From Fervidobacterium pennivorans (GTDB lineage Bacteria > Thermotogota > Thermotogae > Thermotogales > Fervidobacteriaceae), in assembly GCF_001644665.1 (NCBI RefSeq), contig NZ_CP011393.1, forward strand, positions 1,820,001-1,884,000: a stretch of 64,000 nucleotides of DNA, in the 5' to 3' direction. Every line of letters starts with the position of its first letter. The stretch's first letter is position 1. The notes beneath the pieces were generated by a model that made no database searches, was not told the origin of the DNA, and saw only the letters and a program-made list of their open reading frames with translations. Positions 1 through 64,000 of the stretch are shown one piece after another. Both the position numbers and the translations under genes were made by a program.

Positions 1-1166
1 AGCCCTCCCGTTTGGACCATCTTCAATTCTCTTCCGCCTTTTATTCCTCCACCAAATCCATAGAGCACTTCTCTAACGGTAACACCCATGGGTAATTCCA
101 CCATTCCACGCCTGTTAACATCCCCAGCAAGGCAGAAAACCTTTGTACCTGGCGAGTTAGGAGTTCCTATGCTTCTGAACCATTCCGCACCGTTCAGTAT
201 TATCTGTGGAACATTCGCCAATGTCTCCACATTATTTATCACCGTAGGTTTGCCGAATAGACCTACCTGAGGTGGATAAGGAGGTTTCAACCTCGGCCTA
301 CCTGCTTTACCTTCTATCGACTCGAGTAACGCAGTCTCTTCTCCACATACGTACGCACCAGCACCAAGTCTGACAGTCAAGTCGAAATTAAAACCACTGC
401 CAAGGATGTTTTCACCAAGGAAACCGTATTCGTATGCGTCTTTAATCGCTTTTCTCAAGTTCTCCACGGAATTATAATACTCACCGCGTATGTATATGTA
501 TCCTTTCGTTGCTCCAACAGCATATCCTGCTATAATCATTGCCTCGATTACTGTGTGTGGATCACCTTCCATTATCAACCTGTCTTTGAATGTTCCTGGT
601 TCACCTTCGTCAGCGTTGCAGACTATGTATTTCTGGTCTGATTGAGCTTTTGCTGTGAACTCCCATTTCAATCCGGTCGGGAAGCCTGCACCACCACGGC
701 CACGTAACCCACTTGCTTTTATTTCGTTTATGATTTCTTCGGGTTTCATTTGGAGCGCTTTGGAAAGCGCAAAGTAACCGTCTCTTGCAATGTACTCTTC
801 TATGTTCTTGGGATCGATGACACCTATATTCCTTGTGACAATTCTATATTCTTTGACTTGGAATTTTTCACCGGGCTTTAGCTTAGATTTATCAACTGTC
901 AAATCCCAAACCTGCCTACCTTTGAGTAAATGTTCTTCCACTATCTTTTTTACATGCTCTTTTGACTTGACGACGTAATAAACATCATCCGGTAGAACAT
1001 GCATAACAACACCATCGTATGCCCCTATTGCCACTGTTTCTAAAACACTCACAAGGGAATCGAGATTATAATCTTTTATCAATGTTCTCAAATAGTTTGC
1101 AAATTCTCTCGCTCCTAAAAGAATACTGTTACTATCTACAGAAACCAGAACGGTAATTGGTGTCAT
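1..1166 (-). CDS. NuoF/HydB-like NADH-binding flavoprotein, 3' part outside window
   Basis: The reverse strand from an ATG at 1166 reads through the window edge, so about 388 residues of the N-terminal part are seen. The FMN-binding GRGGAGFPTGLKW, the NAD(H)-site GAGAYVCGEETAL and the AGRPRLKPPYPP stretch identify it as the 51-kDa subunit family of Complex I and of bifurcating hydrogenases (NuoF, HydB, HndC). The ATG overlaps the TGA of the upstream NuoE-like gene by 4 bases, so the two are co-translated. The N-terminal thioredoxin-like region (about residues 1-90) aligns with that of the paralogue at 1750-3579 but contains no cysteine, so its [2Fe-2S] cluster should be absent. The C-terminal 4Fe-4S part lies outside the window. 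Confidence 0.9.
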   Translation of the reverse strand, partial: MTPITVLVSVDSNSILLGAREFANYLRTLIKDYNLDSLVSVLETVAIGAYDGVVMHVLPDDVYYVVKSKEHVKKIVEEHLLKGRQVWDLTVDKSKLKPGEKFQVKEYRIVTRNIGVIDPKNIEEYIARDGYFALSKALQMKPEEIINEIKASGLRGRGGAGFPTGLKWEFTAKAQSDQKYIVCNADEGEPGTFKDRLIMEGDPHTVIEAMIIAGYAVGATKGYIYIRGEYYNSVENLRKAIKDAYEYGFLGENILGSGFNFDLTVRLGAGAYVCGEETALLESIEGKAGRPRLKPPYPPQVGLFGKPTVINNVETLANVPQIILNGAEWFRSIGTPNSPGTKVFCLAGDVNRRGMVELPMGVTVREVLYGFGGGIKGGRELKMVQTGG

Positions 1167-1648
1167 TTCTCATCACCGCCCTTGAGGCTCTCGATAATCT
1201 CTTCAACTTTTTCTACTGTTAAATCGCCATAGTATTGGTCATTAATCATTATCACTGGAGACACCCCACACAATCCAAGACAACCGGTTTCTTCCAGTGT
1301 GAAGAGCCCATCTTTTGTAGTTTCACCGAAGTTCACACCGAGTTTCTTTTTCAAATACTCAACAATTTCCCGTCCTCCAGGTACATGGCAGGGCAAACTG
1401 GTGCAAACACGGATGATATACTTTCCTCTGGGTTTTGTGGAGAACATCGTGTAGAAGGTCAGCACTTCGTAGACCTTTGAAGGTGGGACGTTGAGTTCTT
1501 CAGCTATCATTTCGCCTACTTCAGGTGGTATGTAATGACTTTGGTAGTAATCTTGGACCTTATGAAGCAAGTAAATTAGTATATCTTGCTCTTCAAGTTG
1601 CTCACTTTTCAACTCATCGATGATATTTCTTAAAGTCGCGCGATCCAC
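1163..1648 (-). CDS. NuoE/HydC-like [2Fe-2S] subunit
   Basis: 161 residues, the normal length for the 24-kDa thioredoxin-like [2Fe-2S] subunit of NADH dehydrogenases and bifurcating hydrogenases (NuoE, HndA, HydC). A helical N-terminal part with the family's TFYTMFSTKP segment is followed by the ligand pattern C-x4-C (CTSLPC) and C-x3-C (GCLGLC). The start is a GTG at 1648 behind a strong purine-rich SD (GGGAGGGAAGG). It begins about 60 bases after the terminator hairpin at 1709-1744, so it opens a second transcription unit, and it overlaps the following NuoF-like gene by 4 bases. It probably passes electrons between the flavin of that NuoF and a partner outside the window. Confidence 0.92.
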   Translation of the reverse strand: MDRATLRNIIDELKSEQLEEQDILIYLLHKVQDYYQSHYIPPEVGEMIAEELNVPPSKVYEVLTFYTMFSTKPRGKYIIRVCTSLPCHVPGGREIVEYLKKKLGVNFGETTKDGLFTLEETGCLGLCGVSPVIMINDQYYGDLTVEKVEEIIESLKGGDEK

Positions 1649-1708
1649 ACACCTTCCCTCCCCGAAAGAAAATTAGAAAGCTTGCAAAAATCAAAAGGAC
1701 CAGTAAAC

Positions 1709-1744
1709 AAAGGTGAGCCTCCCTCATAACGGGGGCTCACCTTT
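1709..1744 (-). terminator. Hairpin terminator after the first NuoF-type gene
   Basis: An 11-bp stem (AAAGGTGAGCC at 1709-1719 with GGCTCACCTTT at 1734-1744) starts 5 bases beyond the stop codon of the gene at 1750-3579. On the minus strand it is followed by the moderately T-rich TTTGTTTACT. It separates the upstream four-gene unit from the second NuoE/NuoF pair, though leaky read-through is possible because the T tract is short. Confidence 0.75.
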
Positions 1745-1749
1745 CATTG

Positions 1750-3579
1750 TTACTTCGTAACGCTTCCCACTATTGCTGGCGTTACTTTGCTTATAGCTCC
1801 GAATCTACAAACTTCGATACAGCTACCGCACCTCACGCATGCTTCTTGGTCGATTTCGTGAACCTTTCTTACTTCACCGTGTATTGCATTTACTGGACAT
1901 ACTCTTGCACACGCGGTACAACCTACACACTTCTCTGAATCTATCACGTAGCTTATGAAAGCTTTACATTTCTTAGCCAGGCATTTCCCTTCTTTCACAT
2001 GTGCTTCGTATTCGTGCCTGTAGTATTTGAGTGTCGACAAAACTGGATTTGGTGCAGTTTGACCAAGACCACACAAGGATGAGTCTTTTATCACCTGAGC
2101 TAATTGCTCGAGCTTTTCTATATCCTCCATCGTTCCTTCGCCTTTTGTGATTCTGTCGAGTATATCGTACATGACCTTTGTTCCTTCACGACACGGTGTA
2201 CATTTACCACAAGACTCATCAACTGTGAATTCCAAGAAGAATTTTGCAACATCTACCATACAATCGTCTTCGTCAAGCACAATCATACCACCAGAACCCA
2301 TTATGGCTCCGAGTTTACCAAGCGATTCATAGTCCACAGGAGTATCAAAGAACTCGGCCGGGATAACTCCACCACTTGGTCCACCCGTTTGGACAGCCTT
2401 TATCTGCTTTCCTTGTGGATGACCTCCTCCAATATCGTAAAGTAGCTCCCTTAGTGTGATTCCCATTGGTACTTCGACAAGACCTGTGTTTTTAATCTTA
2501 CCCGCAAGTGCAAATACCTTCGTTCCAGGTGACTTTTCAGTTCCGTATTGTCTGAACCATGAAGCTCCTTTGAGAATTATTGGTGGAACAAGCGCAAGTG
2601 TTTCAACATTGTTTATGACCGTAGGCTTGCCCCAAAGACCTTTTTGAACAGGGAACGGAGGCTTGACTCTTGGCTGACCGCGTTTTCCTTCAATCGAGTG
2701 CATCAAAGCCGTTTCTTCACCACACACAAATGCTCCTGCACCAATTCTTATTTCGATATCGAACGAAAAACCAGTTCCGAAGATGTTTTCTCCAAGGAAG
2801 CCATACTCGTGTGCCATTTCTATTGCTCTTTGAAGTCGTTCAATTGCAAGTGGGTATTCCGCTCGCACATAGACAAACCCTTTTTGCGCACCTATCGCAT
2901 ATCCAGCAATAGTCATTGCCTCAACTATTGAATGTGGGTCACCTTCGAGGATAGACCTATCCATGAAAGCTCCTGGGTCACCCTCGTCAGCGTTACAAAT
3001 CATGTATTTAACATCTGATTTCTGCTGTCTTGCTAATTCCCATTTTAAACCTGTTGGGAATCCCGCTCCACCTCTACCTCTCAAACCGCTGTCCTTAATT
3101 TCTTTTATAACTTCCTCTGGTGTCATCTGTGTGAGTGCCTTGTGCAGTGCAAAATAACCATCTCGTGCAATGTATTCTTCAATACTCAGTGGGTCAATGA
3201 CCCCAACGTTTCTCAGAGCTATTTTGACTTGCTTGGCGAAGAACGGGATTTCTGTTGATGTTTTTTCCTGTATTGTAAGTTTTTCTTTTTCTCCTTCAAA
3301 CAGATATTCGGGAACAACACGACCTTTTAATATGTGCTCCTCTACTATTTTCTCTGCCGCCTTCGGTGTGAGTTTTTGATAATAGACTCCATCTGGGTAA
3401 ATAACTGCAAGTGGACCCAAACTACATGCACCCATACAACCGGTCTCAACAATCGAAACTACGGAGTCAAGCCCATATTCTTTTAACTTTCTCTCAAAAG
3501 CCTGTTTTACACTCTCTTCGCCAGCGGATATACAGCCACCACCAGCACAGATTAGTATTGTATTAGTCTTAAGCGCCAC
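1750..3579 (-). CDS. HydB/HndC-type flavoprotein subunit of an NAD(P)-linked (bifurcating) hydrogenase or related complex
   Basis: 609 residues with the full HydB/HndC architecture. An N-terminal thioredoxin-like [2Fe-2S] domain has ligands in CAGGGC and GCMGAC. A NuoF core follows with GRGGAGFPTGLKW (FMN), GAGAFVCGEETAL (NADH), and SCGKCTPCREG plus a later Cys for the [4Fe-4S] cluster. Two ferredoxin-like [4Fe-4S] motifs lie at the C terminus (CVGCTACARVCP and CVRCGSCIEVC). The start is GTG 3579 after GGGGAGG. It is the last gene of a unit with an HndA-like, an HndB-like and a small ferredoxin gene. In Thermotoga maritima the equivalent HydABC enzyme oxidises NADH and reduced ferredoxin together to make H2. 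No catalytic [FeFe] HydA subunit is visible in this window. Confidence 0.93.
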   Translation of the reverse strand: MALKTNTILICAGGGCISAGEESVKQAFERKLKEYGLDSVVSIVETGCMGACSLGPLAVIYPDGVYYQKLTPKAAEKIVEEHILKGRVVPEYLFEGEKEKLTIQEKTSTEIPFFAKQVKIALRNVGVIDPLSIEEYIARDGYFALHKALTQMTPEEVIKEIKDSGLRGRGGAGFPTGLKWELARQQKSDVKYMICNADEGDPGAFMDRSILEGDPHSIVEAMTIAGYAIGAQKGFVYVRAEYPLAIERLQRAIEMAHEYGFLGENIFGTGFSFDIEIRIGAGAFVCGEETALMHSIEGKRGQPRVKPPFPVQKGLWGKPTVINNVETLALVPPIILKGASWFRQYGTEKSPGTKVFALAGKIKNTGLVEVPMGITLRELLYDIGGGHPQGKQIKAVQTGGPSGGVIPAEFFDTPVDYESLGKLGAIMGSGGMIVLDEDDCMVDVAKFFLEFTVDESCGKCTPCREGTKVMYDILDRITKGEGTMEDIEKLEQLAQVIKDSSLCGLGQTAPNPVLSTLKYYRHEYEAHVKEGKCLAKKCKAFISYVIDSEKCVGCTACARVCPVNAIHGEVRKVHEIDQEACVRCGSCIEVCRFGAISKVTPAIVGSVTK

Positions 3580-3631
3580 GCCTTTCGCCTCCCCAAACTA
3601 AGAAAGTAATCTCAGTAAGTTCGTAATACTT

Positions 3632-3937
3632 TTACTTATCCGTTTCCACTTTCACTAAATTATTTTCGAACGTCTTTGTATCTTTTATCAGTCCCAGATG
3701 GTATTTGAGGATATCTTTAACTACGTCGGTGTTCATCATCCCATAATAGTATTTCTTTTCACCGTCAGTAACCATCACGGATGGTCTGTATTTGCATGTT
3801 CCCAAGCATTCGGCTTCCACAATCTTAACCTCTTCTTGAAATCCCATCTGTTTTGCCAGTCTTAAAAACTCATCGCGTATGTTCAAACCTCCATTTTCTT
3901 TGCAGCAGCCTACTACACAAACGTGAATTTCTACCAT
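3632..3937 (-). CDS. Small thioredoxin-like [2Fe-2S] ferredoxin
   Basis: 101 residues from ATG 3937, chosen because AGGTGG lies 6 bases upstream; a longer reading frame would run back into the preceding gene. Cysteines in the N-terminal CVVGCC and in ECLGTC fit a thioredoxin-fold [2Fe-2S] ferredoxin, followed by a conserved segment ending YYYGMMNTDVVKDIL. It sits between the HndB-like gene and the HydB/HndC gene with short gaps and is probably an extra electron carrier or an accessory subunit of that complex. Confidence 0.85.
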   Translation of the reverse strand: MVEIHVCVVGCCKENGGLNIRDEFLRLAKQMGFQEEVKIVEAECLGTCKYRPSVMVTDGEKKYYYGMMNTDVVKDILKYHLGLIKDTKTFENNLVKVETDK

Positions 3938-3953
3938 TTGCAACCACCTTTTT

Positions 3954-4331
3954 TTAAACTTCGCCTCTTTTAACAACCAAGTCTGAAACGACTTTTCCTT
4001 CAAGTACGTGTGACTGAATTATTCTCTTTGCATTTTCTGGAGTCACATTCCCGTAGACTATTGGTTCTTGACCTTCGAGGGCAACTTCTATAGTTGGCTC
4101 AACTTCACACAATCCCATACAACCTGATTGTACAACCGCAATGTCGTCTATTTTCATTTCGTTTAGATACTCAACAATCGCTTTCAACGTATCCTTTGCA
4201 CCTGCTGCAATTCCGCATGTGCCCATCGCGACAACAATCTTTCCTCTTTTTCCTGATTCTCTCATCTTGATATTTTGAAGTGCCTGTTCTTTAATTTTCA
4301 TTAATTCTTCCAAGCTCTTTACTTTACTCAT
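3954..4331 (-). CDS. HndB-like [2Fe-2S] protein
   Basis: 125 residues. The MGTCGIAAGAKD segment and the GCMGLCEVEP motif are characteristic of HndB, the second subunit of the Desulfovibrio NADP-reducing hydrogenase, and resemble the N-terminal domain of HndC/HydB. Only three cysteines are in the usual places, one before the GIAAG turn and two in GCMGLC. It starts at ATG 4331, overlapping the stop of the NuoE-like gene by 4 bases, with an SD inside that gene. It probably bridges the HndA-like and HndC-like subunits electronically. Confidence 0.87.
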   Translation of the reverse strand: MSKVKSLEELMKIKEQALQNIKMRESGKRGKIVVAMGTCGIAAGAKDTLKAIVEYLNEMKIDDIAVVQSGCMGLCEVEPTIEVALEGQEPIVYGNVTPENAKRIIQSHVLEGKVVSDLVVKRGEV

Positions 4332-4822
4332 TGCGACCCACCCCTCCTGTACGCAGCAATGATTTTACTAACCATGTCGGGAGTTACTTTTCCATAGAAA
4401 TCTTTTTCACCAATCAAAACAACCGGTGCCATACTACAAGCTCCGAGACATCTCACTGGATGGACAGAGAACAAACCATCCTCAGTTACTTCTTCCGCCT
4501 TCACACCAAGTTCCTCTAAGAACCTTTCCATAACCCTGTCGCCGCCCTTAACATAGCAAGCGGTTCCAAGGCAGACCTTTATTTGATATCTACCCTTTGG
4601 CTTGGTGGAGAAGAAATTGTAAAACGTCACGACACCATAAACTTCAGATACTGGGACGTTCAACTTCTCCGCTATGTGCTCCTGAACTTCCTGTGGTAAC
4701 CACCCAAAAAGTTCTTGTGCTTTGTGAAGAACACCTATAAGCATACCAGGTTTGTCTTTAACCTTTTCAATGTAAGCGTCCAGTTCTTCGTAAAGTTCTT
4801 TATGTTGCTCACATACGGCCAC
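4328..4822 (-). CDS. HydC/HndA (NuoE-like) [2Fe-2S] subunit
   Basis: About 164 residues. The typical NuoE helical part (GVVTFYNFFSTKP) is followed by C-x4-C (CLGTAC) and C-x3-C (CLGAC). Two in-frame starts compete: ATG 4828 lies directly against the SD AAGGAGG, while GTG 4822 is about 7 bases from it; I prefer GTG. The longer frame reaching 4906 runs into the promoter and is unlikely. It is the first gene of the four-gene diaphorase unit and has a TATAAT box just upstream. Confidence 0.9.
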   Translation of the reverse strand: MAVCEQHKELYEELDAYIEKVKDKPGMLIGVLHKAQELFGWLPQEVQEHIAEKLNVPVSEVYGVVTFYNFFSTKPKGRYQIKVCLGTACYVKGGDRVMERFLEELGVKAEEVTEDGLFSVHPVRCLGACSMAPVVLIGEKDFYGKVTPDMVSKIIAAYRRGGSQ

Positions 4823-4850
4823 ACACATCCCTCCTTCACACTTCGTGATT

Positions 4851-4879
4851 ATTATAACATGATAATGCGCAAAGTTCAC
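4851..4879 (-). promoter_or_regulatory. Promoter of the HndA-HndB-ferredoxin-HndC unit
   Basis: On the minus strand a perfect TATAAT (ATTATA on plus at 4851-4856) lies 17 bases from GTGAAC (4874-4879), which matches TTGACA in 3 of 6 positions. The -10 box is about 25 bases upstream of the start codon. Confidence 0.6.
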
Positions 4880-5017
4880 CGTTCTAAATGAGTATCTAAT
4901 TGGCATCTTTTGGGAATTTCTTTCTTTTTCTGCACGTTATTCGTCTTTTTCTATCACTTATTCTTTTTTTCACAAGGCTCTTAAAATTAAAAACCATCTT
5001 TGTTTTACTTCTCTTAC

Positions 5018-5869
5018 TCAAAGAGCTAGTGAAATAAGCACGATTAACATTCCCAAGATTTTGAAAATACTTAACGTTTCCCCAAGCAAAATTAGTGCAA
5101 AAACAGTTGCAACTACAGGTTTTAGGAAGAATATCCTGCTAGATTGTGTTGCACCAAGTGTCTCCATGGCTTTGAAATACGTAAGATAAGCAACTCCAGT
5201 AACCACTAAACCCAAATAGATAACAATTATCCAACCAACGAAGTCGACTTGAGTCGGAATAGCAAATTTTCTGAAAGCCACGAGTAAGGCTATGTATACA
5301 AAACTTGAACAAAGTGATGAATAAGCAGTTACAAGTAATGGACCGTATTTTTTTGTATATTTTCTCATTAAAACAGTGTAAAGTCCAAAAGTTAGTGCGG
5401 CAAGAATACCAAAGAATATACCAAGCCATGAATCACCTTTGATTTTTCCCAAGCTAAAAATAAATATACCAATAAAACCAAGTCCAATACCAATATATTT
5501 CTTCAGTGGATACTTTTCTTGCAGGACAAAAGATGCAAATAAGGAAACAAAAATAGGGTTACTTGCAACAAGAGTTGCAGCAGTTGAGGCATTTGAGTAT
5601 TTCACCGCTAACTGTAGCGAGGTCATAGAAATAATACTGTTAAGTGCACCTATAATTGTGATTGGAATCACATCTTTAACCTCCGGATCTTGCTTAACGA
5701 AGAGTATCAAAAAAAGTCCGCCAATTAAAAAGCGAAAGGAGGTCATGAAAAATGGGTCTACCTTGTCCATCAAAGGTTTGGATACAACTTCTATACTTGA
5801 AAAAGCAAGCAATGTGATTAACAAAAACACGTAAGCCAAAACTTTACGTTTTTTCTGTTCGTTATTCAT
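5018..5869 (-). CDS. EamA/DMT-family membrane transporter
   Basis: 283 residues with about ten hydrophobic segments arranged as two EamA repeats. The first repeat contains the typical FLIGGLFLILF and STAATLVASNPIFVSLFA stretches, and the second contains GVAYLTYFKAMETLGATQSS followed by FLKPVVATVFALILLGE. The family exports or imports small metabolites such as amino acids across the inner membrane; the substrate cannot be told from sequence. It starts 32 bases after the stop of the cupin gene and is probably co-transcribed with it. Confidence 0.9.
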   Translation of the reverse strand: MNNEQKKRKVLAYVFLLITLLAFSSIEVVSKPLMDKVDPFFMTSFRFLIGGLFLILFVKQDPEVKDVIPITIIGALNSIISMTSLQLAVKYSNASTAATLVASNPIFVSLFASFVLQEKYPLKKYIGIGLGFIGIFIFSLGKIKGDSWLGIFFGILAALTFGLYTVLMRKYTKKYGPLLVTAYSSLCSSFVYIALLVAFRKFAIPTQVDFVGWIIVIYLGLVVTGVAYLTYFKAMETLGATQSSRIFFLKPVVATVFALILLGETLSIFKILGMLIVLISLAL

Positions 5870-5901
5870 AGAACCATATCCTACCTTTGTAAATTTCTTT
5901 A

Positions 5902-6168
5902 CTATCCCATCTTATAATGTTTAAAAATCTTTTTCTTCACGTGCCAGGTGCAAGATACACCACTTTCAAAACGCACCATATCCCCTGCTCCAAATTTTAC
6001 CTTTGTTCCATCATCAAGCTCAACTTCAACTTCACCTTCAACCACGTAAAACTGTTCAGGCTCATCGTAATACCAGTCAAAAGTGCTTTCTTCTTTGCTC
6101 CACGTATTCCATGATTTTGCTTCTTTAATTTCATCATCTGTTGGTTTCCAAATCCTGACTTTTCCCAT
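5902..6168 (-). CDS. Small cupin-domain protein (DUF861-like)
   Basis: 88 residues from ATG 6168, selected because GAGGGGG lies 6 bases upstream; an in-frame TTG at 6186 sits in the SD itself. The sequence is one compact cupin: a W-rich start, EQFYVVEGEVEVELDDG, then FGAGDMVRFESGVSCTWHV. The usual second-motif histidines are mostly replaced, so a metal site is doubtful. Related proteins (DUF861, Cupin_3) include ureidoglycolate-lyase-like folds and many of unknown role. It lies upstream of the DMT transporter in the same direction. Confidence 0.8.
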   Translation of the reverse strand: MGKVRIWKPTDDEIKEAKSWNTWSKEESTFDWYYDEPEQFYVVEGEVEVELDDGTKVKFGAGDMVRFESGVSCTWHVKKKIFKHYKMG

Positions 6169-6279
6169 GGTAATCCCCCTCTTCAACTGGATTTTTTAAC
6201 CAAATACCTCAAATTTATTCTACACCAACTGCCCGCTTATGTTAATCAAGAATTTGTTAATATTTGAGAAAATAATCAC

Positions 6280-6309
6280 AACGTCTCGCAATGTCTCACA
6301 ACATCTCAA
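6280..6309 (+). repeat. Three degenerate 10-bp direct repeats upstream of a promoter
   Basis: Three consecutive 10-base units, AACGTCTCGC, AATGTCTCAC and AACATCTCAA, lie head to tail. Their exact 10-base period matches one helical turn, and the array ends 24 bases before a perfect -35 box at 6333. This is the arrangement of a direct-repeat binding site for a regulator, but no factor is known. Confidence 0.55.
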
Positions 6310-6332
6310 ACTTGTCTTGTTTTCTCTGATGT

Positions 6333-6360
6333 TTGACAACTGAGAAAAGAAAGGTAGAAT
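6333..6360 (+). promoter_or_regulatory. Promoter of pcp
   Basis: A perfect TTGACA at 6333-6338, a 16-base spacer and TAGAAT at 6355-6360 (5 of 6 matches to TATAAT). The pcp start codon is 54 bases downstream. Confidence 0.65.
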
Positions 6361-6413
6361 TTTGTTGAACTGGCTTTTTTAAAACAAAACAACTTACTGG
6401 GAGGGGATGAAGT

Positions 6414-7058
6414 ATGGACTCTGAAAACAGGAAAGTAACTGTTCTTCTCACCGGCTTTGAACCTTTTGGAGGTGAAAAAGTCAATCCGAGTATGCAAATT
6501 GTAAAAAGACTATCAAAAAAGCACTTTCAAAATATACATATTGAAACATTGATACTGCCTGTCAGTTACGAGAAAAGTACGAAAGTGCTTGAAGAGTATT
6601 ACAAGAATCATTATGTAGACTTTGTACTGCATTTGGGGCAAGCCGGTGGAACTTCTGCGATAAGAATTGAAAGAGTTGCGATAAATTTACTCGACTCAAG
6701 ACATCCCGACAATGACGGACAGATAAAGAGAGAAACTCCCATCTTAGAGAACGGTCCTGACGGATATATGACACGTATCAATGTAAGGGAAATCGCTAAT
6801 TTTCTAAATGCAAAAAAAATACCAGCTTTTGTTTCTTACACAGCGGGTCAGTATATTTGCAATGAGGTCTATTACTACTCACTCCACTATTCTAGAACTT
6901 TTGGTATACCAAAATACGTGCTATTTATACACCTTCCTTTTTTACCTGAGCAAGTAGCAATTAAAGAGGGCAAGAAGGAAAATTTACCTTCTATGTCGCT
7001 TGAATTACAGACGAGGGCTATCAGATTACTATTGGAAAACTTGGAGCGTTTCATCTGA
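6414..7058 (+). CDS. pcp: Pyroglutamyl-peptidase I (pyrrolidone carboxyl peptidase)
   Basis: 214 residues, normal for this C15 cysteine peptidase, which removes N-terminal pyroglutamate from peptides in the cytoplasm. LLTGFEPFGG near the N terminus is the family signature. The catalytic triad is visible as Glu86 (in IRIERVAINL), Cys149 (in GQYICNEVYY) and His173 (in FIHLPFLP). It starts at ATG 6414 with GGGAGGGG upstream. It has its own promoter and ends 12 bases before the convergent phosphatase gene. Confidence 0.95.
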   Translation: MDSENRKVTVLLTGFEPFGGEKVNPSMQIVKRLSKKHFQNIHIETLILPVSYEKSTKVLEEYYKNHYVDFVLHLGQAGGTSAIRIERVAINLLDSRHPDNDGQIKRETPILENGPDGYMTRINVREIANFLNAKKIPAFVSYTAGQYICNEVYYYSLHYSRTFGIPKYVLFIHLPFLPEQVAIKEGKKENLPSMSLELQTRAIRLLLENLERFI

Positions 7059-7069
7059 TTTTGCAGGCT

Positions 7070-8428
7070 TTACTTGAATATTTTCACACATTCAACATCA
7101 TCAAAGCTCATCGTTATACTCATGGGAAGTTTTCTCAAAATTCGTCCAATTTCAACATTTTTGGTCACTACTGACCAGTATCTCTCGTGGTCATTAATCA
7201 AGAGAGTATAGTTATCTCCACTTGCACTCAGAACAATTTCGTTCACTAATTCTTTCATCTTTTGGTCTAAAAGTATTGTCTCGTACTTCGAGTTCTCTGA
7301 ATAGTAATTTAGCCCCAATGTACGTCCAAAAGCAACAAATGAATAGTCATCAGGCAAATCTGAATATCGCTTTTTGAGAGCACTGGCCACTGCAAACGGC
7401 AAAGCTTCAGGCATTATCCCAGAAATCTCTTTGTTTAGAAAGTCAAGTAATAGCCGCATAGAGTCCTCCGAAGACCTTGTTCGCTCGAATATGGAATACA
7501 AACCGTCTGAGTACGCAATAAATGTGAGACCATTTTGTAGTTCAAATTTCCCGCAGTCCTCACTAGTATATGTGTAATCCAAAAGTCCAATAGGAAAAAC
7601 CGATTTCAACGTCATTTGAGTGAATGTTTCCCCATCGTAAGTTATCAAAGAAGGATGGCCACAATTAATATACTCAACTTCGTTACCAGTTATTTTTAGG
7701 AAAAGTCCAGTAACATAGTTATACCCTGAGACTGTTTTCATACTTTCTTGAAGCTCGTTAACTATATCCGATATTCGCAGATTTCTCTGCGCAGCTGAAC
7801 GTATAACGGACTTCACTGCAGAACACAAGAGAGCTGATTGAATACCATGTCCCGATATGTCTGCAGTGTAAAGGTAAACATCTTCATTAACGGTGAAGTA
7901 ATCATAAATGTCGCCACCCACTATTTGTGAGGGCATGTATTTCGATGTTATCCAAATTCCATTACAAGCCTGAACTGGTTCTGGCAGCATCAATGTTTGA
8001 AGTAAACTGGCAAGATTGAGGCTGTCTCGAAGTTCCTTGTATAAATTTTCTATTTTCTCCCTGTTCTTTTTGAGTTCGATGTGTAAGGCTATTTTCGATA
8101 TAAGTTCCACATCGATAATTGGTAACTCGATATAGTCCGAGATACCTATTTGGTATAATTCCAACAATGTGACGTAATTCTTCTCTTCAATTATCACAAT
8201 AACGGGCAAGTCCTTTATTTCACCAGTTGTCTTAATATACCTAACGACATCTTGTGCATTTCTAAGTAACCGATAATAAACAAGAATAAGTTGAGCACCT
8301 GCTTTTTTCAAAATTGTGCTAACATCTGAGACAATCCTCACATCATAACCAACAAACTGCAGCAACTCCGCTGTTTCTTGTACAACATCGGGACTGTCTG
8401 TTAGGATTACTACACTATCACTTGGCAT
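7070..8428 (-). CDS. PP2C-type (SpoIIE/RsbU) serine phosphatase with N-terminal pseudo-receiver
   Basis: 452 residues from ATG 8428, supported by AGGGAG about 8 bases upstream (a GTG at 8437 overlaps that SD). Residues 1-125 have the fold pattern of a response-regulator receiver, but where the phosphorylatable Asp is expected the strand reads LILVYYRLL, with Tyr. A short coiled coil leads to a SpoIIE phosphatase domain with metal-binding acidic residues in GGDIYD, DISGHG, YSDGLY and DDYSF. About 90 further residues at the C terminus are not recognised. Such proteins dephosphorylate anti-sigma-antagonist type partners; none is encoded nearby. The gene diverges from the GH4 gene. Confidence 0.88.
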   Translation of the reverse strand: MPSDSVVILTDSPDVVQETAELLQFVGYDVRIVSDVSTILKKAGAQLILVYYRLLRNAQDVVRYIKTTGEIKDLPVIVIIEEKNYVTLLELYQIGISDYIELPIIDVELISKIALHIELKKNREKIENLYKELRDSLNLASLLQTLMLPEPVQACNGIWITSKYMPSQIVGGDIYDYFTVNEDVYLYTADISGHGIQSALLCSAVKSVIRSAAQRNLRISDIVNELQESMKTVSGYNYVTGLFLKITGNEVEYINCGHPSLITYDGETFTQMTLKSVFPIGLLDYTYTSEDCGKFELQNGLTFIAYSDGLYSIFERTRSSEDSMRLLLDFLNKEISGIMPEALPFAVASALKKRYSDLPDDYSFVAFGRTLGLNYYSENSKYETILLDQKMKELVNEIVLSASGDNYTLLINDHERYWSVVTKNVEIGRILRKLPMSITMSFDDVECVKIFK

Positions 8429-8550
8429 CCCAGCCACTCCCTATATTCCATAATGATTTTTTGGCACTCTTTCCCGGTTTTTATTATACAATATCCTTTG
8501 AAAGAATTGATACTTCAATCTTTCAAATTACAAAAGAGGGGGCATTTCCT

Positions 8551-9960
8551 ATGAGCAACACAGGGCTAAGAGTGAGTATTATAGGCGCAGGGAGTGCGGT
8601 GTTTTCAATGAAAATTATATCGGATTTTTGTAAGGTTCCCAGTCTTTCAGACTCTCACATCGTGCTCATGGATATCGACAAAACACGAGTCGAAAATGTT
8701 CGGGTACTTGCAAAAGAACTGAGTCAATACTTCGGGGCAAAACTTACATTTGAGATTGCCGATACCATCAAAGGTGCTGTTGAGGGTTCCGACTTTGTTA
8801 TAAACACAGCTATGGCCGGAGGACATGGTTATCTGGACCTTGTTAGGTCTATTGGTGAAAAACATGGTTATTATCGCGGAATAGATGCCCAGAACTACAA
8901 TTTTGTTTCCGATTATCTCAACCTCACGAATTGGAATCAAATGACTTTGTTTTTGAAGATAGCTAGAACAATTGAAAAATATGCTCCAAAAGCTTGGTAT
9001 CTCCAGGCTGCTAACCCTGTCTTGGAAGGTACAACTCTTGTCTCTACACAAACTGGAATAAAAATGGTCGGATTTTGTCATGGGCACTATGGAGTAGAGG
9101 CTCTCGCAAAGTTCTTAGGGGTTTCGGAATACGAATGGCAAGTCGGTGGAGTAAACCATGGAATTTGGTTGACAAAGTTCACAACAAAAGAAGGTAAAAA
9201 CCTTTACGAAGAAATCGAAAAAGTATCTCAGCGCATTAAATATGAGGAATTTAAACCTTCCAATCCTTTTGATGACCAGCTTTCACCGGTTGCTTGGGAA
9301 ATGTATAAAACTTATGGTTTGTTCCCAGTAGGGGATACTGTTAGAAATTCAACATGGAAATACCACAGAAATCTTGAAACGAAAATAAAGTGGTATGGAG
9401 CTCCATGGGGTGGGGCTGATTCGGAAATAGGGTGGAAATGGTATGTGGACCAGTTATCGCAAGTTGTTAATGTAATAGATATGTTTGCAAAAATGTTACT
9501 TAGTGGAGTAAAAATAAATCAGCTAAAAACTGGAACTCCTATCGACGATTATCTAAAAGAGATACTAAGTGAAAAGTTGAGCGGTGAGCAACACGTACCA
9601 TTTATAAAAAGTGTTGTCACTAAAACACCAGGAAGATTTGTTGTAAACGTTTTAAACAACGGCAAAATTAAGAACCTTGATAACGACGTGGCAGTAGAAA
9701 TCTGCGCTAAGGTATGCGGTGAGAAGTTTGAGTTTGAAGAGAATCACATTCCAGAACGAATTGTGAACTGGTATTTAAAACCAAGAATATTACTTGCAAA
9801 ACAAGCTTTAGATGCGTTCTTAAGCAAAGATGTTAAACTAATAGCTGATATTTTAGAGAGGGATCCAAGAACAAAAAACAGTGAGCAAGTGGAGAAACTG
9901 ATATCCGAACTTTACCCGATAGTAATCAAAAAGGCAAAGGAAATAGAAGAACAAGAGTAA
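8551..9960 (+). CDS. Glycoside hydrolase family 4 enzyme (alpha-glucosidase/alpha-glucuronidase type)
   Basis: 469 residues from ATG 8551, with GAGGGGG 8 bases upstream. The N-terminal NAD-binding GAGSAVFS and the metal-binding Cys-His pair in CHGHYG (Cys176) mark GH4. These enzymes cleave glycosides by an NAD+- and Mn2+-dependent oxidation-elimination route in the cytoplasm. The CHGH form of the motif suggests the alpha-glucuronidase-like subgroup of Thermotoga (TM0752) rather than phospho-glycosidases, which I infer only from memory of the family. NWNQ, INTAMAGG and GGVNHGIW are further typical stretches. No sugar transporter is adjacent, and the gene ends in a shared terminator. Confidence 0.9.
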   Translation: MSNTGLRVSIIGAGSAVFSMKIISDFCKVPSLSDSHIVLMDIDKTRVENVRVLAKELSQYFGAKLTFEIADTIKGAVEGSDFVINTAMAGGHGYLDLVRSIGEKHGYYRGIDAQNYNFVSDYLNLTNWNQMTLFLKIARTIEKYAPKAWYLQAANPVLEGTTLVSTQTGIKMVGFCHGHYGVEALAKFLGVSEYEWQVGGVNHGIWLTKFTTKEGKNLYEEIEKVSQRIKYEEFKPSNPFDDQLSPVAWEMYKTYGLFPVGDTVRNSTWKYHRNLETKIKWYGAPWGGADSEIGWKWYVDQLSQVVNVIDMFAKMLLSGVKINQLKTGTPIDDYLKEILSEKLSGEQHVPFIKSVVTKTPGRFVVNVLNNGKIKNLDNDVAVEICAKVCGEKFEFEENHIPERIVNWYLKPRILLAKQALDAFLSKDVKLIADILERDPRTKNSEQVEKLISELYPIVIKKAKEIEEQE

Positions 9961-9984
9961 CTAACTTGCGAGCAAGTATTGAAA

Positions 9985-10009
9985 AAGGCTGGGAAAAAAT
10001 CCCAGCCTT
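9985..10009. terminator. Bidirectional terminator between the GH4 gene and recN
   Basis: A 10-bp stem (AAGGCTGGGA with TCCCAGCCTT) closes a short A-rich loop. T-rich sequence follows on the plus strand and A/T-rich sequence on the minus strand, so it can serve both convergent genes. It overlaps the stop codon of recN. Confidence 0.85.
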
Positions 10010-11540
10010 ATTTTTCTTTAGCATTACTTAAATCTCCAATAATTTCTATAACCTCTTTTCCACCCAGCATTCTCTCAATTTCTTCCATTCGCCCCTTTTC
10101 ATCTAATTCTACCACCTGACCTGTATCCCCCATCCTGCGTAAAGACAAATGCTTGCTTGCTTTCAAAGCAATCTGAGGCAAGTGGGTTACAACTATCACT
10201 TGATGTTTTTTCGAAAGTTCACTCAGTTTCTGAGCTAATTTTACAGCAGTTACCCCACCTATTCCAGCATCAATTTCGTCGTATACCAGCACATCGGTAC
10301 TGGCCATACTGAGTTCCAACGCAAGCATCAAACGTGATAATTCACCACCAGAAGCTATCTTTCGCAATGGATATAGCGGGCCATCGGAGAGCGTACTTCC
10401 AACAAGTTCAACCTCGTCTATTCCGTTTCTTAACATTGTTTTTTCATAGAAGGAAAAATCTATCCTTGCATTCATATTCAAATCTTTCAAATGTTCGGAA
10501 ATCGCTTTTATAATTTTTCTCGCAGCATCTTTTCTTTTTTCACTTATCTGAAGTGCTAAGTCACGCAGTTCGTTTTCCAATCGCTGACGTTCTTTTTCCG
10601 CGTTTTCTAAGATTTCAACTGTCTTTTCAATAATCCTTATTTCCTCGGACCACTTTTTCAAGTTTGTCAGCACATCTTCCGTTGTTGGACCATATTTCCT
10701 ACGCAATTTCTTATAAACCCACAACCTGTTTTCAACTTCTTCAAGATTTATATCCTCTATCTTAGCCAATTCTTTGCCAATTCTATTGTTAAGCTCTGCT
10801 ATCGATTCCATAGCATTGTCCAGTAAATCGTGATATTTATCCTCTATCAGTGAATAAACTCTCCTAATGGCGTATTCTATCTCTTCCAGTTGTTGGGAAG
10901 CAATGCTATAGTTTTGGACAAGCGTTTGCATGTTAAGTGCCCTTTTGTATTTTTCTTCGAGTTCTTGCTCTTCGTCTTCACTTAGATTCGCGTTCACTAT
11001 TTCGTCAACTCTTTCCTTTAGTTCTTCAAGTTTTTTCGACTCTGTAGCTTTGTCCGTGGTAGCGATAATTCTAACAACCTGTTGGTATTCATCGTAAAGC
11101 TTTTGGTAGTTCTCAAGTATTTTTGAGTTTCCAGCTACTTCATCCAGTATCTCAAGGATAAAATCTCTGTCTAACAACTTCATATGTGAGTTTTGCTTAT
11201 GGATAGTTATGAGACTTGAGAGGATGTTTTGGACTTGTTCACGGTTAACCAATCGACCGTCTATTTTGTAAAATAATCTCTTGTTTTTTCGCTCAACACT
11301 GAACACGTGTTGACCTTTTTTAATCCCAAGCTCATTGAAGTCTATACGAAGGTTCACAACCATATCTGCCGAGAAGGTCTCACTACGGATGTTCTGATAG
11401 TCCAAAAACGAACCAATCACGTCGAGAATTAAGCTTTTCCCAGTTCCTGTTTCGCCAGTTATTACGTTGAGGCCTTCTGAGAGATATATATCCACATTCT
11501 TTAAATAAACATATTCATTGATGTGTATTAATTCAATCAA
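10008..11540 (-). CDS. recN: DNA repair ATPase RecN
   Basis: 510 residues; SMC-like organisation. The Walker A GETGTGKS is at residues 29-36, and long charged coiled-coil arms occupy about 150-350. The C-terminal ATPase lobe has the SGGELSRLMLALE signature, Walker B VLVYDEIDAGIGG and VVTHLPQIA. RecN holds broken DNA ends together during recombinational repair. The start is TTG 11540 behind GAGGTGAG. It lies just downstream of cdd in the same direction. Confidence 0.95.
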   Translation of the reverse strand: MIELIHINEYVYLKNVDIYLSEGLNVITGETGTGKSLILDVIGSFLDYQNIRSETFSADMVVNLRIDFNELGIKKGQHVFSVERKNKRLFYKIDGRLVNREQVQNILSSLITIHKQNSHMKLLDRDFILEILDEVAGNSKILENYQKLYDEYQQVVRIIATTDKATESKKLEELKERVDEIVNANLSEDEEQELEEKYKRALNMQTLVQNYSIASQQLEEIEYAIRRVYSLIEDKYHDLLDNAMESIAELNNRIGKELAKIEDINLEEVENRLWVYKKLRRKYGPTTEDVLTNLKKWSEEIRIIEKTVEILENAEKERQRLENELRDLALQISEKRKDAARKIIKAISEHLKDLNMNARIDFSFYEKTMLRNGIDEVELVGSTLSDGPLYPLRKIASGGELSRLMLALELSMASTDVLVYDEIDAGIGGVTAVKLAQKLSELSKKHQVIVVTHLPQIALKASKHLSLRRMGDTGQVVELDEKGRMEEIERMLGGKEVIEIIGDLSNAKEK

Positions 11541-11584
11541 GAGCGACTCACCTCAGCAAGATTCAGACGAATGTCCAAAGAGTT

Positions 11585-13307
<1,723 letters not shown>

Positions 13308-13385
13308 GAAAAGTTCACCTCCAATGATTTTTTAAAAAAGAGTGCACTGATTTATATTATACCATAAAGACAATCCAGGGTAACG

Positions 13386-13412
13386 TTGAAAACCTTAATA
13401 GTATGATATAAT
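13386..13412 (+). promoter_or_regulatory. Promoter of the PAS-GGDEF gene
   Basis: TTGAAA at 13386-13391 and TATAAT at 13407-13412 with a 15-base spacer. TG two bases before the hexamer gives an extended -10 (TGATATAAT). The expected transcript start is near 13419, very close to the proposed TTG start of the gene. Confidence 0.6.
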
Positions 13413-13434
13413 TAGACTGTGTGGTAAAATTAAA

Positions 13435-15069
13435 TTGGGTACTATCATATATTCAACTAAAAGTATTCAACTAAAAGAGGTGGGGTATATCCAAAGTAAC
13501 GGACCTGTTTTAGATTTTGAAACCCTCAAAGTTGCACTTCAAAAGTCAAAGATATTCTTACTTGTCTTCAATGCCCATGGAGAAATTTTAAAAGCCTCCG
13601 ATAATGTTCCTGTTTGCCTAAAAACTGCATCAAGCGTTTTTCATATCTTTCCGGACTTTTCTAACATACTCAAAAGTGTTAACGAAAGTGGTTTTTCACA
13701 GGATATTATAACTTTACGCAAACCAAAAGCTGAAAAAATAAAACTTTTAACGTTTAAATCCGAAGAATATTATTGGACCTTAGGTGAAGTAATTACAGAA
13801 CAGCTACTTATTGATGAGGTTATAACTCAAAAGTTAGAAACGTTAACAATGTACCTTGAGTTTGCTCCTGTTTTCTTCGTTGTTTTAAATGAGAAGGGAG
13901 AAATTGCATACGTTAACAATTGGACTCTTGAAAAAACAGGCTACAGTTTGGTAGAAGTTCTTGGAAAGAATTGGTTTGATATATTTATTCCAGAGGATAT
14001 AAAGAGTATAGTTAAGCAAGTTTTTGACGATATCATGAATGGACGTGTTGAACTCCGTAAAACATTTGAAAACGATATCATAGCAAAAGATGGAAAGACA
14101 ATTACGGTGCTTTGGGAAAATAAGCTACTCATCAAAGATGGTAAACCCTTCGGAACAATAAGTGTAGGAGTTGATGTCACAGAACAAAAAATCAGAAACT
14201 TCGAAGAGGATATACTACTTTCCGTTCTCAGCGCTACTTCAGAAACTAACTATCATGATGCCATAAGTAAATTGACAAAGACATTAGAAGAAGAGCGCAA
14301 TATAAGAAGAGCGATTGGAAGAATCAAAACGCATGAGGAAACAAAATCTCTGGAGCTTCTGGATAAAATCGAAGCTAATGAGGCAGTCTCATACAAGAGC
14401 CTTAATTACGAACGTAGATTGGACGAAAAAATCATAAGCTTAGAAATCTCTTACCAGTCATTGCCCAAATATGCTACAGAAAGATGCTTAGAAAATATTG
14501 CAACGGTTATCCTGAACTTTATAGACCGTGTTTATTATATCCAGAAGCTGGAAGAAGCCTCCTTTAGGGATCCTTTGACCAAGCTTTTTAATCGAAGGTA
14601 TTTTCTGATGATGTTACAAGCTGAAATTAGGCGAATAAAACGATACGGTGGCGACTCGTGTATCGTAATGATCGATTTAGATGGACTAAAACAAATCAAC
14701 GACACACTAGGCCATGACAAAGGTGACCTTGCGATAACTACGTTAGCCCAGGTCGTGTTGGAAAATACACGAAATACTGACGTGTGTGTGAGATTTGGTG
14801 GCGATGAATTTGCAATCCTGCTTCCGAATACCCCTCTAGAATACGCCCGTTCGATTATCCAAAGAATAATTGACAAGCTTGATGCTCTTGATATGAAAGA
14901 ATTTCGAATATCAATAAGTGCCGGTATTACCAAAATCTTGCCAAGCGATGACGCCGAAGGTATAAGTGTGCTTAAAAGAGCAGATGAATTACTTTATAAA
15001 GCGAAAAAGAGTGGTAAGCACACCATTTGTGTCGACATTCCTGAAACGCAGATTACTTGCGACAGATGA
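13435..15069 (+). CDS. PAS-domain diguanylate cyclase
   Basis: Up to 544 residues. A poorly conserved N-terminal PAS-like region is followed by a clear PAS domain (about 140-250: APVFFVVLNEKGEIAYVNN ... GVDVTEQ), a linker and a C-terminal GGDEF domain with DPLTKLFNRRYF and the intact signature RFGGDEFAILLP, so it should make cyclic di-GMP from GTP. No membrane segment is seen. The start is doubtful: TTG 13435 has no good SD, while a strong SD (AGAGGTGGGG at about 13476-13485) lies inside the frame with no ATG/GTG/TTG at proper distance. A 14-bp tandem duplication lies just before that SD. Confidence 0.88.
   Translation: MGTIIYSTKSIQLKEVGYIQSNGPVLDFETLKVALQKSKIFLLVFNAHGEILKASDNVPVCLKTASSVFHIFPDFSNILKSVNESGFSQDIITLRKPKAEKIKLLTFKSEEYYWTLGEVITEQLLIDEVITQKLETLTMYLEFAPVFFVVLNEKGEIAYVNNWTLEKTGYSLVEVLGKNWFDIFIPEDIKSIVKQVFDDIMNGRVELRKTFENDIIAKDGKTITVLWENKLLIKDGKPFGTISVGVDVTEQKIRNFEEDILLSVLSATSETNYHDAISKLTKTLEEERNIRRAIGRIKTHEETKSLELLDKIEANEAVSYKSLNYERRLDEKIISLEISYQSLPKYATERCLENIATVILNFIDRVYYIQKLEEASFRDPLTKLFNRRYFLMMLQAEIRRIKRYGGDSCIVMIDLDGLKQINDTLGHDKGDLAITTLAQVVLENTRNTDVCVRFGGDEFAILLPNTPLEYARSIIQRIIDKLDALDMKEFRISISAGITKILPSDDAEGISVLKRADELLYKAKKSGKHTICVDIPETQITCDR
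13450..13477 (+). repeat. Tandem 14-bp duplication at the 5' end of the PAS-GGDEF gene
   Basis: TATTCAACTAAAAG occurs twice without gap (13450-13463 and 13464-13477), directly followed by a strong SD-like AGGTGGGG. Fourteen is not a multiple of three, so a recent duplication would have shifted any reading frame crossing it. Confidence 0.85.
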
Positions 15070-15079
15070 AACTTGTGTT

Positions 15080-16156
15080 TCAGCAAAAGCGCTCTCTAAC
15101 CTCTTTGTACGCCTCAACAATGGTTTCTAAGTCGTATTTTCCTGGTGTAACACTAAGGTGTGAAGCATTTATTGCAGTTGATGCCCAAGAGTATATATCA
15201 TCATCGGTGATTAAAGTATCGAGTCTTACGTTCAAAAGACGGTAAAATTCATACATCGAACCGTCGAACATATCGATGATAATGTTTGCTTTTTGACAAC
15301 CATGTTTTTTTGCGATTTTCAACTCATAAGGCAAAAAAATTGCTGTAGCAAGTCCATGTTTTACACCTTTGTCCGTTGTTAGAGAATAACCCAGCGCATG
15401 TGCAATCGTCGTTCCTGTTTGAGCAATGACCATCCCTGCCAATGTCGATGCAAACATCATTCGTTCTCTGTAGAATTCATTAGTTAAATCACTCATCAAC
15501 CTTGGAAGATATTCTTTGATTATCTTTACGCTCTCAATTGCAAGCATGTCGCTGAATGGTGTAGCTTTTGTTGACAAAAATCCTTCAATTGCATGAGATA
15601 GTGCATCAAGAGCTGTAGAGAGTGTCAATGATTCATTTAACGTAAGTGTGTATTTATAATCAATAAATGAAATTTTTGGAAAGACGCATTCGTGTGAAAA
15701 ACCACGTTTTCTACCATTTACAGTCAACACAGAGTACTGAGTAACCTCACTACCAGTTCCTGCCGTGGTAGGAATACATATTATCGGTTTTGCACTTTGG
15801 TACTTACTTTTGTTATACAGATCTTCCGGTTTCAAGTGTTTGTTTTCAATAAGCACTGCCACAGCTTTTGCAGTGTCCATTGGGCTTCCGCCACCAAGTC
15901 CGATAACTATATCGACGTCTTCGAATCTTTCTGATATCTCCTCTACAACCTCCATAGGAGGATTTTCAGGAGTTTCATCGTATATATAAACATGCTTTCT
16001 CTCAAGCACGTCTAAAACGTCGTCAAGACTACCATTTTTTCTCGAACTTTTTCCAGTAATAATGAGAAATGTCTCACCGAGTGATTGGAAAAGTTCTCTA
16101 TTCCTAAGAACAATATCTTTCCCGTACAGCACTTTTGTTGGCATGAAAAAACCCAT
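15080..16156 (-). CDS. Iron-containing alcohol dehydrogenase (TM0920-like)
   Basis: 358 residues of the group III Fe-ADH family. GLGGGSPMDTAKA binds NAD(P), and IPTTAGTGSEVT and SHAIEGFLSTKATPFSDMLA are family signatures. The metal ligands fall in the central helical domain (Asp/His of DALSHAIEG, His of TTIAHALGYSL and of GVKHGLA). It closely resembles what I recall of T. maritima TM0920 (butanol dehydrogenase-like). It would reduce aldehydes to alcohols as a fermentative electron sink. ATG 16156 is preceded by GGGAGG. It is transcribed toward the convergent PAS-GGDEF gene. Confidence 0.93.
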   Translation of the reverse strand: MGFFMPTKVLYGKDIVLRNRELFQSLGETFLIITGKSSRKNGSLDDVLDVLERKHVYIYDETPENPPMEVVEEISERFEDVDIVIGLGGGSPMDTAKAVAVLIENKHLKPEDLYNKSKYQSAKPIICIPTTAGTGSEVTQYSVLTVNGRKRGFSHECVFPKISFIDYKYTLTLNESLTLSTALDALSHAIEGFLSTKATPFSDMLAIESVKIIKEYLPRLMSDLTNEFYRERMMFASTLAGMVIAQTGTTIAHALGYSLTTDKGVKHGLATAIFLPYELKIAKKHGCQKANIIIDMFDGSMYEFYRLLNVRLDTLITDDDIYSWASTAINASHLSVTPGKYDLETIVEAYKEVRERFC

Positions 16157-16223
16157 TAGACTACCTCCCTTTCATCTCCATTTTTCAACTGTTTTCAATC
16201 TTCCAGAGGAATCACAAGAAAAA

Positions 16224-16243
16224 GCTGGTCCGAAAGGACCAGC
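16224..16243 (-). terminator. Terminator of the Omp-alpha gene
   Basis: A perfect 8-bp GC-rich stem (GCTGGTCC/GGACCAGC) with a 4-base loop. On the minus strand it is followed by TTTTTCTTGTG. It lies 41 bases after the stop of the Omp-alpha gene and before the ADH gene. Confidence 0.88.
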
Positions 16244-16284
16244 AATTGAGTAAACTTTAAAACATATCGATTAGGCTGATATCA

Positions 16285-17742
16285 TCACTGCCCCTGAACA
16301 GCAAACCAGAGGGCTATACCACCTAGTACTACACCAACAATACTCAGGATCAAAGATATGTTACCCATTTGATTTGTTTCAAGCGATGCCAACTTTGCCT
16401 TTAAGTTATCATTTTCGCTCTTTAGTTGTGCAAGTTCATCTTTCAAATTCTTAACATTCTGTGAACTCTGCAGTTTTAATGCTTCAACATCACTCTTAAC
16501 TCCTTTAACTTCTGATTTAAGGCTTTCAACATCCTGTGAACTCTGTTTTAATGCTTCAACATCACTCGAAAGCGTTGAAATGTTGTTCTTAACTCCTGTA
16601 ACTTCTGATTTAAGGCCTTCGACTTTGCTTTCAACTGTTGAAATTTGGCTTTTTACACTTTTTACATCAGAGTCAATTTGCTTTAAATTGATAATCTCAA
16701 CTTTTAAGTCGTTCATTTCAACCTTCAGATTTGCAACTTCGTCTTGTAAAGAAGAGTCCATTTTTTTAAGTCCGACTATCTCATTGTTAAGAGCATCAAC
16801 AGTGCTTTTAAATTTGCTAATATCAGACTTCATGCTATTTACGTCTGCAAGAATGCCTGACTGAAGTTTTGAGATTTCGGAAACAGACTGTTTGATAGAA
16901 TCAATCTCTGAATTTTTCCTCTCTAAATTTGAAATTCTTGTTTCAATGGTTGATAGCGTTGTCAACTGTGAACGAATAGAGTTTACAGAATCCTGTAAAT
17001 CTTTGACGTTCTTCTCAACTCCGGAAATTCTTGAGGCAAGAGTTGTGACACTCTCCGTAGTTGCAAGCGATGATACCCTTTGGTTTAAAGAAGTTACTGT
17101 CTGTTCAAGAGTGGTCAACCTCTTCTTTAGGTTTTCTACATCGCTTCTCACATCATCAATGTTTTTCGACAACTCGTTAAGATTCTGTCCCGTAGGCGTT
17201 GTTGAAACTAAACCTCTCATCTCAGTTACTTTAACTGTTAAAGCATCATACATTGCTTTGAGATCATCTAAATCCCTTTTTAGGTAATTTAACTGCTTAG
17301 AAGAATCCTGTACATTCAATGACAAAGAATTAACCTGAGCAAGCAAATTATCGATTCGTGTGTTGATATTTTTATCAGCTGTTGCAAGTTCAAGTATTTT
17401 ATTTGAAATGTCCTTAAGTTGTGCATCGATGTTCGCTGGAAGTGTAACTTGTTGCGATTGCTGAGGTGATGTTGTTGATGTAGGTATCTTCCTTTCAACA
17501 GCGGAAATTCTATCGTTTAATATATTCAACATTCTATAGAGTGCAACAGCAAGTTGATACCTAGTTAAAGGTTGATTCCCTTGGAAAGTTCCATCCGGCA
17601 TACCGCTTAGTATACCGAGCTTAGTTAATTGTTCAACGGCTTCGTAAGCCCAATGGTTTGCCGGTACATCCTTAAACGTTGCTGCGTAAAGGCTACTGAA
17701 TAATGCAATAGCAATAAAACAAACTAAAAACGCTCTTTTCAT
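16285..17742 (-). CDS. Omp-alpha-like periplasm-spanning protein (SLH domain plus coiled coil)
   Basis: 485 residues. A signal peptide (about 1-20) leads into one SLH domain (about 22-75: FKDVPANHWAYEAVEQLTKLGILSG). About 370 residues of almost uninterrupted heptad coiled coil follow, with repeating VESLKSEVKGVKSDVEALK-type units. The last about 25 residues are hydrophobic (GNISLILSIVGVVLGGIALW). This is the architecture of Omp-alpha of Thermotoga, a rod that links the peptidoglycan layer (SLH) to the outer toga membrane. It has its own promoter inside the end of cheB and its own terminator, consistent with a highly expressed envelope protein. Confidence 0.92.
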   Translation of the reverse strand: MKRAFLVCFIAIALFSSLYAATFKDVPANHWAYEAVEQLTKLGILSGMPDGTFQGNQPLTRYQLAVALYRMLNILNDRISAVERKIPTSTTSPQQSQQVTLPANIDAQLKDISNKILELATADKNINTRIDNLLAQVNSLSLNVQDSSKQLNYLKRDLDDLKAMYDALTVKVTEMRGLVSTTPTGQNLNELSKNIDDVRSDVENLKKRLTTLEQTVTSLNQRVSSLATTESVTTLASRISGVEKNVKDLQDSVNSIRSQLTTLSTIETRISNLERKNSEIDSIKQSVSEISKLQSGILADVNSMKSDISKFKSTVDALNNEIVGLKKMDSSLQDEVANLKVEMNDLKVEIINLKQIDSDVKSVKSQISTVESKVEGLKSEVTGVKNNISTLSSDVEALKQSSQDVESLKSEVKGVKSDVEALKLQSSQNVKNLKDELAQLKSENDNLKAKLASLETNQMGNISLILSIVGVVLGGIALWFAVQGQ

Positions 17743-17791
17743 GTTTAAATACCCTCCTTTTTTATTTTAGTTTTCTACGCTCTCTGATACC

Positions 17792-17819
17792 ATTATATAA
17801 CAGCTTCTGCCTTAGACAA
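17792..17819 (-). promoter_or_regulatory. Promoter of the Omp-alpha gene
   Basis: Minus-strand TTGTCT (AGACAA on plus at 17814-17819), 16-base spacer and TATAAT (17792-17797). The -35 box overlaps the stop codon of cheB, so Omp-alpha can be transcribed independently of the chemotaxis gene. Confidence 0.7.
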
Positions 17820-18849
17820 GTTCCACAAGTTTTTCCGGAATCTTATCAGCGGGAAGTACGTAATCGGCGTAACCTTCTTCTATAACTGACTTGGGCATAC
17901 CAAAAACTACGCAGGTTTCTTGGCTCTCGGCTATGACAACACCTTTGAAAAATTTAACTTTAAAGGCTCCCTTTGTACCATCCTTTCCCATTCCGGTAAG
18001 AATAACAGCTATAGTATTTTCTTTGTAGATTTCTGCAACTTTATCGAGAGTGTAATCAACGGCAGGTCTTACGTTGTTAATTTTCTCTGTGTTTTTATCA
18101 AGATAGATAATTCCTTTTTTGTCCTGATATTTGATACCCATATGATAATCTCCTGGAGCTACGTAAACCCAGCCAGGTTTAAGAACGTCACCTTCTTCTG
18201 CTTCTTTGACAGACAGGTTGGAAATTCTATCTAATCTCTGCGCTAGGGACTTCGTAAATCCTGGAGGCATATGCTGAACCAGCAAAATAGGCGCAGGAAA
18301 ATCCTTCGGAAGAGGCGGGATTACGAGATCCAAAGACCTTGGTCCCCCTGTTGAAGAACCTATAACAACTACTTTTCCTGATACTATAGATTTCACACGA
18401 AGATTAGCCAATGGCTTTCTCTTCATAAGGATTTGCGAAATATTTATTTTCATAGCATCCCGAATTTTTTGTACAAGTTCCGGACCCATTTTTCTGAAAT
18501 CCATGGATACGCTACCGGAAGGCTTGGTTACGAAATCAACAGCACCTAGTTCAAGTGCTAAGAGTGTTATTTCTGCACCTTCTTCTGTCAAGCTACTTAC
18601 CATTATAATCCGCGTAGGTGCTCTCTTCATTATCTCCTTTAGTGCCTCGATACCATTCAACTTTGGCATTTCAACGTCCATCGTAATTACATCTGGTTTG
18701 AGCTTTATCGCAAGTTCAACTGCCTCCATTCCATCCCTTGCCACACCAACAACTTGCATATCGATTTCTTTGTCGATTATATCCTTTAGAATCATTCTCA
18801 TAAAAGGTGAATCATCAACAATCATTACTTTTATTTTTTCTTTTTCCAA
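17812..18849 (-). CDS. cheB: Chemotaxis methylesterase/deamidase CheB
   Basis: 345 residues from TTG 18849, chosen because AAGGTGG lies 7 bases upstream; the frame extends further without a better start. The receiver domain (about 5-125) has the phosphorylatable Asp58 in VITMDVEMP and the acidic pair in VDDSPFMR. The methylesterase domain has the catalytic Ser in IGSSTGGPRSL, His in LLVQHMPPGF and Asp in TGMGKDGTKGA. It demethylates chemoreceptors when phosphorylated by CheA. Its start overlaps the 3' end of dgkA by 19 bases; no other che genes are in the window. Confidence 0.95.
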   Translation of the reverse strand: MEKEKIKVMIVDDSPFMRMILKDIIDKEIDMQVVGVARDGMEAVELAIKLKPDVITMDVEMPKLNGIEALKEIMKRAPTRIIMVSSLTEEGAEITLLALELGAVDFVTKPSGSVSMDFRKMGPELVQKIRDAMKINISQILMKRKPLANLRVKSIVSGKVVVIGSSTGGPRSLDLVIPPLPKDFPAPILLVQHMPPGFTKSLAQRLDRISNLSVKEAEEGDVLKPGWVYVAPGDYHMGIKYQDKKGIIYLDKNTEKINNVRPAVDYTLDKVAEIYKENTIAVILTGMGKDGTKGAFKVKFFKGVVIAESQETCVVFGMPKSVIEEGYADYVLPADKIPEKLVELV

Positions 18850-19346
18850 CTTCTCACCACCTTGATACTGAGTAATGGGAACGTAACTGTTGATATTATA
18901 GCAAAAATCTTTGCAATTTCCAAACTCCAATCAAATAAAATGCCTCCAAAGACCATTATTCCCACTGTTACGGAGAAAAGTGTTGCCCACAACACAACAC
19001 CCGCACTAACATCTTTAACTATTTTTATTACAGGGTGGTACTCCTTACTATACAAATTCATCAGATGTTCGATAATAGTATTTACAAGCTCTGACCAGAT
19101 GACAAAAAAAACAGCGAATATAATCCATAATGTGTCTTCCCTTTTCACTGGGAGGAAAAACGTCGCAGCAATGACCAATAACCCTATTGCAAAATGTATC
19201 CTTAAGTTTCTCTCTGATATTATTGATTCAACAATACCCTCTATTGCATGTTCGAAAGATTCTTTCAGATTATTCGAACCCAATTGTTCTTTTTCTTTTT
19301 CTTTCAATGCGTGGTTTGTATATTTTGTCTGTAAGCGACGCTCCAA
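18831..19346 (-). CDS. dgkA: DgkA-family diacylglycerol/undecaprenol kinase
   Basis: 171 residues; a basic N-terminal extension of about 40 residues precedes the DgkA core (SFEHAIEGIVESIISERNLRIHF ... VIWSELVNTIIEHLMNLYSKEYHPVIKIVKDVSAGVVL) with three or four membrane helices. The conserved E-x-x-NTAIE-type helix is present as ELVNTIIEHL, and the K-x-x-KD-x-x-A segment as KIVKDVSAG. It phosphorylates a lipid alcohol at the membrane, in Gram-positive relatives mainly undecaprenol. The TTG start at 19346 follows GGAGG located inside the upstream gene, overlapping it by 77 bases. Confidence 0.88.
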   Translation of the reverse strand: MERRLQTKYTNHALKEKEKEQLGSNNLKESFEHAIEGIVESIISERNLRIHFAIGLLVIAATFFLPVKREDTLWIIFAVFFVIWSELVNTIIEHLMNLYSKEYHPVIKIVKDVSAGVVLWATLFSVTVGIMVFGGILFDWSLEIAKIFAIISTVTFPLLSIKVVRSWKKKK

Positions 19347-19872
19347 ATTTGATCGCCTCCACGTTTAGTTCGTAATATTTCGGGTTAACCTCCTCTTTTA
19401 CTCCTTCAAACAATGTATCAAAATCAACTAAAGCCGTGCTTTTCACCAAAGCTCCTAGCAATATCATGTTTGAAACCATTACGTTGCCAAATTTTTCAAT
19501 CGCTAATTTGCTTGCTGGAATATCAATTATTCTTTTTGTGACCCTTTTGAATTCATTCGGAATGTCCTTTATATAAGTGCTATCATAAACAATTATACCA
19601 TTAGTTGCAACAAATTTAGCCTGGTTAACCATGGACGGATGCATTATTATCAAAGAGTCAAATACTACAGCCTTTGGATAAAGTATTGGCTCGTTTGATA
19701 CCAGAACATCGCAGTAACTCGGTCCACCACGAACTTGTTCACTGTAATTCTGTGTCTGAACGACATACTTCTCCGCCAAGACAAATGCTCTTGATAAAAC
19801 ATAACCAGCAAGTAAGTTACCTTGTCCACCAATCCCGGCAATCCTTATAGAAAAAGGCCTGGTCATTGTCAT
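19270..19872 (-). CDS. 2-oxoacid:ferredoxin oxidoreductase, gamma subunit
   Basis: 200 residues. IRIAGIGGQGNLLAGYVLSRA and QNYSEQVRGGPSYCDVLVS are signature stretches of the gamma subunit family (KorC, VorC, PorG). The enzyme oxidatively decarboxylates a 2-oxoacid to acyl-CoA and reduces ferredoxin. The C-terminal tail is very basic (PRIERKRKR). It overlaps the beta gene by 4 bases. The alpha subunit gene, normally upstream of beta, is not present here. Confidence 0.9.
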   Translation of the reverse strand: MTMTRPFSIRIAGIGGQGNLLAGYVLSRAFVLAEKYVVQTQNYSEQVRGGPSYCDVLVSNEPILYPKAVVFDSLIIMHPSMVNQAKFVATNGIIVYDSTYIKDIPNEFKRVTKRIIDIPASKLAIEKFGNVMVSNMILLGALVKSTALVDFDTLFEGVKEEVNPKYYELNVEAIKFGASLTDKIYKPRIERKRKRTIGFE

Positions 19873-20693
19873 TCCCCCTTGTTTTGATTAGCGTAAGTAA
19901 GTCTATATCTTGTATAGAAATCAGGCTTAGATTCGTCATTTCTAAAGACTCCAATAACAATTTTGTCTTTTAGCTCTTCTTCAGACATTTGGTCAGCTTT
20001 CTCTTTCATGACAGTATTATTCTTGAAGAAATCCATCATCTGCCAAGGCTCTCTTAATCCATTGTATCTTCCGTAATACGTATGACAATTCGTGAGAACC
20101 TCCACAACAGAGATACCCTTGTGAAGGAGCGCTTCTTTTATGTATTTTACACTGAGCTGATAATGATATACAGTTGACCTTGCAACATACGTAGCACCAG
20201 CAGAAAGAGCAAGTTTTACAACGTCGAATTGTTCCTCGACATTACCGAATGGCATTGTTCCAGCGATTTTTCCAGCAGGAGTTGTAGGTGAGTGTTGACC
20301 ACCTGTCATTCCATAAATCATGTTATTGTATATTATGACTGTTAGATTTATGTTTCTTCTACACGCATGAATGAAATGATTGCCACCAATAGCTGTAATG
20401 TCTCCATCTCCACCCATCACAACAACCTTGAAATCCGGTCTTGCGAGTGCTACTCCTGTTGCAAAAGCTATAGCTCTACCATGCAGCGTGTGCATCGTGT
20501 TAAAATCAAGATAACCTGTCGATCTTGATGAACAACCTATTCCAGAAACAACGGCTGTCTGATCAGGGTCCAAACCGGTCTGGTCATAAGCTTCCAAAAA
20601 GCTTTTGAGTATTATTCCGTTCCCGCAACCTGGACACCATACCGTGGGCCATCTATCTTCCCTTATGTACTTGAGCAGCTTATCTACCTTCAC
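19869..20693 (-). CDS. 2-oxoacid:ferredoxin oxidoreductase, beta (TPP-binding) subunit
   Basis: About 274 residues. WCPGCGNGI and GIGCSSRSTGYLDFNTMHTLHGRA carry the cysteines of the 4Fe-4S site. GGDGDITAIGGNH ... NLTVIIYNN is the thiamine-diphosphate/Mg2+ motif, and YGMTGGQHSPTTP is typical of the KorB/VorB group. GTG 20693 is preferred because GGAGG lies 8 bases upstream; a GTG at 20708 is possible. It overlaps the dCMP deaminase gene by 14 bases. The substrate (2-oxoglutarate or branched 2-oxoacid) cannot be decided without the alpha subunit. Confidence 0.92.
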   Translation of the reverse strand: MKVDKLLKYIREDRWPTVWCPGCGNGIILKSFLEAYDQTGLDPDQTAVVSGIGCSSRSTGYLDFNTMHTLHGRAIAFATGVALARPDFKVVVMGGDGDITAIGGNHFIHACRRNINLTVIIYNNMIYGMTGGQHSPTTPAGKIAGTMPFGNVEEQFDVVKLALSAGATYVARSTVYHYQLSVKYIKEALLHKGISVVEVLTNCHTYYGRYNGLREPWQMMDFFKNNTVMKEKADQMSEEELKDKIVIGVFRNDESKPDFYTRYRLTYANQNKGE

Positions 20694-21186
20694 TCTCTCC
20701 ACCTCCACACACTTCTATTCCACACGTTTTGAAAAAGAAATCGGTCAAAGGATCTGGGTAGCCTTCAATGTACACTACTCTCTTAATGCCAGCATTGATT
20801 ATAAGGCGTGCGCAAACCGAACATGGCTTGTGAGTCACATAAATTGCGGCACCCGCTGTCGAAATCCCAAATTTTGCGGCTTGCATAAGTGCGTTCTGCT
20901 CAGCGTGTAAACCGTAGCAGATTTCTTGATTCCTGCCTGATGGGATATCCAAATCATCCCTGATGCAACCTATCTGATCGCAATGTGGAAACCCAGAAGG
21001 TGGTTGATTGTAACCGGTTGCTAGGATTCGTTTGTCCTTTACTATTAGAGCACCAACTTTTCTGTGAATACAAGTGGACCTTTCTGCAATTAACCTGGCT
21101 AATCTTTTGAAATAGTCGTCCCAGCTCTCTCTTTCATCTTTTGACTCTTTTATGGTAACATTTTTAAGGTATGACTCCAAATCCAT
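20680..21186 (-). CDS. dCMP deaminase (ComEB family)
   Basis: 168 residues from ATG 21186, with AGAGGTGA just upstream. The zinc-site residues are His-Ala-Glu in LHAEQNAL and PCSVC. The insertion with several His/Cys (PHCDQIGCIRDD) found in dCMP deaminases is also present. It makes dUMP for thymidylate synthesis. It is the first gene of a tightly overlapping unit (dCMP deaminase, oxidoreductase beta, gamma, dgkA, cheB) whose members are functionally unrelated. Confidence 0.92.
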   Translation of the reverse strand: MDLESYLKNVTIKESKDERESWDDYFKRLARLIAERSTCIHRKVGALIVKDKRILATGYNQPPSGFPHCDQIGCIRDDLDIPSGRNQEICYGLHAEQNALMQAAKFGISTAGAAIYVTHKPCSVCARLIINAGIKRVVYIEGYPDPLTDFFFKTCGIEVCGGGESEGR

Positions 21187-21224
21187 AACTTCACCTCTTT
21201 TGTCTATCAGACCAAACATTTAAG

Positions 21225-21257
21225 ATTAGTGACTAATTTTATTTTAAACCAATTAGT
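21225..21257. repeat. ATTAGT/ACTAAT inverted repeats between divergent genes
   Basis: ATTAGT-G-ACTAAT (21225-21237) forms a near-perfect inverted repeat, and a further ATTAGT lies at 21252-21257. They sit between the divergent dCMP deaminase and methyltransferase genes and may be an operator. No factor can be named. Confidence 0.35.
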
Positions 21258-21310
21258 AAATAATATCAACTGATAGCAAAATTTACGAACTAGAGCAAGG
21301 GGGCGTAAAT

Positions 21311-21769
21311 GTGGAAAAGTTCGAAATTTCAGTTGTTAGAGCAGAAATTGGTAGTATTTTAATATTTACAAGAAACAACATATGTGAACAAATTCAACTG
21401 ATTGAAGAGGTTTTACCGGAATATGGGGACAACATATTCACAAGACAGATTAAGGAGTATCTTAGTGGTGAAAGGAAGGTTCTTGACTTCCCAGTTAAGT
21501 ATTCAACTGGAGTTGTCTTTGAAAAGATTTGGTCATATTTGAAAGAAAATGTGACTTATGGTAAAATCATAACATACGGTGAACTGGCTAAAATATGTGG
21601 TACAAATGCAAGAGTTGTCGGATATGCTATGGCATCAAACCCACTACCTTTGTATATCCCGTGTCATAGAGTTGTTGCCAAAAATTCTATTGGTGGGTTT
21701 ACAGCGAGAAATGGTAAATCTATGATTAAGTGGAAAGAATATCTTTTGAAGCTGGAGGGATCACTTTGA
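21311..21769 (+). CDS. ogt: Methylated-DNA-[protein]-cysteine S-methyltransferase
   Basis: 152 residues. The active-site IPCHRVV has the acceptor Cys118, and VTYGKIITYGELAKICG with ARVVGYAMASNPLPLYIP forms the DNA-binding and active-site frame of Ogt/MGMT. It transfers O6-alkyl groups from guanine to itself. The GTG start at 21311 follows AAGGGGG. Its stop overlaps the TTG start of the penicillin-binding protein gene. Confidence 0.93.
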   Translation: MEKFEISVVRAEIGSILIFTRNNICEQIQLIEEVLPEYGDNIFTRQIKEYLSGERKVLDFPVKYSTGVVFEKIWSYLKENVTYGKIITYGELAKICGTNARVVGYAMASNPLPLYIPCHRVVAKNSIGGFTARNGKSMIKWKEYLLKLEGSL

Positions 21770-23823
21770 AGAAATTCTTGTTCACATTATTTTTAACATT
21801 TTTCTTTTTGTCCCTGTTTACACCTCTTGTGATCTACAACAGATATACTGCAAATCTCTCAGCGCCACAGAACAAAATTCCAACAAGCCTGGTTGTTGAA
21901 TATTCTGACGGGACACCATTGTACAGTCCAAAGACTGTTTGGGTTGATTTTGATGATATTCCAGTACTCGTTAAGGACAGTGTGATAGTATCTGAAGATA
22001 AGAGGTTTTACACTCACAGTGGTGTCGACCTTATAGGAGTAGCTAGGGCTCTTTTTACGATAATCACCACCGATGAAATTCAAGGTGGAAGCACCATTAC
22101 TCAACAGTTAGCAAGAACTTTGTATCTCTCACAGGAGAGGACTTGGAAACGCAAGATAAAAGAGGCAATTATTGCACTTTGGTTGGAACAAAATTACTCA
22201 AAAAACGAGATTTTGGAAATGTATATTAACTCCGTGTATTTAGGGAATGGAGTGTACGGTTTCCCAGCGGCTGCGAAATTTTACTTTAACAAAACTCTCG
22301 AACAACTAACACCTCTTGAAATTGCAATGCTCACAGCAACTCTTAGATCCCCGGAGAAGGCTAATCCGTTGAAAGAGCTAAATAAGGATTTCACAAAAAA
22401 CGTTCTGAGAAAGATGAAAGAAGCTGGAGTATTAACTGAACTTGAATATTCCCGTGCACTAGAAGAACTTAGAAACATAACTATAAAAAGTACAAATGAT
22501 TTTGCACGCTCATTTGACCAGGACCTTTTCTGGATAGTTATTACAGAACTCAAAGAGCTTGGATTCGAAATTGGAGACCTAAGGAATGGCTTCAGAGTTA
22601 GGACCACAATTGATAAAAAGTTGCAAGAGCTTTTAGTTTCTAACATCACAAAAGACCAATGGGCAGGATTGATAGTTGAGCACACAACTGGAAAAATAAG
22701 GGCGGCGTATGGACTCGGCATAATTAACGGGCGTCGACAGCTTGGTTCGGCTATAAAACCGTTCTACTATTACCTTGCATTTATGGCAGGATACAATCTT
22801 GATGACATTCTTTTAGACAAGCCAATCAAAATTGGTCGATGGGAGCCTGAAAACTTTGATAAGAAATTCAGAGGACAGGTTACTATTGAATATGCGCTCG
22901 CACATTCTTTGAACATACCATCCATCGATTTGTTTTTGAAACTTGGACAAGGAAATGTTACGAATTTTCTAAAAAACACATTAATGATATCAGGTTTTTA
23001 TCCTAACGACGCTACCTTGGCACTCGGAACTTTAGAAACATCAGTTGCCGATGTTGCGCAAGGTTATTCAGCGATATTCACTGGTGGTTTAGTCATCAAA
23101 CCACGCATTGTTGAGTACGTCAAGGATAAGAATGGGTACGTATACTATTCTTACACCCCTGCTTTAGTAAACGTTGTTAAACCTCCTAAGGGCTTTGATA
23201 AAAGGACACCACTCGAAGCTTCTATTCTGACACTCAGAGCTATGGAAAAAGTAGTTACCGAAGGAACTTCTCGGTCTGCACAAATGCCTGGAAGAAAAAT
23301 ATACGGAAAATCAGGTTCCGCAGAAAACTATGCATGGTTTGTTGGAGGTGATGGGAAATACCTGTTTATACTGGCGAGGGATAACGTAAAGGAAGTCAGT
23401 GGTCTTGTTGTAACCCCAAAGTGGAGAGAGATAGCTGTTAAAACTGAAATAGGATACACTCCTATTTCTTTACCTATTAACAGTAAGATTCAAAGATTCA
23501 ACGTTATGGGAGATTCCGAAACCCTTGCGGAACCTAAAACTGTTACAGGTGAGGTTTCAGAAAATGCTACAGTTAATCAACAAGAAGTAGCAACATCAAC
23601 TGTTTTTCAGGAAACAAATCAGGACAATCTGGTAAAAATGTCTCGGGAAGAAATCATTTCCCGGGTGAAAACATCATCAATTACAGCAAACGAGCTTGTT
23701 GAAGTTTTGAAATCGTACAGTCCAGATGAAAGAAGAGCCATCCTTTCTGAAGTAAATTCGTTGTCCCAAGAACTTGCCGCAGAAGTCTATCAAAAACTTT
23801 TGGATCAAGGTATAGAGTTTTAA
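21766..23823 (+). CDS. Class A penicillin-binding protein (PBP1 type)
   Basis: 685 residues from TTG 21766, with GGAGG 7 bases upstream, overlapping the ogt stop. One N-terminal membrane anchor (about 4-24) is followed by a GT51 glycosyltransferase domain: the catalytic Glu77 lies in SEDKRFYTH and GGSTITQQ at 108-115. The transpeptidase domain has Ser328-x-x-Lys (SAIK), SLN at 381-383 and KSG (515-517) in place of the usual KTG. It polymerises and cross-links peptidoglycan in the periplasm. The last about 110 residues are a Glu/Thr-rich tail and a short helical segment without obvious homology. Confidence 0.93.
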   Translation: MKKFLFTLFLTFFFLSLFTPLVIYNRYTANLSAPQNKIPTSLVVEYSDGTPLYSPKTVWVDFDDIPVLVKDSVIVSEDKRFYTHSGVDLIGVARALFTIITTDEIQGGSTITQQLARTLYLSQERTWKRKIKEAIIALWLEQNYSKNEILEMYINSVYLGNGVYGFPAAAKFYFNKTLEQLTPLEIAMLTATLRSPEKANPLKELNKDFTKNVLRKMKEAGVLTELEYSRALEELRNITIKSTNDFARSFDQDLFWIVITELKELGFEIGDLRNGFRVRTTIDKKLQELLVSNITKDQWAGLIVEHTTGKIRAAYGLGIINGRRQLGSAIKPFYYYLAFMAGYNLDDILLDKPIKIGRWEPENFDKKFRGQVTIEYALAHSLNIPSIDLFLKLGQGNVTNFLKNTLMISGFYPNDATLALGTLETSVADVAQGYSAIFTGGLVIKPRIVEYVKDKNGYVYYSYTPALVNVVKPPKGFDKRTPLEASILTLRAMEKVVTEGTSRSAQMPGRKIYGKSGSAENYAWFVGGDGKYLFILARDNVKEVSGLVVTPKWREIAVKTEIGYTPISLPINSKIQRFNVMGDSETLAEPKTVTGEVSENATVNQQEVATSTVFQETNQDNLVKMSREEIISRVKTSSITANELVEVLKSYSPDERRAILSEVNSLSQELAAEVYQKLLDQGIEF

Positions 23824-23844
23824 ATACACCGGAGGTGTTAGGAA

Positions 23845-24378
23845 ATGAAATTTTTCTACAACCTGGAGAGAAAGGATAACTTCGAATACATAGTCTTAAG
23901 GGTCGAAGAGAATAATTTGTCAGGAACAGGGGCAATACTACCAATTAGGAAAAACGGTGAAAACTACAAAATTTTCATGGGTGTAATTGAAGAATATAGA
24001 AGCATTGTTGAAAAACTACACTGCGAAGATGTCTTTGTCATTACCGGTATACTCGAAGAACATTTTCCAAACCATCCTAAGGTTAAATTCGCCATCCAAG
24101 CAGCGGTACTTGAACTGTTCTCCAAAAAATACAAACTTGATATCAACAAACTCTTAGGAGGGCTGAAGTCAACCAAAAATGAGTTGTGTGGTGAACGACT
24201 TTTCCCTGAGTACTTGGGCGATGTCTTTCATGCAAAATACTATCCAGAAACCAAAAAAGAAACGAATACGACTTTTGTCCTAACAAAATATCCAAATAAC
24301 GAGATGGATACTATCCTCAGTGCGCTTTCCTCAAATTATGAGTATCTGGAGGTGATTTCTTGGAGAGAACTTTTATAA
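23845..24378 (+). CDS. Unknown protein, possibly resembling an enolase-superfamily N-terminal domain
   Basis: 177 residues behind a good SD (GGAGGTG). I do not recognise it as a whole. Residues about 75-105 (HPKVKFAIQAAVLELFSKK with DINKLLGG) resemble the stretch that joins the capping domain to the barrel in muconate-lactonising and dipeptide-epimerase enzymes (ALDLALLD ... LLGG). No (beta/alpha)8 barrel with catalytic Lys and acidic metal ligands follows, and the remaining 70 residues read as something else. It ends 19 bases inside ndk, so it is translationally coupled to it. Confidence 0.75.
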   Translation: MKFFYNLERKDNFEYIVLRVEENNLSGTGAILPIRKNGENYKIFMGVIEEYRSIVEKLHCEDVFVITGILEEHFPNHPKVKFAIQAAVLELFSKKYKLDINKLLGGLKSTKNELCGERLFPEYLGDVFHAKYYPETKKETNTTFVLTKYPNNEMDTILSALSSNYEYLEVISWRELL

Positions 24379-24803
24379 TACTCAAACCAAACGCAGTTAG
24401 AAGAGGGCTTATCGGAGAAATATTGAAGCGATTTGAACAAAGAGGAATAAAAATCGTTGGTCTCAAGTTTCTTTGGATGACACAGGAACAGTGTGAAAAA
24501 CTGTATGAGCCCCACAAAGGTAAACCGTTTTACGAAGAGCTTGTAAATTTCATGATGAGTGGTCCCGTTGTAGCAGTAGTCGTTGAAGCACCAAGGGTAA
24601 TAGAAATGGTAAGACACATAGTTGGAGCAACTGACCCACTCAAAGCCGAGGCAGGAACAATAAGGGGAGAGTTTGCATTAACGGTCACTAAGAACCTCAT
24701 TCACGCAAGTGATTCCGTAGAAAACGCCGAAAGAGAAATGTCAATATTCTTCTCGCCAGAGGATTTGATTGAGTATAAACTTGATATACAAGACGATATT
24801 TGA
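24360..24803 (+). CDS. ndk: Nucleoside diphosphate kinase
   Basis: 147 residues. FIILKPNAVRRGLIGEIL, GPVVAVVVEAP and IRGEFALTVTKNLIHASDS, with the phosphorylated His115, are diagnostic. It equilibrates NTP and NDP pools. The TTG start at 24360 lies 6-7 bases after GGAGGTGA within the end of the preceding gene. A terminator follows at 24826. Confidence 0.96.
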   Translation: MERTFIILKPNAVRRGLIGEILKRFEQRGIKIVGLKFLWMTQEQCEKLYEPHKGKPFYEELVNFMMSGPVVAVVVEAPRVIEMVRHIVGATDPLKAEAGTIRGEFALTVTKNLIHASDSVENAEREMSIFFSPEDLIEYKLDIQDDI

Positions 24804-24825
24804 TAAAAAGACATTTGAAAAATTG

Positions 24826-24851
24826 AAAACCTGGGGGGCACCCCAGGTTTT
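24826..24851. terminator. Bidirectional terminator between ndk and the antiporter gene
   Basis: An 11-bp stem (AAAACCTGGGG/CCCCAGGTTTT) with a 4-base loop and A and T tracts at either side, placed between two convergent genes. Confidence 0.88.
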
Positions 24852-24870
24852 ATTTCATTTATTCTCCCCA

Positions 24871-26484
24871 TCACTCTTGAGCAGGTTTGCTAACGCGTAT
24901 CGTAACTTCATAAGCTACGAAAAACGTCACAAGAGCCGAAACAAAACCAGCTATTGGATTATCAAATATACCGGCAATTAAATAACCCACAGCAGAGACT
25001 ACCATAACAAAAATAGCGTAAGGAAGCTGTGTAGCAACGTGCTCAAGATGCGGACAACCCGCTCCTGTTGAAGATAAAATCGTAGTATCTGATATAGGTG
25101 AACAATGGTCTCCGAAAATGGCACCACCAATCGAGGCGCCAACTGTAACAAGTGCGCTGTTCAAAAGGTTAGCACCTATTTTCTCAGCAAGTGCAATAGC
25201 TATTGGCATAGCAACAGGAATCATTATCGCAAACGTTCCCCAGCTTGTCCCTGTAGCGAAAGAAATAGCGGCTGCGACTATAAACACAACAGTCGGTAAA
25301 GCCCACAACGGAAAACCACCGCTTGTGACCAGATGAGCAAGATACTTCGAAAGTCCCAGTCCACCATCTTCCGGGGAACTTTTAATAACCGTTCCTATCG
25401 TCCAAGCAAGGGTCAATATGACAAGCGCTGGAACCATCGATTTTATACCACTGACAATAGCTTCCCCGACTTTTTGGACTGTAAGTAATCCTCTTACCAT
25501 AAAGTATATCGATGCAAAAACTAATGTAAACAACGAGGCGTAAAATAGGGCTTTGGATGCATCTGTGTTATTAAACGCCTCTTTGAGCGTCATAGATTTC
25601 ACAGCTTCTGAAAATGTATGTATGTTTTCTCCATCTATTGCACCAAGGTATGTAGTAACCGGGAAGAAAATCACCGCAAGTCCAACAAGAACAAGTATTG
25701 GCAAAATCATATCGATTGCTCTAGCACGTTCCTTGACAACTATACCTTCTTTAACTTCACCTGTTGGTTGACCAAATTCCTCGTTGTAAAGTCCCAAACC
25801 TTTGAGCGCTCGGTCTTCACTTTTTGCCATTGGTCCGAAGTCCTTTCTGAGTATGGTTTGAAGAACCATAAGTATTGCCAGTATCGCGTATAGATTTATA
25901 GGTATGAGTAGGATAAAGAATGTGAATTCACTGACACCAAGCTTTGAAAATCCATCTGAACCTTTGATGATACTCATTATAGTAACCACCCAACTTGAAA
26001 TAGGTGCCAAGACGCTTACCGGAGCAGCTGTTGAATCCAGTATATATGCGAGTTTTGCCCTTGAAATCCTTTGTTCATCAGTAACAGGTCTCATAACAGT
26101 TCCTATTGTTAAGGAATTAAAATAATCATCAATGAATATGAAGATACCAAAAAGCCATGTTATTATGAGCGTCCCCTTTCTACTCTTAACCTTCGAAGCC
26201 ATCCATTTTCCAAAGGCATTTGCGGCACCTGTTGCCTGCATCAGACCAACAAAAGCGCCAAGGAGCGCACAGAACAATATGATTCTTATGTTCCACCCAT
26301 CGTTAAGTGAATTAGCAATACCGTCCGTAGCATCAATTAAAGCAGTAACAGGGTTCCAACCGTTTACAATAAGATATCCTGCAAACACTCCTGCAAAGAG
26401 AGAAAAGATAACCTCTTTAGTCAAAAGTGCCAACGTTACGGTAATAACTGGTGGTAACAAGCTCAGCCAACCATAATGTTCCAT
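24871..26484 (-). CDS. NhaC-family Na+/H+ antiporter
   Basis: 537 residues with about 11-12 membrane segments. FIDDYFNSLTIGTVMRPVTD and FGDHCSPISDTTILSSTGAGCPHLEHVATQLPY are the conserved stretches of the NhaC/COG1757 family; the former probably holds ion-binding acidic residues. It exchanges cytoplasmic Na+ for H+, or a small-molecule pair in some relatives. The ATG start at 26484 follows GGAAGGAGGGG. A TATAAT with GTGG in front lies on the minus strand at 26543-26548. Confidence 0.92.
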   Translation of the reverse strand: MEHYGWLSLLPPVITVTLALLTKEVIFSLFAGVFAGYLIVNGWNPVTALIDATDGIANSLNDGWNIRIILFCALLGAFVGLMQATGAANAFGKWMASKVKSRKGTLIITWLFGIFIFIDDYFNSLTIGTVMRPVTDEQRISRAKLAYILDSTAAPVSVLAPISSWVVTIMSIIKGSDGFSKLGVSEFTFFILLIPINLYAILAILMVLQTILRKDFGPMAKSEDRALKGLGLYNEEFGQPTGEVKEGIVVKERARAIDMILPILVLVGLAVIFFPVTTYLGAIDGENIHTFSEAVKSMTLKEAFNNTDASKALFYASLFTLVFASIYFMVRGLLTVQKVGEAIVSGIKSMVPALVILTLAWTIGTVIKSSPEDGGLGLSKYLAHLVTSGGFPLWALPTVVFIVAAAISFATGTSWGTFAIMIPVAMPIAIALAEKIGANLLNSALVTVGASIGGAIFGDHCSPISDTTILSSTGAGCPHLEHVATQLPYAIFVMVVSAVGYLIAGIFDNPIAGFVSALVTFFVAYEVTIRVSKPAQE

Positions 26485-26542
26485 CTTTTCCCCTCCTTCC
26501 AGTGTAATGTGAAATAAATAGCATATATAGTTGTTTTGCTAG

Positions 26543-26548
26543 ATTATA
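26543..26548 (-). promoter_or_regulatory. Extended -10 box upstream of the NhaC-type gene
   Basis: The minus strand reads GTGGTATAAT (ATTATA on plus at 26543-26548), a perfect -10 with TG extension. The -35 region is weak (TTGTTT at 16 bases). Confidence 0.5.
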
Positions 26549-26623
26549 CCACTTTTCAGTTACAAAACAAAGCAGGGATTACAATTTTCTGTAAATATCT
26601 ATCAACTTTGCTATTTACTGAGT

Positions 26624-26652
26624 TTGTAATTACCACATATCTGTGGTATAAT
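26624..26652 (+). promoter_or_regulatory. Promoter of the ferritin-like gene with an internal palindrome
   Basis: TTGTAA (26624-26629), 17-base spacer, TATAAT (26647-26652) with TG extension. The spacer holds ACCACA-TATC-TGTGGT (26632-26647), a perfect 6-bp inverted repeat that reaches the first base of the -10 box. A bound repressor would block polymerase, but the right half also coincides with the extended -10 seen in other promoters here. Confidence 0.65.
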
Positions 26653-26710
26653 TATCTTAGTAATGTACTTGGTTTATTCACATGGTTTAAGAAATTTTGG
26701 AGGTGTGAAC

Positions 26711-27190
26711 ATGACAGGGAAAGAACTTTTCAATATCGCTATCAAGGTGGAATCGACGGGTTACACTTACTACTCCAAATTATCCGAAAAAGCTACCGGA
26801 CAACTCAAAGAATTCTTCAAAGAACTTGCAGAGCAAGAAAGAGAACATGCAAGAAGATTCGAGGAACTAATGAAGAAGTATCAAGAAGACCCATCATTGG
26901 CAACATGGCAAAATGAAGAAGTGAGCGGCTATGCAGAAACTTATGCAAAAGCTTTTATCTTCCCGGAGATTGAAAACGAAACAGTCCCGGAAACTATTTT
27001 TGGGGCTTTGAGAAAAGCTATAGAGGTTGAAAAAGATTCGATAATTTACTATAACGAAATCAAGCAAATAGTTCCAGACCCAAAACCTGTTGAAGAAATC
27101 ATCAACGAGGAAAAAGAACACCTTAGAAAGTTGTCCGAAAAACTTCAAAGCGAGGATTTATCAACGTACAGTGAAGGAAGCATGATTTAA
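26711..27190 (+). CDS. Ferritin-like/rubrerythrin-type diiron protein
   Basis: 159 residues from ATG 26711, with GGAGGTG 7 bases upstream. A four-helix ferritin-like domain shows E-x-x-x-Y in VESTGYTYYSKL, E-x-x-H in LAEQEREHARRFEEL, a Glu in KAIEVEKDSIIYY and E-x-x-H in INEEKEHLRKL, the ligand pattern of rubrerythrin diiron sites. There is no C-terminal rubredoxin domain. Such proteins protect anaerobes from peroxide and oxygen. It is monocistronic with its own promoter and terminator. Confidence 0.88.
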   Translation: MTGKELFNIAIKVESTGYTYYSKLSEKATGQLKEFFKELAEQEREHARRFEELMKKYQEDPSLATWQNEEVSGYAETYAKAFIFPEIENETVPETIFGALRKAIEVEKDSIIYYNEIKQIVPDPKPVEEIINEEKEHLRKLSEKLQSEDLSTYSEGSMI

Positions 27191-27208
27191 CAACAAATAA
27201 CCGTAAAA

Positions 27209-27232
27209 AAGAACCCGGGCAACCGGGTTCTT
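27209..27232 (+). terminator. Terminator after the ferritin-like gene
   Basis: A perfect 10-bp stem AAGAACCCGG/CCGGGTTCTT with loop GCAA, followed by ATTAATAC; the T tract is formed by the stem's own 3' end. Confidence 0.85.
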
Positions 27233-27267
27233 ATTAATACATTTACATGTAAAGCTGGGATGTTGCT

Positions 27268-28440
27268 GTGGATTTGTCAAACTTATATAAAATGGGAAAA
27301 TTTTCCAACGTAGTTTTTTGGTCAGTACTTTTTTACTTGAATCTTTTTCTCTGTTCTCTTTTATTCTCCATAGAAATAACACTCTCTCTAGTTGGGGACG
27401 TCATGTTTCACATGCCTACTGTAAATTCCGCGTATTCAAACGGGAAGTACCATTTTGAAAACATCTTTGAACACGTAAAAAAATATATTGAAAAAAGCGA
27501 TATCGCCTTTTGTAACCTTGAGACTACTCTTGGAGGGTATCCGTATACCGGGTATCCACGTTTTTCCTCACCTGATGAAGTGCTTGATGCTTTGAAATAT
27601 GCAGGGTTCGATATTATTAACGTAGCTAATAACCACATGCTTGATAGAGGCGTCTTTGGTTTGAGAAAAACACTCGAACAAATAAAAAGACGAGGATTAA
27701 TATACGTAGGCGCACGTTTTACACCACTTGAGAAACTCTACAAAATTGTTGAAGTGAAAGGTCTTAGGATTTCATTTGTTTCGTTCACTTATTCAACAAA
27801 TGGAATCCCTATCGATGAAAAGTACAAATATATGTTTATGTATATTTCGAAACAAACGCTTTTGTCAATTCTTGATGAAATGAAAAAGATATCAGAAGTG
27901 GTAATAGTCTATTTTCACTACGGGAACGAATACCAAACCGCTCCTACAAAAGAACAAATAGAACTCGCATATCTTGCATTGGACAACGGTGCAGATATGG
28001 TTATCGCAAGCCATCCACACGTTCTTCAACATGTAGAACTCGTAGAATACGGTCCAAAGACAAAACTCATAGCTTACTCACTTGGTAATTTTCTTTCAAA
28101 CATGACAGCACCTGGCACAGACGAAGGAGTTATACTGAATATAACCTATCATCCCGTAAAAGGTGTTCTTAACGTAAATCCTATTTTGACCTGGGTTCAC
28201 AGATACACAGTAGCAAACAAATTCTATTACAGGATATTACCTGTTGGAGATTATCTTGCATCCACTGATCGATTTTTGAGCAAAACAGATATTAAAAGGC
28301 TATCGCAAATAGCTCAGAAAAAATTGGTTGAAAGGAAGGGTAAACGACAGCCAACTTCAACTAATTTCATTAAGAGCACAACGCCTCTGAAAAATTATTT
28401 CTACAATCAACTTATGAACTCTCTAACATTTTCTTACTGA
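27268..28440 (+). CDS. CapA-family metallophosphatase-like protein
   Basis: About 390 residues. After a hydrophobic N-terminal segment (about 15-35, signal peptide or anchor) come LVGDVMFH, NLETTLGG, DIINVANNHMLDRG, VIVYFHYGNEY and VIASHPHVLQHVE, the metal-binding series of the CapA/PgsA (poly-gamma-glutamate synthesis-associated) calcineurin-like family. It probably acts outside the cytoplasmic membrane; the substrate is unknown and no cap genes are nearby. The GTG 27268 start lacks a clear SD; ATG 27292 is an alternative. Confidence 0.85.
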   Translation: MDLSNLYKMGKFSNVVFWSVLFYLNLFLCSLLFSIEITLSLVGDVMFHMPTVNSAYSNGKYHFENIFEHVKKYIEKSDIAFCNLETTLGGYPYTGYPRFSSPDEVLDALKYAGFDIINVANNHMLDRGVFGLRKTLEQIKRRGLIYVGARFTPLEKLYKIVEVKGLRISFVSFTYSTNGIPIDEKYKYMFMYISKQTLLSILDEMKKISEVVIVYFHYGNEYQTAPTKEQIELAYLALDNGADMVIASHPHVLQHVELVEYGPKTKLIAYSLGNFLSNMTAPGTDEGVILNITYHPVKGVLNVNPILTWVHRYTVANKFYYRILPVGDYLASTDRFLSKTDIKRLSQIAQKKLVERKGKRQPTSTNFIKSTTPLKNYFYNQLMNSLTFSY

Positions 28441-28492
28441 CCCGAAGAGACCTTAGAGTGCTTCTGAATCCTTATCGATAATCAATAAAAAA

Positions 28493-28517
28493 AGAGGACG
28501 ACTTCTTGTCGTCCTCT
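28493..28517 (-). terminator. Terminator after tRNA-Asn
   Basis: A perfect 10-bp stem AGAGGACGAC/GTCGTCCTCT with a 5-base loop. On the minus strand seven T follow, just past the 3' end of tRNA-Asn. It may also stop transcription from the convergent CapA-like gene. Confidence 0.88.
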
Positions 28518-28521
28518 CTTT

Positions 28522-28597
28522 TGGCTCCGGCGGAGGGACTCGAACCCCCAGCCTAGTGGTTAACAGCCACCCGCTCTGCCGGTTGAGCTACGCCGGA
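28522..28597 (-). tRNA. tRNA-Asn (GTT)
   Basis: On the minus strand a 76-nt cloverleaf: acceptor TCCGGCG/CGCCGGA, D arm with AACCGGCA loop, anticodon loop CTGTTAA, T arm GGGGGTTCGAGTCCC, and encoded 3' CCA. Confidence 0.96.
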
Positions 28598-28620
28598 ACA
28601 CATTTCACATATCAATTTCC

Positions 28621-28648
28621 ATTATACCACATTCGTAAAACTTGTCAA
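28621..28648 (-). promoter_or_regulatory. Promoter of tRNA-Asn
   Basis: Minus strand: perfect TTGACA (28643-28648), 16-base spacer ending TGTGG, perfect TATAAT (28621-28626). Strong consensus promoter 24 bases before the tRNA. Confidence 0.85.
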
Positions 28649-28792
28649 GACCTAACTTTTTTGAAGGTTTGTTTTTCGATTTTGCGTTAAAATGATATTA
28701 TAAAACCTTTTTCTTGTCAAGAGCTGTTTTTTGGGAAGTAACTGAAGACATCAGTTAAACAGAGAATAAAACTGTATTTAACGTTAAAGAAG

Positions 28793-28821
28793 TTGAATTT
28801 TCACAAGCTGGACGGTATAAT
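28793..28821 (+). promoter_or_regulatory. Promoter of the FmdB-type gene
   Basis: TTGAAT (28793-28798), 17-base spacer, TATAAT (28816-28821); start codon 46 bases further on. The stretch from 28649 to 28792 shows no gene. Confidence 0.6.
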
Positions 28822-28866
28822 TATATTAGATTAAAAAACAACATAGTTAACATCGGAGGTGATAAC

Positions 28867-29073
28867 ATGCCAATTTACAGATACGTGTGCGAAAACTGCG
28901 GAAACGAAGAAGTTCACATGCATGGATTCAACGAATCTCCAACGATAGTATGCTCTTCATGTGGTGGCAAAATGGCGAAAACGATAGGAAGAGTAGGAAT
29001 TGTATTCAAAGGTAGTGGTTTTTATATTACTGATAGTAGAAAATCAACAACATCAAAAAGCGAAAACGAATAA
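28867..29073 (+). CDS. FmdB-family zinc-ribbon protein
   Basis: 68 residues. MPIYRYVCENCG and a second CSSCGG pair form the CxxC-CxxC zinc ribbon of the FmdB/CxxC_CxxC_SSSS family, followed by GSGFYITDSR and an S/T/K-rich tail. Members were first linked to formamidase regulation, but their real role is unclear. GGAGGTG precedes ATG 28867. Monocistronic with its own promoter and terminator. Confidence 0.9.
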   Translation: MPIYRYVCENCGNEEVHMHGFNESPTIVCSSCGGKMAKTIGRVGIVFKGSGFYITDSRKSTTSKSENE

Positions 29074-29084
29074 CTAAAATTAAA

Positions 29085-29102
29085 GCCCCCGAATTCGGGG
29101 GC
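29085..29102. terminator. Bidirectional terminator between FmdB-type and cold-shock genes
   Basis: GCCCCCGAATTCGGGGGC is a perfect 9-bp inverted repeat. It is followed by AAATTTTA on plus and by TTTAATTTTAG on minus. Confidence 0.8.
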
Positions 29103-29124
29103 AAATTTTATCCTCTACAAAGGC

Positions 29125-29325
29125 TTACTTTATAATCCTTACGTTGGCTGCTTGAGGACCTTTTGCACCATTCTGAACATCAAACTCGACTTTGTCGCCT
29201 TCCTTGAGTGTCTTGAACCCTTCGACTTGAATAGCACTGTAGTGAACGAAGATGTCTTCTCCATCTTCTTTTGTGATGAAACCGTAGCCTTTCTTTGCAT
29301 CAAACCACTTAACTGTACCTTTCAT
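29125..29325 (-). CDS. csp: Cold-shock domain protein (copy 1)
   Basis: 66 residues. The [17 protein letters not shown] start carries RNP1, and [10 protein letters not shown] carries RNP2 of the cold-shock domain. It is a single-stranded nucleic-acid-binding RNA chaperone. It differs from the copy at 29555-29755 by four residues (Y/F, E/D and two near the C terminus). AGGAGGCG precedes the ATG. The leader contains a hairpin. Confidence 0.96.
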
Positions 29326-29385
29326 GTAACAACGCCTCCTAAAATCTTATTTACTCACCGCCGTCCTAATTACAGCGGTTGATCT

Positions 29386-29414
29386 ATTATACACTAATAG
29401 GATTCGAAAGTCAA
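29386..29414 (-). promoter_or_regulatory. Promoter of cold-shock gene copy 1
   Basis: Minus strand TTGACT (29409-29414), 17-base spacer, TATAAT (29386-29391). The expected leader is about 55 nt. It contains ACCGC ... GCGGT, able to form a hairpin upstream of the SD. Confidence 0.8.
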
Positions 29415-29513
29415 TAGACTTTTTTGTTATGGAAAAACAATAAGAATGAAATCAGATAGAACATATCTTATCTAAAACCCTATAAACAAATTCTCTTATT
29501 ACGGGAACAAAAA

Positions 29514-29535
29514 AGCCCCCATGATTTTGGGGGCT
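29514..29535 (-). terminator. Terminator of cold-shock gene copy 2
   Basis: AGCCCCC (29514-29520) pairs with GGGGGCT (29529-29535) around an 8-base loop. On the minus strand TTTTTGTTCC follows. Confidence 0.82.
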
Positions 29536-29554
29536 CATTTTCATCCTCTAAAGC

Positions 29555-29755
29555 TTACTTTGAAAGCCTCACGTTAGCTGCTTGAGGACCCTTTGCACCA
29601 TTCTGAACATCAAACTCGACTTTGTCGCCTTCCTTGAGTGTTTTAAACCCATCAACCTGAATAGCGCTGAAGTGAACGAAGATATCTTCTCCGTCTTCTT
29701 TTGTAATGAAACCGTAGCCTTTCTTTGCATCAAACCACTTAACTGTACCTTTCAT
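29555..29755 (-). CDS. csp: Cold-shock domain protein (copy 2)
   Basis: 66 residues, nearly identical to the neighbouring copy (F for Y in VHFSAIQ, D for E after it, and NVRLSK at the end). RNP1 and RNP2 are intact. It has its own TTGACT/TATAAT promoter, leader hairpin and terminator, so the pair is a tandem duplication of a whole transcription unit rather than an operon. Confidence 0.96.
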
Positions 29756-29816
29756 GCGATAACGCCTCCTAAAATCTTTCTTTCTAACCGCTCTTCTATT
29801 TTTCAGCGGATGATTG

Positions 29817-29844
29817 ATTATACACCCCCGGTGAAAAAAGTCAA
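29817..29844 (-). promoter_or_regulatory. Promoter of cold-shock gene copy 2
   Basis: Minus strand TTGACT (29839-29844), 16-base spacer, TATAAT (29817-29822). The leader carries CCGCT ... AGCGG and the same AAGATTTTAGGAGGCG before the start as copy 1. Confidence 0.8.
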
Positions 29845-30102
29845 TACCTTTTAAAAAATATTTTTTTGATTGAAGATAAACTCTTCAAATCCTTATTGAT
29901 AATGCTATAATTAAATAATGCATATCGCGAAAGTTTTGTAGCTCAGGTAAAAAACACAGCAACTGGGTAAAACAAAGTTTCATAGTAGAACCTGTCCTCT
30001 GAAACTAATTTTGAACCCCCAAAGTTATCATAGTGTGGTACAGTGTTTCATAAGTCTTAAAACCTCTATAGGATATATCAGACCAAGTAGGGGAGGAAAA
30101 AC
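29845..30102 (+). other. Long intergenic stretch, possible structured leader
   Basis: No coding sequence is visible. A TATAAT near 29911 could start a transcript with a leader of about 180 nt before the gene at 30103. The leader contains a possible hairpin (AGTTTCA near 29977 with TGAAACT near 30000) and a CTCAG/CTGGG pairing. I could not match it to any riboswitch class. The SD GGGGAGG precedes ATG 30103. Confidence 0.3.
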
Positions 30103-31980
30103 ATGAGAAAAGACAAAAAAACAGAAAAAGAGTACAGAAGATTAAACAAGATTTATCAACTTAGTCGAAGCGGAAAGCTGATGATAGAAAGAATCCGAAA
30201 AACGAAACTCAAAATAGGTTTAGTCGCCTCGTTAGTTTTTCTCATAACCTTTGTCACATTCTTCACTTTGATATTTCCTGAAAATAGTGTCTCAACCACC
30301 AAAAAATTGGAGAGCATAAGCATCTCTTCAAATAGTACAGCAACTTATTTGGAGACTACCCTGTCAACAACCATAACAGATAGCATTACTACAAACAGCA
30401 CCGAAACATCTTTTTACGCCAAGATATATTCACCAACAACAAACGAACTCTCAGAAACCAGTTTGGTCTTGTTGGTACCACAAGAGACGAAGACCAATTT
30501 ATCGAAATTATCGAACAAAAACGATAAAGATAATAGTAGTAAACTAGAGCAAAACAAAGGACAATCCAGTGAAGACGAGCAGAGTTCTTTTAACATAGGA
30601 CCAATCAACCTTAAAGGTACCCAAGAGAGTAACATTATACAGACCGAAGAAGAATCTACAAAGGAAAGCCAAGGTACGGACATTAAAACAGCGATTACGT
30701 CTTCTCCTTCAAAATATCATTACGTTATTGCCTACAATATAAGCGTTTTTGACTCCCCTGAAAACGGAAAAGTTATAGACACGCTAAAATATGCTACATA
30801 TGTTGAAAAGTTAGATGAAGTTACGTACAACAACGTGAATTTTTCAAAAGTCAGATATAATACACCAAGTGGAGTGAGAGAAGGATGGATCCGTTCAAGT
30901 TTTTTAAGCAACACGTTAAAATCTATAACAGGTAAGGAATACAACGAACTAGTATTCGAGCCTTTCAAAAAGATTAAGGCACGAGTCGATGATGTAAGAG
31001 GCATATATCTCACACGAACATCATTTAGCAACGTCCAAAAAATCAAGCACTGGGTAGAATTTGCAAAATCAACAAATATAAATGCATTTGTTGTGGATGT
31101 TAAAGACGATGACGGTTTTATGCTTTTCGAAACAAGTGCAGCAGCTGAATTTGTTCCTGAAGCAAATGCTAGGGCTTACTATAAAAAAGAAGAGATGAAG
31201 GAAATCGTAAAAGAGCTTAAGGACCAAGGCTTGTACTTAATCGCAAGAATTGTTTGTTTCAAAGATCCTTCTTATGCACGTGCTCACAAAGACAGGGCAA
31301 TAGTATACAAAGACACTGGAGAACCTTACATGGGAATCTACAAAGTACCGTGGGCATCGGCATACGATAGACAACTGTGGGAATACAACGTGAGAGTTGC
31401 TATAGAGGCAGTCGAAGTCGGTTTCGATGAAATTCAGTATGACTACGTCAGATTTCCGGAGCTCTCTAAGGAAACTCGCCAGAGGGTAAATTTAAGACAG
31501 GTTGGAGATGAATCTTTCGCAGAAGCAATTCAAAAGTTTTTGATTTACTCGAAACGAAAGCTTGAACCTTATAACGTTCCTTTGGCAGCGGATGTTTTTG
31601 GTCTCGTTTCAACCGCTGTTGATGATGTTGGTATTGGCCAATACTGGGAAGCTGTTTCAAACGTTGTGGATTACATATGTCCGATGGTATACCCAAGCCA
31701 TTATGCGCCAGGCTCTTTTGGATTGAGTGTACCTGATGCATATCCTTATGAGACAATTTACAACGCTCTAAAAGATGGAATTAGGCGAAATCTGCACATA
31801 CCAACTCCGGCAAAGATTAGACCTTGGCTCCAGTCGTTTACTACAACGTGGGTCAGGGGACATATAGTATACGACGAAGAAGCTATCCGAAAACAGATAA
31901 AAGCTGCTAAAGATTTGGGAATAAACGAATACATGTTATGGAACGCATCAAACAATTACAAGAGAATGTGGTATAAATGA
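30103..31980 (+). CDS. Membrane-anchored putative glycoside hydrolase (DUF4015) with SH3-like domain
   Basis: 625 residues. A basic cytoplasmic tail (1-38) and one membrane segment (about 39-63) are followed by a Ser/Thr/Glu-rich linker (65-200), a bacterial SH3-like domain (about 205-275: KVRYNTPSGVREGWIRSSFL) and a C-terminal DUF4015 TIM-barrel (about 295-625). The latter has GIYLTRTSF, VVDVKDDDG, FDEIQYDYVRFP and YICPMVYPSHY. DUF4015 is related to GH13-type hydrolases, but its activity is not established. With the SH3 domain it probably acts on peptidoglycan or a cell-surface polysaccharide. The ATG has GGGGAGG upstream. Confidence 0.85.
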   Translation: MRKDKKTEKEYRRLNKIYQLSRSGKLMIERIRKTKLKIGLVASLVFLITFVTFFTLIFPENSVSTTKKLESISISSNSTATYLETTLSTTITDSITTNSTETSFYAKIYSPTTNELSETSLVLLVPQETKTNLSKLSNKNDKDNSSKLEQNKGQSSEDEQSSFNIGPINLKGTQESNIIQTEEESTKESQGTDIKTAITSSPSKYHYVIAYNISVFDSPENGKVIDTLKYATYVEKLDEVTYNNVNFSKVRYNTPSGVREGWIRSSFLSNTLKSITGKEYNELVFEPFKKIKARVDDVRGIYLTRTSFSNVQKIKHWVEFAKSTNINAFVVDVKDDDGFMLFETSAAAEFVPEANARAYYKKEEMKEIVKELKDQGLYLIARIVCFKDPSYARAHKDRAIVYKDTGEPYMGIYKVPWASAYDRQLWEYNVRVAIEAVEVGFDEIQYDYVRFPELSKETRQRVNLRQVGDESFAEAIQKFLIYSKRKLEPYNVPLAADVFGLVSTAVDDVGIGQYWEAVSNVVDYICPMVYPSHYAPGSFGLSVPDAYPYETIYNALKDGIRRNLHIPTPAKIRPWLQSFTTTWVRGHIVYDEEAIRKQIKAAKDLGINEYMLWNASNNYKRMWYK

Positions 31981-31997
31981 ATTTTTTTGTTCGTATC

Positions 31998-32026
31998 TCG
32001 AACTATATAACATTTTGTGGTATAAT
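31998..32026 (+). promoter_or_regulatory. Promoter of rqcP
   Basis: TATAAT at 32021-32026 with TG extension (TTGTGGTATAAT). The -35 region is weak (TCGAAC at 31998-32003, 17-base spacer). Confidence 0.55.
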
Positions 32027-32069
32027 AAATTTTGGATGCTCAATACTTAAAAACTCCGGTGGTGAGCAC

Positions 32070-32318
32070 ATGCGCTTGGATAAATTTCTTAAAATAAACC
32101 GAATAATAAAAAGAAGAACCATAGCCCAAGAAGTTGCAAAAGCCGGACTTGTGAAAAAAGATGGAAAGGTTCTAAAGCCATCTTACGAAGTCAAACCCGG
32201 AGACATCTTGGAAGTTTCATATGGAAGACGTACTTTGAAAATTTTAGTTACCGATGATATGAAATGCCGAATTCTTGAGGAGACATTCCGAGGTGACGAA
32301 GATGAGAAGTCTAATTGA
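32070..32318 (+). CDS. rqcP: S4-domain RNA-binding protein RqcP
   Basis: 82 residues from ATG 32070, SD GGTGGTGAG. MRLDKFLKINRIIKRRTIAQEVAKAGLV ... KPSYEVKPGDILEVSYGRR is a single S4 domain that closely matches Bacillus YabO/RqcP. In ribosome-associated quality control RqcP binds the stalled 50S subunit with RqcH to add alanine tails. No rqcH is in the window. The 3' end overlaps the GGDEF gene by 17 bases. Confidence 0.87.
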   Translation: MRLDKFLKINRIIKRRTIAQEVAKAGLVKKDGKVLKPSYEVKPGDILEVSYGRRTLKILVTDDMKCRILEETFRGDEDEKSN

Positions 32319-34623
32319 AAATCACATCGACGATTTTTTGGAAATTCTTACTTACGAAAAGAGATTTTGGAAGGACTTTTGGGAGAAGTTACCGTTCAAG
32401 CCAATTACTGAGAATTATGCTAACCACTTCGAAGATTTCTACGAAAAACTGGTTAATCTTTCTCGTAACCAATTGACCGAATTCTCACATGTATATGAAG
32501 AAAACAAGGAAAGGATAAAAGAAGAGCTTTCCATAAGACTTCGGAAGAATGCCCGCGATTTGGAATTGTCACGTGAGGATTTTGTGATTTACCTTATAGT
32601 AGGCATAGGTGAAAAGGATTGGGTTGTTGTTGATGGTAAGCACGAAAAAGTAATTGTTTTTGACGTCTTTTCGCTTTGGAAAAAAGGGAAATTCCCGTTT
32701 CTTGCCGACGCAGTCTACCAAGCTGTTATACATTTCAGACATGGGGCATCGGAAGGAAATTATTATGACAAGTCTGAGATATTCTCAAAATTAAAGGATG
32801 AAATCACCAAACTCGACAATGAGAACATCCTGCAAAATATCTGTGAGCTTTTGGATAAATATGTTCCCTATTACAATTGGACAGGATTCTATTTGATGGA
32901 CGAAAAAGAAGAAGGAGTGCTTGTCTTAGGACCATACGTTGGAGAACCTACAGAACACGTGCGGATACCTGTTGGGAGAGGTATATGCGGACAAGCAGCT
33001 GCGACGAAATTAACATTTGTGGTGCAAGATGTTAGTTTGGAAACTAATTATCTTTCCTGCAGTCCTCATGTGAAAAGCGAAATCGTTGTACCTATAGTAC
33101 GCAATGATGGTAGTGTTTTTGGAGAAATCGATATAGACAGCCACTTTAAAGCACCTTTCGACGAGAGAGACCAAGAGTTCTTAGAATGGATAGCGAAGCA
33201 ACTACTTGTGAGGGTGGTCCATTGGAAAGATTTCGAAAGAAGAATCAAGATTGCTTACTTGGATAGCTATGTCTCTTATATTTTGAATGAAATAGTGAAG
33301 TTCAATATTCCCTTTGATGTAAGCCTTCACGTACATTATGATGCTGAAAAAGTTCCAGAAAACCTGTACAAACTCTGGAGAATTGCTCGAAAAATGCGTA
33401 ATGCAAAACTCGACAAAATATTGGTAGTAGATAACGTTGAGGAACAAAAAGTCGAACTAAAAACAAGGCTTGGTAATTTTGTATTGAACTACAACGACTT
33501 GCAATTACCTGTGCCGGAAATAGTAAGAAAAATGATTGTTGAAGGAGCTCAAGAAGTTTCCAGAATGCTCTTCTCAATCCACCACACTGCAACAAGATTG
33601 GCGCAAAGCTTTGTGAACACTAGACTTATAACAGAATATGCGCTGAAACCGGAAAGCAATGTGAATACAATTCTGTACGCGTTCTTAACGGGCATAACTG
33701 CAGGTTACTCAGGTTCTTTTAACAGAGCTATGTTTTTCTACTACACGGACGGTCAATTCATCTTACAGAAAGCTCTCGGTCCTAGAAGTGAAGATGAAGC
33801 TCACAGAATCTGGGAAGCTATTGAAGACATAGAGTTGAATATGTCGGATTTCTTGGAAACAGTCTCTAAAGATTTTAAATCGGCATTGGAGTTGCTATAC
33901 AAGGGAAAGGCTATAAGCGAAGAGCAAATAACCAGATACCTAGATGGCGAACCTCATGTAGTAACAAAACGGGATCTACCGAAAATCGCAGAAGAGTTCG
34001 ATGTTGTTAATGAATTTGCTATCATGACACTTAAGAGTGAGAACAAGCTCGTTGGTTTGCTGTTAGCTGATAACAATTTTGACCATAAACCCATTTCTGA
34101 ATACCAACTCGCCGTGTTAAAAGACCTAGGGCACCAAATGGTTCTGATTTTAGAAAATAAAAGATTCATTGAAATAATGAAAGAAAAAGCTGAGGTCGAC
34201 GCATTGACTGGTTTAAGAACTCGCAGAGCGCTGGAAGAATTCATGTCCAATCCTCCCTTGAAACAGTTCTCAGTCGTCTTCATGGATTTGAACAAATTTA
34301 AGCTTGTAAACGACATGTATGGTCATGAAAAAGGTGATGAAGTACTTAAAAAATTAGGTAAGTGTATAAACTTGAACATAAGAAAAGATGACTTAGCATT
34401 CAGGTATGGTGGCGATGAGGTAATACTCATCATCGACTCAGTTGACAAAAACATTGTTCAAAAAGTTGTGGAAAGAATCTCCGAGTGCTTCGCAAAGTCA
34501 GCTGACATGTCCTTCTCAACCGGAGTAGCATTTTATCCTGAAGAAGGCGATATCGGCAAAGTCTTGAAACTTGCGGACGAACGATGTTACAAGTCCAAAT
34601 CTACGGGAAAGATTGAATTCTAA
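32302..34623 (+). CDS. Two-GAF, GGDEF-like signalling protein with an fRMsr-type GAF
   Basis: 773 residues from ATG 32302 (SD GAGGTGACG). Residues 1-170 form an unrecognised helical N-terminal domain. The first GAF (about 175-320) resembles free-methionine-(R)-sulfoxide reductase: NWTGFYL, VLGPYVGEPTEHVRIPVGRGICG with Cys229, LSCS with Cys253, and SEIVVPIV ... EIDIDS. A second GAF lies at about 450-625. The C-terminal GGDEF domain has DALTGLRTRRALEEF but reads YGGDEVILI, with Val for the final Phe of the motif, so cyclase activity is uncertain. No membrane segment. Coupled to rqcP by overlap. Confidence 0.87.
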   Translation: MRSLIENHIDDFLEILTYEKRFWKDFWEKLPFKPITENYANHFEDFYEKLVNLSRNQLTEFSHVYEENKERIKEELSIRLRKNARDLELSREDFVIYLIVGIGEKDWVVVDGKHEKVIVFDVFSLWKKGKFPFLADAVYQAVIHFRHGASEGNYYDKSEIFSKLKDEITKLDNENILQNICELLDKYVPYYNWTGFYLMDEKEEGVLVLGPYVGEPTEHVRIPVGRGICGQAAATKLTFVVQDVSLETNYLSCSPHVKSEIVVPIVRNDGSVFGEIDIDSHFKAPFDERDQEFLEWIAKQLLVRVVHWKDFERRIKIAYLDSYVSYILNEIVKFNIPFDVSLHVHYDAEKVPENLYKLWRIARKMRNAKLDKILVVDNVEEQKVELKTRLGNFVLNYNDLQLPVPEIVRKMIVEGAQEVSRMLFSIHHTATRLAQSFVNTRLITEYALKPESNVNTILYAFLTGITAGYSGSFNRAMFFYYTDGQFILQKALGPRSEDEAHRIWEAIEDIELNMSDFLETVSKDFKSALELLYKGKAISEEQITRYLDGEPHVVTKRDLPKIAEEFDVVNEFAIMTLKSENKLVGLLLADNNFDHKPISEYQLAVLKDLGHQMVLILENKRFIEIMKEKAEVDALTGLRTRRALEEFMSNPPLKQFSVVFMDLNKFKLVNDMYGHEKGDEVLKKLGKCINLNIRKDDLAFRYGGDEVILIIDSVDKNIVQKVVERISECFAKSADMSFSTGVAFYPEEGDIGKVLKLADERCYKSKSTGKIEF

Positions 34624-34659
34624 GGTATTGAAGAATTCATGTTACAGGGAGTTGGTTCT

Positions 34660-36453
34660 GTGAAAAGCGAAGACAGTATACAGAAAGAAGGAAAAAAGAG
34701 AAAAACTAGTGTATTTTTCAGACTATTACAGTACGCTCTACCGTATTGGCATCTCTTAGCTTTGGCTATCGTAGTTGTGATTGTTCTTACATATTTAGCA
34801 CTCTTACCACCACAAATTGTGAGGAAAGCTATAAATACGTATATACTTTCAGAGTCTTTGCAAACAGCTGAAAAGCTTTCGGGGATATCAAAACAATCCC
34901 TTCTGTTCCTTATCGTTTCAGGAGGGATTTTCCTATTTGAGTACCTTTCAATACTCGTTACTACATACATCGGTGGTCGGGTTGTTTACGACTTACGACG
35001 TCAACTATATGACCACGTGTTAAAGCTTCCAATGTCTTTTTTCGACAGACATCCTAGTGGACAAATAACGACAAGAATAACGAGTGATACACAAAATGTC
35101 CAAGAGTTCTTCACCTCAGTTATAACCAGTATCGTCAACGATGTTTTTTTACTTGCAGGTGTAATCATAATGATGTGGAGAATCAGTTCGCGACTTTTCC
35201 TCGATATTATTTACATCTTCCCAGTAATTATCGTAGCAATGGTTGTTTTCAGGTACTTTGATATTAGGGCTTACCGAGCTGTTAGGTCAAACATTGCGCG
35301 TATTAACGCATACATTGCTGAAAACTTGGCTGGGATGCCTGTGATAAAATTGTTTAACGCTGAAAATTACAAAAGAAAAGAGTTTGACAAGATAAACAGA
35401 GAGCTTTACAGGGCCAGAATGAACCAACTCTACGTTTTCGGTATCTTTCGACCTTTGATAAACTTCTTATATTACCTCACATTATCACTTATCATCTGGT
35501 TCGGGTCTAAGTATATCTTAGGCAAAGTGCTGAACTTCGGAGACCTGTATGCGTTTGTTTCTTATATAGATACCTTCATGAGACCTATTGAAGATTTATC
35601 GGAAAAGTACGATATTATCCAAAACACTATTGCCAGTGGCGAGAAAATCTTTGCGCTTTTGGACGAGCCACAGGAAGAACAAGGCAATTCTAACGGAAAA
35701 AAGACCATAGAAAAAGGAACTATAGAATTCAAAGATGTATGGTTTAGCTATGACAATAAGCGCTGGGTTTTGCAAGGTGTAAATCTTTCATTTTCTCCAG
35801 GAGAGTTAGTTGCAATTGTTGGCGAAACCGGTGCGGGTAAAACAACGATAATGAACCTTATAAATGGAATGTACAGACCACAAAAAGGTGTTATTCTAAT
35901 AGATAATGTGCCACTGGAAGAATACGATATCCATGCTTTGAGAAAAGAGGTATCGGCTGTTCCTCAGGATGTAGTGCTATTCAGCGGTACATTATTGGAC
36001 AACATAAGGCTCTTCCATGACGAAATACCAGAAGAAGAAGTTTACAAAGCTCTTGAGAAAGTCGAGGCATTAGAAATTATACAAAGATTACCAAAAGGGA
36101 TATACACTGAGATAGTTGAAAGAGGAAAAGGTATCTCTGCAGGCGAAAGGCAATTGATAGCATTGGCAAGGTCTGTATTGTTCGGTGCTAAAATATTCAT
36201 ACTTGACGAAGCAACAAGTAACATCGATGTGGAAACAGAGCACAGAATCCAGAAAGCAGTCAGAGAGTTGTCGAAAGAAAATACCGTCATAATGATAGCA
36301 CACAGACTTTCTACAGTCGTAAACGCTGATAGAATAATCGTTGTTGTTGATGGTAAAATCGCAGAAGAGGGCAAACATTTCGAGCTACTTAGAAAGAAAG
36401 GTGCCTACTACAAGCTTTACGAAATACAATTCGCGAAAGAGGAGACTGCATGA
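34660..36453 (+). CDS. ABC-type multidrug/lipid exporter (TMD-NBD half transporter)
   Basis: About 597 residues from GTG 34660 (AGGGAG 8 bases upstream; ATG 34639 is possible). Six membrane helices (about 25-320) include the FFDRHPSGQITTRITSDT coupling helix. The nucleotide-binding domain has Walker A GETGAGKTT, signature ISAGERQ, Walker B IFILDEATSNID and switch AHRLST. The signature departs from LSGGQ but keeps its Ser and following Gly. One half transporter alone suggests a homodimer or a partner elsewhere. Its TGA overlaps the ATG of the radical SAM gene, so the two are coupled. Confidence 0.9.
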   Translation: MKSEDSIQKEGKKRKTSVFFRLLQYALPYWHLLALAIVVVIVLTYLALLPPQIVRKAINTYILSESLQTAEKLSGISKQSLLFLIVSGGIFLFEYLSILVTTYIGGRVVYDLRRQLYDHVLKLPMSFFDRHPSGQITTRITSDTQNVQEFFTSVITSIVNDVFLLAGVIIMMWRISSRLFLDIIYIFPVIIVAMVVFRYFDIRAYRAVRSNIARINAYIAENLAGMPVIKLFNAENYKRKEFDKINRELYRARMNQLYVFGIFRPLINFLYYLTLSLIIWFGSKYILGKVLNFGDLYAFVSYIDTFMRPIEDLSEKYDIIQNTIASGEKIFALLDEPQEEQGNSNGKKTIEKGTIEFKDVWFSYDNKRWVLQGVNLSFSPGELVAIVGETGAGKTTIMNLINGMYRPQKGVILIDNVPLEEYDIHALRKEVSAVPQDVVLFSGTLLDNIRLFHDEIPEEEVYKALEKVEALEIIQRLPKGIYTEIVERGKGISAGERQLIALARSVLFGAKIFILDEATSNIDVETEHRIQKAVRELSKENTVIMIAHRLSTVVNADRIIVVVDGKIAEEGKHFELLRKKGAYYKLYEIQFAKEETA

Positions 36454-37352
36454 GTATGATTTTGAGAGCTTCCTATTGGACTTGGAAGTTGCTTAATGGA
36501 GAATCCATACCCGATGAGATGCCCACTGCTTACCTTATGCTTGACGGGGAATGTATGTATAACTGCGCTTACTGTACTCATGCAAGAGATTCAGAAAGTG
36601 ATAATTCGTATTTGTCAAGGGTAGTTTGGAAATTAATAGAACCTAAAGATTTGAATTCGATAAGCCTAAAGTTCAAGCGTGTTTGCCTTCAGACTGTTAA
36701 TTACAAAGGTTATTTTGAAGACGTACTTGACGTTGTTGAACGTCTGAAAAGGTCGGACACTAATCAAAAACTACTCATTTCTGTTTCCACACGTGTGAAA
36801 AGCACAAAGGAAATCGATATACTAATGAATTCAGGAGTTAATGACTTAGGCATTGCTATCGACGTGGTTTCCGAAAAGCTTCACAAATTGTATCGTTCTT
36901 GGTCCTTAGAATACACTCTCTCTTTGATACGTTACGGAGCAGAAAAGTATCCAGGAAGAATTACAACCCATATCATCGTTGGACTTGGTGAACAAGACAA
37001 AGAACTCTATGAAATATTCAAGCTAATGAAAGCTTACGATGTCAAAGTCGCGCTCTTTGCTTTTACTCCAATACGTGGGACGAGACTTGCTCACTTAACA
37101 CCACCATCTCTTGAACGATACAGAAAAATCCAAATACTCAGGTTCTTGATGTTCGAAACAAATTATACACCAGAAATAGATTTTGATGAGGATGGCAATC
37201 TGAAGATATTAAAATACGATAACTCTATAGATATATCAAAAGCCTTCCTTACATCCGGATGCACCCATTGTACAAGACCTTACTACAACGACAGTCCAAG
37301 GAATAAAGTGTTGTATAATTATCATACAATCATAGAGACTCAAAAGAAATGA
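36450..37352 (+). CDS. Biotin-synthase-related radical SAM protein
   Basis: 300 residues. The radical SAM cluster motif is CMYNCAYC (C-x3-C-x2-C), and the SAM-domain strands TTHIIVGLGEQD and VALFAFTPIRGT follow. The C-terminal SGCTHCTRPYYND stretch supplies two further cysteines, likely ligands of an auxiliary cluster. This resembles the COG2516/COG1856 biotin-synthase-related proteins that include the lipoyl synthases LipS1/LipS2 of archaea and some bacteria; assignment to LipS2 is inference. It overlaps the ABC exporter gene by 4 bases and ends before a short terminator. Confidence 0.82.
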   Translation: MSMILRASYWTWKLLNGESIPDEMPTAYLMLDGECMYNCAYCTHARDSESDNSYLSRVVWKLIEPKDLNSISLKFKRVCLQTVNYKGYFEDVLDVVERLKRSDTNQKLLISVSTRVKSTKEIDILMNSGVNDLGIAIDVVSEKLHKLYRSWSLEYTLSLIRYGAEKYPGRITTHIIVGLGEQDKELYEIFKLMKAYDVKVALFAFTPIRGTRLAHLTPPSLERYRKIQILRFLMFETNYTPEIDFDEDGNLKILKYDNSIDISKAFLTSGCTHCTRPYYNDSPRNKVLYNYHTIIETQKK

Positions 37353-37380
37353 TTCTATAAACCATGATTTTTGGAAAATT

Positions 37381-37404
37381 TCGCCTAACAAGTGAGGCGA
37401 TTTT
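37381..37404 (+). terminator. Short terminator-like hairpin overlapping the fliR SD
   Basis: TCGCCT (37381-37386) pairs with AGGCGA (37395-37400) around an 8-base loop and is followed by TTTTTG. The 3' arm contains the GAGG that is the only SD candidate for fliR. Confidence 0.55.
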
Positions 37405-38186
37405 TGTTGAATATGAATCAGTTCTACGACTTGCTTCAAAGGTATGCATTAAGTTACGGATTAATTCTTACGCGTTTAACAGGCATGATGGTAATTGCCC
37501 CGCTATTTGCTGGGTTTTCATTACCGTTGGAGATAATGGTTATACTGCTTCTAGCACTTGGATACGTCACATTGCCTAATGTTGCCATTCCTGTTTCTTT
37601 GCCTATGCCAATAATCACAATTGCTGGCTCGGCACTGTACAACTTTTTCATAGGTTTCGTTATCGGATTGATAGGATACACCATTGTTAGTTCAGTCTAC
37701 GTTGGAAGCGAAATTTTTGGTATCCAGTCGGGATTCAATGTAAGTGGTTCGCTAGACCCGACTATGGAAGAATCACCTTTAACAAGCGAGTTCATCTACT
37801 TGGTATCAGTCTACATATTCGTCTCTTTAAAAGGTCACCTACTTCTTTACAAGGCTGTTGTCGAGTCTTTTCAAAAATACCCGATTCTTATTTCTGAAAT
37901 TTCTTTCAAAAACATCAGTGAGCAATATGTAAGAATCTTTACCGATGCGTTTCTGTTCTCCTTGCAAATAGCGTTACCTATAATAGGTCTTATGTTTTTA
38001 ATAAACGTACTTTTTGGAATTCTCTCTAGACTTGTTCCTCAAATGAACGTTTTTATGGTTGCTATGCCTGCTTCAACGCTGATACTTTTTGCTGTGCTTG
38101 TGGGGATGATACCTGTATGGGTAGAATTGATATCACGGATGGTTTACAGATTGGAACCATATCTCAGTCAGCTACTAGCAAAATAG
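37404..38186 (+). CDS. fliR: Flagellar export protein FliR
   Basis: About 260 residues, six or more membrane segments. LTRLTGMMVIAPLFAGFSLPLEIMVILLLALGYV and the later GIQSGFNVSGSLDPT and GIQ/LVPQMNVFMVAMPA stretches are FliR hallmarks. It is part of the membrane export gate of the flagellar type III apparatus. The start is uncertain: TTG 37404 is 6 bases from GAGG, ATG 37413 is 15 bases from it. Its 3' end overlaps flhB by about 70 bases. Confidence 0.92.
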   Translation: MLNMNQFYDLLQRYALSYGLILTRLTGMMVIAPLFAGFSLPLEIMVILLLALGYVTLPNVAIPVSLPMPIITIAGSALYNFFIGFVIGLIGYTIVSSVYVGSEIFGIQSGFNVSGSLDPTMEESPLTSEFIYLVSVYIFVSLKGHLLLYKAVVESFQKYPILISEISFKNISEQYVRIFTDAFLFSLQIALPIIGLMFLINVLFGILSRLVPQMNVFMVAMPASTLILFAVLVGMIPVWVELISRMVYRLEPYLSQLLAK

Positions 38187-39274
38187 CCAAAATAAATCTG
38201 CAACTATTCGCGGACCCTGACAAAACAGAAAAAGCAACACCACGTAAAAGACAAAAGGCAAGAGAAGAAGGTCAGGTTCCCGTCTCGCGCGAATTCATCT
38301 CCGGCCTTGGCTTTCTATTTGTAGCAACTCTCTTTTTATTTACCGGTAAGCAGCTACTAAATGCGTTAATAAATGGAACGATATCCACCTTCGAGATATC
38401 AGATGTCGAGATAAGAACTTTCGAGGACTTTCTAATATATGGTGTCAAGCCTTTCACATCTGCTTTTGTGTTCCTCTCTTTTCTGGTACTCAGCGCCGCA
38501 CTTTTTTCCCTCACAATTGGACTACTGCAAACCAGGTTCCTTTTCACACTCAAGCCTCTGAAATTTGACTTTAACCGTCTCAATCCGATAAGTGGGTTCA
38601 AAAGGATGTTTTCGCTTAGGTCCCTTTTCGAATTAGCGAAAGCTATTGCAAAATTATTAATCGTGGGTTTCGTTGGCTACAGTGTGATTAAAGGGAATTT
38701 CCAAAAGATAATGATAACAGCTGATTCCAGTTTAATTGACGGTGCTTTACTTGTTTGGAGCACCTTTACAGAGCTTATAATCAAATGTTCAATAGCCCTA
38801 TTAATTGTTTCAATAGGTGATTACTATTTTTCACGCTATGAATACGAACAGAGTATCAAGATGACAAAACAAGAGGTAAAGGAAGAATTTAAAGAAATAG
38901 AAGGGAACCCCGAGATTAAAAGGCGTCAGAGACAAATAATGCTGCAATACGCAATGCATAGAATGATGCAAGAAGTTCCGGAAGCAAGCGTGGTTATAAC
39001 CAACCCGACACATTTTGCGTGTGCATTACGCTATGATCCAGAAAAAGACTTTGCCCCCGTATTGGTTGCAAAAGGTGTTGACCGGGTTGCACTGAGAATA
39101 ATAGACATAGCAAGGGAAAACGATGTTCCAATCGTCAGAAATCCAAAACTTGCAAGGGAGATATACTATACTACTGAACTTGGAGATGTTATACCAGAAA
39201 AGCTTTACAAAGCAGTTGCAGAAGTTCTTGCTTACGTCTTTACACTGAGGGAGAAGAGAGAAACACTCAAGTAA
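38117..39274 (+). CDS. flhB: Flagellar export switch protein FlhB
   Basis: Up to 385 residues. The N-terminal PDKTEKATPRKRQKAREEGQVPVSRE, four membrane helices and the auto-cleavage site NPTH (VVITNPTHFACALRYDP) identify it. Cleavage at NPTH switches export from rod/hook to filament substrates. The only standard start, ATG 38117, gives a 35-residue N-terminal extension and a 70-base overlap with fliR; the family normally starts at about INLQLFADPDKTEKATP, where no ATG, GTG or TTG occurs. No flhA follows. Confidence 0.94.
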   Translation: MGRIDITDGLQIGTISQSATSKIAKINLQLFADPDKTEKATPRKRQKAREEGQVPVSREFISGLGFLFVATLFLFTGKQLLNALINGTISTFEISDVEIRTFEDFLIYGVKPFTSAFVFLSFLVLSAALFSLTIGLLQTRFLFTLKPLKFDFNRLNPISGFKRMFSLRSLFELAKAIAKLLIVGFVGYSVIKGNFQKIMITADSSLIDGALLVWSTFTELIIKCSIALLIVSIGDYYFSRYEYEQSIKMTKQEVKEEFKEIEGNPEIKRRQRQIMLQYAMHRMMQEVPEASVVITNPTHFACALRYDPEKDFAPVLVAKGVDRVALRIIDIARENDVPIVRNPKLAREIYYTTELGDVIPEKLYKAVAEVLAYVFTLREKRETLK

Positions 39275-39324
39275 CAGTCGAGTAATTGCTCTGGCAAAGA
39301 TTTGCTTTTCAAGGGGGGAATCTT

Positions 39325-40116
39325 TTGAAAATTTACTACGACCCTAATTTCACTTTTCAAGAACTTTTGGATTATTACGCCCCTTCAATTTTGGATATAA
39401 ACGGCGAAAAATTTATTGACTTGCACTCACTAAATATTGTGAATTTTTTGGGCTTGCAGCCAATTAAACGATACAACGAGGAAATCAATGGATGGTTTTT
39501 TAACGTCAGCGAGTATGAAACCAACGAAATTCTACCTCTTGAAAACCTTTTACCATTCAACAATGAAAATTTTGAAAAATTCAAAATCTCAAACACGTTA
39601 TCTTTTGAATATCTTAGGTATAACGAGGTGTACAATAACTTGTTTCTTAAGGTGGAAAATACACTTAACAATCTTGAATGCGTAATATCGCTTAATAACA
39701 ACTTTCTTACCCAGCATCTTGAGGTCTTTGCAGACGTAGGCTTTGAATTTCTCCTTGAAATAAACGTCGTGCTAACTATTAAAAATTTGGCAAATAGGTA
39801 CTCTTTCAGTTCTTCTTTTAATCATCCATTTGTCTTTCGAATAGAGCTTTCCAACACTTTCTATGAGCAGGTCTATAAATTTCTGGAGGAGTTTAGAGAC
39901 TTTAATAAAAAGATTTCTGAACGAATACCAGTCCTTTACAGCCAATTCAGACAACTTCCGAAATCAGATGAACTTGCACGCATCTTACTGAATAGTTCGA
40001 TAGATAGTTTCACTAAAACAATCTATAATTACGGAAGTATAGAGTTATTCATCGATGATTTGAGAAAACTGGCTGAATTGTTGTCCTTGTTTACTGAGAA
40101 TTCAAAGTTAGATTAA
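39325..40116 (+). CDS. Unrecognised protein downstream of flhB
   Basis: 263 residues from TTG 39325, with GGGGGG 6 bases upstream. I do not recognise it. It is rich in Asn, Phe and Leu, has no signal peptide or membrane segment, and ends in a helical region (about 180-260) with heptad-like spacing. It follows flhB by 50 bases in the same direction, so a flagellar or motility-related role is possible but not shown. It overlaps the convergent YhhN-like gene by 4 bases. Confidence 0.7.
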   Translation: MKIYYDPNFTFQELLDYYAPSILDINGEKFIDLHSLNIVNFLGLQPIKRYNEEINGWFFNVSEYETNEILPLENLLPFNNENFEKFKISNTLSFEYLRYNEVYNNLFLKVENTLNNLECVISLNNNFLTQHLEVFADVGFEFLLEINVVLTIKNLANRYSFSSSFNHPFVFRIELSNTFYEQVYKFLEEFRDFNKKISERIPVLYSQFRQLPKSDELARILLNSSIDSFTKTIYNYGSIELFIDDLRKLAELLSLFTENSKLD

Positions 40117-40724
40117 AGAACTACACTTAACGAGATAAATAACTGTCCAGCAAAATACAACGACAGAACTAATAAATCCCTGTTCGGAATTCTTCTAACA
40201 TACTTATCATATGAAAGGAATAAATCCGATAAAAAGAAAAGAATTGCCCCAGAAAAAGCCACAATACGTACCGAAGAAAACGCAACCATCGTGCATATTG
40301 CTAAAACGTATAAAAAAACCGCAAGTTTTTCTTTGCTTAAGAATCTTTTAAGAAAAAGAAAATAGCCAAAACCACTCAGCAAGAGCGTAACTATAATACC
40401 GAATGACGGGATTTCCCACATTTTGTAAAACCCAAGAACATAGAAAATATGGCCTAATAAAAATGCGCCCATACCATGGATGAAAAATCTATCAAATTCT
40501 AAGAAAAAATCGCCCAAGGCTCCGGATAAAAGACCAAAAGCGACTAATAATTCAACCTTGTTATTATGATTCAGAAATACAGAATCCGACAATACAGCCA
40601 AAAACAGTGTTAGAGTCGTGAGAACCTTGAGTAAAATTGAAAGGTTTTCAAGAACCTTCAATTGTTTTAAAACGATTGTTAGCGATGCAAGTATTGTCGC
40701 TGTTGTTAGCAGGAAAAACTTCAT
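40113..40724 (-). CDS. YhhN/TMEM86-family membrane protein
   Basis: 203 residues from ATG 40724. About seven to eight hydrophobic helices. LSGALGDFFLEFD, FLLGHIFYVLGFYK and AGAILFFLSDLFLSYDKY-type segments with conserved Asp and His residues match the YhhN family. Animal homologues (TMEM86) are lysoplasmalogenases, so a lipid hydrolase role is possible; Thermotogales contain ether and plasmalogen-like lipids. Confidence 0.8.
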   Translation of the reverse strand: MKFFLLTTATILASLTIVLKQLKVLENLSILLKVLTTLTLFLAVLSDSVFLNHNNKVELLVAFGLLSGALGDFFLEFDRFFIHGMGAFLLGHIFYVLGFYKMWEIPSFGIIVTLLLSGFGYFLFLKRFLSKEKLAVFLYVLAICTMVAFSSVRIVAFSGAILFFLSDLFLSYDKYVRRIPNRDLLVLSLYFAGQLFISLSVVL

Positions 40725-40781
40725 CCTTACCACCACCTTTCCAAATATTCATCAATTTTCGATACATTTAAGAATCAATAA

Positions 40782-40812
40782 AAAACCAGGGGTACGCAGT
40801 CCCCCTGGTTTT
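40782..40812 (-). terminator. Terminator of the 5'-nucleotidase gene
   Basis: AAAACCAGGGG (40782-40792) pairs with CCCCTGGTTTT (40802-40812). On the minus strand the stem ends in a run of six T, 14 bases past the stop codon of the nucleotidase gene. Confidence 0.87.
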
Positions 40813-40825
40813 GGTTGTGTTAGTC

Positions 40826-42631
40826 TTAGGAAGCTTTTTGCATAAGCTTGAGATATTCAAAATACGGAACATAGTATTTCAGCACGTCTCCTTCTTTAAC
40901 CTCTTCTACGTTGTTCCACCTTTTTATATCTTCTACAGGAATCCCGAGTTTTGATGCAACAGATTCTAGTGTTTCTCCTGAGTGCACAGTATACGTCATT
41001 TCGATATAAGCTCCCCAGTTGTTATCGACCGTCGCTTCGATTTCTTTCTTTTCGAGCACATAGTTCGACATTAATTCAGCCATTTCTATTAGAACTTCTC
41101 TGACAACGGGTTTTCCCTTAAACATTTCGTATCCTCCACCACCGCCAGCTCTGTAGTTATTCAAAACAATCTCGTACTCTGCATCCATATCAAGAGGTTT
41201 CCCTTCAAACATTAAATCTACAATCCTGTCGCCTTTTGGTCTGTTCAGGACTATCTTGTAAGATATGCCTTCCCACATATCGTAGTTGTATCTCTGAACT
41301 TTAGGCTCTATCCAAGTTTTATTCTCCTTTGCTATCCCATCTTCAAAGACAAAATAGTCTGCACTTCTTTCAAGTGCGTCTTTAATATCTTTACCTTTAA
41401 CCTTTAGCACTTTCAGCGTGTTCGGATATATATAGACTGCGTTTATGTCTCTTAAAGTTATGGGACCATCTTTCCAACCTTTAACGTCGTTAGTGAAGAG
41501 TGCAGTAGAAGAGATTTTCGCACCCGTGTAATACATTTGCACTTTATTGACAAACTCGATTAGTGGATTATCCCAAAGCCTTGCAACAAACGGATCAGAA
41601 ATCCAGAAATCACCTTTTGCTGTTCCTACTGGTGTATCTAACCAAGCTTGTGTTTTTTCTTCGTAGGGCTTTGCAAGCTCTAGAATCTCTTCATCGGGTG
41701 GATATTTTGAAACATCGATTAATTCAGGCTTAACCTCCTTAATAATCCATTTCCCATCCTCTTCGTTTTTCTCTAACTTTATGGTTATTTTACCAACCAT
41801 CTTTCCCCAATTGTATGGCTGAGTTACAGCTACATTTCCAATCTTTGTTGCAATTGCTCTGTGTTGGTGACCTGTTAACAGAACGTCAATACCAGCGACC
41901 TGAGTTGCAAGCTCATAGCCTTGGTTCTCTCCAACAAGCGGTTCCGTTGGATTACCTGTAGCAGGGTCGCGCTCTAAACCACCATGGTAAGCAACTATCA
42001 TTATATCAGCAATATCCCTTAGTTCTTCCACGTAAAGTTTTGCTGTCTCAACCGGATCTTTGAACTTCAGACCTTTAATGTTTCTTGGATCTTCCCAATT
42101 AGGTACGAATTTAGTAGTCAAACCCAATATGCACACTTTTACCCCATCTAAGTCAACTATTTGATATGGTATGAAGTACGGAATGTCATATTCGTCCGTT
42201 ATATTTGCACTAACAAATGGGAACTCTGCCTCACTTATAGCTTTGCTTAACACATCCAGACCATAGTTAAACTCATGATTTCCAATAACGCTTGCCGCAA
42301 ATTTGAGATGATTCATTACAAGAACCATTGGATCAACATCACTGTTATCAAATTTCGCATGATAGTATTCCATAGGGCTTCCCTGGATTAAATCTCCAGT
42401 GTCAATTACTATGACGTTGTCCTCACCATACTTTTGCCTCTGCTCTTTAATTACCGATGCCACCTTCGCTAAGCCGTGATTCGCTGCTTTGTTTGTTGCA
42501 TAATCAACAGGATAGATGTAGCCATGCAAATCACTGGTGTGCAAAATAACGATTTCCCTTGTTTCAGCGAACAACAAAACAACCGCAAAAAGTAAAAAAA
42601 TCCCCACTAAAACTTTCCTACCAAACTTCAT
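40826..42631 (-). CDS. Secreted 5'-nucleotidase/2',3'-cyclic phosphodiesterase with C-terminal LysM
   Basis: 601 residues. A signal peptide (1-24) is followed by a calcineurin-like metallophosphatase domain with ILHTSDLHGYIYP, VIDTGDLIQGSP, VIGNHEFNYG, VAYHGGLERD and LLTGHQHRAI. The 5'-nucleotidase C-terminal domain (about 330-530) has NTLKVLKVKGKDI and YRAGGGGGYEMF. The last about 50 residues form a LysM domain (YTVHSGETLESVASKLGIPVEDIKRWN), which should bind peptidoglycan and keep the enzyme in the periplasm. It salvages nucleosides and phosphate. Confidence 0.93.
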   Translation of the reverse strand: MKFGRKVLVGIFLLFAVVLLFAETREIVILHTSDLHGYIYPVDYATNKAANHGLAKVASVIKEQRQKYGEDNVIVIDTGDLIQGSPMEYYHAKFDNSDVDPMVLVMNHLKFAASVIGNHEFNYGLDVLSKAISEAEFPFVSANITDEYDIPYFIPYQIVDLDGVKVCILGLTTKFVPNWEDPRNIKGLKFKDPVETAKLYVEELRDIADIMIVAYHGGLERDPATGNPTEPLVGENQGYELATQVAGIDVLLTGHQHRAIATKIGNVAVTQPYNWGKMVGKITIKLEKNEEDGKWIIKEVKPELIDVSKYPPDEEILELAKPYEEKTQAWLDTPVGTAKGDFWISDPFVARLWDNPLIEFVNKVQMYYTGAKISSTALFTNDVKGWKDGPITLRDINAVYIYPNTLKVLKVKGKDIKDALERSADYFVFEDGIAKENKTWIEPKVQRYNYDMWEGISYKIVLNRPKGDRIVDLMFEGKPLDMDAEYEIVLNNYRAGGGGGYEMFKGKPVVREVLIEMAELMSNYVLEKKEIEATVDNNWGAYIEMTYTVHSGETLESVASKLGIPVEDIKRWNNVEEVKEGDVLKYYVPYFEYLKLMQKAS

Positions 42632-42676
42632 ACACAGCGCCCCCTTTTTTAAAGTGGTGATATAAAAAACGCTTAG

Positions 42677-44095
42677 TTAGCGCTTGATTGTACGTTCTTT
42701 TATTATCTCTAATGCTTTGTTCAACATTACGTCTTCTATACCCTTCACATAGTTAATCCTTTCTTCTGTACTTAACTCTATTTCATAATCCGGTTCTAAG
42801 ACTACATCACGTTGAGTATCCTCACTTATCACAGCTGTTGGGAACATGAAACTTGTCTTAGCTGAATCATCGAATTTATAATCCACTTCGGTTGTATGAT
42901 TTATCTTCATCAACGTTGGTTCACCTATGGTTCTATCTTTACGAAGCTTCTTGAATGTATATATGAAATCCAGAGCCGCATTTGATGTGTACCTGTCGAA
43001 TAAAATCCAAACATCTGCTTTGATAACTGGTTCCCTTGGTTCAAACGTGTGGAAGAATTTTATTCTGAGCAACTCGTTTGTCGTTTTTTCAAAGTCTACG
43101 CCGTATTTATTAAGCACGCTTATATTGTAGGCAGTGTTAACTATGGAAATCCATCTCTCGACCGATGTTCTCTCATCCACAAAATGTTCGAACAGTTCTT
43201 TGAAGATTGTAAAATCTCTACTAGCAACGCCTCGTAAGTCTACTAAAACTACCTTCATATCTTTGTTATAGACAAGTGTGTTTGTTAAGAACTCTCTGTA
43301 AGTGTTGTAAATCGTCCCGGAGAGACTAAACGTTCCAAACTTAAACACTCCAATATTGCCTTCCTTGTAGAACTCGAAAGGTCTTCTCGTTGGGAGAGCT
43401 GGAAACTGGACACTTTCACGTGTGTAACTCATAGCAGTCATCGTTTTCACAACAACGGTTTTTTCTGCGCCATCGCTCATGACTTTTATATTATACTCCT
43501 TTTGCCTATAAAAAATACCTATTCTATCCTTCTTTTTATCAACTAACTCAGGAATCAACTGTATTAACGATGATAACTGCTGCTCACGAACAGAGTAATT
43601 TTCTCCAGACGTGTATGGCAACAACAGGTCTATCAATTCTGAAATCTTCCTCCCGTTTATTTCTAATACCTCGTCACCGGCTATTATATCTTTCACCGCA
43701 CTCGATGATACAATAACCCTACCGTCAACTACTGTTACTGTAAACGGCAAAACACTATAAACGGGCTCTGTTGGAGGATAAAGCCTAAAATTCTGGTCAT
43801 TAACAACAGAAAGTGCGGGTTGGATAACTTTAAAAACATCAATAGGAAGTATTTTCTTTCTGTTGGACTTATACTTATAGTATTCACCCAAGACCTTTCT
43901 TGCAATTTCTTCTCTATCTTCTGAAGGGTAAGTTTCTTTAATCGTTCGCACAGCATTATCAAATAACCTCTCAACTTTATCTAATGGTACTAAACGTTTT
44001 TGGTACTTGTAAAACTCGATTATCCAAGACAAAGAAAGCGTTACCACTATGCCACTTATCAAGAATATAACAAACAACTTTGTACCGGTCTTCAA
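42677..44095 (-). CDS. S41-like (tail-specific protease type) membrane-anchored protein
   Basis: 472 residues from TTG 44095, preceded by AAGGGGG. One N-terminal membrane anchor (about 5-25), a helical region, a PDZ-like segment (about 100-180: IIAGDEVLEINGRKISELI) and a C-terminal S41 peptidase fold with VVLVDLRGVASRD and FDRYTSNAALDFIYTFKKLRKDRTIGEPT. The Ser in YTSNAA is at the position of the S41 nucleophile, but the usual SAGE and the Lys-containing motif are not clear, so it may be a non-standard or inactive member. It lies just upstream of the nucleotidase gene. Confidence 0.75.
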   Translation of the reverse strand: MKTGTKLFVIFLISGIVVTLSLSWIIEFYKYQKRLVPLDKVERLFDNAVRTIKETYPSEDREEIARKVLGEYYKYKSNRKKILPIDVFKVIQPALSVVNDQNFRLYPPTEPVYSVLPFTVTVVDGRVIVSSSAVKDIIAGDEVLEINGRKISELIDLLLPYTSGENYSVREQQLSSLIQLIPELVDKKKDRIGIFYRQKEYNIKVMSDGAEKTVVVKTMTAMSYTRESVQFPALPTRRPFEFYKEGNIGVFKFGTFSLSGTIYNTYREFLTNTLVYNKDMKVVLVDLRGVASRDFTIFKELFEHFVDERTSVERWISIVNTAYNISVLNKYGVDFEKTTNELLRIKFFHTFEPREPVIKADVWILFDRYTSNAALDFIYTFKKLRKDRTIGEPTLMKINHTTEVDYKFDDSAKTSFMFPTAVISEDTQRDVVLEPDYEIELSTEERINYVKGIEDVMLNKALEIIKERTIKR

Positions 44096-44302
44096 AATAA
44101 TCCCCCTTCCGTTCAAAATATCTCCAATCGCATTCTTACATATTATAACATCCGAGCTAAATTATTAAAAATTAGATTTCTTACCTAAAAACGCTTCCTG
44201 TCCAAAAGAGAAAACAAATCAAATAGCTTAACGTAGAAAACAAGCGCATACTCAAGTTTCTTGAATGACGTAGTTCAAAATTCATAAGTTATCGGATTTT
44301 TT

Positions 44303-44320
44303 ACGTGATATTATTCACAA
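44303..44320. promoter_or_regulatory. Operator-like palindrome, upstream site
   Basis: ACGTGAT-ATTA-TTCACAA: a 7-4-7 imperfect palindrome whose core GTGATATTATTCAC matches the reverse complement of the second site (44364-44381) in 13 of 14 bases. It lies just upstream of the -35 box of the acyl-CoA dehydrogenase promoter. Confidence 0.6.
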
Positions 44321-44326
44321 TTATGC

Positions 44327-44354
44327 TTAACATTTTCTGAACGAGTGATATAAT
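44327..44354 (+). promoter_or_regulatory. Promoter of the acyl-CoA dehydrogenase gene
   Basis: TTAACA (44327-44332), 16-base spacer, TATAAT (44349-44354) with TG extension. The rest of the 354-base gap between the S41-like gene and the acyl-CoA dehydrogenase gene shows no coding sequence. Confidence 0.7.
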
Positions 44355-44363
44355 GAAATTGAG

Positions 44364-44381
44364 TTGTGAATAATTTCACGC
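44364..44381. promoter_or_regulatory. Operator-like palindrome, downstream site
   Basis: TTGTGAA-TAAT-TTCACGC, matching the form TTGTGAA-N4-TTCACAA in 12 of 14 half-site bases. It starts about 10 bases after the -10 box, over the transcript start, where a repressor would block. The half-sites suit Rex (NADH-sensing) or a CRP/FNR-type regulator. Confidence 0.6.
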
Positions 44382-44449
44382 TAAGTGCTTGTAAGAAATA
44401 TTCAGCGTTCGATAGAATTAAAACTACAAGTGAACTGGAGGTATAAGCG

Positions 44450-45097
44450 ATGGATTACTTGTTAACGAGAGAGCAACTTTTGGCGAGAGAATTATTTCGC
44501 GAGTTTGCTGAGAAAGAAGTCAAACCTTTTGCACAAAAAGTTGACGAGGAAGAATACTTCCCAACAGAGACGGTAAAAAAGATGGCAGAAATAGGTATGA
44601 TGGGCATACCTTTCCCAAAAGAGGTTGGTGGTGCAGGTGGAGATTACCTAACTTACATAATCGCTGTTGAAGAAATAGCAAAATACTGTGCGACAACAGC
44701 GATAATCCTCTCGGCACACACATCCTTGTGCTGCTATCCAATATACACTTGGGGCACGGAGCACCAAAAAGAAAAGTACCTTAAGCCTCTGCTTAGAGGA
44801 GAACGCCTTGGTGCCTTCGCATTAACCGAACCCAATGCTGGTAGTGATGCCGCAAACCAGCAAACAACAGCGAAACTCGTTGGTGATTATTATATACTTA
44901 ACGGTTCTAAGATATTCATAACTAACGGTGGAACAGCTGATGTTTTTATTGTTTTTGCAATGACAGATAAATCAAAAGGAACAAAAGGCATCAGCGCATT
45001 TATCGTGGAAAAAGGATTCGAGGGTTTTAAAGTAGGAAAGCCTGAAAGAAAACTTGGTATTAGAGGTTCCTCAACATTTTCAATTCCTCAAAAGTAA
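44450..45097 (+). pseudogene. Acyl-CoA dehydrogenase, C-terminal half deleted
   Basis: 215 residues; intact family members have about 380. The alpha-helical N-terminal domain and the FAD-binding beta domain are well conserved (TEPNAGSDAANQQTTA, YILNGSKIFITNGGTADVFIVFA, KLGIRGSSTFS), but the reading breaks off there with PQK and a stop. The C-terminal helical domain with the catalytic Glu is missing, so the product cannot be a working dehydrogenase. The promoter, two operator-like sites and SD (GGAGGTATAAGCG) are intact. The 3' end collides with the 3' end of the truncated MFS gene at about 45065-45090, which marks a deletion junction. Confidence 0.88.
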
Positions 45098-45684
45098 ATG
45101 GAACTCTCTTTGATTCTTTGACAGGCTTTGACTCTGGAAGAAGGAAAACAATATTTATCAAATTAATAAATGACAGACCAGCAGCAAAAAGTGCTGGAAC
45201 GGAAAATCCCCACCTGCTCAAAAATCCTCCTATCGCAGGACCAAGTATGAATCCCAACCCAAAAGCAGCACCTATAAGTCCAAGATTTTTTGACCTCTCT
45301 TTCTCACCTGTAAAATCACTGATATAAGACTGTGCAATCGTTATGTTCCCACCTGTCAATCCATCAATCAATCGAGCCATAAATATAACCACCAAAGATT
45401 TTGCAAAACCTAATGTCAGTAACGAAACAAAGGTTCCACCAACACTAAGTAAAAGTGCTTTCTTTCTTCCTACTTTGTCAGATAGCCTACCTATGAGTGG
45501 AGCTGCAAAAATTTGGCCCACTGGATAAACCATGGAAAGTAAGCCTATCATAAAGTCGCCTGCACCAAACTGCTTCACATAGTACGGTAGAAGAGATATT
45601 ATAAAGTGCAAACCCAATCATATCCGCAAGAACAATGAAAAATAGCGTGGTTATAACTTTTTTCTTATGAATCTCCTTTTGCAT
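45060..45684 (-). pseudogene. MFS transporter, frameshifted and truncated
   Basis: The N-terminal part (from ATG 45684: KKVITTLFFIVLADMIGF) is in one frame, and the continuation (ISLLPYYVKQFGAGDFMIGLL ... GRLSDKVGRKKALLLS) is in another, so a one-base indel lies near 45608-45617. The motif A loop GRLSDKVGRKK and six membrane helices are recognisable. After about 200 residues, in the central loop (ESKPVKESKRVPFTFEEL), the gene ends where the acyl-CoA dehydrogenase remnant comes from the other strand. The C-terminal six helices are absent. Confidence 0.85.
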
Positions 45685-45773
45685 TTTTTGTTCCTCTATT
45701 ACCTAACAAAATTACTTTTACCTAATTAAACTTAATTATTTCGAAAAGTCAATATGTATATTACTGCTTTTGT

Positions 45774-45793
45774 GATTAATCTTGATTAATCTT
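45774..45793 (+). repeat. Tandem GATTAATCTT repeats upstream of the sugar kinase
   Basis: GATTAATCTT occurs twice without gap; each unit contains the perfect 8-bp palindrome GATTAATC. It lies about 30 bases before two overlapping -10 candidates (45823-45828 and 45831-45836) and so is placed like an operator. Confidence 0.5.
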
Positions 45794-45882
45794 GGTCATT
45801 AAAGTTGTCTAGAGAGAACCGTTATAATGATATAATTGATTTTGAGTGCAATAAACTAATTTTGAACCTTTTGGGAGGAATT

Positions 45883-47448
45883 ATGATGAGCGTTCTTGCC
45901 ATCGATTGTGGAACGCAAAGTTTAAGAGCTATAATTTTTTCAGAAAAAGGCGAAGTTTTAGCAGCTGAAAAAGTGGACTTTGAACCATACTATTCACGTA
46001 ACATCGGCTGGGCTGAGCAATCTCCCGAAATGTATTGGGAAAGCTTAGCGAAAGCTACACAACAACTAAAAGAGAATTTTCCGAATGTATTTAATTCAAT
46101 AGAGGCTGTGACACTAACTACGCAAAGAGCGACAGTAGTCGTTGTCGACCAAGACGGTAATCCTTTAAGAGATGCTTTCATTTGGCTTGACGAACGAGAA
46201 GCTCTAGGAAAACCAAAACTTTATTTTCATGAGAAATTAGCTTTTTGGCTTATCAAAAAACTCCCAACAGCTTACATGGCATACAGAAGAAGCAAGGCTA
46301 ACTGGATGAAACAATTCGAACCTGAAATTTGGAATAACGTTCATAAGTATCTATTACTTTCGGGATACCTAACCTACAAACTCGTAGGTGAATACGTAGA
46401 CTCAACCGCCTCACAAGTTGGGTACATTCCTTTTGACTACAAATCAAAAACGTGGATTAATAACCCTCTTCACTACAAATGGAGACTTTTCGGAATTGAA
46501 AAAGACAAACTACCCAGATTGGTCAACCCAACAGAAATTTTAGGTTATATCACAAAAGCTGCAGCACAATTCACAGGCTTGAAAGAAGGGTTACCCGTCA
46601 TTGCCGCAGGTGCTGATAAGCAGTGTGAAACTCTTGGAAGCGGTTGTCTTTCACCAAATGTTGGAAGTATAAGCCTTGGGACAACAGCAACGATTCAAAC
46701 AACTACACCAAAATATGTCGAAGTAATACCGTTTATTCCACCATACCCTTCGATACTTCCAAATGCCTATAACCCCGAAATCGGAATATCCAGGGGGTTT
46801 TGGTTGGTTACCTGGTTCAAAAAGGAATTTGCACACAGCGAAATTAGGGAAGCCGAGGAGCTTAATACGTTTCCGGAGAAAATACTTGACAAATACTTGC
46901 GTGAAATTCCTGATGGAAGTGACGGATTGATTATACAACCCACTTGGACAGCAGGACCCGAACGCCCTTTTTCAAGAGGAGCAATTATAGGATTTTCAGA
47001 CAGGCATACTCGGTTGCATGTCTATAAAGCAATCATAGAAGGTATCGTCTACGCGTTACTTGAAGGAAAGATGAAAATTGAGAAAAAGACCGGGGTTCGA
47101 ATGGAAAAAATAGGTCTTTCTGGTGGAGGCTCAAAAAGTGACGAAGTGTGTCAAATAACTACAAATATCCTAGGTGTTCCAACATACAAAGTACAGACGA
47201 ACGAAACCGCCTCACTTGGTGCCGCTATAGCGGGATACGTTGGTATCGGAAAATACAGAACTTTTGAGGAAGCTGTTCAAAACATGGTTAGGATTGAAAA
47301 AATATTCTACCCAGACACTGATAAAAACAGGCTCTACATGGAATACTTTGGCAAGGTTTATACTAAAATGTGGAAACACATGGAAAAACTATATCATGAG
47401 CTTGGAAAAATAACTGTCAAAACATCTTCTACACAACCAGAACTTTGA
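45883..47448 (+). CDS. FGGY-family carbohydrate kinase
   Basis: 521 residues from ATG 45883 (SD GGGAGG; the next codon is also ATG). The N-terminal phosphate-binding AIDCGTQSLRAIIF, IGWAEQSPEMYW, and the C-terminal domain with GSISLGTTATIQT, GLSGGGSKSDEVCQITTNILGVP and ETASLGAAIAGYVG mark the xylulokinase/glycerol-kinase superfamily. The exact sugar cannot be read from sequence; no sugar operon is adjacent. Confidence 0.9.
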   Translation: MMSVLAIDCGTQSLRAIIFSEKGEVLAAEKVDFEPYYSRNIGWAEQSPEMYWESLAKATQQLKENFPNVFNSIEAVTLTTQRATVVVVDQDGNPLRDAFIWLDEREALGKPKLYFHEKLAFWLIKKLPTAYMAYRRSKANWMKQFEPEIWNNVHKYLLLSGYLTYKLVGEYVDSTASQVGYIPFDYKSKTWINNPLHYKWRLFGIEKDKLPRLVNPTEILGYITKAAAQFTGLKEGLPVIAAGADKQCETLGSGCLSPNVGSISLGTTATIQTTTPKYVEVIPFIPPYPSILPNAYNPEIGISRGFWLVTWFKKEFAHSEIREAEELNTFPEKILDKYLREIPDGSDGLIIQPTWTAGPERPFSRGAIIGFSDRHTRLHVYKAIIEGIVYALLEGKMKIEKKTGVRMEKIGLSGGGSKSDEVCQITTNILGVPTYKVQTNETASLGAAIAGYVGIGKYRTFEEAVQNMVRIEKIFYPDTDKNRLYMEYFGKVYTKMWKHMEKLYHELGKITVKTSSTQPEL

Positions 47449-47510
47449 AATTGGTATTTTCCCTGGTAAGTTTTTTATTATTTTTTTATCACAAAACACC
47501 GACTTTTTTC

Positions 47511-47540
47511 TTGACAATGCAACCGTAAATTTTGTATAAT
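47511..47540 (+). promoter_or_regulatory. Promoter of the subtilase gene
   Basis: Perfect TTGACA (47511-47516), 18-base spacer, perfect TATAAT (47535-47540). The start codon is 59 bases further on. Confidence 0.8.
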
Positions 47541-47599
47541 CTAATCACTCATTTAGCAATCTTAACAATTCCACACTTCTGGATAGGAGGGGTCGTAGG

Positions 47600-48919
47600 A
47601 TGAAGAAGGTCGCTTTACTTGCAGTGATTTTGGCAGTTTTGCTAGTAGCGTTCAGCTGTACCAACTCATTTGAGCCAAGATTTGAACCACGCGCACAAGG
47701 TGAGTTTAAAGTTTCAGAAAAACTTGGCGTGTCCGGAACGGAAGAAGATTACGTTCCTGGAGAATACGTTGTCCAGTTCGAACCAAGAGAAGATGCGGTT
47801 AAAGCATTATCAAGCATTGGTGCTGAAGTAGTCAGGACATATACATTTAGCGACGTCCAAATCGTCACGGTAAGAACAGAAAAACCAGAACTTCTTAATT
47901 CTCTTCCAGGTGTCAAGTCAGTTGATAAGAACTATATTTACAGAGCACTTGCAACGCCAAATGATACATACTATCGATATCAATGGCACTACAACAACAT
48001 CAAACTCCCACAGGCATGGGATATCATGAAATCTGCCAACGTCGTTGTAGCAGTTATTGATACAGGGGTTAGCTTTACTCACCCAGACCTTCAGGGCATA
48101 TTTGTGCAAGGTTATGACTTTGTCGATAGAGATTACGACCCAACAGACCCTGCGCGAGATGCAAGTCATGGAACGCATGTCATTGGAACAATAGCAGCAC
48201 TCACGAACAACGGCCTTGGTGTTGCCGGTGTGAACTGGGGTGGCTACGGAATAAAGATAATGCCAATTAGAGTTCTTGGGGCAGACGGTTCTGGAACGCT
48301 TGACAACGTTGCAGCTGGAATTAGATGGGCTGTTGATAATGGAGCAAAGATAGTTAGCATGAGCCTTGGTGGTAGCGGTGCTCAGGTTCTTATGGATGCT
48401 GTAAAATATGCATACAGCAAAAATGTTACCTTAGTTTGTGCAGCTGGAAATGAAAATAGGTCATCACTTTCTTATCCGGCAGCGTACGTTGAAACTATCG
48501 CAGTTGGTGCAACAAGGTATGACAACAAACGCGCTCCTTATTCCAACTACAATTACACGAGATATTATGATCCGTACAAGAAAGCTTATGTATATCACTA
48601 CCTTGATGTTGTTGCCCCTGGTGGAGATACAAGTGTCGACCAGAATGGCGACGGATATGCTGACGGGGTTCTTAGCACAACATGGACACCCACAGACGGA
48701 GACATTTACATGTTCCTCCAAGGTACTTCAATGGCAACACCACATGTTTCAGCAGTTGCAGCTATGCTTTACGCAAAAGGATACACAACCCCTGAAGCTA
48801 TCCGAAGCAGACTTATTAAAACGGCTTATAAGATTCCTGGGTACACATACAATTCGACAGGGTGGAATAAATACGTTGGATACGGTTTAATCGATGCTTA
48901 CAAAGCACTGACATATTAA
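47600..48919 (+). CDS. Subtilisin-like serine protease (S8, fervidolysin-related)
   Basis: 439 residues. The hydrophobic leader ends AFSC at Cys20, so either lipoprotein processing or a normal signal peptide is possible. A propeptide/inhibitor domain (about 50-115: GEYVVQFEPREDAVKAL) precedes the catalytic domain with Asp154 (AVIDTGVSFTHPDL), His190 (SHGTHVIGT), oxyanion Asn284 (AAGNENR) and Ser377 (GTSMATPHVS). A DQNGDGYADG loop at 347-356 looks like a Ca2+ site. It resembles the catalytic part of fervidolysin, the keratin-degrading protease of Fervidobacterium, but lacks the long C-terminal sandwich domains. It has its own strong promoter and terminator. Confidence 0.93.
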   Translation: MKKVALLAVILAVLLVAFSCTNSFEPRFEPRAQGEFKVSEKLGVSGTEEDYVPGEYVVQFEPREDAVKALSSIGAEVVRTYTFSDVQIVTVRTEKPELLNSLPGVKSVDKNYIYRALATPNDTYYRYQWHYNNIKLPQAWDIMKSANVVVAVIDTGVSFTHPDLQGIFVQGYDFVDRDYDPTDPARDASHGTHVIGTIAALTNNGLGVAGVNWGGYGIKIMPIRVLGADGSGTLDNVAAGIRWAVDNGAKIVSMSLGGSGAQVLMDAVKYAYSKNVTLVCAAGNENRSSLSYPAAYVETIAVGATRYDNKRAPYSNYNYTRYYDPYKKAYVYHYLDVVAPGGDTSVDQNGDGYADGVLSTTWTPTDGDIYMFLQGTSMATPHVSAVAAMLYAKGYTTPEAIRSRLIKTAYKIPGYTYNSTGWNKYVGYGLIDAYKALTY

Positions 48920-48938
48920 TACTCAGAGAATAGTCAAA

Positions 48939-48973
48939 AAAAGAGAGAGGGGTTCTACCTCTCTCTCTTTTTT
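48939..48973 (+). terminator. Terminator after the subtilase gene
   Basis: AAAAGAGAGAGG (from 48939) pairs with CCTCTCTCTCTTTT around a 7-base loop, and T residues continue to 48973. Confidence 0.9.
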
Positions 48974-48993
48974 TCACACGACTGAGTCTGTCT

Positions 48994-49230
48994 TTATTCT
49001 CCTTGCTTTCCTTCTTGCTGTTTTATCTGTCTCATCCTTTTAAATTCTTCATGTTCTTGCTTTAGTTCATTGATTAGGTCTTCAACTCTCCAAGTCAAGC
49101 TTGTTGGAGTGGTACTTGCGAATATCAAGTCTTCGCCTTGAAAGTTTTCCTTAAGTAATTTCATCACCTTGAGAATCTCAGGTTTATCAAATCCGTGTAA
49201 TATAACTACCTTCTGTTCTTTTCTCTCCAT
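48994..49230 (-). CDS. Small DUF3783-like protein
   Basis: 78 residues from ATG 49230, with AGGAG 7 bases upstream. KVVILHGFDKPEILKVMKLLKE and FASTTPTSLTWRVEDLINELKQEHEEFKR fit DUF3783, short proteins of unknown function. The C terminus is Lys/Gln/Glu-rich. It diverges from the GT2 gene. Confidence 0.75.
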   Translation of the reverse strand: MERKEQKVVILHGFDKPEILKVMKLLKENFQGEDLIFASTTPTSLTWRVEDLINELKQEHEEFKRMRQIKQQEGKQGE

Positions 49231-49331
49231 GATAGATCTCCTTTCTAAGCTGCCAATTTTCTGTTGAACAATATTATGAATTGTACCAAGTCTAATTGTA
49301 TATTTAAGTTTACAAATTGTCAATAATTGTA

Positions 49332-49340
49332 TGATATAAT
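49332..49340 (+). promoter_or_regulatory. Extended -10 box before the GT2 operon
   Basis: TGATATAAT (TATAAT at 49335-49340), 50 bases before the GT2 start. No convincing -35 at 16-18 bases; an extended -10 promoter can work without one. Confidence 0.5.
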
Positions 49341-49389
49341 AAGCTCACAAAACAATATGAAGAGTCAGCACTCAGGAGGAGGGGATTTT

Positions 49390-50478
49390 TTGAAATATAT
49401 TATTTTCGTCACTTTTGTTTTGATTTCTCTATCATATATATACTATGCAAAGAAAAGGATTTTGCATTCCAAGAAAAGTTTATCCGATGTGCATCATTTA
49501 ACAGAGAATCCTAAAATTTCTGTAATAATACCTGCAAGAAATGAAGAAAAAAACCTTTCAAAACTTTTGCCGCTTGTTATAAACCAATCTTTGAAACCTT
49601 TCGAAATAATCGTTGTTGATGACAACTCCACTGATGGAACGTTTTCCGTTGCAAGAAGTTTTCCTGAGGTAACCGTTATAAGACTAACAGAAGAACCTCC
49701 AAAAGGTTGGGTCGGAAAATCGTGGGCTATATGGAACGGATATCTGAATTCTTCTGGAGAATACCTTCTTTTTCTTGATGCCGACGTCGAACCAAGCAAT
49801 GAATTAATTCAGTCACTTTTTCTACGTCAAAAGGAATATGGTGGCTTAATATCAGTATGGCCATATCAACGTTTTGAAAAATTTTATGAGCACTTGACTT
49901 TGCCTTTTAACATAATGATTGTTTACGCAAGTAATAACTTGGGATTTCCAAATAAAGTACCTTCTGGCGCATTCGGTCCGACGATTTTTACATCAAGACG
50001 TGATTACGAAATCACGGGAGGGCATCAAGCAATAAAAGATAGTGTTTTAGAAGATATTAAGCTCGGTAAGTTATATATTAATCATGGTATCAAAGTTACA
50101 AACTTTCTTGGAAACCATACCATAAAGTTTAGAATGTATCCATCGGGATTTAAGCAACTTTTTGAAGGTTTTTCAAAGAACATGTCTCCTGGTGCTACAA
50201 TTGGTGGACTTTTTTCGTTTCTTTTGTCACTTATCTTTATGGCTGGCATTTATTCATCGTTCACTTCAGTTTTTACCTTAGATGGAGTGGTGCGCTATTT
50301 AACGGTTGCTCTGATTATATACATTATGGCAAAACCAACAGGTGATTACAAATGGTTTGATGCGCTTTTTTACCCTTTGCATTATATCTTTTTCTTAATT
50401 GTGTTTTTTAATTCACTTTACTTAACAATATTCAAAAAGCAAGTATATTGGAAAGGGAGGAAAATAGATGTTAGTTGA
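49390..50478 (+). CDS. Family 2 glycosyltransferase, CrtQ-like
   Basis: 362 residues from TTG 49390 behind AGGAGGAGGGG. One N-terminal membrane helix, then a GT2 domain (ISVIIPARNEEKNL, EIIVVDDNSTDGTF, PKGWVGKSWAIWNGY, LLFLDADVEP, SVWPYQ) and a LEDIKLGK motif, ending with three or four membrane helices. The PKGWVGKSWA stretch is typical of the 4,4'-diaponeurosporenoate glycosyltransferase (CrtQ) and related hydroxy-carotenoid or lipid glycosyltransferases. It opens an operon with a PlsY-like acyltransferase and, after an IS, oxidative enzymes. The acceptor is probably an isoprenoid or lipid acid or alcohol; this is inference. Confidence 0.85.
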   Translation: MKYIIFVTFVLISLSYIYYAKKRILHSKKSLSDVHHLTENPKISVIIPARNEEKNLSKLLPLVINQSLKPFEIIVVDDNSTDGTFSVARSFPEVTVIRLTEEPPKGWVGKSWAIWNGYLNSSGEYLLFLDADVEPSNELIQSLFLRQKEYGGLISVWPYQRFEKFYEHLTLPFNIMIVYASNNLGFPNKVPSGAFGPTIFTSRRDYEITGGHQAIKDSVLEDIKLGKLYINHGIKVTNFLGNHTIKFRMYPSGFKQLFEGFSKNMSPGATIGGLFSFLLSLIFMAGIYSSFTSVFTLDGVVRYLTVALIIYIMAKPTGDYKWFDALFYPLHYIFFLIVFFNSLYLTIFKKQVYWKGRKIDVS

Positions 50479-51121
50479 TAGTTTGATTGTCTATATTTTG
50501 ATTGTCGCACTCCAGTTTTTCTCTGGAAGTATTATGTATTCTTATATAATTGCTAAATTACTCAATTTCGATTTGAGAAAAGTAAGAGATGGCAATCCAG
50601 GCTCTTCTAATCTCTGGAGAGTAGCTGGTTGGAAGTGGGGATTTTTAGCGCTTTTACTCGATTATTTAAAAGGAACATTACCACTTGCGATATTTGTTGG
50701 TATTTATGGACATTCATTAAATAAATTTGTTATTTCGATAGCAGCACTTTTTGGTATTCTTGGTCATGCATTTTCTCCAATGCTGAAATTCAAAGGCGGA
50801 AAGGCAATAGCAACATCCTTCGGAGCATGGTCTGTTCTAACGAAATGGGAAGCACCAACCTCGCTTGGCGGTGTTTTTACGATTTTTTCGATATACCGAA
50901 AGATTTCAAAGAAGAAATCCACAACTCCAGAAGAAGATGCACTAAGAGTTCTTCTGGGGTATTTTGTTCTTTTAATTTACGTTGTATGGAAAGTTTCTCA
51001 AGGCGCTCTAGAGTTAGTTATTCTATACTTTGGAAATGTGTTGGTTATACTTTATAAACACAAAAACGAGTTGTCTAATTTATTGCATCAATACAGAACA
51101 AAAAGGAGTGAAAGGGCATGA
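50468..51121 (+). CDS. PlsY-like acyltransferase
   Basis: 217 residues, five or more membrane helices. GNPGSSNLWRVAGWKWG and KFKGGKAIATSFGAW are the conserved cytoplasmic loops of PlsY, which moves acyl groups from acyl-phosphate to glycerol 3-phosphate. The start overlaps the GT2 gene by 11 bases and the stop overlaps the TPR gene by 4. A middle insertion (about 125-160, Lys- and Ser-rich) is unusual for PlsY. Placed between a CrtQ-like GT and redox enzymes, it may acylate a sugar lipid instead of, or in addition to, its usual role. Confidence 0.87.
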   Translation: MLVDSLIVYILIVALQFFSGSIMYSYIIAKLLNFDLRKVRDGNPGSSNLWRVAGWKWGFLALLLDYLKGTLPLAIFVGIYGHSLNKFVISIAALFGILGHAFSPMLKFKGGKAIATSFGAWSVLTKWEAPTSLGGVFTIFSIYRKISKKKSTTPEEDALRVLLGYFVLLIYVVWKVSQGALELVILYFGNVLVILYKHKNELSNLLHQYRTKRSERA

Positions 51122-51888
51122 AAACTCTAAAGTTAACTTTTATATTTCTGTTATCGAACATCTTTTGTCTTCCTTTATTCTCTCAGAACAGCAATTCAAC
51201 GAACAATATAGAATATTTTACTCAGAAATTCTTGAATACTCGGTCTTCGAAAAACATTGAAGAGTTGAAGAATTTGCTTAGTCTCTTAGAGAACGAAATC
51301 AAAAATAACTCTAATAAATCTTCTAACTATGTGAAAATTCGTACTCTGCTTTCAGAAGTGTATTTCGAATACGGTCAGCTACTCAACGATAATAAGCTCA
51401 AAGAAAGACATTACAACCTTGCGCTTCAAGAAGCAAAAGATATTATAAAAGCAGATCCTGAGAACGGCAAAGCCTACTTCATTGCAGCTATGTCATCAGC
51501 AGCACTTATAGATTTTGTAAATGTGTTTCAAAAACTTCAACTAATGAATGATTTTGATTTTTATATAGAAAGGGCAATAAAATACACACAAGATAACTTA
51601 GATAAAGCAATAGCATACATAGCCAAAGGTGTTAGATTCATGAATCCCCCTTGGCCATTTTAAGATTACAAAAAGGCAGAAGATAGTTTCAAAGAAGCTG
51701 AAAAATATGCGGCGAATTATTCCGGATTGTATCTGAACTGGGGACAACTCTATTTAAAAATGAATGATAAAAAGAAAGCGGAAGAAATGCTTAGGAAAGT
51801 GTTAACGATGGAACCGCATCCATTTTTCATAAAACAACATGAGGATAATGTGAAAATAGCCAAACAACTACTTGGATTGATTAAATGA
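51118..51888 (+). pseudogene. Secreted TPR-like protein interrupted by an in-frame TAA
   Basis: A signal peptide (LKLTFIFLLSNIFCLPLFS) and helical repeats are followed by TPR-like units (ALQEAKDIIKADPENGKAYF). The frame stops at TAA 51661-51663 after FMNPPWPF, then continues in the same frame for 74 residues (DYKKAEDSFKEAEKYAANY ... MEPHPFF) to TGA 51886-51888. The downstream part clearly continues the same TPR array, so a single nonsense mutation (for example AAA to TAA) has split the gene. ATG 51118 has AAGGAG upstream. Alternatively both halves are made, or the TAA is a sequencing error. Confidence 0.85.
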
Positions 51889-51899
51889 TTTGAAATAAG

Positions 51900-52958
51900 G
51901 ATAGTGTTAACTTGTAGTGATGAAAGAGTGTAAGTGTGAAAGAATGAGATTGATATTACCATTGTGCGTTTTCCAAAGATTCTTCACTACACAAAATACT
52001 TGAATATATTTCGCTAAATTCTTCGTATTCTTCAGCCCTCGCTTGAGTCGGAAAAAGTCTTTCAACAATGAAAACTTAGATTCACATTGATTGTTTTTAC
52101 CGAGCGGTACCACTACGTGATTGATATTTCTGAACAACAGCTTTACTGCACTTTCATATGCACCAAGTCCATCAGTAATAAGTTCAATGTTTCTAGGTTT
52201 TGAATTACCAAAGAACTTCTCGAGCAATACTTTGACTTGTCCCATATCACGATACTTTGAGACATGCCAACAAAGAATTAAGTTAGTTTCGTGATCAACT
52301 AATAGCCAAACATAGTACTTTTGTTCTTTGAACACAAGAACAGTTTCATCAGCATGAACTGAGAAAACATTTTCGATGGTAAATGTTGGAAAAAGTACAG
52401 AGAATAAAGTACACAATTTAATAACCCATTTATATATGGTGACATGAGATACTTTGATATTAAGAGAATGAGCAAGAGAGCGATAAGACATATTGTGTTT
52501 CATATACAAAACGAAAGCTTTTAAGATGAAAAATAGAGGAAAACGGAAATATTTAAATTTCTCAGGAATAAGGGTGACTGGTTCGGGGAGGTTAAAAGGT
52601 ACTCTATCTTTGGTACGACAAGCTCTACAACGGAAGACAACGAAAGAGCGACGGACTTTGTAAATTTGCATAGATTTACCACAAGAAGTGCATTTGGGAT
52701 AAGGGAAAGGGAAGTTTTTGCGTTTGTGAGAATGGGAAAGTTTGAAAGAATGATGGCAGAGTTTGCAAAGGAATTGTTGGTTACCGTATTTGTCATGACC
52801 GTTTTTGTATAAGCTGGTGGAACCGCATTTTGGACAAGAGAGCGTTGAGTTGTTCATATCGGGATACCTCCTTTGTCGAGAGTTGGTTGGGGGGTGTCCC
52901 CTCTTTATAAGGATAATGCGGTTTTTGGAAAGTTTCAATACTTTTAGTTAACATTATC
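51900..52958 (-). mobile_element. Insertion sequence of about 1.06 kb (IS6-like)
   Basis: Imperfect terminal inverted repeats: GATAGTGTTAAC from 51900 against the complement of GTTAACATTATC ending at 52958 (one mismatch in the first 12). One transposase gene fills the element. The 8-base flanks share only AAATA in register, so no clean target duplication is seen. It lies between the broken TPR gene and the Rieske gene, transcribed against them. Confidence 0.82.
51907..52857 (-). CDS. DDE transposase with N-terminal zinc ribbons (IS6-like)
   Basis: 316 residues from ATG 52857, with AGGAGG 9-10 bases upstream. Two Cys4 zinc ribbons (CPKCG ... CKLC and CTSCG ... CRAC) precede a helix-turn-helix-like part (YRSLAHSLNIKVSHVTIYKWV). 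The RNase-H-like catalytic domain has Asp170 (VHADETVL), Asp229 (ITDGLGAY) and Glu259 (NNQCESKFSLLKDF). The frame is intact, so the element may still be mobile. The stop codon lies inside the left inverted repeat. Confidence 0.88.
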   Translation of the reverse strand: MNNSTLSCPKCGSTSLYKNGHDKYGNQQFLCKLCHHSFKLSHSHKRKNFPFPYPKCTSCGKSMQIYKVRRSFVVFRCRACRTKDRVPFNLPEPVTLIPEKFKYFRFPLFFILKAFVLYMKHNMSYRSLAHSLNIKVSHVTIYKWVIKLCTLFSVLFPTFTIENVFSVHADETVLVFKEQKYYVWLLVDHETNLILCWHVSKYRDMGQVKVLLEKFFGNSKPRNIELITDGLGAYESAVKLLFRNINHVVVPLGKNNQCESKFSLLKDFFRLKRGLKNTKNLAKYIQVFCVVKNLWKTHNGNINLILSHLHSFITTS

Positions 52959-52981
52959 AAAATAGCAGGAGGGGAGCAGTT

Positions 52982-53965
52982 ATGATAAAAAACCAGTGGT
53001 ATGTTGTTATGTCTTCAAAAGAATTAAAAAAGGGACAGCTCATTGGAGTTACTCGGTTTGGTGAAAAACTTGCGATATGGCGTGATAAAGATGGTAAGGT
53101 CCATTGTATCTCTGATATCTGTTGTCACCGTGGAGCTTCTATATCCCATGGAAAGCTTCTCAACAACGGCGAAAGGGTTATGTGCCCATTCCATGGCTTT
53201 GAATATGATTCAACAGGTAGAGTTAAAACAATACCATCTAATGGAAGAACTGCACCTGTTCCCGAGAATTTTATTGTAAAATCATATCCGACGTATGAAT
53301 TAGCAGATTTCATATGGATATGGTATGGCGATAAAGAACCAACTCATAATCCGTCCTATTTTGATGATATTGATGACTCCTTGGCTTACACAGAATTTAG
53401 TGAAGTATGGAACGTCCACTATAGTAGGGCTATTGAAAATCAGCTCGACCCAATACATGTCCCATTTGTGCACTATAATACAATAGGAAGAGGTAACAGA
53501 ACAGTAGCTGATGGTCCAGTAGTAAGATGGATAAATGACACTATGTTTTATTTCTACGTATTTAATAGAGTTGAAGATGGAATACCTGCAAGAAAACCTG
53601 AAGAAATGAAAATTTCTGAAATGAGTAGTGTATACCTCGAGTTCAAATTTCCAAATATCTGGCAAAATCACATCGACGAAAAGCTTAGAGTAACTGCTGC
53701 ATTTGTTCCAGTGGACGAAGAACATACGAGGATATATATAAGGTTCTACGTTGGATTCACAGGAATAAGGTTTATTGATAAATTGATCTCCACTCTTGGA
53801 ACACCTTTCAATAAAAAGGTTCTCCACCAAGACAGAGCTGTTGTTGAAACTCAGATACCTAAAAAGTCTGAACTTAGAATGTCCGAAAACCTTATAACCG
53901 GGGATCTTCCAATACTTGAATATCGCAAAAAACGCGAACAGTTAAAGAGTGAAATTACAAAATAG
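52982..53965 (+). CDS. Rieske non-heme iron oxygenase, alpha-subunit type
   Basis: 327 residues, SD AGGAGGGG. The Rieske [2Fe-2S] domain has Cys47-x-His49 (CCHRGASISHG) and Cys68-x2-His71 (CPFHGFEYDSTG). The catalytic mononuclear iron site is visible as Asp156, His159 and His164 (ENQLDPIHVPFVH). Known members use O2 and electrons from a reductase to hydroxylate or demethylate aromatic, steroid or tetrapyrrole substrates. No reductase or separate ferredoxin is adjacent. It begins 23 bases after the IS and leads a run of four coupled genes. Confidence 0.92.
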   Translation: MIKNQWYVVMSSKELKKGQLIGVTRFGEKLAIWRDKDGKVHCISDICCHRGASISHGKLLNNGERVMCPFHGFEYDSTGRVKTIPSNGRTAPVPENFIVKSYPTYELADFIWIWYGDKEPTHNPSYFDDIDDSLAYTEFSEVWNVHYSRAIENQLDPIHVPFVHYNTIGRGNRTVADGPVVRWINDTMFYFYVFNRVEDGIPARKPEEMKISEMSSVYLEFKFPNIWQNHIDEKLRVTAAFVPVDEEHTRIYIRFYVGFTGIRFIDKLISTLGTPFNKKVLHQDRAVVETQIPKKSELRMSENLITGDLPILEYRKKREQLKSEITK

Positions 53966-53975
53966 GAGTGGTTTT

Positions 53976-54449
53976 ATGGAAAACACACCTTCAAATATCC
54001 AAGGTGCTATAGAATACTCAATAACATCTTTAGAACAGTTGCTCCAACTTTGGACAAAAACTTATAATCATGAGGGTAGACCGGATTGGTCTCATCTAAT
54101 TCCTTACTACGACGAGAATATACACTTTAGAGATTCGGTACAAGAGATCCATGGGATTGAACAATTCAAAGCTATGGTTGAGCGTTTGACAAAACGCTCT
54201 CAAGAATTGCACATGAATATATTAAATGCAGTAATGGAAGGGAATGTCATTTTCGTTGAATGGGATATGATTATCAATTTCAGAAAAACAAAGACTTCCG
54301 TTGTTCATGGTGCAAGTCGGCTTATTTTAAATGAAAAGGGAAAAATAATCGACCAAAGGGACTATTACGATCTTTGGGGTGACATTTTTGATAATATACC
54401 AGGTTTTGGTAAATTATACCGCAAATTCATGAAGAGGGTGTTTGGATGA
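53976..54449 (+). CDS. NTF2/SnoaL-like protein
   Basis: 157 residues from ATG 53976, with AGGAGTGG upstream, 10 bases after the Rieske stop. The cone-shaped NTF2-like fold is suggested by LIPYYDENIHFRDSVQEIHGIEQFKAMVERL and by alternating strands ending HGASRLILNEKGKIIDQRDYYDLW. Such folds include SnoaL cyclases, limonene-epoxide hydrolase and ketosteroid isomerase, often with a catalytic Asp; DQRDYYD could supply it. It may isomerise or hydrate the Rieske product. It overlaps the SDR gene by 4 bases. Confidence 0.8.
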   Translation: MENTPSNIQGAIEYSITSLEQLLQLWTKTYNHEGRPDWSHLIPYYDENIHFRDSVQEIHGIEQFKAMVERLTKRSQELHMNILNAVMEGNVIFVEWDMIINFRKTKTSVVHGASRLILNEKGKIIDQRDYYDLWGDIFDNIPGFGKLYRKFMKRVFG

Positions 54450-55435
54450 AAGATTTCAAGGGTTGTTCTGTAAGAAGGTACTGGTTTCAATACAAGTGGT
54501 CAAATATCTTTGAGATGATACGGGACATGTCAGGTAAACCCAAGACATGTTCAGAGCGGTTTGACGGAAGACTGGTTGTTATAACAGGGGCAACATCCGG
54601 TATTGGATATGAGACAGCAAAAAAGTACGCTTCAAATGGTGCAAGGTTATTAACAATAAACCGAAACAAAGAAAAATCGGAAACCCTGTGCCGAGAAATA
54701 TCGCATCGTTACGGGACAGAGTGCAATTACATCCTTGCGGACTTGAGCAAACTGAAAGATGTTAAGAACGTTGTAGAGAAATTGAACTCTCTAAATTCGA
54801 GAATAGCTGTTCTTATTCATAACGCCGGTTTATATTTAAACAAGCGAACACTCACAGAAGATGGACTTGAAATGAATTTTGTTGTCCATTATCTTGCTCC
54901 ATTTATTATCAACTATTTCTTAATCGACAAACTTAAAAGAGATGGTTCCACGAGAATAATATTTGTAAGTTCAGAAGGATACAGATTCGCATCTTGGGGT
55001 ATTTGTTTGGATAACCTCCAGTGGGAGAAAAAGAAATACTCAGGTTTGAAAGCTTACGGTTCGGCAAAGCTTGCTCAGATATTGAGTATGCACATATTCG
55101 CCGAGATTTTCTCTTCCGAAAACATGAACGTGACAATAAATGCTATGCATCCAGGTTTTGTGAAAACAAATACCGGTCAAGACAATGGACCCGTGTACAA
55201 ATTCTTCAAGAAGAACTTCTTAGATAAACTGTCCCGAGATCCGGTCGAGTCAGCAGAAGCGCTTTATTATCTTGGTGTTTCAAAAGACGTTGAAAGTATA
55301 ACTGATAAATTTTTTCATTATACTACAATTGAAGAACTCGCACCTCCAGCAAAAGATATGGAATTAGCAAAAATGTTGTGGGAGAAAACTTTGAGAATAA
55401 TTAGCGAGAAGTATCTAAACTTGGAGGTGAAATAG
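54446..55435 (+). CDS. Short-chain dehydrogenase/reductase
   Basis: 329 residues. After a 40-residue N-terminal extension comes TGATSGIG (47-54) for NAD(P) binding, NAG (126-128), a catalytic Ser in VSSEG, and Tyr204-x3-Lys208 (YGSAK). The C-terminal part resembles the retinol-dehydrogenase/protochlorophyllide-reductase-like group (NFVVHYLAPFIINYFL; MHPGFVKTNT). It would interconvert a hydroxyl and a carbonyl group on a hydrophobic substrate. Overlaps the NTF2-like gene (ATGA) and abuts the FAD gene. Confidence 0.9.
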   Translation: MKDFKGCSVRRYWFQYKWSNIFEMIRDMSGKPKTCSERFDGRLVVITGATSGIGYETAKKYASNGARLLTINRNKEKSETLCREISHRYGTECNYILADLSKLKDVKNVVEKLNSLNSRIAVLIHNAGLYLNKRTLTEDGLEMNFVVHYLAPFIINYFLIDKLKRDGSTRIIFVSSEGYRFASWGICLDNLQWEKKKYSGLKAYGSAKLAQILSMHIFAEIFSSENMNVTINAMHPGFVKTNTGQDNGPVYKFFKKNFLDKLSRDPVESAEALYYLGVSKDVESITDKFFHYTTIEELAPPAKDMELAKMLWEKTLRIISEKYLNLEVK

Positions 55436-57031
55436 GTGAAGGGTAAAAAGAGAATAGTAATAGTAGGTGGTGGTATCGCTGGTCTCACTGCAGCAGTATA
55501 CCTTGCAAGAAGAGGGCACAAAGTGAAACTATTTGAAAAATACGAAAAATGCGGTGGACTTGTTAATACCTTTGAATACGAAGGTTTTAAACTCGAAGGT
55601 GGAGCCAGGGCACTTGTTAATGCAGGTGTTATAAAGCCCATGATAGAAGACCTTAAACTGGACATCGATATTCTACCAAACCCCGTGTCAGTTGGAGTAG
55701 AAGCCAAGATACTGAGAGTTCGTGGAGAAGAAAGCCTTAACGATTATGCTCGTCTTCTGAAAGAGCTTTATCCGGAATCGGAACATGATGTAGATAATTT
55801 GATAAAGGTTGAGAAAGAAATACTCGAATACATGAAAATTCTCTATGGTGTTGATAATCCGCTATTCTCGTTTAACAAGATAAAGGAAGAAGGTAAACTT
55901 GCCGAGATGTTACCAAGATATTTTCTTTGGTTCTTTAAATTCTTGAAAACCGTCAAGAAAATTAACGAACTTAAGGAACCGATAGAAGTCTATATATCGA
56001 AAATTGTCAAAAACCGTTCTCTGAGGGATATAGTAATACAACACTTCTTCCGCGGTACACCTTCATTCTTTGCTTTAAGTTATTTCTACCTCTATGCTGA
56101 CTACATATATCCAAAAGGTGGCGTAGGTGTTTTACCACAAAAGCTTACTGAAAAAATTACTGAACTTGGCGGAGAAGTATATACAAATACTTCTATCGTC
56201 AAAATCATTCCTTCCAAAAACACGGTGATTGATGAAAAAGGGAATTCCTATGAATACGATGCGATGATTTGGGCAACTGACTTGAAAACATTCTACAAAA
56301 TTCTTGACACGGAAGGACTTTTTGGCACCACATTGAATAAAATTGAAAACGAAAAGAAGAAAGTGTTGTCATCTAAAGGTGCAGAGTCTGTTCTGACAAT
56401 CTTCTTCGGTGTTGACGAACCACCCGAGACATTCGAAAAGATATCCACAGGACATCTCTTCTACACGCCATCGAAAGAGGGCCTTGGAGAAATTAATAGG
56501 TCTTGGCTAAGGAAAATAACAGAAAATTATGAAAACACAAGCAAAGAAGAAATACTTAAGTGGCTTGAAGATTTTATAAAGTACAATACATACGAAATCT
56601 CAATACCGGCTTTAAGAGACAAATCAATGGCTCCGAATGGGAAAACAGGATTGATTGTTAGCGTCTTATTCGACTACGAAATTGTGAAAAAGATACACGA
56701 AGATGGATGGTACGATGAATTCAAATCTCACGCAGAAAATTTAATGATTAAAAATCTAAAAGAAGCTATTTATCCTTTCTTAGAGGAAAAAATTATCTTC
56801 AAGTTCACATCAACACCACTAACGCTCGAAAGGATGTACAATACATCAGAAGGTTCAATTGTTGGCTGGTCTTTTGAAGAACAAATTCCTGTACCATCAG
56901 GAATGTTCAGTTTGAAGGGCGCTATAAAAACTCCGATAGGCAACATCTACAAAGCAGGAAAATGGGCATACGCCCCTGCTGGTGTACCAACTGCTATCAT
57001 CACTGGGAAACTCGCGGCAGATATGATTTAA
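55436..57031 (+). CDS. CrtI/CrtISO-like FAD-dependent oxidoreductase
   Basis: 531 residues from GTG 55436 (SD GGAGGTGA, overlapping the end of the SDR gene). VIVGGGIAGLTAAVYLARRGHKV is the FAD/ADP-binding fold. KCGGLVNTFEYEGFKLEGGARAL and YPKGGVGVLPQKLTEKI are typical of phytoene desaturases, carotenoid isomerase and retinol saturase, and the C-terminal GKWAYAPAGVPTAIITGKLAA closes the FAD domain. It probably desaturates, saturates or isomerises a polyene or polyprenyl chain. No phytoene synthase gene is in the window. Confidence 0.88.
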   Translation: MKGKKRIVIVGGGIAGLTAAVYLARRGHKVKLFEKYEKCGGLVNTFEYEGFKLEGGARALVNAGVIKPMIEDLKLDIDILPNPVSVGVEAKILRVRGEESLNDYARLLKELYPESEHDVDNLIKVEKEILEYMKILYGVDNPLFSFNKIKEEGKLAEMLPRYFLWFFKFLKTVKKINELKEPIEVYISKIVKNRSLRDIVIQHFFRGTPSFFALSYFYLYADYIYPKGGVGVLPQKLTEKITELGGEVYTNTSIVKIIPSKNTVIDEKGNSYEYDAMIWATDLKTFYKILDTEGLFGTTLNKIENEKKKVLSSKGAESVLTIFFGVDEPPETFEKISTGHLFYTPSKEGLGEINRSWLRKITENYENTSKEEILKWLEDFIKYNTYEISIPALRDKSMAPNGKTGLIVSVLFDYEIVKKIHEDGWYDEFKSHAENLMIKNLKEAIYPFLEEKIIFKFTSTPLTLERMYNTSEGSIVGWSFEEQIPVPSGMFSLKGAIKTPIGNIYKAGKWAYAPAGVPTAIITGKLAADMI

Positions 57032-57067
57032 TATATCAGTTTTTAAATTAAATAGGAGGTGACAGAG

Positions 57068-57895
57068 ATGGTCGACATTTTCACGATTATTTTTCAGATT
57101 TTCTGGATGGTTTTGATTTTCTCGTCATTTGCACCACTTTTCAAAAACTTCTCACTGCATTCAGCACGAGATGCCATAATAAGGCAGATTGAACAAAAAA
57201 GAAAGAGTAGGGTCATAACATTGATTCACAGGCAAGAGTTGTTTAGCTTTTTCGGATTTGGTATAAGAAAGTTCATAGATATTGAAGATTCTGAAGAAGT
57301 ACTCAGAGCCATCAAAATGACACCAGATGATATGCCAATAGACTTCATTATTCACACACCCGGTGGTCTGGTCTTGGCAGCAGAGCAGATAGCCAACGCT
57401 CTTAGGAAGCACAAAGGCAAAGTAACTGTTTTTGTCCCGCACTATGCAATGTCCGGTGGCACATTGATTGCTCTTGCTGCTGATGAAATAGTAATGGATG
57501 ATAATGCTGTGTTGGGACCTGTTGACCCGCAACTTGGACAATATCCCGCGGCTTCAATTCTTTCGGTTGTAGAAAAAAAGAACATCAACGATATAGACGA
57601 CCAGACACTGATTCTGGCAGATATCGCCCAAAAGGCAATGAAGCAGATGAAAGAATACGTAACGGAACTTCTAAAAGAAAAGTATCCAGACAAAGCTGAA
57701 AAAATTGCAGAAGACCTGGTTAGTGGAAAATGGACCCATGACTATCCTATCACCGTGGAAAAAGCGCGTGAGCTTGGTATTAAGATATCAACAGACATGC
57801 CAAAAGAAATCTATGCATTGATGAGTCTTTACAAAAATCCTAGCTCCGGTAGACCATCTGTTAACTACGTGCCAATTAATTACAAAGAAGACTAA
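57068..57895 (+). CDS. SDH-family Clp-fold serine protease (DUF114-like)
   Basis: 275 residues from ATG 57068, with AGGAGGTGA upstream. One N-terminal membrane helix (about 2-22) is followed by a ClpP/crotonase-fold domain: FIIHTPGGLVLAAEQIANAL, VFVPHYAMSGGTLIALAAD with the nucleophile Ser in MSGGT, DDNAVLGPVDPQLGQYPA with the Asp, and WTHDYPI with the His, the Ser-Asp-His order that names the family. It may be a membrane protease similar to SppA. It lies 36 bases after the FAD gene and ends the operon at a terminator. Confidence 0.9.
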   Translation: MVDIFTIIFQIFWMVLIFSSFAPLFKNFSLHSARDAIIRQIEQKRKSRVITLIHRQELFSFFGFGIRKFIDIEDSEEVLRAIKMTPDDMPIDFIIHTPGGLVLAAEQIANALRKHKGKVTVFVPHYAMSGGTLIALAADEIVMDDNAVLGPVDPQLGQYPAASILSVVEKKNINDIDDQTLILADIAQKAMKQMKEYVTELLKEKYPDKAEKIAEDLVSGKWTHDYPITVEKARELGIKISTDMPKEIYALMSLYKNPSSGRPSVNYVPINYKED

Positions 57896-57901
57896 AAATG
57901 A

Positions 57902-57925
57902 AAAGCGGCTCGAAAGAGCCGCTTT
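57902..57925 (+). terminator. Terminator ending the Rieske/FAD operon
   Basis: A perfect 10-bp stem AAAGCGGCTC/GAGCCGCTTT with loop GAAA. The same hairpin in inverted orientation ends the ribosomal operon at 60701-60724. Confidence 0.88.
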
Positions 57926-57955
57926 ATTGATTCAAAAGAATAAAAGAGTTTAGGA

Positions 57956-60583
57956 TTAATACCCTTCAGTCTGTAGGCTTAGAGAGAACAAAGATAAAGG
58001 AAAACCATGTGGTGATGAATTGAGACCTAAGTAAAACAAAAATTCCTGACTTTCCCCTGCAGGTTTAGTTAATTCTGAAAATGGCGCAAATACACCAACA
58101 GAAGGACAAAGTTTCAATCCTTGTGTGTACATTTCCACAAAGAAGTGAGTGTATATACCATGTTGGAGTATAGTCTCGGCCAATGGATTGGTAACACCAA
58201 GCGTAATCCCGCTATTTCTAAGGTAAATGGCATTTCCAAAAAGAAACGCATTATCCGTGAAGAGTGTGGAGGCTATTGACATATCATAAATAGCCTTCTC
58301 TGGCTGGTTTAGGTTGAGCGTAACTTTACCTTCAAATGTTGTAGATTTTGTAAGTGCGACATCCACTAATCCTGCGATAAAGAAATTAGATTTAATCTTC
58401 TCGGAATTGAAAAGGTCCTCAAGCTTGTCATTACTTAACAATCCAAAAACCTGAACATTATATGGCATTCCAAATGCATAAGATGAAAGTAAAAGTCCAA
58501 ATCCAATGTTATTCAGATAAACTGCTGGGGAAGTTGTAGTGAACAAACTGAAAACAGAATCGAGTAAACCTATGTTCCTGGTCTTGAAACTAAACGTCAG
58601 ATAACTGTACACATCTGTTATTGGACTCAACGAGAATCCGCCAAGCCTAAGCATACCAGTAAGATTGTAATCGTTAGTTGGATAGTAGTAGCTTACAAAT
58701 AGCTGGTAATTATCCTTCATCGTAAGCCAGCCCACATACTGAGAATAGGTCATATCAAACGAAGTATCCGTTAGTATAAAATCAAATACCGGTGTTAAGA
58801 CCAAAAACGTGTCATTTTCAATATTACCAAATGTGAATATAATATAACCCCTGCGAATATCGTTTTCTATATCGTATTCGTAAATAGGTATCCAGGTGAG
58901 TGGTTCTGTCATTTTCTGAATCCTAAACGCAATTTCAGAACCATACTGAAATTTTTTGTCTTGGAACTTGAACTCTGGTTTGTATCTGACCAAATCTGCT
59001 TCTTGTTTCTGTGCCTTTATTCTATAGACTCCAGTTCCTGTGTTTACCGAATACGGAATGTAGCTTACGTAATATAATTCGTCTTTGTCAACCACAAAAT
59101 CGTACACAAGCAGATTTTCACCCAGTTTGTAAAGCTTTCCCTCGGTTAAATCGTAGTAGTAAGGATTGACATATTTTCCATCTACTCTTGTAAAGAGTAA
59201 TCCATTTCCCCAAAATCTCAAATAGGGACCTTTCATAGCATCGTCTTCTAATACAACTGTGTTTTTAGTAGCCAAGTCGTACACAATTATCTGATAATCA
59301 GAAGTAAGCATTGCTAACTTGCCATTATTTACATCCATGTAAGTAACGTATTTATCTATCAACAGTTCCAAATTTTCCCCGGAAATTGTTGTTTTCATTT
59401 TCTTAGCATCGTATCGTGCAATATACACATTCCCATCGTCCACGTCAAATGCAGAAATATTCCCCTTGGCTATCAGCTTATTTGAAGTAAAATCCCAAAT
59501 TTGGTTTTCGTATTTTCCAAAATTTTCACCTTTTGTAAGAACATAAGTTTTGTCTTTATCGTATTTAATATCTAACGCAATTACTGTTTTACTTCCTTGT
59601 TCTTTGCCATCTTTACTTAAGAAAACAAGCCTTGGGTTGACACTACCAACATAAGATGTCGCTGGACCAACTTCTACAAAATACACGGCTAACTTCTCGT
59701 CCAAAAGGTCCAACTTATATATCTTTGTGTTTGGCACTTTATATATCAGGTCCCCTTCCGAGTAATTCAGCTTCATCAACGACCTTATCCAATCCGTGTA
59801 AAGCTCATCAAATGGTTTACCAAAGACCTTTTCAAAACTATCTTTGTACTTTAGCCCTATTTCAATATCTGGAAGAATTGTGGAGGTTAACGCTATATAT
59901 TTCTTCATCTTTTCAAGCCCGTAAGTGTCAACCAAGTATTTATAGAAACCTGCTGTGAAGTTATAGTAAAGCTGTCCACCTCTAAAGTCATCAGGCGGCA
60001 TGATTTCCTTGTAGGTGAAAGAAGGAAAACTTTGTATGGCATAGTAATATAACCCATCGGAAACGTAAGGGTTGTTCAACCTACCAGAATTCTTAGAAAA
60101 CGAACTTTCAGCAAATACCGTCGTCCCCTCTCCAAACGGTCCATTCATCTGTGGCAAATACGGAAATCCCATAATAATACTTACAAGCTTTGTAAACCAA
60201 TCCTGATATGTGAGATGAACCATATGTGTGAACTCGTGAATAATCAAATATGTATACCAATCTTCAAGCGGAAGCTCAAAGCTTATCCAGCTTTCTGGAG
60301 GCCATGTGTACAAAGTTATCGTTTTGTGGAGTAAAGGATTTGTAAAACCATTACTAACTGTTCCCTTGTCTTGTAGAATTATCGTAATCCTTCCTGGGTC
60401 ATTCCCTATCAAATCAATCACTTGTTGTCGAACGTTTTCAAATATCTTACCTACAAGTTTTGCAGTCTCTTCGTATCCTTCTGGATAAACTATATCGGCG
60501 TGTTCAAAGTGGAGAACTCCAGACAAAGCAAGGGCAGAAATAAATGTTAACAAAAATGTCAAAACCAAAAAGCTCTTCTTCAC
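57956..60583 (-). CDS. Secreted gluzincin-type metalloprotease with propeller-like and barrel-like C-terminal regions
   Basis: 875 residues from GTG 60583, chosen because GGGGGTGA lies 5 bases upstream. A signal peptide (1-21) is followed by a metallopeptidase domain with His116-Glu117-x2-His120 (LIIHEFTHMVHLTY). Downstream GEGTTVFAES offers Glu152 or Glu159 as third zinc ligand, the gluzincin layout. Residues about 280-560 are repetitive beta strands resembling a propeller. The last about 300 residues alternate polar and aromatic residues (for example YQLFVSYYYPT) and end in Tyr, as in outer-membrane beta barrels. The combination suggests a protease displayed at the outer toga membrane. Flanked by two copies of one terminator hairpin. 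Confidence 0.75.
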   Translation of the reverse strand: MKKSFLVLTFLLTFISALALSGVLHFEHADIVYPEGYEETAKLVGKIFENVRQQVIDLIGNDPGRITIILQDKGTVSNGFTNPLLHKTITLYTWPPESWISFELPLEDWYTYLIIHEFTHMVHLTYQDWFTKLVSIIMGFPYLPQMNGPFGEGTTVFAESSFSKNSGRLNNPYVSDGLYYYAIQSFPSFTYKEIMPPDDFRGGQLYYNFTAGFYKYLVDTYGLEKMKKYIALTSTILPDIEIGLKYKDSFEKVFGKPFDELYTDWIRSLMKLNYSEGDLIYKVPNTKIYKLDLLDEKLAVYFVEVGPATSYVGSVNPRLVFLSKDGKEQGSKTVIALDIKYDKDKTYVLTKGENFGKYENQIWDFTSNKLIAKGNISAFDVDDGNVYIARYDAKKMKTTISGENLELLIDKYVTYMDVNNGKLAMLTSDYQIIVYDLATKNTVVLEDDAMKGPYLRFWGNGLLFTRVDGKYVNPYYYDLTEGKLYKLGENLLVYDFVVDKDELYYVSYIPYSVNTGTGVYRIKAQKQEADLVRYKPEFKFQDKKFQYGSEIAFRIQKMTEPLTWIPIYEYDIENDIRRGYIIFTFGNIENDTFLVLTPVFDFILTDTSFDMTYSQYVGWLTMKDNYQLFVSYYYPTNDYNLTGMLRLGGFSLSPITDVYSYLTFSFKTRNIGLLDSVFSLFTTTSPAVYLNNIGFGLLLSSYAFGMPYNVQVFGLLSNDKLEDLFNSEKIKSNFFIAGLVDVALTKSTTFEGKVTLNLNQPEKAIYDMSIASTLFTDNAFLFGNAIYLRNSGITLGVTNPLAETILQHGIYTHFFVEMYTQGLKLCPSVGVFAPFSELTKPAGESQEFLFYLGLNSSPHGFPLSLFSLSLQTEGY

Positions 60584-60700
60584 GAGTTTCACCCCCAATA
60601 TAGATGCAAACCATATTTTTCTCCACAAACAATTTTATCACATCATTATCTCTTTTGAATCTGAACTAGGTGAACAAATGATATATTAAAAACAACAAAA

Positions 60701-60724
60701 AAAGCGGCTCTTTCGAGCCGCTTT
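60701..60724 (-). terminator. Terminator after rplA
   Basis: AAAGCGGCTC/GAGCCGCTTT stem with loop TTTC on plus (GAAA on minus), identical in sequence to the 57902-57925 hairpin read on the other strand. The minus strand continues with TTTTTTTGTTG, giving strong termination 29 bases after the rplA stop. Confidence 0.9.
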
Positions 60725-60752
60725 TATTCACTTTGTTCACTATTTCTTACTC

Positions 60753-61460
60753 TTATTTCTTGCCTTCTGCAAGAGTGTTGAGATCAAGTTTTATTCCAGG
60801 TCCCATTGTGGAAGCGATAACTGCTTTCTTTATAAAGTTACCCTTCACACCTGCTGGTCTGAGAGCAAGAATCTGTTCATAAGCGGATTTTATGTTTTCT
60901 TTGAGTTTTTCTGGTTCAAATGAAGCTTTTCCAACCGGTATGTGTATATTTCCCGTCTTATCTGTTCTAACTTCAACTTTACCCTTTTTGAACTCAGAAA
61001 CCGTAGCTGCAACATCGTCTGTAACTGTTCCAGTTTTTGGGTTTGGCATTAATCCTCTTGGACCAAGGACCTTACCAAGCTTACCGATAACCTTCATCAT
61101 ATCCGGGGTTGCGATTGCAACATCGAAATCAAAGAATCCTTCGTTAGCAATTTTGTCAGCAAGTTCTTCTGCCCCAACGTAATCTGCACCTGCTTGTTTC
61201 GCTTCCTCCGCCTTATCTCCCTTTGCAAAGACCAGAACTCTTACACTTTTACCCGTTCCATTTGGAAGAGTAATTGTACTTCTTATGTTTTGTTCACTTT
61301 TTCTGTAGTCAATGTTTGTCTTTACATGAAGTTCCACCGTCTCATCGAACTTCGCCGTTGCAGTCTTTTTTACAAGCTCTACTGCTTCATCGAGTGGATA
61401 AGACTTTTCTCTATCTACAAGTTTCCTTACCTCATTGTACCTCTTGGAGTGTTTAGGCAT
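60753..61460 (-). CDS. rplA: Ribosomal protein L1
   Basis: 235 residues, full length. [79 protein letters not shown] and [19 protein letters not shown] are universal L1 stretches. L1 forms the mobile L1 stalk at the tRNA exit site and represses its own operon by binding the mRNA leader; a matching leader hairpin is seen before rplK. Last gene of the operon here; rplJ does not follow. Confidence 0.98.
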
Positions 61461-61483
61461 GTGTGAGCCTCCTCCTTTCCGCT

Positions 61484-61909
61484 TCAGTCTACAACTTCCA
61501 GACCCATGCTGCGAGCTGTTCCTTCGATTATTTTCATCGCAGCTTCAATGTCGTTTGCATTGAGGTCTGGCATTTTGAGTTCAGCAATTTCCCTGATTTG
61601 CTGCCTTGTCACTTTTCCAACAATCTTCCTCTTTGGTTCCTGCGAACCTGAGTTAATTTTCGCTGCTCTCTTCAGTAAGAAGCTAGCAGGAGGAGTCTTC
61701 GTGACAAACGTGAATGACCTGTCATCGTAAACGGTGACAATCACTGGTATTAGCAATCCAGCCTTATCAGCTGTGACTGCGTTGAACTTCTTACAGAATT
61801 CCATCAAGTTAACTCCTCTTTGACCCAATGCGGGACCGACTGGAGGAGCTGGCGTTGCTTTTCCGGCTTCGAGCACAAGCCTAACCTGTGCCACTACTTT
61901 CTTTGCCAT
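61484..61909 (-). CDS. rplK: Ribosomal protein L11
   Basis: 141 residues, full length. Starts [44 protein letters not shown] and continues with [16 protein letters not shown] and [26 protein letters not shown]. It binds 23S rRNA at the GTPase-associated centre. SD GGGAGG. The L1-binding leader lies just upstream and the rplA start 23 bases downstream. Confidence 0.98.
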
Positions 61910-61928
61910 ACAACTTACCTCCCTTTCT

Positions 61929-61975
61929 GTGGTATTTTCGGGCTCTTTGCCCTCCCACTGCGCACAATGTGCGCA
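61929..61975 (-). promoter_or_regulatory. L1-binding leader hairpin and second hairpin before rplK
   Basis: On the mRNA, GTGG-GA-GGGC-AAAGA-GCCC-GAAAATA-CCAC (61958 down to 61929) forms two short helices separated by an asymmetric internal loop, the form of the L1 site on 23S rRNA and of known L1 leaders. Just 5' of it a perfect 7-bp hairpin TGCGCAC/GTGCGCA (61959-61975) follows the nusG gene. The rplK SD lies a few bases downstream, so bound L1 can block translation of rplK-rplA. Confidence 0.8.
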
Positions 61976-61999
61976 AAATTATCTTTTATTAATTAACCT

Positions 62000-63067
62000 T
62001 TATATCTTCTCCACTTCACTTACATGAACAGTAACTGGTGTTTCTCTACCAAATATGGTAATATTAACCTTGAGTTCTTGTTTTTCTTCGTCAACCTCTT
62101 TTACTACACCAACAAAACCTTCAAACGGACCTGTTATAATCTTTACAGAATCGCCAGGTTGTATTTCCAATTCTACCTTTGTAATCTGCGTTTTTGCTTC
62201 GTGATGTATTTCCTCAAGACCTGCTAATCTCTTAATATAGTGCACTTCCTGTGGTTTCAACGGGAGCGGTCTTCCACCTGCTGAAACAAAACCCATTACA
62301 AATGGAGTACTTCTAACAAATTCCCACGTATGGTCGTTCATTATCATCTCAACAAAAAGATACCCCGGATAGAGCTTTCTTTTCTTTGTCTTTTGGATGA
62401 CTATCTCCTTTCTAGTTGGATACTCCACAATAGCAACTCTTCCACTGCTCTTTGCATATATTTTCCTACCCTCAGCTAACACTTGACCAGCCTTAACCAC
62501 AACGCCCTTTTTACAAACACTCGGATTGAAAACATCAACATGAATTATATAAACATCTTCATCGCCAAGAATAGTCCTAACAACTACCTTTTTGACCTTT
62601 TCATTTATAGCAACCTTACCATCTACGTCACAGATATATTCATCCGATGCTGCCAAAAACGTTCCCTGGAATACATTTGCACCCACCCGAAGTCCAGAGA
62701 CAGGTTTGGCAGATTCCGGGATTACGTAAGTCTTTGAAAATTTCTTGTCTGTAGTTTCAATAACTATCCTTCTGGCGTTTGTAACGTCAACTATTGTTCC
62801 ATCTCTCCTAACCTTAACAGCCGGTTCTTCAGCAATCAGGTCACCTTTTTCTACATCCATTCCGTTACTAACATGTAATTTAGCATCATGACTTACGATA
62901 TGTCTTTCAAGAGACTTACTCGAAGTGTCTATAACGGTCTCTTCCAAAACAACAACATTAGGGATTATGTTTTCGTATCCCTGTGCTTTTATTTTTGCTT
63001 CCAGGTTCTCCTTAACCTTGTTTTCATACCCTGTGATGGTATGAATTATGTACCATTCTTTTTTCAT
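62000..63067 (-). CDS. nusG: Transcription factor NusG with large insertion
   Basis: 355 residues, about twice the usual 180. The NGN domain is split: WYIIHTITGYENKVKENLEAKI (1-40) and KKRKLYPGYLFVEMIMNDHTWEFVRSTPFVMGFV (about 228-270) flank an inserted domain of about 180 residues rich in beta strands (DVEKGDLIAEEPAVKVRRDG ... VVVKAGQVLAEGRKIYAKSSGRVA). The C-terminal KOW domain contains GDSVKIITGPFEGFVGVV. The insertion is characteristic of Thermotoga NusG. It links RNA polymerase to ribosomes or Rho. Follows secE by 12 bases. Confidence 0.97.
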   Translation of the reverse strand: MKKEWYIIHTITGYENKVKENLEAKIKAQGYENIIPNVVVLEETVIDTSSKSLERHIVSHDAKLHVSNGMDVEKGDLIAEEPAVKVRRDGTIVDVTNARRIVIETTDKKFSKTYVIPESAKPVSGLRVGANVFQGTFLAASDEYICDVDGKVAINEKVKKVVVRTILGDEDVYIIHVDVFNPSVCKKGVVVKAGQVLAEGRKIYAKSSGRVAIVEYPTRKEIVIQKTKKRKLYPGYLFVEMIMNDHTWEFVRSTPFVMGFVSAGGRPLPLKPQEVHYIKRLAGLEEIHHEAKTQITKVELEIQPGDSVKIITGPFEGFVGVVKEVDEEKQELKVNITIFGRETPVTVHVSEVEKI

Positions 63068-63079
63068 TAGTTATTCACC

Positions 63080-63268
63080 TCAAAATTTCTTAAGCAGCAC
63101 GCCAAGTGTTCCAGAAAAGAACAAGTCGACTAAGAAAAGATAAATTGACGAGACTGCCAAAATAAACAAAACTACTCCTGTCGACACCAGGAGTTCTTCT
63201 CTGTTAGGCCACGTTGTCTTCTTCGCTTCTGCGATAACTTCTCTAAAGAACTTCTTCAGTTTTTCCAT
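63080..63268 (-). CDS. secE: Protein translocase subunit SecE
   Basis: 62 residues, the short single-helix type. FFREVIAEAKKTTWPNREELLVSTGVVLFILAVSSIYLFLVDL shows the conserved amphipathic EAKKTTWPNREE and the one membrane helix. It clamps SecY in the membrane. It sits at its usual place between tRNA-Trp/rpmG and nusG. Confidence 0.97.
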   Translation of the reverse strand: MEKLKKFFREVIAEAKKTTWPNREELLVSTGVVLFILAVSSIYLFLVDLFFSGTLGVLLKKF

Positions 63269-63335
63269 AGTTATCTCCCCCGATAGCCTTTATATTTAGG
63301 TACGGTAGTGTTGTGTTTTATAATATTAGAAAATT

Positions 63336-63411
63336 TGGCAGGGGCGGCAGGACTTGAACCCGCAACACCCGATTTTGGAGACCGGTGCTCTGCCAGTTGA
63401 GCTACGCCCCT
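63336..63411 (-). tRNA. tRNA-Trp (CCA)
   Basis: Minus strand, 76 nt: acceptor AGGGGCG/CGCCCCT, D arm GCTCAACTGGCAGAGC, anticodon loop with CCA (CTCCAAA), T arm GCGGGTTCAAGTCCTGC and encoded CCA end. Between rpmG and secE, as in many bacteria. Confidence 0.96.
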
Positions 63412-63454
63412 GCGAAAATAGTCATATTAATAAATCCACCTTAAGTTTTAACTA

Positions 63455-63604
63455 TTAGACCTTCGTTTCGGTATGGAATGTGTGTTTGTTACATTTTGGA
63501 CAGTATTTTCTGAGTCTGAGTTTATCTTTCTTACTTTTTTCTTTTGTTGTGTAATAATTTCTTGTGCCACACTCTTCACACTTGAGTCCTATCTGAACTC
63601 TCAT
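63455..63604 (-). CDS. rpmG: Ribosomal protein L33
   Basis: 49 residues from ATG 63604, with AGGAGG upstream; the longer frame is tRNA sequence. [21 protein letters not shown] and the second KYCPKC pair give the four-cysteine zinc form of L33. Located between tRNA-Tyr and tRNA-Trp in the operon. Confidence 0.97.
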
Positions 63605-63638
63605 CGTCGTCCAGCCTCCTATATTATAAAAAAATATC

Positions 63639-63725
63639 TGGTGGTGAGGGAAGGATTTGAACCTTCGAAGGCATTCTGCCAGCGGATTTACAGTCCGCCC
63701 CCTTTGGCCACTCGGGCACCTCACC
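63639..63725 (-). tRNA. tRNA-Tyr (GTA)
   Basis: Minus strand, 87 nt, class II with a long variable arm. Acceptor GGTGAGG/CCTCACC, anticodon loop CTGTAAA, T arm AAGGTTCAAATCCTT and encoded CCA. Confidence 0.96.
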
Positions 63726-63739
63726 ACACATTCAGTGGC

Positions 63740-63816
63740 TGGAGCCAACGGAGGGACTTGAACCCTCAACCTGCTGATTACAAGTCAGCCGCTCTAGCCG
63801 GTTGAGCTACGTTGGC
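63740..63816 (-). tRNA. tRNA-Thr (TGT)
   Basis: Minus strand, 77 nt. Acceptor GCCAACG/CGTTGGC, D arm GCTCAACCGGCTAGAGC, anticodon loop CTTGTAA, T arm GAGGGTTCAAGTCCCTC, discriminator T and encoded CCA. First gene after the operon promoter. Confidence 0.96.
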
Positions 63817-63833
63817 TCGCTTATGCGTTAGTT

Positions 63834-63862
63834 ATTATACCTGAGGGGGGCAAATTTGTCAA
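63834..63862 (-). promoter_or_regulatory. Promoter of the tRNA-rpmG-secE-nusG-rplKA operon
   Basis: Minus strand: perfect TTGACA (63857-63862), 17-base spacer with a run of six C, perfect TATAAT (63834-63839). The tRNA-Thr 5' end is 17 bases after the -10 box. Confidence 0.92.
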
Positions 63863-63966
63863 CGTTTCATCTGAGTTTAAGTATGTTACATTTTTTCAAA
63901 GACACTCATCAATTGCCAGTCAATATAATACCATAATCTCTCAGAATTTCAAGGGAGAATTTAGTA

Positions 63967-63988
63967 TTTACACAGTTTAGAGTGTAAA
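63967..63988. repeat. Inverted repeat at the window end
   Basis: TTTACAC (63967-63973) and GTGTAAA (63982-63988) form a 7-bp inverted repeat with an 8-base spacer. It may be an operator for a gene beyond the window; 63863-63966 otherwise shows nothing recognisable. Confidence 0.35.
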
Positions 63989-64000
63989 CTCAACAGTAGT

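Follow-up and report, generated by a model that had tools for sequence, protein, structure and literature searches.

Rieske non-heme iron oxygenases need O2 and are textbook markers of aerobic metabolism, which raises the question of what one of them might be doing in Fervidobacterium pennivorans, an anaerobe. We analysed a stretch of 64,000 nucleotides from the genome of this bacterium (hereafter the window), in which a preliminary description based on the sequence alone had noticed such a gene and had left three options for it: activity at trace O2, use of another oxidant, or a non-oxygenase reaction. The best explanation as a whole, to which we assign a probability of about one half, is a true oxygenase that oxidises a lipid-like substrate when O2 is present in traces or transiently and receives electrons from general low-potential carriers. 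The preliminary description overlooked that the gene belongs to a conserved set with SnoaL, SDR, CrtI-like, GT2 and PlsY-like genes, which is laid out in the window as follows.

49327-50478, + strand: GT2 glycosyltransferase (HpnB/CruG-like), in the upstream half of the conserved gene set
50468-51121, + strand: PlsY-like acyltransferase (Pfam G3P_acyltransf, 6.3e-36)
51118-51663, + strand: TPR-type protein gene with a premature in-frame stop (TAA); homology continues to about 51888
51900-52959, - strand: IS6-like insertion sequence (transposase 51907-52938; Pfam DDE_Tnp_IS240, 6.6e-46)
52982-53965, + strand: Rieske non-heme iron oxygenase alpha subunit, Rieske [2Fe-2S] plus VanA_C-type catalytic domain, 327 aa
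53949-54449, + strand: SnoaL/NTF2-like protein (Pfam SnoaL_2, 7.4e-12); true start probably the ATG at 53976
54446-55435, + strand: short-chain dehydrogenase/reductase, SDR (Pfam adh_short, 7.1e-28); 4-base overlap with the SnoaL gene
55436-57031, + strand: CrtI/phytoene-desaturase-like FAD enzyme (NCBIfam crtI_fam, 7.8e-27, below the curated cut-off)

The order is GT2, PlsY-like, TPR gene, IS6-like element, Rieske, SnoaL, SDR and CrtI-like, the last four forming a tight run of partly overlapping genes. The IS6-like element, bounded by near-perfect 13-base inverted ends (GATAGTGTTAACT and GATAATGTTAACT), is inserted just upstream of the Rieske gene and splits the set into two halves. A transposase of the same family lies at the same position in one relative (L022). 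An ICMT/PEMT-like gene, absent in the window, adjoins the TPR gene at five other loci (L022, L023, L026, L028 and L034). A PHROGs search gave no match.

As for the Rieske protein itself, the observation that the ORF encodes an intact alpha subunit is confirmed. The gene starts with ATG, immediately preceded by a purine-rich ribosome-binding site (aggagggg), and its product matches the Pfam Rieske (PF00355, 2e-27) and VanA_C (PF19112, 5.7e-14) domains, which span the whole length. Both ligand pairs of the [2Fe-2S] cluster that had been reported as intact are present (C47-x-H49 and C68-x2-H71), and this 2C2H set is kept in 98/98 untruncated sequences of the clade described below, the sole exception being one truncated sequence. 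The iron site read earlier as D-x2-H-x4-H is also intact (D156-x2-H159-x4-H164), but that reading missed the third iron ligand, the C-terminal D284. By homology and from what is known of the family, we take D156 to be the bridging Asp, and H159, H164 and D284 to be the 2-His-1-carboxylate ligands of the mononuclear iron; all four residues are invariant in 99 of the 99 clade sequences. The AlphaFold2 model shows the two-domain fold (pLDDT 92.9, pTM 0.90), and the nearest PDB folds found by Foldseek are the Rieske oxygenases SxtT/GxtA (E 5e-24), dicamba monooxygenase and NdmA, with 20-22% identity and TM-scores of about 0.8. The catalytic domain is strongly conserved beyond the metal ligands. 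Since the alpha-subunit family is defined by fold and ligands, the protein is by these features a member, for which O2-dependent oxygenation is predicted. With the bridging Asp and every metal ligand retained across the clade, the oxygenase chemistry appears to be under selection, and since the active site is unchanged, this is most likely still an oxygen-activating enzyme.

An oxygenase in an anaerobe is a real paradox. The host was already presumed to be anaerobic, which is supported by a genome (99.98% complete) in which no heme-copper oxidase was found. The paradox is, however, not unique to this gene, a point missed earlier, since a whole clade of such genes occurs mainly in anaerobes. 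Scanning one genome per species yielded over 505 relatives. Identity is 48-74% for the best 80 of these, and clade members stand at 45-60%. The hosts of these best 80 are Anaerolineae and other Chloroflexota, Clostridia (Acetobacterium, Clostridium frigoris and psychrophilum, Fusibacter, Acidaminobacter), Lachnospiraceae, Atopobiaceae, Spirochaetota, WOR-3, a few Bacteroidota and, among archaea, Lokiarchaeota. The 80 loci were picked by similarity to Thermotogota proteins; that anaerobes predominate among the hosts draws also on three surveys at phylum or class level. The clade gene is carried by 13/391 genomes of Clostridia and 8/350 of Chloroflexota. The Actinomycetota survey is bimodal, with three of 396 genomes at E < 1e-100 followed by a gap down to 1e-35, and one of the three carriers is an Atopobiaceae genome, with whose protein those of the other two group. 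Over the full length, no plasmid-borne Rieske enzyme exceeds 29% identity; the hosts of these plasmids are mostly aerobic or facultative. The comparison with aerobic and anaerobic homologues that the preliminary description had proposed places the protein in a clade of its own, split from the sampled aerobic enzymes with support 97/93 and with the window protein within a Thermotogota group, although long outgroup branches limit inference on the root. Neither bd nor heme-copper terminal oxidase was found in 24 of 30 carrier genomes, some of them drafts that may miss genes; six carriers have an oxidase (bd in 5/30, heme-copper in 5/30). The Rieske gene belongs to a clade whose hosts are mainly anaerobic lineages (Anaerolineae, acetogens and other Clostridia, Spirochaetota, Lokiarchaeota), possibly with aerobes inside it. 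Separately, Thermotoga has a second Rieske paralogue (L035, L036, L124), 53% identical, sister to a WOR-3 sequence and in a different neighbourhood.

Outside Thermotogota, the Rieske gene is mostly solitary, and a search there for a common neighbour gave mostly diverse genes. The informative neighbours of clade members nevertheless point to oxygen or light stress. MsrA/MsrB genes lie near the Rieske gene at four Lokiarchaeota loci (L084, L106, L108, L109), desulfoferrodoxin and rubrerythrin adjoin it at a Spirochaetota locus, hemerythrin does so at three Clostridium loci, and its neighbours in Anaerolineae include photolyase, MerR-B12 (CarH-like) regulators, heliorhodopsin and Staygreen. With fixed seeds, stress-gene matches numbered 13 within 3 kb of the Rieske gene and none in 740 kb farther out, the seeds having been picked after inspection of the neighbourhoods and the 13 matches amounting to about three independent lineages. 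When 138 near and 140 far genes were scanned with Pfam, a less biased approach, the commonest near families included MsrB (4), hemerythrin (3), DUF1731-epimerase (3) and photolyase (2), none of which is among the commonest far families. A conserved 93-aa zinc-ribbon protein is also encoded near the Rieske gene at three of the four Lokiarchaeota loci. Thermotoga maritima, which has this protein family, consumes O2 and both tolerates and grows at 0.5% O2 (PMC3065215), so a Thermotogota enzyme that uses O2 is not implausible. Among the three options left by the preliminary description, genomic context therefore seems to lean to O2 exposure.

The other two options come together in the proposal that in vivo the enzyme dispenses with molecular oxygen and relies on H2O2, another oxidant or a non-oxygenase reaction evolved by the anaerobe clade. 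The wide spread among anaerobe lineages, including the 24 carriers without both oxidase types, speaks for it, as does a clade signature mostly missing in the sampled aerobic enzymes (N153-Q154-L155-D156, W227, N229, R236, R254), which suggests one conserved reaction. So does the fact that the genes found most often beside clade members include none for the usual redox partners. A peroxide shunt using H2O2 is known in vitro for Rieske dioxygenases. The proposal must be set against an unchanged O2-type active site and against neighbours that indicate oxygen or light stress, and we know of no member of the Rieske oxygenases whose physiological reaction is independent of O2. We regard the proposal as unlikely, if worth taking seriously. 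Its boldest form, in which the clade would comprise the first O2-independent enzymes of the Rieske oxygenase fold, with a peroxide-driven or new redox reaction fed by electrons from the ferredoxin/flavodoxin pool, is a speculation that we would not expect to hold.

The same stress genes could be read in another way, with the protein acting mainly as a scavenger of O2 or reactive oxygen species that, like flavodiiron proteins or rubrerythrins, draws electrons from ferredoxin to reduce O2 or peroxide in uncoupled turnover, a substrate being only the trigger. This would fit a gene that stands alone in many anaerobes and that rubrerythrin, desulfoferrodoxin, hemerythrin and Msr genes adjoin. However, Rieske oxygenases gate O2 activation by substrate. 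Moreover, a catalytic domain that is strongly conserved also at positions other than the ligands points, as does the Thermotogota operon, to a specific organic substrate. A scavenging role is improbable.

If the protein is a true oxygenase, it needs an electron donor. The preliminary description rightly stated that no reductase adjoins the gene, its neighbours being the IS transposase, SnoaL, SDR and CrtI-like flavoprotein. We found no dedicated reductase or ferredoxin partner elsewhere in the genome either: the sole protein combining PF00970 (FAD_binding_6) and PF00111 (Fer2), and hence the only candidate for a VanB-type reductase, is NqrF, assigned by its Nqr operon context beside NqrE and NqrD. 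Since partner genes of some known Rieske systems lie elsewhere in the genome, the absence of a dedicated reductase does not exclude alpha-subunit membership. The CrtI-like neighbour, listed as a possible partner in a 2017 survey (PMC5209329), is judged unlikely as a reductase, being of CrtI/amine-oxidase type with no iron-sulfur domain. At locus L040, the stop of the Rieske gene is overlapped by the next gene, which is flavodoxin-like by a weak match (E 4.6e-5) below the curated cut-off. The most economical donor would be the general pool of ferredoxin, flavodoxin or rubredoxin.

What the enzyme oxidises is suggested by its neighbours in Thermotogota. The Rieske/GT2/PlsY/SnoaL/SDR/CrtI set recurs in five Fervidobacterium genomes (the window, L021, L022, L023 and L025), all with the SnoaL-SDR order conserved downstream of the Rieske gene, and two further loci have the same set in a different order (L030, L033). 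PlsY adjoins GT2 across Thermotogota and in an Anaerolineae locus (L055), and at three loci the Rieske gene is paired with a tocopherol-cyclase-like gene (L037-L039). The fullest version, in another member of Thermotogota (L030), comprises a flavodoxin-ferredoxin protein and an MsrBA fusion, which head the operon, then GT2, PlsY, SnoaL, SDR, two CrtI-like genes, Rieske and a tocopherol-cyclase-like gene, with a rubrerythrin-like gene alongside. Beyond Thermotogota, Rieske-CrtI or Rieske-GT2/PlsY linkage occurs in Anaerolineae (L055, L072) and, loosely, in Spirochaetota (L059), and another Anaerolineae locus (L078) links the Rieske gene to GT2, CrtI-like and tocopherol-cyclase-like genes. At L055 (positions 6941-11135), the order Rieske, heliorhodopsin, Staygreen (Mg-dechelatase family), PlsY and GT2 is an odd mix of light, tetrapyrrole and lipid genes. 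At L024 (7338-8421; G031), a frameshift splits the GT2 gene while PlsY and Rieske are intact.

Given this linkage, the product is probably a decorated lipid. In our working model, the Rieske protein would be a functional monooxygenase-type alpha subunit, a homotrimer by homology, that takes electrons from ferredoxin, flavodoxin or rubredoxin rather than from a dedicated reductase and uses as oxidant the traces or short-lived supplies of O2 that may enter the cell. Its most likely substrate in Thermotogota is a lipid-like intermediate, a guess from the neighbours, which the CrtI-like flavoenzyme, the SDR and the SnoaL-like protein could process further before the GT2 and PlsY-like transferases join the product to sugar and acyl groups. 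The whole would amount to a modification of membrane lipids linked to exposure to oxygen, conceivably protective. Against an operon-based lipid reading, several Thermotogota keep the Rieske gene without the SnoaL, SDR and CrtI genes: two loci retain GT2 and PlsY (L026, L032), and on a short contig only PlsY is in view (L031). Because most members outside Thermotogota stand alone among diverse neighbours, lipid modification may not be general.

A more specific role in tailoring carotenoids or other terpenoids is suggested by the CrtI-like protein, whose nearest solved sequence is gamma-carotene desaturase 4rep, by the CruG/HpnB-like neighbour, and by a methylsterol monooxygenase as best NCBIfam match, albeit below its cut-off. 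A context of this kind is seen at L040 (9641-17990; G061, Thermotogota class), where true squalene/phytoene synthase, CruF-type PF04240, CrtI-like, GT2, tocopherol-cyclase-like and DUF92 genes lie beside the Rieske gene. Yet squalene/phytoene synthase (PF00494) is missing from the complete F. pennivorans genome, so the product here should not be a C30/C40 carotenoid, a hopanoid or a sterol, and a pathway of this kind is rejected for this organism. The synthase occurs in only 5/103 genomes of the class, only two of which carry the Rieske gene. We consider terpenoid tailoring quite improbable.

A decaying, horizontally acquired gene or a contaminant is barely credible, and for this genome already refuted save for recent loss of expression: the patchy distribution (23/103 genomes of the class), the broken adjacent TPR gene with its inserted IS, and a relative in Fervidobacteriaceae whose homologue appears broken by an in-frame TAA (L034, G009) are outweighed by an intact active site, a one-contig genome, presence in eight of nine Fervidobacterium genomes and purifying selection. 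The genome is a single contig of 2,061,852 bases with 0.05% contamination and exactly one PF00355 match, the gene discussed here. Genus homologues are 70-86% identical, with dN of 0.10-0.17 and saturated synonymous sites, which indicates strong purifying selection and argues that the ORF is not there by chance. Contamination, which the preliminary description had named as a finding that would overturn it, is thus excluded, and its view that the gene is no relic holds.

The presence of this clade in acetogens, Thermotogota, Anaerolineae and Lokiarchaeota means either that tailoring enzymes which consume O2 are retained by anaerobes for times of transient oxygen or that this fold can carry out a reaction independent of O2. 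Either reading matters for the practice of treating oxygenase genes as oxygen proxies and for understanding the survival of anaerobes in air. With thermophiles and cultured anaerobes as sources, the clade enzymes are open to direct assay. The individual gene was already catalogued: the 2017 survey lists as putative oxygenases homologues from F. pennivorans (AFG35170), Thermosipho africanus (ACJ75179), T. maritima (AAD36358 and AGL50271), several Thermotoga strains and Anaerolinea (BAJ63376), and names a phytoene-dehydrogenase-like protein (AFG35173, BAJ63379) as a possible partner (PMC5209329). The survey passages on these proteins discuss neither the oxygen paradox, nor a clade that extends across anaerobes, nor the operon as a set of lipid genes, and a search of open-licence papers found no description of the clade.

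Compared with known systems, the protein is built like VanA, dicamba O-demethylase (DdmC) and SxtT-GxtA, as a two-domain alpha subunit of ~330 aa with a 2C2H cluster, a bridging Asp and a 2-His-1-carboxylate site. Unlike these, it occurs in anaerobic hosts, forms its own clade and has no adjacent gene for a VanB or ferredoxin partner. It shares the VanA_C domain with vanillate O-demethylase (VanA), whose VanB partner was not found in the F. pennivorans genome. Its best NCBIfam match is the 4beta-methylsterol monooxygenase SdmA (NF052579; E 1e-25, residues 4-270), but it scores 90.5 bits against a cut-off of 600, and the genome has no sterol route because squalene synthase is missing. The fold and active site are the family's own, while host range, missing partner genes and gene set distinguish the clade.
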